DNA of 26,032 nucleotides, taken from IMG/VR virus record IMGVR_UViG_3300044843_000188, positions 1 to 26,032 of that record, one strand, 5' to 3'. The notes under the pieces were generated by a model that did no database searches, was not told the DNA's origin, and saw only the letters and a list, made by a program, of their open reading frames with translations. How positions within the stretch are numbered: position 1 is the first letter of the stretch; each line of letters starts with the position of its first letter. The stretch is from a virus. Of the stretch, positions 1 to 26,032 are shown one piece after another. The translations under genes were made by a program, and so were the position numbers.

Positions 1-67
1 TTTCAAGCTGGTCTCGGTACTCTTCTGCTTTTTTAGCCCGCTCAAATACTTGATTCAAATCAATCAT
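1..67 (-). CDS. partial unknown phage protein, N-terminus only
   Basis: A minus-strand reading frame starts with ATG at 67 and runs off the left edge after about 22 codons (MIDLNQVFERAKKAEEYRDQ...). The start is preceded by AAAGGATGAACG, whose AACGATG ending matches the leader shared by many genes here. The residues are charged and helical, compatible with a coiled coil. It lies 26 bases after the DUF1064-like gene and is probably co-transcribed with it. Function cannot be judged from this fragment. Confidence 0.55.
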   Translation of the reverse strand, partial: MIDLNQVFERAKKAEEYRDQLE

Positions 68-93
68 CGTTCATCCTTTCGTTTGTGCGATTC

Positions 94-450
94 CTAAAAC
101 ACCCGCTCGTTTGATTGCCAGCCACCTCCGTTCTTTTTTGCGACCTTCTTTAACTCGATGCTTCGGAATGTAGCCCAAGGGTTCATCTCCGCCGCAACTT
201 TAATCTTGACTCTGCTGTCGTCCTGCCCCGGTGCTTTCCAAGAGCCTTTCACCTCATGAAATTCAATCTCCCCCGACACAAGAAATACCATGAAGTCTGG
301 TGTGTAAAACGTGTTGTCGGCCAGCCGGATTTTCATTCGCTCAAAAAAGTATTGGTCTACATCCTCCCGCAACCGCAGCATCGTCTCCCATGCTTCTTCG
401 TATTCAGTCTTCTCGCCTTTGGCTCGCCGCTTCCAGTTAAACTTTCTCAT
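94..450 (-). CDS. DUF1064-type PD-(D/E)xK nuclease-like protein
   Basis: 118 residues. The core has a nuclease-like pattern: Pro51-Asp52 in YTPDFMVF, then Glu66-Val-Lys68 in EFHEVKGSW, followed by an Arg/Lys-rich stretch. This is the arrangement I associate with DUF1064, a small phage family related to PD-(D/E)xK nucleases and suspected to cut branched DNA during replication or packaging. Length fits the family. The start overlaps the previous stop as ATGA (447-450), which suggests translational coupling. Neighbours are the replication loader and recombination genes, so a role in resolving phage DNA is reasonable. Activity is inferred from family resemblance only. Confidence 0.7.
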   Translation of the reverse strand: MRKFNWKRRAKGEKTEYEEAWETMLRLREDVDQYFFERMKIRLADNTFYTPDFMVFLVSGEIEFHEVKGSWKAPGQDDSRVKIKVAAEMNPWATFRSIELKKVAKKNGGGWQSNERVF

Positions 451-815
451 GTCGTGCCTACATCCCCTCTCCCGTCCAACTCATAGTCCCTTTGGTGGGA
501 AATCAATTGGTCGATTTTAGCAACCAGCCAGCTCGGGACGGGCAACGCAACGCCTGCATTTTTGAGCTTCCGGGTAATCGACTTGATTTGCCTTTCGTTT
601 TCGGACTCCGTTTTTGAAATCTTCATTGAGAAGGTCTTGTGCGCGGCAAACTTAGACTCATCCCGCGAAAGAGCTGCTATCTCGCGGTGTTCAAATTTGA
701 GCGGAATCTTCTTCCACCCTTCTCTCATTATGTCTTCCATTGACTTGTCCGTGACATGCAAATGCACTTCAATCGTTTTGTCGTAGTAGGAATGGTACAC
801 GGCAACGTAAATCAT
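447..815 (-). CDS. unknown small protein in the replication cluster
   Basis: 122 residues from ATG at 815, chosen because AAGGA sits six bases upstream and the start lies two bases after the DnaC-like stop. A longer frame to 866 would run into that gene. The N-terminal half (MIYVAVYHSYYDKTIEVHLHV...) reads as alternating strands. The C-terminal half is helical and charged, ending with a predicted helix around VPSWLVAKIDQLI. I recognise no family and see no catalytic motif. Position between the helicase loader and the DUF1064 nuclease suggests a DNA-metabolism role, but that is only context. Confidence 0.65.
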   Translation of the reverse strand: MIYVAVYHSYYDKTIEVHLHVTDKSMEDIMREGWKKIPLKFEHREIAALSRDESKFAAHKTFSMKISKTESENERQIKSITRKLKNAGVALPVPSWLVAKIDQLISHQRDYELDGRGDVGTT

Positions 816-817
816 GT

Positions 818-1441
818 TCAATCCTTTATCGTGGTACGAACCTTTCGGTGGGTTTGCCAGTTGCACACAAAGACGGTGGAGTCGTCTACGAGCCTGTCGG
901 CAATGTGGACTCCTATGATTTCATTCAATTGCTGTCGCGTCAAAGCATTTGCGGTAATCCAAACAGGCTTGTTCGCCGCATACCTCGCGTCGATGATCCG
1001 GTAAAACTCTTGCTGCTCGAATTTGCTCAACTCCGCCCCCATCCACCCTATGTCTGAAATCATCAGCAGGGATGCGGCTTTGTATTTTCTGACCGAATCA
1101 TTCAGGCTGGAATCGGCCATTGACTCCTTCAATTCATCGAACATGTCAACCCCGGTGGTCCACCGCATTCCGAAGCATCCCTGCCTCACCGCCTCAAATG
1201 CCAGCGCGCTCATCAAATGGTCCTTGCCGGTTCCGGTCGCCCCAAGCCAGAGAATGTTCTTCCGCCAGAATCCTTTCTCCTTCGCCATTCGGCGGCACTG
1301 CAAATAGACGCTTGCATTCTCGGGGCATGAGTTAAACGTCTCCAGTCGGCACTCGGCATAGCGTTTTCCTCTGGCGCGTTTGTAGTTTGCCCACTCCCGG
1401 TTTTGCTTGTCAACGTAATCCCGCCTTTCGTTTTCGTCCAT
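818..1441 (-). CDS. DnaC-like AAA+ helicase loader
   Basis: 207 residues from ATG at 1441. It should load the replicative helicase onto phage origin DNA, as DnaC does for DnaB. The P-loop is GATGTGKDHL (residues about 67-76). The residue after the P-loop Lys is Asp instead of the usual Thr/Ser; DnaC itself has Asn there (GKNHL), so this fits the loader family. Walker B is LLMISDIG (about 115-122). The motif IADRLVDDS near the C-terminus fits the Arg-containing sensor region. The start overlaps the previous gene as TGATG and has GAGGGA upstream. A 35-residue N-terminal extension to 1546 would overlap the neighbour and is not needed. Confidence 0.85.
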   Translation of the reverse strand: MDENERRDYVDKQNREWANYKRARGKRYAECRLETFNSCPENASVYLQCRRMAKEKGFWRKNILWLGATGTGKDHLMSALAFEAVRQGCFGMRWTTGVDMFDELKESMADSSLNDSVRKYKAASLLMISDIGWMGAELSKFEQQEFYRIIDARYAANKPVWITANALTRQQLNEIIGVHIADRLVDDSTVFVCNWQTHRKVRTTIKD

Positions 1442-1761
1442 CAAAATCCCTCCCCGGCCTCGGCAACAGGCAGCATTCCTTCGACTCCACGTTTGCCATT
1501 TGACTCGCTGGCCTTCAAATTCCAAGCTTCTCGGTCGTCCTCCCATCTGTCTCCGTTAAGCCAAGGGGCAGGCCCGCAAGCAAACTTCGAGCGGCCAAGA
1601 TTGCTCTCGGCGTATTCCTTGGCAGCAGAGATGATCACCTCGGGCTCGGCTCTCTTTATCGCTCGCCGCCAAGCATCCCATGCCTTTCGCTTTGCGACCT
1701 TCCGCAGACTTGGGAACGCAGCCCAAAACCTTCCAAACTCTTCAGTGTATTCGTTTGTCAT
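1441..1761 (-). CDS. phage replication-organiser domain protein
   Basis: 106 residues. It has the pattern YTEEFGRFWAAFPSLRKVAKRKAWDAWRRA, then PAPWLNGDRWEDD, typical of the DnaT/replisome-organiser-like domain found in many phage O-type replication proteins, usually as the helicase-interacting part. No separate origin-binding domain is present, so this is a short version. It is placed directly before the DnaC-like loader with a one-base TGATG overlap, the classic organiser/loader pair. A strong GGAGG lies five bases before ATG at 1761. A hairpin with a U-tract lies just upstream of that ribosome binding site (see the attenuator entry). Confidence 0.7.
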   Translation of the reverse strand: MTNEYTEEFGRFWAAFPSLRKVAKRKAWDAWRRAIKRAEPEVIISAAKEYAESNLGRSKFACGPAPWLNGDRWEDDREAWNLKASESNGKRGVEGMLPVAEAGEGF

Positions 1762-1772
1762 TCAATCCTCCG

Positions 1773-1836
1773 TAAAAAATGCAGGGCTCGGAGTACCCTG
1801 CGCGAGCGTTGCCGGGACTGGAGAAACTTGGCAACG
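1773..1836 (-). terminator. tandem hairpins with U-tract: terminator or attenuator ahead of the replication genes
   Basis: On the minus strand a first stem pairs 1830-1836 with 1807-1813 (CGTTGCC/GGCAACG). A second perfect 6-bp stem, GCAGGG with CCCTGC (1796-1801 and 1781-1786, 9-base loop), is followed after one A by six U's (1774-1779). This is an intrinsic terminator shape. It sits between the stop at 1854 and the GGAGG of the replication gene at 1761, with no promoter visible in between. It may therefore set the level of read-through into replication genes instead of ending the operon outright. Confidence 0.65.
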
Positions 1837-1853
1837 ACAACTGGGGGTTCCAT

Positions 1854-2678
1854 CTAACCGACAATCTCCTTCACGGCATCCGACAATCCAAACGCAGGGG
1901 TTTGCTCAGGCTTCTCTGGCAGCTTTTTCTTTGCGGCCCCGAAGACTTCCCCAACGGTAGTCTCCCCGTCTTTGATCGCCGTGTAAACGCCTTGCAGCGT
2001 CAGCCGGTCATCGACCGTCCACCCGCTGTCAATCGAGCGTCCAATCAATGTCTCCAGTTGTGCAAGGCTTACGCCAAGGCCAGAGAACGATTGGACAATC
2101 TTTTGAACCACGTCATTCGTCAACAGCTTTGCGACAACCCGTTCGGCCATTGTCTGAAGCTCAATCCTGACTCCCGGTGGAACTGACCGCATAATTGCTT
2201 CCCGGACCCGCTTTGACAGTTCGGCTTTGACAATCACGTTGTAAAAACGGTCATCGTCGTACCGGGCAATTCCTCCGCCTCTTCGTTTGTAAAACTTGCT
2301 GACAATTCCAGAATCGCTCCAGATGCGAACGGATTGGAAGTCAGTAAAGATAGCCGTCACGCGAACCGTGTCTTGGTCAATCGGCTCAACAATTTGTTGA
2401 ATCCGGTTGTGACCCCATGCAGCGGCCAAACTCTCGGCAGCTCGTATGCTCAGACCGCGAACATACTTACCGTCACCAACAGGCTTGGAGTACATGACCG
2501 ACTCGGCAAAGCTTGGATACGCTTCGACTTGGGCAATCAAATCCTCCATCACAGCTTTGTGGTTCCGAGGCCGGGCAATGGCCGCAGCCATCATTGTCTC
2601 GTTCTCCATTTTCACCAAGCTGTAATCGGCCATAGCCTTCAAATTCTCTGCTTGAATCAACTGTCCTTCTTCGCTCAT
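1854..2678 (-). CDS. phage protein paired with RecB-like nuclease, possible ssDNA-annealing protein
   Basis: 274 residues. Recognisable features are the segment YVRGLSIRAAESLAAAWGHNR (about 72-92), a beta-rich middle with an Arg-rich RVRVTAIF...SVRIW portion, and a helical second half. I associate this layout with a phage family that sits beside Cas4/RecB-like nucleases and has been suspected of recombination or annealing roles, but I cannot confirm membership. The start ATG at 2678 overlaps the nuclease stop as ATGA and is preceded by GAGGAGGG. That tight coupling to a PD-(D/E)xK exonuclease is the best argument for a two-component recombination system similar in logic to lambda Red or RecE/RecT. 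Confidence 0.5.
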   Translation of the reverse strand: MSEEGQLIQAENLKAMADYSLVKMENETMMAAAIARPRNHKAVMEDLIAQVEAYPSFAESVMYSKPVGDGKYVRGLSIRAAESLAAAWGHNRIQQIVEPIDQDTVRVTAIFTDFQSVRIWSDSGIVSKFYKRRGGGIARYDDDRFYNVIVKAELSKRVREAIMRSVPPGVRIELQTMAERVVAKLLTNDVVQKIVQSFSGLGVSLAQLETLIGRSIDSGWTVDDRLTLQGVYTAIKDGETTVGEVFGAAKKKLPEKPEQTPAFGLSDAVKEIVG

Positions 2679-3541
2679 TGAATTCCCTCCTCTAGTACCT
2701 TGATAGCTTTCTCGACTTCTCTGTTAACTTGGATTCTCTCCGAGTTGACATACGGGCAAGACCTCCAATAACCACACCAATTTTCGCTGCACCACCAACT
2801 GCCGGGGGCAGCAGGCGGAAACAGGTTTGCGTCAATTGTTTTCGACACAACGGCAATCCGATTCGCCAGAACCGGCAAGTCAGTTTTGTCCCGAGTCGCC
2901 TCAAGGACTTGCCGCTTTGCGGGGCTCCGAACTCCTCCTTCGACAATGACATCCAGCCGAACCAAAACATCATCCTTTCCTCCGCCCGCCATTGACGCAG
3001 CGTAAAGGGAAAGCTGGACCGACTGCTCTGTGTCAGCAATCGACAGCGACCGCTTCGAGGTTTTAAAGTCTACGACTTTCTTGTCCTCGGTAATCAGGTC
3101 GATGTAGCCGACAATGTCATGTGACAAAGCCGGAAGTTCAATCTTAAAGAATTGCTCAACGGCAGCCGGCTGGTATTCCGGGGCTTGTTGCTCGGCGTGA
3201 ATCTGAGCCATAGAAGCAACAACGTCTTTTTGCTTCGCGGCTGTCTTCTCATTCTCACCGGGTGCAAGCTCGTACTGCTCGGCTTTCAAGCAAGTCTCGT
3301 ACTCCGCCACCGCTGCATCGACAATCTCGCTGCTCGGCAAGTCTACGCGACTCTCAATCTTCTGCCTCATGTTCACCTCCGCCGCTTTGTGAACGGCCCG
3401 GCCTTTGAACATCGCAATCTTTGGAGGAATGATATCTTTCTCGACATACCTCCTCCTCCAAGACTCAGGGCATTTCGCAAACATGTCAAGCTGCGTGGCC
3501 GACAGATGCGGTCGCCTCTGCTCGTTTGTCGTATCGCTCAT
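2675..3541 (-). CDS. RecB/Cas4-like PD-(D/E)xK nuclease
   Basis: 288 residues. Motifs in order: HLSATQLDMFAKCPESWRRRY (start of a Cas4/RecB-type fold, Cys24), GRAVHKAAE (His51), GYIDLI (Asp148), VVDFKTS (Asp158, Lys160) and QSVQLSLYA (Gln176, Tyr180). Together these form a complete active site for a metal-dependent nuclease. Cys251, Cys256 and Cys262 near the C-terminus, with Cys24, could hold an iron-sulfur cluster as in Cas4 and AddB. Start at 3541 has GGAGGACAAACG upstream and overlaps the CsrA-like gene by four bases. It probably resects DNA ends for phage recombination together with the next gene. Confidence 0.85.
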   Translation of the reverse strand: MSDTTNEQRRPHLSATQLDMFAKCPESWRRRYVEKDIIPPKIAMFKGRAVHKAAEVNMRQKIESRVDLPSSEIVDAAVAEYETCLKAEQYELAPGENEKTAAKQKDVVASMAQIHAEQQAPEYQPAAVEQFFKIELPALSHDIVGYIDLITEDKKVVDFKTSKRSLSIADTEQSVQLSLYAASMAGGGKDDVLVRLDVIVEGGVRSPAKRQVLEATRDKTDLPVLANRIAVVSKTIDANLFPPAAPGSWWCSENWCGYWRSCPYVNSERIQVNREVEKAIKVLEEGIQ

Positions 3542-3744
3542 CGTTTGTCCTCCGCCTTTCGGTTCGTAATCTTTTGCTCTCGTTTGATTTTTACATGTTC
3601 AGTTGCTCGGATGCTAAGTCTGACGCTTTTGCTTTCTCCGTCGCAGGTTGCTACTTCGATTCTTTCGTAGACCTCGCCTACTTGCAGAACCAACACGGCT
3701 TTGTTTTTCTTTCCTAGGGTCAACACCAGATTCTTCGTTTGCAT
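3538..3744 (-). CDS. divergent CsrA-like RNA-binding protein
   Basis: 68 residues. NLVLTLGKKNKAVLVL followed by GEVYERIEVA and then VRLSIRATEHVKIKREQKI reproduces the spacing of CsrA: an opening LxL strand, a central strand, then the VRxGxxAPKExxVHREE block. The key Arg of the last strand is kept (IKREQ), while the N-terminal Arg pair of canonical CsrA is absent and there is an insertion. CsrA proteins bind GGA motifs in mRNA leaders, which is notable because leaders here carry GGAGAC. The first 131 bases overlap the HTH gene in another frame. Its stop overlaps the nuclease start as ATGA, supporting real translation. Assignment is by eye. Confidence 0.5.
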   Translation of the reverse strand: MQTKNLVLTLGKKNKAVLVLQVGEVYERIEVATCDGESKSVRLSIRATEHVKIKREQKITNRKAEDKR

Positions 3745-3949
3745 TTCCGTATGGCCTTCCGAGTTTGAATTGTAACTTTGACCTCAACTCCTCAATGTCA
3801 TTTGCGCTCAGCAGGTAGACGTACCTACCAGTTGAGCCAATCGACATGCGGCTCCCGATTCGCAAACGGGTGCAGGCATTCGTAACCGTCCTCCTGCAAA
3901 CGCCCAGCTTCTCCGAAGCCTCAACGACACCAACCATTTTTTCATCCAT
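3614..3949 (-). CDS. small helix-turn-helix DNA-binding protein
   Basis: 111 residues. Residues 5-60 read as a MerR/excisionase-type winged helix: MVGVVEASEKLGVCRRTVTNACTRL, then a wing GSTGRYVYLLSANDIEEL. Such proteins act as excisionases, Cox-like switches or terminase small subunits. The remaining 40 residues (SRRGLRKNRSSNLRRRKQKR) are extremely basic and fall entirely in the region shared with the CsrA-like gene, so their make-up may be forced by that overlapping frame. ATG at 3949 begins four bases downstream of the preceding stop. No terminase small subunit is seen next to the large one, so that role is possible but unsupported. Confidence 0.6.
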   Translation of the reverse strand: MDEKMVGVVEASEKLGVCRRTVTNACTRLRIGSRMSIGSTGRYVYLLSANDIEELRSKLQFKLGRPYGNANEESGVDPRKEKQSRVGSASRRGLRKNRSSNLRRRKQKRQT

Positions 3950-3952
3950 CGC

Positions 3953-5359
3953 TTACTCCCAATTCGTAATCCTCACATTTTGACCAAACGGGCAAACACT
4001 TCTGGAGAACGGGGGTTGGACCGTCACGCAATCAATCCCGAAGGATTTAGGCCAGCGGGTATCGCAATCCGTAAAGAGAATCGCAATGTCAACATCCGTC
4101 TCCTCAACTTCTTTCAACACCGGTATGTGGCTGGTTCCGCCGCCACCGGATGACTCAATCTCAATCTCTGCGCCCTCGGCTCGGAGCCAGTGGCTCTGAC
4201 CGGTAGTGCGGGTGTCGTGATACCAAACATCGACCTCGGTAATGTCCCGAATCTCTTCCAGCATTTCGCGGGCAAGGCTTTGCCATTTGTCGAAGTAGCA
4301 AACGCAAGACCCGCTCACATCAAGGACAAGGGCAATTTTGAACGCCCGCATTTTTGGCTTCGACGGCATGTAGGTTCCGCTGGAAACAGACCGCCGAGAC
4401 GGTCGGCTCCAGTCGATCAACCGCTCTCCTCCAACTCTGGTCGCAAGGAGGTCAATCACCACGGCCCGCCAATCGGTCCCGGTCTTGCAAACGATCAGAC
4501 CTCCCGGCTTCAGCTCAGTGCCAGCAGAGAAGGTGTCGCTCCGCCCTTTGGATTCAGGAGGCTCTGGAACCGAACTCTTCTGGGCGGCATCACGAACTGC
4601 CTCAGCCACTTCGTCAGGAGTCGTCTCCTCCAGCAACTCCGGGGCAAACTCCTTTGCCAACTCCCCAGCGGGGTGCGCTCCACCGTCTACATCGCCGGAA
4701 CCGGCCTTTTGGCCTTCAGTGCCAGAATCCGACCCCTCTGGCAGGCCCGTAGAAGCGTTATCTCCATCGCCCTCGGACGATTCCCCGCCCTGCTTTTCCG
4801 CATCGTCAGCGGGGCTCTCAGGGGCCTCCTCGCCATTCCCATCGCCGTCAGCAGGCTTTTCATCGTCGTTGCCGTCACCGTCCTCGGGCTCTGGCTCGGG
4901 TTGCTCATTTGCCTCGTCTTCAGGCTCGTCAGACTCGTCAGAGGCAACAACTTCTTTGGGGTAGTACTCTTCCCAAGACAAGCCCATCGGGCAGTTGATA
5001 TCGTAGGGGTGAAGCCCTCCATCTGGCAACTCAAATCCCGCATCGAGCAGCAGGCCGTTGATCTCGCGGTCCATCGACTTGTTCGCCCGGTCCCGGTCGA
5101 TGTACCCAGAATCGGCAAGCCGCTCGCAGTGGTGGAACCGAACATGGCACATCTCATGGACCAGCAGTCCAGCCACTTGCCGGTCAGACAACCCATCAAC
5201 GTAGGCCGGGTTGTAAATCAAGACCATTCCATCTGTCGCGGCAGTTGCAACTTTCGTTGTCGGTATCAGCTTCAAGCACCGAATCGCGCAGGCGTCTGCG
5301 ACAACTTCAGGATTTGCACTCAACAGCATCGAGGTCAAAACACGGTTCATTTTGTCCAT
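3953..5359 (-). CDS. HExxH metallopeptidase-like and VWA domain protein
   Basis: 468 residues from ATG at 5359, chosen for TGGAGCGACAA just upstream. The N-terminal domain carries VHEMCHVRFHH, a HExxH zinc motif (residues 68-72), with a DREINGLLLDAG helix after it. This fits the DUF2201/COG3864 layout. An acidic, low-complexity Glu/Asp/Gly/Pro linker spans about 140-220. The C-terminal VWA domain has a full metal-binding MIDAS: DVSGS (347-351), Thr409 in GGGGTSH, and Asp431 in FTDCD. VWA proteins of this kind partner MoxR AAA+ ATPases, and one is encoded two genes upstream. The role is probably as adaptor or effector of that ATPase. Whether the HExxH is catalytic is unknown. Confidence 0.8.
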   Translation of the reverse strand: MDKMNRVLTSMLLSANPEVVADACAIRCLKLIPTTKVATAATDGMVLIYNPAYVDGLSDRQVAGLLVHEMCHVRFHHCERLADSGYIDRDRANKSMDREINGLLLDAGFELPDGGLHPYDINCPMGLSWEEYYPKEVVASDESDEPEDEANEQPEPEPEDGDGNDDEKPADGDGNGEEAPESPADDAEKQGGESSEGDGDNASTGLPEGSDSGTEGQKAGSGDVDGGAHPAGELAKEFAPELLEETTPDEVAEAVRDAAQKSSVPEPPESKGRSDTFSAGTELKPGGLIVCKTGTDWRAVVIDLLATRVGGERLIDWSRPSRRSVSSGTYMPSKPKMRAFKIALVLDVSGSCVCYFDKWQSLAREMLEEIRDITEVDVWYHDTRTTGQSHWLRAEGAEIEIESSGGGGTSHIPVLKEVEETDVDIAILFTDCDTRWPKSFGIDCVTVQPPFSRSVCPFGQNVRITNWE

Positions 5360-5372
5360 TTGTCGCTCCAAG

Positions 5373-6254
5373 TCAGTTTGAAGAAGTAGAAAGAACAGCA
5401 ATCGCCATATGAGAATCAATCTCCATCGAGATTTCATTTGCAAGGCTCAACAGGCCGTTGAACCCGGAGTCAATCAGCGAAGCGTCCCGCTTGATTTTCT
5501 CAAGCTCTCCCAGCAGTTCCTGCCGGGTCGCTCTGGCAGACCGCACAACTCGCAGTGAAGAGTCGGACGAACGGAGGGTGGCATCGACTCTGTCAATCGA
5601 CTCAAGGACTTTGGAGTAGCGGCCTCGCAACTCGACCATCGCATTGTCGGCAATCGCAGCAGCGGTGTCGGCATCGGCAGGGCAAGTTACCTTGAAGAAG
5701 CAAACTTTCGTATTCGCCTCAAATGCCCGGACAACTCCTTCCCAAGCAGCAAAGCCGCTCTTCGTCAGGAAATACACCCTCGCGTTGTCCCTCAATTTGT
5801 AGGCTCCACACTTCCGCACAATTGCATCGAGACCCGCCCCGACATTTGCGGCCGACACCTGCCCTTTAAACCGCTTCGCGTCAATGGCGGTAGGCTCGCC
5901 GTCATCGGTCAGCACCTCGAACGTATCCTCGTCAATCAGATACCGGGAAGTCTGCTTGTAGGTATTTCCTCCCGAGTCAACTTTCTCATCGACTGTGACC
6001 GCAGCTTTGTAGGTTTTCAAGTCGCCATTTGGCATCGTGCGAACAACCGGTGCGGCACTCCGCACCAGCTTTCCATTCCTACCGCCAAACGAATCTGTCA
6101 GCGCAGAGAGCAACGCGCCCTCTGCACCAATCCAGTACCAATTCGCAGAATACCCACAATCCTCGGCGGACAAGCTCAGGCTGTCGCAGGAGGTCATCGT
6201 TGCCTTCCAAAAGACAAGGCAACCAGCACACAAATCCACATCTAGCTCTTTCAT
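5373..6254 (-). CDS. uncharacterised middle protein of the MoxR/VWA module (DUF6744-like)
   Basis: 293 residues, ATG at 6254 with CTGGAGACGAACG directly upstream. It resembles an uncharacterised phage family I remember as DUF6744, but I cannot check this. The N-terminus has LCAGCLVFWKATMTSC, a CxxC that might bind metal. The middle (about 80-210) is beta-rich with YLIDEDTFEVL and VYFLTKSGFAAWEGV. The last 80 residues are a helical coiled coil with Arg/Ser-rich turns. It lies 13 bases upstream of the VWA gene and, with one small gene between, downstream of the MoxR gene. Its constant place between the two suggests it is a third partner or the substrate adaptor. Confidence 0.6.
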   Translation of the reverse strand: MKELDVDLCAGCLVFWKATMTSCDSLSLSAEDCGYSANWYWIGAEGALLSALTDSFGGRNGKLVRSAAPVVRTMPNGDLKTYKAAVTVDEKVDSGGNTYKQTSRYLIDEDTFEVLTDDGEPTAIDAKRFKGQVSAANVGAGLDAIVRKCGAYKLRDNARVYFLTKSGFAAWEGVVRAFEANTKVCFFKVTCPADADTAAAIADNAMVELRGRYSKVLESIDRVDATLRSSDSSLRVVRSARATRQELLGELEKIKRDASLIDSGFNGLLSLANEISMEIDSHMAIAVLSTSSN

Positions 6255-6308
6255 CGTTCGTCTCCAGATTCATTCCAGATTTGCACCCACAGCGGGAGCA
6301 TCCACAAA

Positions 6309-6333
6309 CGGGCAACCCCGAGGGGGCTGCCCG
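6309..6333 (-). terminator. GC-rich hairpin, possible weak terminator or processing site
   Basis: CGGGCA (6309-6314) pairs with TGCCCG (6328-6333), and the inner CCCC/GGGG extends the stem around a 3-base loop. On the minus strand it follows the stop at 6350 and is followed only by GTTTGTGG, a poor U-tract. It may partly separate the 93-residue gene from the downstream module, or protect RNA ends. Confidence 0.4.
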
Positions 6334-6349
6334 CCAATCGAGGCTCGCA

Positions 6350-6631
6350 TCAGCGGCAGAGGTCACAGTCTTTGTTGCACCCACCATCACGACACAGTTC
6401 CAGTCCGTCTCGCATCCTCGCGGTCAGGTCTGCCCACATGTCGGCGGCAGTTTTCGAGTCGCCAGAACATCGCGACTCTACCAAGCAGTGAACCCCCTCT
6501 GACCGCCAGTACTGCCCCATCGGAGCAATCGCCTCAACGACTTGGAAGGTGGAGGAGTAATCATTCACCTCCAGCATGCACCCAAGTTCGCGGGCAACAC
6601 TTTTTACTTCAGCAGGAATCTTCAGTCCCAT
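6350..6631 (-). CDS. small Cys-rich protein, paralogue A (CxDGGCNxDC tail)
   Basis: 93 residues from ATG at 6631, fixed by TGGGAGACGAACG upstream. An earlier in-frame start at 6736 would read through the promoter. It is similar in size and ending to the 93-residue protein at 8476-8757. Both have an AP-x-G-x-Y turn followed by a GxH segment (APMGQYWRSEGVH here), then RM-x-x-G and a C-terminal CRDGGCNKDCDLC. The five cysteines could bind zinc. The N-terminal helix reads as AEVKSVARELGCML. Function unknown. It is the first gene after promoter P1, as the paralogue is after P3, so gene and promoter seem to have been duplicated together. Confidence 0.7.
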   Translation of the reverse strand: MGLKIPAEVKSVARELGCMLEVNDYSSTFQVVEAIAPMGQYWRSEGVHCLVESRCSGDSKTAADMWADLTARMRDGLELCRDGGCNKDCDLCR

Positions 6632-6686
6632 CGTTCGTCTCCCATTCATTTGGTTTCGGTGCAGGGCACTCGCCCCGCATCTCCGA

Positions 6687-6715
6687 GTTATATGCTGTAT
6701 TCGGCACAATGTCAA
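6687..6715 (-). promoter_or_regulatory. promoter P1 with spacer operator motif
   Basis: On the minus strand: TTGACA (6710-6715), a 17-base spacer containing TGCCGAATAC, then TATAAC (6687-6692). A partly palindromic GGAA...TTCC lies 7 bases upstream of the -35 (6723-6734), inside the end of the MoxR gene. It drives the small Cys-rich gene at 6631 and probably the VWA module beyond. Confidence 0.85.
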
Positions 6716-6754
6716 GAGTATCGGAATGTTTTCCAAAACTTTTCAGAAACTTTT

Positions 6755-7750
6755 TTAGTGCTTCTGGAAACCGACAATCGTAGCAGCGTGTCTGCGCACA
6801 AGCGGCTTCAGCGAATCAGACTTCAAAACGTCAGTGCGGCCCCGCTTCGCAATTGCCTTCAGGAACTGTACTTGGAAGGTTCCATCAAGAGCCCCGACAA
6901 GAACAGCGGCTTGGTACAGACGGGCATCTGCCGTATCGTAAATCTCGATAAAGCCAACGGCCATTCTCTCCACCGTCTTTGCAAGCAGGGCTGGGTTCTT
7001 CGGCAACTTTGAACCGTCCTCGATCAACTCCAGCAGCGAAGGGCATTTGACATTTGCCCGCAACCAAGCAGAGAACACAGAGGCGGTCTCCTTCCCAATG
7101 ATTCCAGCCACCGTCTCCTCCGCCGGGGAGAACGGCAGGATGCGACCAACGCGAACCCAATTGCGAGGAGTCGGTTGGTTCCAATCATTCTTGGGATTCC
7201 AGTGGTGGAGCAGCTGGTGGTTCATCGTCAGAAACTCAAGCACCTGCTCGTTGTAATCAGGGCTCCGCTTGTACCAATCCTCCCAATCTGACAGGTTCGG
7301 CTCGATTGTAAGAACCACGCAACGCTCCCGCAGCGCAGACGACAACCGACCTCCACCTGCCCGGTCTGTCGATTTATTCGCCGTAGCGAAGAGGATAGTA
7401 CCTTCAGGCAGCGTGTAATTCCCGATGCGACCTCCGAGAAAGACTTTGAGCAATGGGCTCGTCAACTCGGGGGAGGCCTGTGAGATTTCATCGAAGTTAA
7501 TCACACAGCGTTTGGTCGGCCAAAAGTCAGGTATGTTCCAAGTAGTTTTCTTGGCCTCAACCGTAGGGATTCCTCGGAAGTCTACGCTCTCAAACTCGCC
7601 AGCCCGGACCTCGCACAAGTCAAGGCCTTCATCGTCGGCAATGACTTCCGGGATGGCAGTCTTGCCGACTCCCGGAGAGCCCTCAATCAGCACCGGCAAA
7701 CCCGCAGCCACTGCCTTCTTAGCTTCAACAATCGCAGTTCCAACATCCAT
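6755..7750 (-). CDS. MoxR-type AAA+ ATPase
   Basis: 331 residues from ATG at 7750, preceded by CTGGAGACAAACG. Walker A is EGSPGVGKT (about 23-31), Walker B VINFDEI (83-89), and the sensor-like FATANKSTDRAGGG and ALRERCVVLTIEP follow in order. This is the layout of MoxR-family ATPases, which use ATP to remodel or mature protein complexes and nearly always pair with a VWA protein. That partner is encoded at 3953-5359. The GRIGNYTLPEG segment matches the ATPase's beta-hairpin insert. In phages such pairs have been proposed to act in host takeover or assembly, but the target here is unknown. Promoter P1 overlaps the 3' end of the gene region. Confidence 0.88.
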   Translation of the reverse strand: MDVGTAIVEAKKAVAAGLPVLIEGSPGVGKTAIPEVIADDEGLDLCEVRAGEFESVDFRGIPTVEAKKTTWNIPDFWPTKRCVINFDEISQASPELTSPLLKVFLGGRIGNYTLPEGTILFATANKSTDRAGGGRLSSALRERCVVLTIEPNLSDWEDWYKRSPDYNEQVLEFLTMNHQLLHHWNPKNDWNQPTPRNWVRVGRILPFSPAEETVAGIIGKETASVFSAWLRANVKCPSLLELIEDGSKLPKNPALLAKTVERMAVGFIEIYDTADARLYQAAVLVGALDGTFQVQFLKAIAKRGRTDVLKSDSLKPLVRRHAATIVGFQKH

Positions 7751-7793
7751 CGTTTGTCTCCAGTCAAGAGAAAGTAAAAAACACTCCATCGAG

Positions 7794-7812
7794 CAGCGGC
7801 CCCTCCGCTGCC
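7794..7812 (-). terminator. hairpin between the 106-residue gene and MoxR, possible attenuator
   Basis: GCAGCGG and CCGCTGC form a perfect 7-bp stem with a 5-base loop. On the minus strand six T's follow only after about 12 bases (GTTTTTTAC), too far for a textbook terminator. It lies 43 bases before the MoxR start, so it could reduce read-through or influence translation. Confidence 0.35.
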
Positions 7813-7825
7813 CGGAAGAGCATTT

Positions 7826-8146
7826 TCAACCACGCAAAGCAAACTCAAGGGCCCGCTTCATTCGGATGCATTCTTCAATATTCGCCCGAGCCTCTTTGGC
7901 CCTCGTCAATTCCTGCTCGACCCAATCAACCCAAGTCAAAGAGCAAGGCTTGTCATCAAGCATCGCTACCACATCCTCCGAACCGCGAAGCGACCTCACG
8001 ACCAAAGCCTCAGATGCCATTTCCAACTCCCGCATCGCGTCCCGGAGTTTCCCTTCAGTTCGCTTCAACAATGTCCGCACTTTATCAAGGGCAACGTAAT
8101 TCTTGTCACATTCAGCAGCCAGTTCTTCAGCAAAATTTTCAGTCAT
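7826..8146 (-). CDS. helical coiled-coil protein of unknown function
   Basis: 106 residues from ATG at 8146, placed by CTGGAGACGAACG. Nearly all of it reads as heptad-like helix (NYVALDKVRTLLKRTEGKLRDAMRELEMASEAL, then WVEQELTRAKEARANIEECIRM), split by a loop GSEDVVAMLDDKPCSLT. It is probably a two-helix hairpin that dimerises. It is the first gene after promoter P2, upstream of the MoxR gene, so it may belong to the same functional unit. No family recognised. Confidence 0.65.
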   Translation of the reverse strand: MTENFAEELAAECDKNYVALDKVRTLLKRTEGKLRDAMRELEMASEALVVRSLRGSEDVVAMLDDKPCSLTWVDWVEQELTRAKEARANIEECIRMKRALEFALRG

Positions 8147-8183
8147 CGTTCGTCTCCAGTTGAATTTCCAAAACACTCTCGCC

Positions 8184-8213
8184 AGTATAACACCGTATTC
8201 GGCACTTTGTCAA
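8184..8213 (-). promoter_or_regulatory. promoter P2 with spacer operator motif
   Basis: TTGACA (8208-8213), a spacer containing TGCCGAATACGG, then TATACT (8184-8189; 18-base spacing, or TTATAC at 17). A perfect palindrome GGGAATATTCCC (8221-8232) lies 7 bases upstream of the -35, followed by an AT-rich inverted repeat. It drives the 106-residue gene and probably MoxR. Confidence 0.85.
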
Positions 8214-8236
8214 CGGCATCGGGAATATTCCCAGAA

Positions 8237-8401
8237 TTATTTCGGAAATAATTTTTCATCATTCGCAAGGTCAATTGCCGCCCATCGGAACAGCAACTTC
8301 TCGTATGCCTCGTTTAGAGCTTTAAGCTTCTTCGGGTCGCGGGTCTCCTGAATCATTCGCTCAAGGGTGTCAAGCCGCAAACCAATTTGTTCTTTGTCCA
8401 T
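8237..8401 (-). CDS. very small helical protein
   Basis: 54 residues from ATG at 8401 with GAGGAGACAAACA upstream. The sequence (MDKEQIGLRLDTLERMIQ, then KKLKALNEAYEKLLFRW) is two amphipathic helices, with a short acidic/basic tail. It follows the 93-residue paralogue B and is probably translated from the P3 transcript. Its end overlaps the upstream elements of promoter P2. No family recognised; the leader is the main support that it is a gene. Confidence 0.6.
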   Translation of the reverse strand: MDKEQIGLRLDTLERMIQETRDPKKLKALNEAYEKLLFRWAAIDLANDEKLFPK

Positions 8402-8441
8402 TGTTTGTCTCCTCATTTGTTTTTCCAAAACAACCCCGTCA

Positions 8442-8462
8442 GGCAGTTCTCACACAACTGCC
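8442..8462 (-). other. hairpin between two small early genes
   Basis: GGCAGTT (8442-8448) and AACTGCC (8456-8462) form a perfect 7-bp stem with a 7-base loop, just after the stop at 8476 on the minus strand. There is no real U-tract (GACGGGGTTGTTTTGG follows), so a processing or partial termination role is more likely than a full terminator. Confidence 0.4.
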
Positions 8463-8475
8463 CTCAGGGACCGCT

Positions 8476-8757
8476 TTAGTCTTCCAGCACGGTCAGCACA
8501 TGATTCTCGCAATCCCCGTTGCAACCACCGTCTTTGCAATCAGAGGTTCCGCCGAGCATTCTCTTGATCAGGTCTTTCAGTTCCTCTCTGTTGACTTGCG
8601 AACACAAAACATGCGTCCCGGATTCGCAGAAATACTTTCCGAATGGAGCCCAGATTTCCACCCGAGGGTATGGGCCTCCAAGTTCCCAATCAACAGTCGC
8701 CTTCAAACCCTTTGCTTCCAATTCGACGGCATCAATCAGTTGTCGGACACGACTCAT
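8476..8757 (-). CDS. small Cys-rich protein, paralogue B (CxDGGCNxDC tail)
   Basis: 93 residues from ATG at 8757, fixed by GAGGAGACTTACG. It matches the protein at 6350-6631 in length and in the second half: WAPFGKYFCESGTHVL aligns with IAPMGQYWRSEGVHCL, and DCKDGGCNGDCENH with LCRDGGCNKDCDLC. Here the last motif is followed by ten extra residues (HVLTVLED end) and the N-terminus is shifted. Cysteines probably bind metal. It is the first gene after promoter P3. Function unknown. Confidence 0.7.
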   Translation of the reverse strand: MSRVRQLIDAVELEAKGLKATVDWELGGPYPRVEIWAPFGKYFCESGTHVLCSQVNREELKDLIKRMLGGTSDCKDGGCNGDCENHVLTVLED

Positions 8758-8816
8758 CGTAAGTCTCCTCATTTGTCAAAGAACAATTCGCAAAGCACTC
8801 GCCTTGCAGTCCCTTC

Positions 8817-8845
8817 ATTATACACCGGACTCGGCACTTTGTCAA
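8817..8845 (-). promoter_or_regulatory. promoter P3, fully consensus sigma-70 boxes
   Basis: TTGACA (8840-8845), 17-base spacer with TGCCGAGTCCGG, TATAAT (8817-8822): both boxes match the consensus exactly. Unlike P1, P2, P4 and P5 it lacks the GGAATATTCC-like repeat upstream; that position is inside the 3' end of the next gene. It should be a very strong promoter unless repressed. Confidence 0.9.
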
Positions 8846-8867
8846 GGGGGTCATTTTTGGATTTCAG

Positions 8868-9104
8868 TTACTCAATTCCTCCCGTCAAACTTTCCGACAC
8901 CTCCTCCCACGTTTCTAAAAACCCCCTCCGGTCAACCGAGTAGGCCATTGGCTTGTCGGTCAGAATCGACCAATACATTCCAGTAATCTGCATCGCAGCG
9001 GGTTCATCCCGGAAGAACGCTCTGGCGTTCTCCATCGCCAGCCAAAAGTCGGGCAAATTTTCTTTAAGCAATTCTCTGTTTCCAACACCAGCTTTTTCAG
9101 CCAT
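8868..9104 (-). CDS. small acidic protein of unknown function
   Basis: 78 residues from ATG at 9104, chosen because AAGGAGATTGAA precedes it; a start at 9119 would lie inside that ribosome binding site. The sequence is mostly helical with aromatic residues (LPDFWLAMENARAFFRDEP, MYWSILTDKPMAYSVD). Such compact acidic proteins are common among phage early genes that bind host enzymes, but nothing here identifies a target. It is the second gene of the P4 transcript. Confidence 0.6.
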   Translation of the reverse strand: MAEKAGVGNRELLKENLPDFWLAMENARAFFRDEPAAMQITGMYWSILTDKPMAYSVDRRGFLETWEEVSESLTGGIE

Positions 9105-9129
9105 TTCAATCTCCTTCAATCTTTGGTTC

Positions 9130-9333
9130 TTAGTTCATTTCAAAAGACCGAGCAAAGACCTCGGCCTTGATATCAAAACCCCGGTCTCCGAACTGCTTGC
9201 AAAAATCGTTAATCGCGTCTTGCAAATCCCCCTCGGCGTTAATCGCTTCCCATTCATCAAGGTCCGACTCCTCAATCATCTTGATCAGGCAGACGTATCC
9301 TTCAATCTTCTCTTCAATCTCTTTATCGCTCAT
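9130..9333 (-). CDS. small acidic protein of unknown function
   Basis: 67 residues from ATG at 9333, preceded by TTAAGGAGATTGAG, nearly the same leader as the next gene. Strongly acidic N-terminal two-thirds (SDKEIEEKIEGYVC, MIEESDLDEWEAINAEGDLQDAI) and a more neutral C-terminus. First gene after promoter P4. No family recognised. Codon phase and leader support it as a gene. Confidence 0.65.
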   Translation of the reverse strand: MSDKEIEEKIEGYVCLIKMIEESDLDEWEAINAEGDLQDAINDFCKQFGDRGFDIKAEVFARSFEMN

Positions 9334-9374
9334 CTCAATCTCCTTAAATCTTTCGTAACCCCAACACTCTCAGC

Positions 9375-9403
9375 ACTATATTCTGTATTCGGCAGATTGT
9401 CAA
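9375..9403 (-). promoter_or_regulatory. promoter P4 with spacer operator motif
   Basis: TTGACA (9398-9403), 17-base spacer with TGCCGAATACAG, TATAGT (9375-9380). GGGATGAATTCTT lies 7 bases upstream of the -35, a degenerate version of the P2 palindrome. It lies just after the terminator of the previous unit and drives the two small acidic genes. Confidence 0.85.
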
Positions 9404-9451
9404 TGGTATCGGGATGAATTCTTGAACTTTCCCAAAGATATTTCGGCGCAT

Positions 9452-9479
9452 AAAAAAAGCCTTGGATGACTCCAAGGCT
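9452..9479 (-). terminator. strong intrinsic terminator
   Basis: AGCCTTGGA (9458-9466) pairs with TCCAAGGCT (9471-9479) around a 4-base loop, and on the minus strand is followed by seven T's in total (9452-9458). It closes the transcript of the coiled-coil gene at 9532-10821 and insulates promoter P4. Confidence 0.88.
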
Positions 9480-9531
9480 GCTGGCGTTTTTGTGTCATTC
9501 TGAAAACTCGGGAGGCATCTCATCCCACTCT

Positions 9532-10821
9532 TTAGTGTGCGACCGGAGCCGCTCGGCTAATCTTTGTCAAGTCGCTTGAGTAATACCCGACATTTCCAAT
9601 GACACCTTTCATCTTAACCCAAACCGTTGTTGTCCCTCCAAGCTCGGCAACCACACCTTTCTTTCCTTCATCATCTTTAACGGCATCCCCGACTTCCAAA
9701 ATACGACCTTGTGAGTCTTCGTGAGCCCGCTCCACGTTTTGTTCGTTGTAACTATCTCCTGAGCGTTGCAAAGCCCGGAGCTTGTCTAATGCTTTCATTC
9801 TTTCTGACTGATAATCCCTCAAATCTTCTTCAAGCACCTTAATTTCGTTTTCATGCTTTTTGATTTGCTCACTCAAGTCTTTTATGTTTCTATCCCACGA
9901 TTGTATTTCCTGTCTGAGTTTTTCCTTTTTCTCTCCGCTTGGGTCTGCCTCAACACGCTCAACTTCATTGTCCGACCCGTAGGCTCTGAATGCCGAGCCG
10001 AATGCCTTCATTTCCTCCAGCGACAAATACACGTCTGAGTATTTGTCGTAGTACTTGCCCTCCACCGTGTCGTAGAAGATGCGGTCGTGCCACTGGTTGC
10101 CCGGAGGGAATACCGCCTCTAAAGCTCGGGCAGTCTCCGCCGTTGCAATCGCCCGGTCAATGCGACCTCGATAGGTCGATGACAGCGACCTCGCGTTGCC
10201 GTATTCGTCAAATTTGCCGAGGTCTCGTTGGGCATTTGAAATGTCCATTTCAATCTCCTCTTGTTTCACCTCTAGTTGAACTATCTGATCATCCACGGCA
10301 TCGGCTTCATCTTCTTTGCCTTGCGAGCGCAATTGGTCTGCTTTCTTCTCAAGCTGGTCCATTTTCTTGAACACCTGCTCCAGCTTCAACTCAAACATTT
10401 TGATTTGCTTTTTGATTCGCTCGGCTTCTTGCGGGGAAGGCTCCCCGGCCCTCGCGATTGCAAAATCAATCTTTGCTTTGTAGGGCAGCTGTCGCATTGA
10501 GGAATTCTCTTTTTCCAACTGGTCCATCAACCGGGCATGTTTGTAGGACAATTCGCCGTGTTCGTCGTTCCACTTCTCAACTTGCAATTGCATGTTCTTC
10601 ATTTGCTCGAACGCCTTTTGTGCTTGGTCGTGAAATCTCCATTGTTGCTCCGAGCCGGGCCTTCTACGATTCTCCTCTGCTAATTTGTCTTTCAAATCGT
10701 AGTGTTTTTGTTCAAACTCCAATGCTTGAGCTTCACCCTTTTCAATCTTGTCCTCCAATGCCTTCAATTTGTCTTCAAGCTGCCCGATTTGAATCTTAAG
10801 GTTTGAGCTTCCGGTTGACAT
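9532..10821 (-). CDS. long coiled-coil protein with C-terminal KOW/SH3-like segment
   Basis: 429 residues from ATG at 10821, chosen because AAAGGAAATGTC precedes it; the start at 10836 has no ribosome binding site. Two long coiled coils (about 5-200 and 290-370) flank a 70-residue ordered part (RGRIDRAIATAETARALEAVF, FYDTVEGKYYDKYSDVYLS). The end, ILEVGDAVKDDEGKKGVVAELGGTTTVWVKM, reads as a small KOW/SH3-like barrel. It has its own promoter of a different type and its own terminator, so it is regulated apart from its neighbours. Function unknown; a scaffold or host-interaction role is conceivable. An out-of-frame coding-like tail follows the stop. Confidence 0.75.
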   Translation of the reverse strand: MSTGSSNLKIQIGQLEDKLKALEDKIEKGEAQALEFEQKHYDLKDKLAEENRRRPGSEQQWRFHDQAQKAFEQMKNMQLQVEKWNDEHGELSYKHARLMDQLEKENSSMRQLPYKAKIDFAIARAGEPSPQEAERIKKQIKMFELKLEQVFKKMDQLEKKADQLRSQGKEDEADAVDDQIVQLEVKQEEIEMDISNAQRDLGKFDEYGNARSLSSTYRGRIDRAIATAETARALEAVFPPGNQWHDRIFYDTVEGKYYDKYSDVYLSLEEMKAFGSAFRAYGSDNEVERVEADPSGEKKEKLRQEIQSWDRNIKDLSEQIKKHENEIKVLEEDLRDYQSERMKALDKLRALQRSGDSYNEQNVERAHEDSQGRILEVGDAVKDDEGKKGVVAELGGTTTVWVKMKGVIGNVGYYSSDLTKISRAAPVAH

Positions 10822-10857
10822 GACATTTCCTTTCATTTTCAGTTGAGAACCAAAAAG

Positions 10858-10884
10858 ATTGTATCAAACGCAGTTTTGTTTCAA
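10858..10884 (-). promoter_or_regulatory. possible extended -10 promoter for the coiled-coil gene
   Basis: On the minus strand TGATACAAT gives an extended -10 (TACAAT at 10858-10863), with TTGAAA at 10879-10884, 15 bases apart, or TTTGAA at 16. It lacks the TGCCGA motif of the P1-P6 group, so this gene is probably controlled differently. Confidence 0.45.
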
Positions 10885-10906
10885 ATACTTTCCACCGGTT
10901 CCATCT

Positions 10907-11182
10907 TCATAGAATCCGTGTAGACAAGTACATCCACAACTCGCCCTCGGTGTTCAGTTCAACGCCCAAGTGCCGCTCGACAGCTTTCTGCGCTTCGACA
11001 ACCGTAACAAACTTCCCGAGGACTTTCCCGTCTGCATCGCAGGCAATGTAGGCCAAACCGTGGTAGGCCATTACCCGCTCTACCGAGCCCGCCAAATCAA
11101 GCCCCGGACTACCCGGATTCCAGTATGCGCCAATAAACGCTTTCGAGCAAACTCGCCAATAAATCATTCGCTTTTCATTCAT
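10907..11182 (-). CDS. small protein of unknown function
   Basis: 91 residues from ATG at 11182, fixed by AAGGAGACGAACG; the longer frame to 11383 crosses the divergent promoters. Residues 1-25 (MIYWRVCSKAFIGAYWNPG) are aromatic, then a strand-rich middle LAYIACDADGKVLGKFVTVVEAQKAV resembling a small alpha/beta fold. The only gene clearly under promoter P5, divergent from the glycosylase gene. No family recognised. Confidence 0.65.
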   Translation of the reverse strand: MNEKRMIYWRVCSKAFIGAYWNPGSPGLDLAGSVERVMAYHGLAYIACDADGKVLGKFVTVVEAQKAVERHLGVELNTEGELWMYLSTRIL

Positions 11183-11218
11183 CGTTCGTCTCCTTGTGTG
11201 TTCTCGACTCGCCCCGCC

Positions 11219-11247
11219 TTTATAGTCTGTATTCGGCACTTTGTAAA
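11219..11247 (-). promoter_or_regulatory. promoter P5 with spacer operator motif
   Basis: TTTACA (11242-11247), 17-base spacer with TGCCGAATACAG, TATAAA (11219-11224). The upstream GAAATATTCTC (11256-11266) matches the repeat upstream of P2. It is divergent from P6, whose -35 lies about 65 bases away. Confidence 0.8.
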
Positions 11248-11311
11248 GGGCATTTGAAATATTCTCTGGATTATTCGAAAAATTTTTCTTTCTGTAATTC
11301 TCCTGCAAGCC

Positions 11312-11340
11312 TTGACAATGTGCCGACCTCGGAATATACT
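11312..11340 (+). promoter_or_regulatory. promoter P6 with spacer operator motif, plus strand
   Basis: TTGACA (11312-11317), 17-base spacer with TGCCGACCTCGG, TATACT (11335-11340). The spacer holds a perfect CCGA-CC-TCGG dyad, the most symmetric copy of the motif. It drives the only plus-strand gene, 38 bases downstream. Confidence 0.85.
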
Positions 11341-11377
11341 GAGTCGTGTTTTTGATTTGCACAACTGGAGACAAACG

Positions 11378-11776
11378 ATGCAAACCTTTTTACCCTACCC
11401 CGATTACCTTCAATCCATGCGGACTCTCGACAAGTCGCGACTTGGGAACCAAGTTTGGCGAGAGGGGATTACTTTGATTCGCGGAAAATGGAAGAACCAT
11501 CCTGCCTCGAAAATGTGGCGTGGACACGAATACCACCTCGGGCTGTACCTGCTGGCAGGGGTTCAGGTTCTCTCAGAGCGTGGCAAACACTACGAGCAAA
11601 CCGAGTTGGCGATTCTGGCCGAGATGGCAAAGCATCGCGACAGCGGGCCTCCTGCGTGGCTTGGCGACAATCGGTTCCACGATTCGCACAAAGCCTCTTT
11701 GCTAAAAAAGAAGTTTGACTGGTACAGCCAATTCGGGTGGAGCGTCCCGGATGTTCCTCTGTTCTGGCCCGTCTGA
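11378..11776 (+). CDS. pyrimidine-dimer DNA glycosylase-like protein
   Basis: 132 residues from ATG at 11378, preceded by CTGGAGACAAACG. The sequence MQTFLPYPDYLQSMRTLDKSR, GNQVWREGITLI, NHPASKMWRGHEYHLGLYL, PPAWLGDNRFHDSHKASLL and VPDVPLFWPV follows the Pyr_excise family (Pfam PF03013) block by block. Members relate to T4 endonuclease V, which excises UV-induced pyrimidine dimers by glycosylase and AP-lyase action. The Glu in QVWREG fits the position of the catalytic Glu. The N-terminal residue after Met is Gln, not the Thr used by T4 endonuclease V, as is usual for this subgroup. Only plus-strand gene, alone under P6. The reaction is predicted from family, not shown. Confidence 0.8.
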   Translation: MQTFLPYPDYLQSMRTLDKSRLGNQVWREGITLIRGKWKNHPASKMWRGHEYHLGLYLLAGVQVLSERGKHYEQTELAILAEMAKHRDSGPPAWLGDNRFHDSHKASLLKKKFDWYSQFGWSVPDVPLFWPV

Positions 11777-12037
11777 GCGCATCGCGGCCCTTATCCCTTG
11801 AACCCTTAAGAAGGTCCAGAGAAGAGTTGTGTCAGTGGCCTGTCCCGAAAGCTTCAGGGTTCAAGGTCCGGGTGTTATGGGTCACACTAGCCCGGTATTT
11901 TCAGCTTTCAAGGCTCTGCGGTCGCGAACCGCTTTATCCCGTTACCACTCAAGCGACATGGGCCGTGGCAGAACGTCCCGGTATTTGCCTTTTGATGTTT
12001 TGTCGCTCGCCCGAGCCTTTACAAACCATGCTCGGGC
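11777..12037. other. non-coding structured stretch between convergent genes
   Basis: No convincing ORF or tRNA on either strand. Several perfect inverted repeats: CCTTGAACCCT (11796-11806) with AGGGTTCAAGG (11856-11866); GAAAGCT (11847-11853) with AGCTTTC (11903-11909), enclosing CCGGG (11868-11872) with CCCGG (11891-11895); GCGGT/ACCGC (11918-11932, 5-base loop); and GCCCGAGC/GCTCGGGC (about 12009-12037). The first two sets interleave, so alternative folds or a pseudoknot are possible. It is downstream of genes on both strands. It may be an untranslated RNA, a processing element or a degraded gene. Confidence 0.5.
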
Positions 12038-12088
12038 AAAAAAGAAGCCGCCAAGCCAATTGGACAGAATCGGCAAGACGGCTTCTTT
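12038..12088 (-). terminator. terminator of the structural operon
   Basis: AAAGAAGCCG (12041-12050) pairs with CGGCTTCTTT (12079-12088). On the minus strand the stem is followed by six T's (12038-12043), ending the head-tail transcript about 90 bases after its last gene. On the plus strand the stem is followed by CGGTTCGTTTTTT, so it could also stop the glycosylase transcript, less efficiently. Confidence 0.85.
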
Positions 12089-12177
12089 CGGTTCGTTTTT
12101 TGTCATCTCGGTCTGTCCACCGATTCCGAATCTTTCTTGGTGTACGCTCGGAAGTCAAGACCGTTTCAAAGATTTTT

Positions 12178-12612
12178 TTACGTTACGACTGAAAGCGTAA
12201 TTAGGCCGTTTTCTTGGTCGAAAAAGATTGGTGCAGCTTCTCCCGCCGCTACGCTTCTGCCAAATCCGTAATCGATGTAGCAAACCAGCTCGTCATTTGT
12301 TGCGGAATCATCAAGGACAACGAGCGTCCTGTAAGCTGCCATTCCCGTTCCAGAGCTTGTCCAAGTTGGCGATGTAACCATCCAGCGAACGGCTCCACCG
12401 GAAATGGACCAAGAGACAATCGTAAGCGTAACTCCTCCGGTCGTGTATCCGTTTCCGTTTGCTATTTCATTTGCCGAACAATCCGACCATTGGACCCAGC
12501 TTGAGCTTGCAGCGGAACTTAAGAGTCTTGCTTTGAACGTATCGCCGTCCATGTCAAACTTTTTGTTTCCGAGGTCTCGAACCCAGCTATTAAATGGAAT
12601 TGCAAGTGCCAT
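12178..12612 (-). CDS. small beta-rich virion or fibre-associated protein
   Basis: 144 residues, ATG at 12612, with AGGAAAAGTC upstream. It looks like the short beta-sandwich proteins found at the end of many tail operons: FDMDGDTFKARLLSS at the start, a repeated Thr/Ser/Gly strand pattern, and a hydrophobic end FFDQENGLITLSVV. Last gene of the structural operon, eight bases after the 471-residue gene. Probably part of a tail fibre, appendage or host-attachment structure, but I recognise no named family. Confidence 0.55.
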   Translation of the reverse strand: MALAIPFNSWVRDLGNKKFDMDGDTFKARLLSSAASSSWVQWSDCSANEIANGNGYTTGGVTLTIVSWSISGGAVRWMVTSPTWTSSGTGMAAYRTLVVLDDSATNDELVCYIDYGFGRSVAAGEAAPIFFDQENGLITLSVVT

Positions 12613-12620
12613 GACTTTTC

Positions 12621-14036
12621 CTAAATTGGTCCAGAACCAGTGCCGCCAACAAATTGACTCTTTAGCGTTTGCGAAGCAAACACTCCGACTCTCCCGGCAG
12701 ATGGGTTTGCAGTATAGAACGAGCTGCCATTGTTCGGCCCGGTCGATGAGGCAATCGCTGATGCCCCGGCAGTTTTAACAGTCCCTCCACCGGAGAGACC
12801 GCCTCCGTTGATTACCGATGCTGCAAATACTTGATTCGCCGGGTTGACTTCAATCATAGCAAATGAGTTTGAAGTGCAGGTTATTCGTCGCAGCGGGTTC
12901 GGTGCAGTTCGCGTCCCGGAGTTGTTGTCCTTGTACTGGACCCTCCACCCGCTGCTTCCAACCGAGATGCGAATCGGGCTCGTTACATTCGTTGCGTTTT
13001 TGCTCGGCGGCACGAACAAAAAAGGAATGTTGACTTGGAATCGGTCTACGACACTTCCTCCGTATGGCGCTCCCAGTGGGTGTGAAATGCTTCTGTATGT
13101 TTGCGTCCACGTTTGACTTGCCTCAACTACTCCATCGCCTACGACAGACACGGTAATGGAGCCGGTGTAGGGATAGGTGGAGCTGTAGGGCAAATACGGT
13201 GTCGCGTATTCTGTGCTTACAGCCGATTGGATTATAAACTCGCCTTGGAAGTATCCAAGCCAAGTCGAACGGCCTTGGACCTTTAGTCCTCCGATTTGGT
13301 CAATGAACGGGACGGCACTGTTGAACCTCGCGTACTGGGAATTTGTCGTGTACCGCCAGTAAAAATCAGTGTCTCTCGCCCCGGACTGAAAAATCCAAGG
13401 AATGTTCGCTCCTCCGGTCGCAGTGCTGGTCGCCGTCTCGTTGATGACAATGTTGACTGGGCGCAAGATGTGATAGAACCCGGCACAGTCATGGTGCTCA
13501 AGATTGACAAGAGCCCACTTCTCACCCAAGCCCTGCTCTCGCCAGAGAATAGGAAATCCATACCCGGAGTTGTGCGACAAAGCCTCAAGTCGCTGGGTGA
13601 CGTTTGTAAATCCTACATGGGCTTGGTACGGATTTTGATTGAACTCAGAGTAAACTTTTACGGGACTAATCCCGCTGATTTTGCATTGGCCGGTTGCACC
13701 TTTTGCAATCGCCTCTTGGGTAATTGCAACTCGCTTGTTCCAAATACCGATTCCGTCCGCTGTTCCGTACTGGCTTGGCTTGAACCCGTTGTACACAGCA
13801 GATTTGGAGTCGGGTGGAAGCGTCAAACTGGATTGGTTTTGAACCGTCCCGTCTAGCTCGATTATTCCATACTCCGGTATGTCTACATCCGATGCGTTGT
13901 AAACCGTTATCGTATCGTCATCCGGTGGAGCCTCGCGGAACCTTGGGTCTGTGGCTGAAAGCTCCGAGCCTTTGCGTTTTTGCAAAAGCTCCACCAGCTT
14001 TCTTCCGGTCTTTTTGCCAAGTTTAACGCCAGCCAT
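12621..14036 (-). CDS. large unfamiliar tail protein, candidate tail tip or fibre
   Basis: 471 residues, ATG at 14036, preceded by AAGGGCTAAA, two bases after the previous stop. A basic helical N-terminus (KLGKKTGRKLVELLQKRKG) is followed by a strand-rich region beginning ITVYNASDVDIPEYGIIELDG and a long beta-rich C-terminal part with Gly/Ser/Asn repeats ending in SQTLKSQFVGGTGSG. The composition is typical of receptor-binding or structural tail proteins. No lambda J, Dit or Tal domain is recognisable. Placement near the operon end supports a tail-tip or fibre role. Confidence 0.55.
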   Translation of the reverse strand: MAGVKLGKKTGRKLVELLQKRKGSELSATDPRFREAPPDDDTITVYNASDVDIPEYGIIELDGTVQNQSSLTLPPDSKSAVYNGFKPSQYGTADGIGIWNKRVAITQEAIAKGATGQCKISGISPVKVYSEFNQNPYQAHVGFTNVTQRLEALSHNSGYGFPILWREQGLGEKWALVNLEHHDCAGFYHILRPVNIVINETATSTATGGANIPWIFQSGARDTDFYWRYTTNSQYARFNSAVPFIDQIGGLKVQGRSTWLGYFQGEFIIQSAVSTEYATPYLPYSSTYPYTGSITVSVVGDGVVEASQTWTQTYRSISHPLGAPYGGSVVDRFQVNIPFLFVPPSKNATNVTSPIRISVGSSGWRVQYKDNNSGTRTAPNPLRRITCTSNSFAMIEVNPANQVFAASVINGGGLSGGGTVKTAGASAIASSTGPNNGSSFYTANPSAGRVGVFASQTLKSQFVGGTGSGPI

Positions 14037-14037
14037 T

Positions 14038-14655
14038 TTAGCCCTTCACAGAAACCAGCATGTGCATTTTCATGATTCGCCCGATGACCGCAGTTGCAGT
14101 TGCAACGTCAACGATTGCGATTGTAACTCGGCAGTCAAGCTCATCGCCGGGAAGCAATCCGGTCGGCGTGACAGTAAACTCTTTGGCCGATGCCGTAAGG
14201 CTGTTGATTGTCGTGGCCGCAGTAGTTACGAGGTCGGAGCCGACCAAACCAGTTGCGTCATTTTTTTGGTAAACTTCAAAGTCAACAGTTGCGGAAGCAG
14301 TCGCCACGGTTGTCTTCATCCCGGCGTGGGCGACGATGCTTAATGGCTGTCCCGCAACGTAGTTCTCTGGCAATCTGAAATAGAACCGGCCTCGCTGGGT
14401 GACGCTTGTATTTTTGCTGTCGCTGGTCTGAATCACAACCGCATCGGTCCCCCATGTTCCGGGAATGAACCCGAGGTCGTCTGCTGCAGCCGTTGTGGGG
14501 AGTGCCGTTTGGTAGGCGTCCCACACTCGCACCAACTCCAGCGGGATGTTGTCCTTCAAAATCTCTTGAGCCAACTTTGCTCGCTCAATACCGGCAGCAG
14601 CGGCGATGTTTGAGTTGACAATTTCACCGGCAGGAATGTTAAACGAAATAGTCAT
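14038..14655 (-). CDS. beta-rich virion protein of unknown role
   Basis: 205 residues, ATG at 14655 with AGGAGAATCAA upstream. A short helical lead (AGIERAKLAQEIL) is followed by a compact beta domain: RGRFYFRLPENYVAGQPLSIVAHAGM, VDFEVYQKND, and LLPGDELDCRVTIAIVDVATATAVIG. The pattern resembles a jelly-roll-like structural domain, such as those in tail-tip or fibre proteins. Tightly packed between two other tail-end genes. No specific family name can be supported. Confidence 0.55.
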   Translation of the reverse strand: MTISFNIPAGEIVNSNIAAAAGIERAKLAQEILKDNIPLELVRVWDAYQTALPTTAAADDLGFIPGTWGTDAVVIQTSDSKNTSVTQRGRFYFRLPENYVAGQPLSIVAHAGMKTTVATASATVDFEVYQKNDATGLVGSDLVTTAATTINSLTASAKEFTVTPTGLLPGDELDCRVTIAIVDVATATAVIGRIMKMHMLVSVKG

Positions 14656-14664
14656 TTGATTCTC

Positions 14665-15510
14665 CTAAAAGCCCATCGACGCGAAGTTAATTGTTTGGAA
14701 GATTTGAAACTCAAGCCAGTGTGCATCAGATTGATTCGGTTTTTCGGTCCCGTCCGCATTGAGCATTACCGGCTCGACTTTTGGCTTTCCGAGTTCATCC
14801 TTGGCTCGCTGGATTTTTCCATTTTTCTTGATGTAAAATCCTTCGTGCCTGACCCGCTTGTACCAAGCTTTTTCTGGTGTCGTGCGATAGGGTTTTCTTG
14901 CTTGAATCTCCACCGTCACAGCAGCATACGGAGTTTCGTCAATCCACTCATCGCTGGCCGAAATGTTTGTAACCCTTAAAACTCCCGGCGGGAATCCAAG
15001 AAACGTGTCGCTGTTCACGCAGTCAATGTAGGCATAAAACGTAGCTTGGTCAAAGAATCTAAACTTTTTGCTGAGTTTGATTCCGAGGTCGCTGACCGGT
15101 TTTGTCACGCCGTATATTGGCTCTCCGTTCACAGTCGCTATCGGCTTTCCGCTAATGTCCTCATCTACCGGCTCCTCTGACGTAATCGTAAACGTGTCAA
15201 TCTCTGTTCTTTGGGTCGTCGGGTCTGACGGGTCGCGGTACGGAGGAGAAACGTAACTGGCGGTAACTTCCCAGTGCAGCGGAGTCTTTCGTGTCCCGGT
15301 AACTCCATCGCAATAAAGCAAGGTGAACAGCGGGTGACGCGATTTTTCGATTGGCAATCTCGGGTCAAGCTTTACGGTTAAATCGTTGTCGTACGCAAAC
15401 TCCGTAAATACGTTAAACACCCGGCTTGCCGTCGCGCTCACCCGGCCTTTTTCGTCAACTGATGTGGCCAATGAGGAGCTAAAGATTTCGTCAACAAATC
15501 GAACTGCCAT
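14665..15510 (-). CDS. unfamiliar tail protein directly after the tape measure
   Basis: 281 residues, ATG at 15510 with AGGAGCATAGC upstream. The position just after the tape measure is where distal-tail or tail-tip proteins are usually encoded. The sequence is mixed alpha/beta with WEVTASYVSPPYRDP, FFDQATFYAYIDCVNSDTFLGFPPGVL and DEWIDETPYAAVTVEIQARKP. Several conserved-looking aromatic and Gly/Pro turns point to a folded structural domain. I do not recognise the family, so distal tail protein is a placement guess. Confidence 0.55.
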   Translation of the reverse strand: MAVRFVDEIFSSSLATSVDEKGRVSATASRVFNVFTEFAYDNDLTVKLDPRLPIEKSRHPLFTLLYCDGVTGTRKTPLHWEVTASYVSPPYRDPSDPTTQRTEIDTFTITSEEPVDEDISGKPIATVNGEPIYGVTKPVSDLGIKLSKKFRFFDQATFYAYIDCVNSDTFLGFPPGVLRVTNISASDEWIDETPYAAVTVEIQARKPYRTTPEKAWYKRVRHEGFYIKKNGKIQRAKDELGKPKVEPVMLNADGTEKPNQSDAHWLEFQIFQTINFASMGF

Positions 15511-15511
15511 G

Positions 15512-17128
15512 CTATGCTCCTAACACTTCGTCGGGTGCTGCCGTGTTGGCGTAGATTCCGTTTAACGCACCAAGCATTCCCTCCCAAACCCTAATCCCGG
15601 TCTCGGTCAGTCTGACAAGGTTTTCAGTTTTCTTTGCCATGTCGGCCGCAGGACTTCCGCTGCCTCTGGTAAGCATCCGGCTCTCCGTTGCTTGGAGTTG
15701 GCCCGCTGCTTCAAAGCCCTTCTTGGCTTCTTCAAGAGCCCGCTTTCGCTCCTCCTCGCGTTTATCTTTTTCCTCGGCTTCTTTCTCAAGCCTTTTGTTT
15801 TCTTCGCGAATAGCTTTGCCCTGTGCAATTGCTTCATCTGATACGCCAGCCAGCTTCGCGCGGTAATCCTCCGCTGCTTCCGCACCGTGTCTCAGCTCGT
15901 AATTTTTAAGCTGCAGTGCCTCGATGTGGTTTTTGTCATTTTGCTCCTGCTCCTTTAGCGAATCCTGCAATTCCTGCAAACGGTCGTTGTACTGCTCTTG
16001 TGCTTCAATTTCATCTTTAATTGCTTGAGCCGTTGCAATCGTCGCGGCACTTACTCCGTCCTGTGCCATGCGATACGCTTCTGCTGCGTCCTCGCCCTCT
16101 CTCAAAGCAATCAATTTGATTTTCAAGTTTTCAATTAAATTCTTCTCGGACTCGATTTGGCGTTTTGCTTCTTCGGCCTTTTTCTCAGCGTCCTGTTTTT
16201 CCTTGTCTCTTACCTCTTTCGCTTTGGCGGCTGCTTCGTTTGTTTCGACTTCCAGTTTGTACTGGGCCTTCATTTCCTCCGTCACCCCGGCCATTGTCAG
16301 CAGTTTGTGCCGCTCTAGTGCCGCTGCCGTGGCTGGGTCATTCATCGCAAGCGTCTCCCGCTGGAGCCTTGCGATTTCATCTTGCATGGTCTTGGAGTTG
16401 CTGGCTTCTTGCTCCCTCGCTTTGGCCGCTTCTTTGGCAGCAGTGAGCCGCTCATGCTCTGGACGCATTTGAGCTTCAAGCTCTTGTCTTTGCTTGGTTA
16501 ATGTCTCAAGCAGTTCATCCTCGCGCGCCTTCTGCTTCTCCACCGTGTCAATCGCGTCTTGCGACATGTTGGAGAAAAAGCCCTTGTGGCTTTTAAGCCT
16601 TTCGTTCACCTCCGAGACTGTAGCTTCTTGCTCTTCAATCAGCGAATTGAGCTTTGTCATCGCCTCCTGCTGGACGGCTATCTTCTCTGCTGGAGTGCCT
16701 TGGAGGTCAGCGACCTCGCGAAGCATGTCGATGTGTTCCGTTAGCCGGTTGGTAATTACCTGTGCGTCACGGTCGGCTTGGGCGTTCAGCTCCGCCAGCT
16801 CCTTCCGCATTTGCACTACATTTGGGAGGGCATCGTAAAATGCCTTTCCTAACTGCATCCCCGCAATTGCAGAACCAAGCAAAGCCGCTGCAACTCCCGT
16901 TTTGTCGAGCCCTTGCCCAAATGCTTGAGCCGCCTCGACTCCTTCGGAAACTGTATTTGTCATCTCTTGGAACGGACCAACGTCAATTCCAAGCTTGCCG
17001 AACAAGCCAAACGTAGAGTTAAGCTTTTTGGCGAACCCGCCAGTTCGCTCAAGGCTCTTAGTGACCTTCTCAAACATGGGAGAGGTCTTGTCGATTCCGT
17101 TCAGGACGATTTCAACCGACTCGCTCAT
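15512..17128 (-). CDS. tail tape measure protein, short
   Basis: 538 residues, starting at 17128 with ATGA overlap onto the zinc-finger gene. Opening MSESVEIVLNGIDKTSPMFEKV is typical of tape measures. A Gly/Ala/Leu hydrophobic segment (VAAALLGSAIAGMQLGKAF, about 79-97) is followed by a long Lys/Glu coiled coil. Three related internal units of about 100-120 residues recur: LTMAGVTEEMKAQY, LREGEDAAEAYRMAQDGVS and LRHGAEAAEDYRAKLAGVS. At about 0.15 nm per residue the tail would be near 80 nm, short for a siphovirus. It sets tail length and may help DNA entry. Confidence 0.85.
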   Translation of the reverse strand: MSESVEIVLNGIDKTSPMFEKVTKSLERTGGFAKKLNSTFGLFGKLGIDVGPFQEMTNTVSEGVEAAQAFGQGLDKTGVAAALLGSAIAGMQLGKAFYDALPNVVQMRKELAELNAQADRDAQVITNRLTEHIDMLREVADLQGTPAEKIAVQQEAMTKLNSLIEEQEATVSEVNERLKSHKGFFSNMSQDAIDTVEKQKAREDELLETLTKQRQELEAQMRPEHERLTAAKEAAKAREQEASNSKTMQDEIARLQRETLAMNDPATAAALERHKLLTMAGVTEEMKAQYKLEVETNEAAAKAKEVRDKEKQDAEKKAEEAKRQIESEKNLIENLKIKLIALREGEDAAEAYRMAQDGVSAATIATAQAIKDEIEAQEQYNDRLQELQDSLKEQEQNDKNHIEALQLKNYELRHGAEAAEDYRAKLAGVSDEAIAQGKAIREENKRLEKEAEEKDKREEERKRALEEAKKGFEAAGQLQATESRMLTRGSGSPAADMAKKTENLVRLTETGIRVWEGMLGALNGIYANTAAPDEVLGA

Positions 17129-17463
17129 CTTGCACCACCGCGAATGTATTCGTTCTCAGCAATTGTAATCTCTGATTTCAACAGCTTTGCAAAATCCATG
17201 AACCAAGCAGCTTGATTCAAGGCTCCACCCGCCACCGGGGGCAAACCGCTCTGAAGCCAATCCGCCAATTTTGTGATGTGGTAAAACTCCAAGTCGATGT
17301 GATTTTTCGGGCAATCCGAGATACAGAAAAAGCCCTGCTGATTGCACTCGGCACATCCCTGCTCGTCGCAGGTCGGGCAAGCAATCATCAAGGGCTCAAA
17401 GTCTGACGGTTTGTGTTTGCAGGACCGCTGGCATCCGCCGCAAAGCAGACCAGCTTTAATCAT
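17125..17463 (-). CDS. zinc-finger T-like extension of the tail assembly chaperone
   Basis: 112 residues. Cysteines sit at 8, 11, 15, 29, 32, 37, 40, 47 and 51; the CxxC-x4-CxxC part (CPTCDEQGCAEC) resembles a DnaJ-type zinc finger. The rest is helical (FYHITKLADWLQSGL, ALNQAAWFMDFAKLL). The reading frame lies -1 relative to the preceding gene, is open across its stop, and its own ATG at 17463 has no ribosome binding site. In lambda the T part is made only as the gpG-T frameshift fusion, so this ORF is probably expressed the same way, giving a fusion of about 237 residues. Overlaps the tape measure start as ATGA. Confidence 0.7.
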   Translation of the reverse strand: MIKAGLLCGGCQRSCKHKPSDFEPLMIACPTCDEQGCAECNQQGFFCISDCPKNHIDLEFYHITKLADWLQSGLPPVAGGALNQAAWFMDFAKLLKSEITIAENEYIRGGAR

Positions 17464-17468
17464 GGCGA

Positions 17469-17837
17469 CTATTCTTGTTTTTTTTTATCTTCTTTGCTTA
17501 CGAACTGGGCCGTCAAAACCTTTCGGATGAGTTCAATTCCCTCGTTCAAATTCAGAGCCGACTTCAATCCATCGGCACTAAACTCGATTGGGTTCCCATC
17601 TCGGTCGGTCACATTCCTCCACCCTTTCAGGCAAACAATCAATGCACCTACAACCTTGTCGTACAACTCCTCGGAGTCTTTCGAGTCGGCCAAAGAGTCA
17701 AGGGCCGACCCGGCCTTTTGCTTCTCTGACATGCTCAAGGACAAACAAATGAATGTCGGCCTCGACTCCTCTGCTTTGGTCTCGTCAAAGTCAAGATACA
17801 AATCGAATGTCAACCCCGGTTCGCAAGCCCTTGGCAT
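17469..17837 (-). CDS. G-like tail assembly chaperone
   Basis: 122 residues from ATG at 17837, chosen for GAGGGAAAT upstream and a 10-base gap from the tail tube stop. It has a short beta N-terminus (EPGLTFDLYLDFDE) and a helical body (EKQKAGSALDSLADSKDSEELYDKVV, LNLNEGIELIRKVL). Position between the tube and tape measure genes, size and the A-rich slip site near its end match the G protein of lambda-like tails, which coats the tape measure and recruits tube subunits. It ends DKKKQE; AAA AAA AAA codes the KKK. Sequence similarity to known chaperones is weak, so the call rests on position and the slip site. Confidence 0.75.
   Translation of the reverse strand: MPRACEPGLTFDLYLDFDETKAEESRPTFICLSLSMSEKQKAGSALDSLADSKDSEELYDKVVGALIVCLKGWRNVTDRDGNPIEFSADGLKSALNLNEGIELIRKVLTAQFVSKEDKKKQE
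17478..17486 (-). other. candidate -1 ribosomal frameshift site (nine A's)
   Basis: On the minus strand the G-like frame reads GAT AAA AAA AAA CAA GAA TAG. The A-run contains the slippery heptamer A-AAA-AAA in the right phase. A -1 slip gives ACA AGA ATA GTC GCC ATG and enters the zinc-finger frame without a stop. This mirrors the lambda gpG to gpG-T site. No stimulatory structure was assessed. Confidence 0.7.
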
Positions 17838-17847
17838 ATTTCCCTCG

Positions 17848-18792
17848 TTACGGTCCAGCAGCAAAAGTCAATGTCAACTCATCATCTCCGGCCGCAGCGT
17901 TTTTGTTTGCTTGAAACGCAATGTTCTCAATGCACACCCCGCTCCGGTCTGCCTGTTGCACGTTTGTGATTTGCGCCTTCGGCATCGCAATTGTAATCTT
18001 GTCGGTCGCATTTGAAAACGCAAATGACACTGCTTCTTCGGCTTGCGTTGTCCACTTTCCGTAATAATCGTAAGTTCCGGTCACAACCGATTCCGGGTCG
18101 AACGTGCCGACAACTTTCCGGTTCACAATGCAAGCAGCGGCAAGTCCAGAACCGTCACTGCCGGTTGAGGCTTGGCTGGGGCGCAAATAAACTTCATTCC
18201 CCGCATCCACCTCGAATTTGCTGAAGATAGGCGACCATGCACCCCATGTCATCGTGGAGTTTGCGACTCGCATTGGCAAAGCTGTCGGGTAAGTTGGCGT
18301 AACCAATGCAGTGCTTGTGACAGGTTGCCAAACGCCAGAGAACGTAAAGTCAATTACGCCTGCCTTGCCTGCTTCTCCGATAATCTTGAAAGAGCCAGCG
18401 CAACCGCGAAGCTTTTTGTAAAGGCCGTCAATGTACATGCCGATGGAAAGCGTCTTGACGTTTGAGCCGGGTGTCTCGGACTTCGGGCTAAACACTTGCA
18501 AGGCCGCAGTCCAGCCGCACCCCGGAAGGAATACGCTTGCCCAAGCCGGAATACCTCCGGTCCCGGTTCCGTAGGTATGGAGTTTGAACGATACGGTGGC
18601 TCCGTAGCTCTCGGGGGTCGCCGGGAGGTTTGTAAATGTTGCTTGACTCGGCCTGTCCGTCATTGAGATGGCTGGCTGCATGTCGAAGTCAAATACGTTG
18701 AACACACCTTCAGCCGCTGTCAACGTCTCCAGTGTTCCACTTGTCGCTTCAACTTTTGCGGTCAATACTTTTCGTCGTGATAGAAGTGGCAT
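17848..18792 (-). CDS. major tail tube protein
   Basis: 314 residues, ATG at 18792 with AGGAT upstream. The opening LLSRRKVLTAKVEATSGTLETL, the repeated strand pattern and segments such as SFKIIGEAGKAGVIDFTFSGVW and ITIAMPKAQITNVQQADRSGV...FQANKNA match long siphovirus tail tube proteins. Place in the operon, between the gpZ-like protein and the G-like chaperone, supports this. The size is larger than lambda V (246 residues), as in the Phage_tube_2 type; a decorative domain may account for it. Probably the most abundant tail protein. Confidence 0.8.
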   Translation of the reverse strand: MPLLSRRKVLTAKVEATSGTLETLTAAEGVFNVFDFDMQPAISMTDRPSQATFTNLPATPESYGATVSFKLHTYGTGTGGIPAWASVFLPGCGWTAALQVFSPKSETPGSNVKTLSIGMYIDGLYKKLRGCAGSFKIIGEAGKAGVIDFTFSGVWQPVTSTALVTPTYPTALPMRVANSTMTWGAWSPIFSKFEVDAGNEVYLRPSQASTGSDGSGLAAACIVNRKVVGTFDPESVVTGTYDYYGKWTTQAEEAVSFAFSNATDKITIAMPKAQITNVQQADRSGVCIENIAFQANKNAAAGDDELTLTFAAGP

Positions 18793-18801
18793 GTGGTTAT
18801 C

Positions 18802-19440
18802 CTACAATTCTTTGAGTAAATACCTTGCTTCGTGCAACAACCGCTGTTTCAAATGCGAGGTCATGTCCTCGACTGCTGGTGTCAGCATTTCATTTCTTGT
18901 AAACACACCCCACGGAGACAAGCCAAGGATTTTAACGATAGGAAGTCTTTTGCTCCCGGCCCGGACAAACGAATTGCCTTTCCATTTTGTGCTTTGAGTT
19001 GTGATGAACCTCGGAGTCGGTTTGTCCAATCGCTCAAACTTTTTGTTTTTGCCTTTGCCGGTCTTTTGGAATACTTGGAATACTTTTCTGGTTGGGCCGC
19101 TAAATCCTCGCGGCATAAACCTCCACTGGTCCGTCTTTTTGATTTGCCAGTACATGCCAGTTGGGTCTTGGACTCCCTTAAAATGCCGAGTGCCGAGTCG
19201 CCCGGTCTTTCGCAATTCAACGACTGCTCCGCCCTCTCCAGAGCTGTAATTCCTCGCCTTCTCCTTTGCAATTCTTGGTTTGATATGCGAAGCGTCCGTC
19301 ACTTGCCGGATCATGTTCGTTTGGCCTTTTTGTGCCGTTCGCTTTGTGGCTCGGCCAATGATTTTCTTCATTGCTCCCGGAATAAACGAGAGCCGTTGTG
19401 CGTATTGAGCCAAATCAGATGTATCAACGTCGATTTGCAT
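18802..19440 (-). CDS. gpZ-like minor tail / tail completion protein
   Basis: 212 residues. The N-terminal half IDVDTSDLAQYAQRLSFIPGAMKKIIGRATKRTAQKGQTNMIRQVTD resembles the gpZ/minor-tail family, which also has Arg/Lys-rich helices. It continues with basic residues (KARNYSSGEGGAVVEL) and KGKNKKFERLDKPTPRF. In lambda gpZ joins head and tail. Starts as TAATG with the previous gene at 19440. Placement directly before the tail tube is the lambda order. The pI is high. Confidence 0.7.
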   Translation of the reverse strand: MQIDVDTSDLAQYAQRLSFIPGAMKKIIGRATKRTAQKGQTNMIRQVTDASHIKPRIAKEKARNYSSGEGGAVVELRKTGRLGTRHFKGVQDPTGMYWQIKKTDQWRFMPRGFSGPTRKVFQVFQKTGKGKNKKFERLDKPTPRFITTQSTKWKGNSFVRAGSKRLPIVKILGLSPWGVFTRNEMLTPAVEDMTSHLKQRLLHEARYLLKEL

Positions 19441-19925
19441 TACGCTCGCACCGTGTACGGGTCATTCTCGGAGGTGCGAAACATGACCACAAAATTTACC
19501 CGGACTCCGGTTATTTGGTCCCCAACAAAGTTTTCCAATGACGTAACTTGCGAGTCGATTGCCAGCCCGTCCCAGTTGTACCAATTTGCAGGCGATGTTA
19601 TTGCCTTCAAAATGTCGGCTCCGAACTCGTTGCATAAAGACTCCACTGAAACCGAGTCTTCTTCGCTGGGCCGTATTTGCCCGGTGATTACGAACGGCAG
19701 GTTCCAGCAAGTCGCTGGAGGATTGCCGTCATAGGAAAGCTCCGGGTTTTTTTCTAGAGCACCTTGTACGACAATCAATTGGTAGTCTTCTGGAGTACCA
19801 GTCCAGATTCGAGTAGGCCTGACAACCGTCCCGGATACTGTTGTTTCGTACCCAATTGCTTCGTCAATAAGCTGAAGACGTTGTTTTACTTTCAATGCGA
19901 TTTGCTCTGAAATTGCAACAGCCAT
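19440..19925 (-). CDS. putative head-tail or tail completion protein
   Basis: 161 residues, TAATG overlap with the preceding gene at 19925. Helical start (AISEQIALKVKQRLQLIDEAIG), then strands (VVRPTRIWTGTPEDYQLIVVQGALEKNPE, FVITGQIRPSEEDSVSVE) and a C-terminal pair of strands (ITGVRVNFVVMFRTSENDPY). This order and size suit the gpU-type tail terminator or a completion protein, placed before gpZ. Similarity to a named family is not certain. Confidence 0.55.
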   Translation of the reverse strand: MAVAISEQIALKVKQRLQLIDEAIGYETTVSGTVVRPTRIWTGTPEDYQLIVVQGALEKNPELSYDGNPPATCWNLPFVITGQIRPSEEDSVSVESLCNEFGADILKAITSPANWYNWDGLAIDSQVTSLENFVGDQITGVRVNFVVMFRTSENDPYTVRA

Positions 19926-20266
19926 TACTTCAATGCTATTTGAAGCATCCCAAAATCTGAGTCGGTAACCTTCAAAATCGAATGCGAAGTCTTCGAGCCT
20001 CTGTACATGACCTCGACTTTGTCGCCTCCAGTATCCAGCTCACTTTCATGGATTCCGGTGGTCGCGTCATTCTTGACGTAGACGACAAACGACAATGCGA
20101 CAACATTTCCTACGTCATCCAAAAGGCTCGGGGGTTCGCGGTCCACAATCGCTAGTATCGTGCGCGAACCCCCGCTCCGGGGTTTGTAGGTGGCTTGCTC
20201 CGCGAACTCGTCATTGGACAAGAACACGGTAATCGCATCGTTTTTAATCGAGTCTTTGAGGCTCAT
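19925..20266 (-). CDS. head-tail joining protein (FII-like)
   Basis: 113 residues, TAATG overlap with the preceding gene. Pattern MSLKDSIKNDAITVFLSNDEFAEQATYKP followed by a strand-rich rest (TILAIVDREPPSLL, ALSFVVYVKND, KVEVMYRGSKTSHSILKV) matches the short joining-protein family (ATP-binding sugar transporter-like, near lambda FII). It should sit between connector and tail. Position after the decoration protein and before the completion proteins agrees. Confidence 0.7.
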   Translation of the reverse strand: MSLKDSIKNDAITVFLSNDEFAEQATYKPRSGGSRTILAIVDREPPSLLDDVGNVVALSFVVYVKNDATTGIHESELDTGGDKVEVMYRGSKTSHSILKVTDSDFGMLQIALK

Positions 20267-20931
20267 TAGCTGCGCCGACAGCGAACTCCAACGTAGTCAA
20301 TCGTCACGCTGTCGGTGTTCGCAGATGCAGTCTTTTGCAACTGAACGAACGGCTGAAGCTGAGTCGTAAAGTTTGACATGTTGAATGTCGTTCCTGCTGC
20401 AACACGGTCTCCGTCGATAAAGAATCGAACGTCAGCCTTGCCAGCGGCAAAGCTAATGACGAATCGGCGGAAGGTCGTTGTCAGCGTTTGACCTGTTGCT
20501 TTGTCGTCAATGTCGTTGACGTTGTCGTCGGTCTCGCAAAGGACGGCACTCGAACCGGCCAGCAGAAACTGCGCATGTGCGTTCGTGCTGTCTGTGTTGT
20601 CGTTGCGGTTTGTTTGCAAGCCGAACGCCAGACGATTCGCCGCAGTGAGTGCAGCAACCGTCTTGATACGGAACTCGATTTCAATCAATTGGTCAATGTC
20701 AAACTGCAGCTTGTCACCAAAGTCCAAGCAGAGGTTTTGAACTTCGTTCGTCACATCAAAGGCTAGTGTGAACGTGCCGCCATGCTCGGCATTAGCCTTG
20801 GTAAAGGTCGGCGTTCCAGCAGCGGAAGTGTCCGTAATCTTCCAGAAACCCTCGCCCACAGTGGCAGCAATGGTCGCTCCGCCACAAAAGTCATCGCTCC
20901 AAATGCAATAGTCTTGCAGTCGGTATTCCAT
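20266..20931 (-). CDS. beta-sandwich protein, candidate capsid decoration
   Basis: 221 residues, ATG at 20931 with GGAGAACATGAC upstream. The sequence resembles lectin or concanavalin-like beta sandwiches: long alternating strands, IEIEFRIKTVAALTAANRLAFGLQ, VRFFIDGDRVAAG and a C-terminal SVTIDYVGVRC. The gene directly follows the major capsid protein, where decoration proteins often lie in HK97-type phages. Function could be capsid decoration or a saccharide-binding surface protein. No signal peptide. Confidence 0.55.
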   Translation of the reverse strand: MEYRLQDYCIWSDDFCGGATIAATVGEGFWKITDTSAAGTPTFTKANAEHGGTFTLAFDVTNEVQNLCLDFGDKLQFDIDQLIEIEFRIKTVAALTAANRLAFGLQTNRNDNTDSTNAHAQFLLAGSSAVLCETDDNVNDIDDKATGQTLTTTFRRFVISFAAGKADVRFFIDGDRVAAGTTFNMSNFTTQLQPFVQLQKTASANTDSVTIDYVGVRCRRS

Positions 20932-20973
20932 GTCATGTTCTCCAAAATGTTGAGTTGAAAGTTACCAGACAGA

Positions 20974-23226
20974 CTAGGCGTTGTGATATTTGTACAAACC
21001 GCGCCAGTCCACTGCAGCCACGCCAAACGTCTGGCGAACTTTGTACTTGTAAACGTCCGTGTCAAAATCCCAGTCGTTTTCGATAACTGGGCTCTCTTCG
21101 CCTTGGAGGAAAGACAGCTCCACGGTATCGACATTGGCGTAATCGGCGGCAAGGAACCATGCGGTTGAAGAGAAAGAGTCCAGAATCGGCTCGATGATGA
21201 CGTTTAACGGACGCATACCGCTCGGCCCGTAAATGTTGTTGGTGTTGGCATTGCCTGCCGCAGTTCCACCAGCCAAAGGGTCGGCAATCGAGCTGATGAG
21301 TTGCAGTGCCGCTGCCGATTGTCCGACAGGAACGATCAAATATCGCGGAACGACATTGATGATTGTTCCGGGGGTCAATCCGGTTTGCTTCATCATTGCG
21401 ACGAATGAGGTGTTGAGCGTAGCAACCGATGGGGCGGCACTCGCGTTCGCAAAGTTTGAACCAGACGCATGCGAAGCAGAGAACAAACCGTTTCCATCGC
21501 CCATTACTGGGTTTGAGGTCAACACGTTGTAGCAAACCTTGTTGACCTTTCGGCGGGCTGCGTTTCCATGCATCGCCGGGATGCGGCTGATGGCATCGAG
21601 GTCGTCATTGACAACGGTCTCCCAGCTCACCGTAAAGATTCCACCGTATTTCTCAATGCGGTAGGTCTCCTTCGAGTCGGTCATCGGAAGCTGTTTGTAA
21701 GGGCGTGCCTCTGGAACAACTTCGAGGTCTGGAGCCTCGGAGAACCGAATGCGGTTAATCGCCTTGAAATCTTGAACCGCAGGCGCAGTTCGGACCCATT
21801 GCGAGTAAGTGACCGGAGCCTCTTCGTAAGCCTCAAGCAAAGTTTTGTTGACGGCATCGAGCAGGATGTTGCCAAACATTCCCGAGGTGTGGTAAGCACG
21901 CTCGATGTTGTATCGACGCTGGACCGATGGAGAGCCCATCGCCGCAAGGGCAATGTCTCGGTACGGCATTCGCTCGGTGTTCACTCCTTGATACGCCAAG
22001 CAACGCTCGGCAATCCGCATAAGGCCCATGTTTTTGAACTCCTCCGAACCGGGAGCCCATTTCTGGCCTTGTTGCGACCGGCGCAAACCCGCGCCAGACA
22101 AACTGCGTTGGACCAAACCGTCAGTAACCGCCTTTCGGAACTTGTCCTCGGCGTTTTCTTTGAATTCAATGCGGTCGTAAGATGACGAACCAAGCGGATT
22201 TGACATGACTTTCTCCAAAACTTTGCTTCGGGCAATTTCCAAACTGACTCCAGATTCGCACAAAGCTTCGGCAAATGTTGCATCCACATTTGTTGCTCGG
22301 CAAATCGATTTGATCTCTCTGCGTCGAATCGCGTCATTCTTCAGTGCTCGTTTGACGGATTTTTCGATGAGCGTACTGTCCGGTTCCGGCTCGGCTTTTG
22401 CAATAGGCATTTCCTCTCCGGTCGGCTTGACTTCTTCGCCAGCCAAGCCGCTCGCAGGCATTTCGCTTTGAATTGCCGGGGTCTCCATTGGCATTTCGAT
22501 TTCCATCTCAGAGCCCTCCGACCGCTCGCCCATTACGCCCAAGCACCACTGAATTGCTTGGTCAGGCTCGGTGATTTGCTCTGGCATTCCCTTTGCAATC
22601 AGCATGTTTTTGGTCTCTTCACTGAGCTGACGCTTCATATCCGATTCTCCGTTGAAAAAGTAATTTCGTCTTAATTCCCTAACAGTTGAAGTTTCGTCTG
22701 CCCCTGCTGCAACTAGGGATGCATCGCTTGGAACCCAACTTGTCACAATGTCCGCAGGGCCCTCCACCGTTCCGCCTCGCAAAACGTAGGACTCTCCCCG
22801 CTTGACCGATTGAATCGTCTTTGGCTGTGCTGTAATTGAGAAGTCAGTCAAATGGCCGTCCAGCAACTTCTGATATGCCTCTTGGCTTGCCGGGTCTCCA
22901 GCAAATACCGCATCTCCGACGAGTTGGCTCCCATCGACTCGGATGTTTCGGACACTGCCAAGAACATTCTTGATTGTGCTGCGGTCATGCGAGTCAACAA
23001 TTGGGAGCTGGCGTTTGGTGTTTCTAAACGCCACCCCGTCCATCGTCAGGATTTCGCGGATTACCAAATCCCGCTCATTGTCATACCGCTCCACCGGATT
23101 CTCGCTGGCAATTACGATTTCAACCGATTTGGCCGCAGGATTTGCGGTCTCCTCCCGTACCGTAACCATTCGCAAAATCAGCCGGCCCGGTTGCACGTTT
23201 GATTGCTTTTGCTTCTTTGTTGTCAT
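20974..23226 (-). CDS. prohead protease fused to major capsid protein
   Basis: 750 residues. Residues 15-185 are an HK97-type prohead protease: His80 in VDSHDRS and Ser130 in DFSITAQP are the expected catalytic pair, and SDASLVAAGAD (167-177) closes the domain. Residues about 197-360 are helical and acidic with Met/Glu/Pro repeats, like a scaffolding domain. Residues 380-750 are the major capsid protein: WVRTAPAVQDFKAINRI, EKYGGIFTVSWETVVNDDL and MGDGNGLFSASHASG fit the Mu gpT-like HK97 fold. Fused protease/capsid genes are known in phages; cleavage must release them. ATGA overlap with portal. A possible internal start lies at 22638. Confidence 0.88.
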   Translation of the reverse strand: MTTKKQKQSNVQPGRLILRMVTVREETANPAAKSVEIVIASENPVERYDNERDLVIREILTMDGVAFRNTKRQLPIVDSHDRSTIKNVLGSVRNIRVDGSQLVGDAVFAGDPASQEAYQKLLDGHLTDFSITAQPKTIQSVKRGESYVLRGGTVEGPADIVTSWVPSDASLVAAGADETSTVRELRRNYFFNGESDMKRQLSEETKNMLIAKGMPEQITEPDQAIQWCLGVMGERSEGSEMEIEMPMETPAIQSEMPASGLAGEEVKPTGEEMPIAKAEPEPDSTLIEKSVKRALKNDAIRRREIKSICRATNVDATFAEALCESGVSLEIARSKVLEKVMSNPLGSSSYDRIEFKENAEDKFRKAVTDGLVQRSLSGAGLRRSQQGQKWAPGSEEFKNMGLMRIAERCLAYQGVNTERMPYRDIALAAMGSPSVQRRYNIERAYHTSGMFGNILLDAVNKTLLEAYEEAPVTYSQWVRTAPAVQDFKAINRIRFSEAPDLEVVPEARPYKQLPMTDSKETYRIEKYGGIFTVSWETVVNDDLDAISRIPAMHGNAARRKVNKVCYNVLTSNPVMGDGNGLFSASHASGSNFANASAAPSVATLNTSFVAMMKQTGLTPGTIINVVPRYLIVPVGQSAAALQLISSIADPLAGGTAAGNANTNNIYGPSGMRPLNVIIEPILDSFSSTAWFLAADYANVDTVELSFLQGEESPVIENDWDFDTDVYKYKVRQTFGVAAVDWRGLYKYHNA
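22636..22650 (-). promoter_or_regulatory. internal ribosome binding site and start inside the protease-capsid gene
   Basis: In frame with the fusion, ATG at 22638 is preceded by GGAGAATCGGAT (GGAGA seven bases before ATG). Initiation there would give a 554-residue scaffold plus capsid product beginning MKRQLSEETKN, without the protease. This is a prediction from a good Shine-Dalgarno match. Confidence 0.45.
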
Positions 23227-25037
23227 TGTGCTGGAGCCTCCTCTGCTTGGGTTTCAGCAAGCTCTTGCTCCGAGGGTGCTGTATCGACGGTCCCGTCTTC
23301 AGCGTCATCCAAGAGCATTGTTACGTTTGCCTCTGAAAGCCCAATCCCGGAAAGCAGAACAGTTGCTTGAGCCTTGGACACCTTTCCGGCAATGAAGTCA
23401 TTCAGAACATCCATAATTGCTTTGCGGTTCCGTTGCCATTGCAACCGAGACAACCCCCCCATCTCACCGCTGCCGGTTTGAGGCTTCGACTCGGGGGAGG
23501 ACTGAGCCGCAGTATTGATTGCCTCGACAACACTGGCCCCCTCCACGGCTGTCGGACTGATGAGGCCAAGCTGCTTCAGCAAAGCCTCTTCTTTTGCTCG
23601 CTGGTAAAACACATGCCTCCAATTCATCCCCTTTGCGCCAAGCTCATCGGCGTAGGTCGTCTGAAATGCCTTGATTGAGGCTTCCGAACTTTGTTGTTCG
23701 GATTGGGGGTCAACCCATTCCCAAGTCGGCGGCATGTGTTCGCAAGGGGCAGCGGTCTTCGGGTTTTCGAGCAACTCCGTTGCAGTAGGGAACCCATTGA
23801 TATCAACCATAGCGGCCGCAAGGATGAATTTGTCCCATACTTTCTGGTTCAATCGGGTAATCAAATACTTTTGCCACCGGCGGAACCGCCTCCGGTCCTC
23901 CAACTGGCTTGCCCGATTACTGCTGTAATTTGTTTGCGAATAATCTCTCGCCACTGTTTCGTAGCTCAATCCAGTGCCAACCGCAATCCCGCGAAGCATC
24001 AAATTGATCCACGGCTCGGACGCACTGTTGGGCCTTCCCGGATTTGCAGCCTCAATGCTTTCGCTCGGGGAAAGGTGCATGATCATGCCCGGCTGAAGGT
24101 ATTCGTATTTGTTGCCGGATGCGTCAGTGGTGTTTGCAGTGCTTGGAGGATTAAATCCTGAGACTCCACCCTCGGTTTTGATTGCCACGGTAAAGCAAGA
24201 GGCCACTGCCGATGCTTGCATTTCGTTCTCGACATACAAACCGAGGTCTCGAATCCAGCCAATGACTGGCGCAAACATTGAGACACCTCGGCTTTGGCCG
24301 ATGCGTTGACGATTAAAGAGATGGATTATTTCGTCCGCTGCAATACGGATTGGCTGGCCTCGCCCGACGAACGGCTCGGTTGGGTGGTTCGGATAAACCC
24401 AGTAAGCAACCGGCTTCCCAAGCTCGTCAAACTCTATCCCGCGATTGATCCGGTAATTCTCTTTCCGGTTTAGATGAAAGGTGTCCTTCTCCTCGGCAAG
24501 CCGGTCAGCTTCGATTAACTCCATCGCCAATGGAACGGGTCGGTACACTCCTCGGTATCGTCGGTCAACTGTCACAAGGCGAATAAGGACTTCACCCGCT
24601 TCGACCAACTCCCGCATCGCCATTTGCTGAATTTCAGTAAATGTGTATTGGCCGTTGATCTCGCAAACCTCGGTCCAATGTGACCAGACGCTATCTCGTT
24701 TTAGGTTAATGTCCTCAGCGTCCGAACCGTCAGGCCGTTCAAATGCCGATTGAATGTCAATCCCTTTGCCGACAACGCTGTTGACGAACGTGTCAACGAC
24801 ACCAAATGCCCACGCATTGTCACGCACAAGCATGCGAGCCCACGCCCGCAACTCGTTTGCTCCAAATGGACCACGCAACTCTTGGTCGGCGGAGTTGTTT
24901 TTGGGCCGTTGGTTTGCGTTGAGCCTGCTCGGCTGTGCTGCCGCGTAACTGCGAAGTATGCGTCTCGCGTTGGCTCGTTTGATGCCAGCAGCCGGGGAGA
25001 AGGTGGAGATGAGTCTGTCGATTGCGTTTGCTATCAA
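23223..25037 (-). CDS. portal protein, lambda family
   Basis: 604 residues. The block LRGPFGANELRAWARMLVRDNAWAFGVVDTFVNSVVGKGI (about 52-95) and the later RGVSMFAPVIGWIRDLGLYVENEMQASA region are typical of Phage_portal_2 (lambda B). Forms the dodecameric ring at the capsid vertex through which DNA is packaged and ejected. Start is TTG at 25037, overlapping the gpW stop as TTGA, with AAGG eight bases upstream; a TTG start is likely but not proven. The C-terminus is acidic (Gln/Glu/Ala rich). Ends in ATGA overlap with the protease-capsid gene. Confidence 0.88.
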   Translation of the reverse strand: MIANAIDRLISTFSPAAGIKRANARRILRSYAAAQPSRLNANQRPKNNSADQELRGPFGANELRAWARMLVRDNAWAFGVVDTFVNSVVGKGIDIQSAFERPDGSDAEDINLKRDSVWSHWTEVCEINGQYTFTEIQQMAMRELVEAGEVLIRLVTVDRRYRGVYRPVPLAMELIEADRLAEEKDTFHLNRKENYRINRGIEFDELGKPVAYWVYPNHPTEPFVGRGQPIRIAADEIIHLFNRQRIGQSRGVSMFAPVIGWIRDLGLYVENEMQASAVASCFTVAIKTEGGVSGFNPPSTANTTDASGNKYEYLQPGMIMHLSPSESIEAANPGRPNSASEPWINLMLRGIAVGTGLSYETVARDYSQTNYSSNRASQLEDRRRFRRWQKYLITRLNQKVWDKFILAAAMVDINGFPTATELLENPKTAAPCEHMPPTWEWVDPQSEQQSSEASIKAFQTTYADELGAKGMNWRHVFYQRAKEEALLKQLGLISPTAVEGASVVEAINTAAQSSPESKPQTGSGEMGGLSRLQWQRNRKAIMDVLNDFIAGKVSKAQATVLLSGIGLSEANVTMLLDDAEDGTVDTAPSEQELAETQAEEAPAQ

Positions 25038-25252
25038 TTGAGCGGCCTTGTAATTTTTGCACCCCGGAAGATTCCGCCCGAACTCTGCCGCTCAATGATT
25101 TGTTCTACTTTACGCTTCCAATCCAGCAACGAATTAAGGTCCAACTTTTGAACGGACCTTCCGGCAATGCTGTAGCTGGCATGATTGCCCGCCAAAACAT
25201 CGGCAATTGCTGTGTCGATTTGCGATAAGATTGAGTCCCATGATTCTGCCAT
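25034..25252 (-). CDS. gpW-like head-tail connector protein
   Basis: 72 residues. SYSIAGRSVQKLDLNSLLDWKRKVEQII contains a GRSV turn followed by a Leu-rich helix pair, as in lambda gpW, a small connector protein. It lies between terminase and portal, as in lambda (A-W-B). Size fits (gpW has 68 residues). The gene ends with a tight overlap onto the portal start. Confidence 0.75.
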   Translation of the reverse strand: MAESWDSILSQIDTAIADVLAGNHASYSIAGRSVQKLDLNSLLDWKRKVEQIIERQSSGGIFRGAKITRPLN

Positions 25253-25261
25253 GCGAGTATA

Positions 25262-25555
25262 TTAACCCGGCTCGGCTTCAGATTTCAAGTTTGCGGGGGG
25301 GTTATCTGCTTTTTCTTCTATCGCCTTGGAATCCCGGCTCGTAACCGTCCAACTGTTTCCGCAGAAATGGCAGCGGATGTATCGCACCAAACCTCCGTCC
25401 CTTGGTATTGTGCCGTAGCACCTCGAATAGTTTGAGTCTGGAGGTCGCACTGCCGTACACATCGAGCAAGCCGGTGCAGAAAAAGGCCTCGGCTTCGGCT
25501 CTGGTTGCGGCAGCGGCCTTCGGATATCCGGCTCTTGATTCTTATCTTTTGGCAT
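25262..25555 (-). CDS. zinc-ribbon protein between terminase and gpW
   Basis: 97 residues from ATG at 25555, favoured because GGAGGCAAGGAA precedes it, overlapping the terminase end by 14 bases. An alternative ATG at 25606 also has GGGAG upstream but overlaps by 65 bases. Cys30-x2-Cys33 and Cys62-x2-Cys65 (CSMC and CHFC) with a further Cys46 form a zinc-ribbon layout. Pro-rich N-terminus, acidic C-terminus. Possible roles include DNA or RNA binding during packaging. No named family is certain. Confidence 0.65.
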   Translation of the reverse strand: MPKDKNQEPDIRRPLPQPEPKPRPFSAPACSMCTAVRPPDSNYSRCYGTIPRDGGLVRYIRCHFCGNSWTVTSRDSKAIEEKADNPPANLKSEAEPG

Positions 25556-26032
25556 TTCCTTGCCTCCTTGGGACCCACCCGCCCGTTCTTGTTTTGAATC
25601 GCTCATTGGTTTTGCTCCCGAACTTCTCGCTTGGCCTTGCCTTTAGGTCTGGGGGTATGATTGTAGAACGAATCAATTTGTGTCCGTACACTCCCGCCGC
25701 AGTGCAAGCAAGAGCTGTAGCGTCCAGCCAGTGGTTGTTCTTGTTTACTTGGATCCATTTTCGGGTGGTCCCTTTCCCTTCAATGTAGGTGTCCCGCCGC
25801 TCCTCTGCGACGATGTGATGCGAGAAGCTCAAATGCTTTTTTGCGTCCGAGTCTACGAACAAACTGAGCGTACCGTCATTTGGCTGATTGTTTTCGTTGT
25901 ACGTCTGGACGTTAAACCGCTCATGGACTTGCTGCTTCCAGTACTCCACGTTTACGTTGTAGAGCCAAACCTTCTCTTGCTCCAAATACCCGGCCCAAGC
26001 CTCCTCGAATATCCTCCGGGTCTTTGATGCGG
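25542..26032 (-). CDS. terminase large subunit, C-terminal part
   Basis: The frame is open to the right edge, so the gene is truncated; about 163 C-terminal residues are visible. NKNNHWLDATALACTAAG, including the HWLDA motif, is characteristic of the nuclease end of lambda gpA-type terminases, and the Asp is probably a metal ligand of the DNA-cutting site. This enzyme pumps DNA into proheads and cuts it. The start codon lies outside the window. Order terminase, small zinc protein, gpW, portal is consistent with the lambda head operon. Confidence 0.85.
   Translation of the reverse strand, partial: ASKTRRIFEEAWAGYLEQEKVWLYNVNVEYWKQQVHERFNVQTYNENNQPNDGTLSLFVDSDAKKHLSFSHHIVAEERRDTYIEGKGTTRKWIQVNKNNHWLDATALACTAAGVYGHKLIRSTIIPPDLKARPSEKFGSKTNERFKTRTGGWVPRRQGNAKR

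Follow-up and report, generated by a model that had tools for sequence, protein, structure and literature searches.

A conserved site in the spacers of six phage promoters as a putative dispersed operator

All six near-consensus sigma-70-like promoters (P1 to P6) in a genome fragment (about 26 kb) of an uncultured phage carried the word TGCCGA in the same register between their -35 and -10 boxes. The fragment, virus record IMGVR_UViG_3300044843_000188, was analyzed over its whole length of 26,032 bases (referred to as the window). We consider it probable (roughly 60%) that a single protein recognizing this site occludes these strong promoters of host RNA polymerase; it would most likely be a repressor whose gene belongs to the phage but lies beyond the fragment. 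TGCCGA-N3-C-N-G would then be a putative operator in the spacer of each promoter; with one phage-made DNA-binding protein sitting there, host RNA polymerase would be excluded from all six early promoters together. Without this protein, as in a newly infected cell or, should the phage be temperate, after induction, transcription of the six units would begin at the same time. An earlier note on this DNA had proposed that one phage-encoded protein binds the same site at each promoter, as a repressor or an activator: a single recognized site under selection was supported by the evidence below, while we infer that a protein binds there, that it represses, that the phage encodes it and that the phage is temperate.

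Six promoters and the placement of TGCCGA

The positions, boxes and spacer lengths that the earlier note had given for the six promoters were all re-found (Table 1). The boxes had 10 to 12 of 12 consensus bases, with a spacer of 17 bp in five promoters and 18 bp in P2, and a separate scan of the whole record for TTGACA/TATAAT pairs returned them as its only near-consensus sigma-70-like promoters. In 200 first-order Markov resamples, equally strict promoters occurred at a mean of 0.055 per record (maximum, 1), and a spacer word common to promoters never appeared. TGCCGA was present in 6/6 spacers, always at spacer positions 4 to 9; the longer word claimed for four promoters (TGCCGAATACNG) was confirmed in P1, P2, P4 and P5, and the symmetry claimed for three was found as CCG-N4-CGG in P2, P3 and P6.

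The chance frequency of TGCCGA, on which the case had been made to depend, gave a divided answer. The hexamer alone was not enriched in the record (45 copies vs 42.2 expected under a fourth-order model), whereas the composite with the -35 box was restricted to the six promoters: TTKACA-N3-TGCCGA had six occurrences in the record, which were those of P1 to P5 (minus strand) and P6 (plus strand). In the whole record, TTKACANNNTGCCGA had 6 exact matches and no site with one mismatch, and its backward-read control had no match. When up to two mismatches to TTKACA-N3-TGCCGA were allowed, 12 sites were found against 4.5 expected, the surplus being the six exact sites. The signal is therefore the placement of TGCCGA and not its abundance, and a record-wide count of the hexamer would have led to the finding being wrongly discarded. 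In a scan with a spacer matrix, P1 to P6 scored above everything else (17.6 vs 13.3 bits), and no non-promoter site in the record reached a similar score, i.e., there were no stoperator-like sites in the fragment. When each spacer was left out of the matrix in turn, it still ranked 4th to 10th among ~52,000 positions, immediately after the other five or close to them.

Table 1. Promoters, transcription units and other features discussed in the text (positions in the window)
Feature	Position (strand)	Boxes and spacer, or evidence	TGCCGA	Remark
P1	6715-6687 (-)	TTGACA-TTGTGCCGAATACAGCA-TATAAC, 17 bp spacer	6706-6701	
P2	8213-8184 (-)	TTGACA-AAGTGCCGAATACGGTGT-TATACT, 18 bp spacer	8204-8199	
P3	8845-8817 (-)	TTGACA-AAGTGCCGAGTCCGGTG-TATAAT, 17 bp spacer	8836-8831	12/12 consensus
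P4	9403-9375 (-)	TTGACA-ATCTGCCGAATACAGAA-TATAGT, 17 bp spacer	9394-9389	
P5	11247-11219 (-)	TTTACA-AAGTGCCGAATACAGAC-TATAAA, 17 bp spacer	11238-11233	
P6	11312-11340 (+)	TTGACA-ATGTGCCGACCTCGGAA-TATACT, 17 bp spacer	11321-11326	divergent from P5
P1 unit	6350-6631 (-)			probably continues to helicase loader
P2 unit	7826-8146 (-), then 6755-7750 (-)			second gene, MoxR-like AAA ATPase
P3 unit	8476-8757 (-), then 8237-8401			
P4 unit	9130-9333 (-), then 8868-9104			
P5 unit	10907-11182 (-)			
P6 unit	11378-11776 (+)	PF03013, E 2e-9		pyrimidine dimer DNA glycosylase-like gene
Terminator-like element	9479-9458 (-)	intrinsic-type hairpin and T run		directly upstream of P4
Starts with common translation leader	6254 (-), 6631 (-), 7750 (-), 8146 (-), 8401 (-), 8757 (-), 11182 (-), 11378 (+)	GGAGAC-N2-AC-[GA]-ATG		
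CCGAT(A/G)C upstream of -35	6716-6724 (P1), 8214-8222 (P2), 9404-9412 (P4)			
Small winged-helix ORF	3614-3949 (-)	HTH_17, E 0.021 (below cut-off); RacA 5i44, E 0.017		only HTH candidate in record; downstream of P1
ORF tried as CsrA	3538-3744 (-)	PF02599, E 1.7e-4 (sub-threshold)		rejected
Metallopeptidase/VWA gene	3953-5359 (-)	DUF2201		
tRNA-Ala (TGC)	12562-12640 (-)	ARAGORN		overlaps ends of two ORFs; probably false positive

In each unit, 36 to 59 bases separated the promoter from the start codon of the leading gene downstream. The strong minus-strand terminator separates P4 from the preceding gene, so P4 starts a separate transcription unit, and the earlier description of a regulon dispersed over separate early units was borne out. 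The genes behind P1 included the metallopeptidase/VWA gene, the HTH ORF, an exonuclease and a DnaC-like helicase loader; the metallopeptidase/VWA protein is encoded in the same early region as the MoxR-like AAA ATPase. Elsewhere the record mostly encoded head and tail proteins, among them portal and capsid, from the minus strand. Based on this gene content, the promoter-driven units are probably early genes.

A translation leader, GGAGAC-N2-AC-[GA]-ATG, was common to eight early genes (exactly 8 matches, none elsewhere in the window), including second-in-unit genes without a promoter of their own. A portable early-gene leader with two layers, the promoter operator and this extended ribosome-binding leader (GGAGAC-N2-AC-R-ATG), may be imagined, and we regard it as a long shot; if true, phage proteins would coordinate both the transcription and the translation of scattered units, in a phage group (probably of Planctomycetota) in which phage regulation is hardly known.

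Core and symmetry of the spacer site

Alignment of the six promoters gave the invariant columns TT-ACA, spacer positions 4 to 9 (TGCCGA), spacer position 13 (C) and spacer position 15 (G), with one further invariant T where a 17 bp spacer would place the first base of the -10 box. The invariant core, TTKACA-N3-TGCCGA-N3-C-N-G, was thus longer than the word first noticed. The invariant C and G in the right half were the mirror partners of the invariant G and C in the left half, giving a weak dyad of the TGCCG-N4-CGGCA type centered on the middle of the spacer, which reads TGCCG-N4-(C)(A/G)(G)NN. The symmetry was imperfect (19/30 outer positions paired), and 528 of 40,320 orders of the right-hand columns reached the observed pairing in a column-permutation test (p = 0.013). 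From this pattern, the site could plausibly be a 5-4-5 operator for a dimer, its left half strong and its right half weak; alternatively, by analogy with phage L5, it may be asymmetric and read by a monomer. In P1, P2 and P4, CCGAT(A/G)C was found just upstream of the -35 box, ~20 bp before the spacer CCGAATAC; it is possibly a second half-site, or merely part of a copied leader.

Alternative readings and candidate binders

The capsid protein had a full-length match in a genome of Planctomycetota (G535; E 6.5e-109), and the head protein was 38% identical in G535 and 48% in G202 and G529, also Planctomycetota, the only bacterial genomes compared through these two proteins. The best match among 50,697 phage records (E 1e-48) was weaker than those in Planctomycetota, in databases that differ in size. 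Planctomycetota were tentatively assigned as the host group from these matches.

This assignment bears on an unlikely alternative, in which the site is bound by a host repressor, such as LexA or a different regulator of stress responses, and the early genes obey a host signal. P6 precedes the pyrimidine dimer glycosylase-like gene, which would fit an SOS link, and the putative 5-4-5 layout is generally like that of LexA-type and CI-type operators. However, the upstream regions of 22 lexA genes of the likely host family (itself tentatively assigned) had no TGCCG site in common and lacked the composite site, and several of them had GCGAACTG-like words instead. In 170 genomes of one planctomycete family, that of G202, TTGACANNNTGCCGANNNC matched 43 times and its backward-read control 36 times; therefore, there was no host regulon with the composite site in that family. 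Across 84,980 species genomes, the full pattern plus TATA was present at only 8 loci, none of them tied to this phage. Two, in Planctomycetota, were located upstream of sodA and, against a host repressor, spaced the symmetric bases differently despite having a -10 box. Two others, in Clostridia/Christensenella, had TGCCG-ATTA/AAAA-CGGCA near an excisionase-like HTH gene. In these two (4156 on the minus strand of L133 and 489 on the plus strand of L134), TTGACA-N3-TGCCG-N4-CGGCA-TATAAT was positioned upstream of that gene, and the spacer formed a separate perfect palindrome within the promoter.

It is also improbable that no regulator is involved and that the spacer word was carried along as a passenger when copies of a strong promoter cassette arose in the phage genome, although copying itself left traces. 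P1, P2, P4 and P5 were 61 to 72% identical to one another over 76 nt, and hence the six sites are not fully independent; part of this likeness was probably inherited from copied leaders, and copying of the translation leader common to the eight early genes probably happened. The genes after P1 and P3 were paralogue-like, each with a cysteine-rich DGGCNxDC near its end, which suggests duplication of a whole leader plus gene. P3 and P6, on the other hand, had flanks at chance level: their identity with the other promoters was 0.27 at -80 to -41 and 0.21 at -40 to -21 (both counted from the -35 box) and 0.34 directly upstream of the -35 box, i.e., 0.21 to 0.34 overall, yet identity in TGCCGA was 1.00 and C-N-G was also perfect, while the adjoining spacer columns varied. 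Since P3 and P6 have an intact core without homology in their flanks, cassette copying alone is insufficient, and this comparison indicates that the core is under selection independently of flank homology.

The remaining two alternatives concern promoter strength. A phage activator or polymerase-modifying protein that reads the site and switches the promoters on would agree with the gene content, by which all six promoters drive probable early genes in concert. We consider this quite improbable: early genes must fire ahead of phage protein synthesis, and neither the boxes nor their spacing depart much from consensus. MerR-type activation requires overlong spacers of 19 to 20 bp, a feature absent here, where spacers are 17 bp (five) or 18 bp (one). 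A repressor is preferred over an activator because near-consensus boxes with 17 bp spacers (12/12 in P3) need no activator. Least of all do we favor the spacer word as an intrinsic promoter feature liked by the host housekeeping polymerase, for which its constant register relative to both boxes would speak, since TTGACA-N3-TGCCGA-N3-C was not enriched in host-family genomes and the full pattern with TATA was so rare in the species genomes.

The preferred reading, a phage repressor, has against it that no member of a repressor family was found among the scanned ORFs of the 26 kb fragment. This included an L5-type two-domain repressor gene, which could be encoded outside the fragment, a C1-like protein and a recombinase-fold repressor. 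Neither an integrase or other lysogeny gene nor a terminase or lysis gene was identified in the fragment. The small winged-helix ORF may be a MerR/Xis-like protein, as weakly supported by its profile match and by the best structure match of its model (Table 1); it had no homologues in 101 genomes. It is a candidate regulator only, and nothing connects it to the spacer site. The single-sequence model of the ORF tried as CsrA was all-beta, but matched no CsrA structure.

No other genome with such a promoter set was found in IMG/VR (pattern and protein scans) or in the 84,980 species genomes (pattern scan); because these searches may omit near-identical records, this indicates the absence of moderately diverged relatives from the collections. 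When IMG/VR was scanned for the motif in three versions, only contigs with a single match came up, consistent with chance. The sole full-pattern match in IMG/VR, the same phage sequence present twice (L126/L127), was located at a gene end upstream of a clamp-loader-like gene; it had no sister sites and was rejected. No relative was found through the AAA ATPase, and the capsid led only to this same phage, on a 6 kb contig. Seven prophage relatives in Planctomycetota shared head genes (G202, G529, G535, G464, G400, G295 and G205), while the early region was not shared by them and they had no common spacer motif; an early-gene match in G535 was inside a glycosyltransferase-like ORF and judged spurious. 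A further point against the preferred reading is that these searches gave no relative in which the site might be followed together with a repressor.

For this uncultured phage, which probably infects Planctomycetota, the site is a concrete and testable candidate operator, and the literature searched contained no repressor-operator pair for phages of this group. It may be used as bait for the repressor, and for grouping related phages by immunity.

Comparison with known dispersed operators

The general hallmark of dispersed operators, the same short site in a fixed register at several phage promoters, was found at 6/6 promoters. CI operators of the P22/434/lambda type are short dyads overlapping an early promoter, which the possible 5-4-5 dyad resembles; however, they are clustered at few promoters beside the repressor gene, whereas single sites with a weak dyad were found here at six dispersed promoters.

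In phage P1, one repressor (C1) acts on 22 asymmetric 17 bp operators dispersed over the genome (PMC8546580). The likeness is in one short site repeated across a genome; the sequence differs, and here there are only six sites, all in promoter spacers. Repressors of cluster A mycobacteriophages (L5) have 20 to 30 oriented sites, with one operator within the early promoter (PMC9283540, PMC6550527). A short, one-directional site in fixed orientation to transcription is common to both, but most L5 sites are away from promoters and block elongation, while all six sites here are inside promoters; stoperator-like sites outside promoters along transcribed intergenic regions were not seen in the fragment, where the matrix scan left a gap below the six. 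SPBRE of phage SPbeta, a repeated element at the promoters of many small and mostly uncharacterized phage units, was spotted in silico and shown to be the site of the master repressor (MrpR) 24 years later (PMC10516654). Although SPBRE is a different 15 bp motif in a different host and phage, this case illustrates that in silico elements of such a type can prove to be master-repressor sites. The site described here resembles these systems, with membership in none established: the kind of control, by dispersed operators, is known, and the site and the phage are new.
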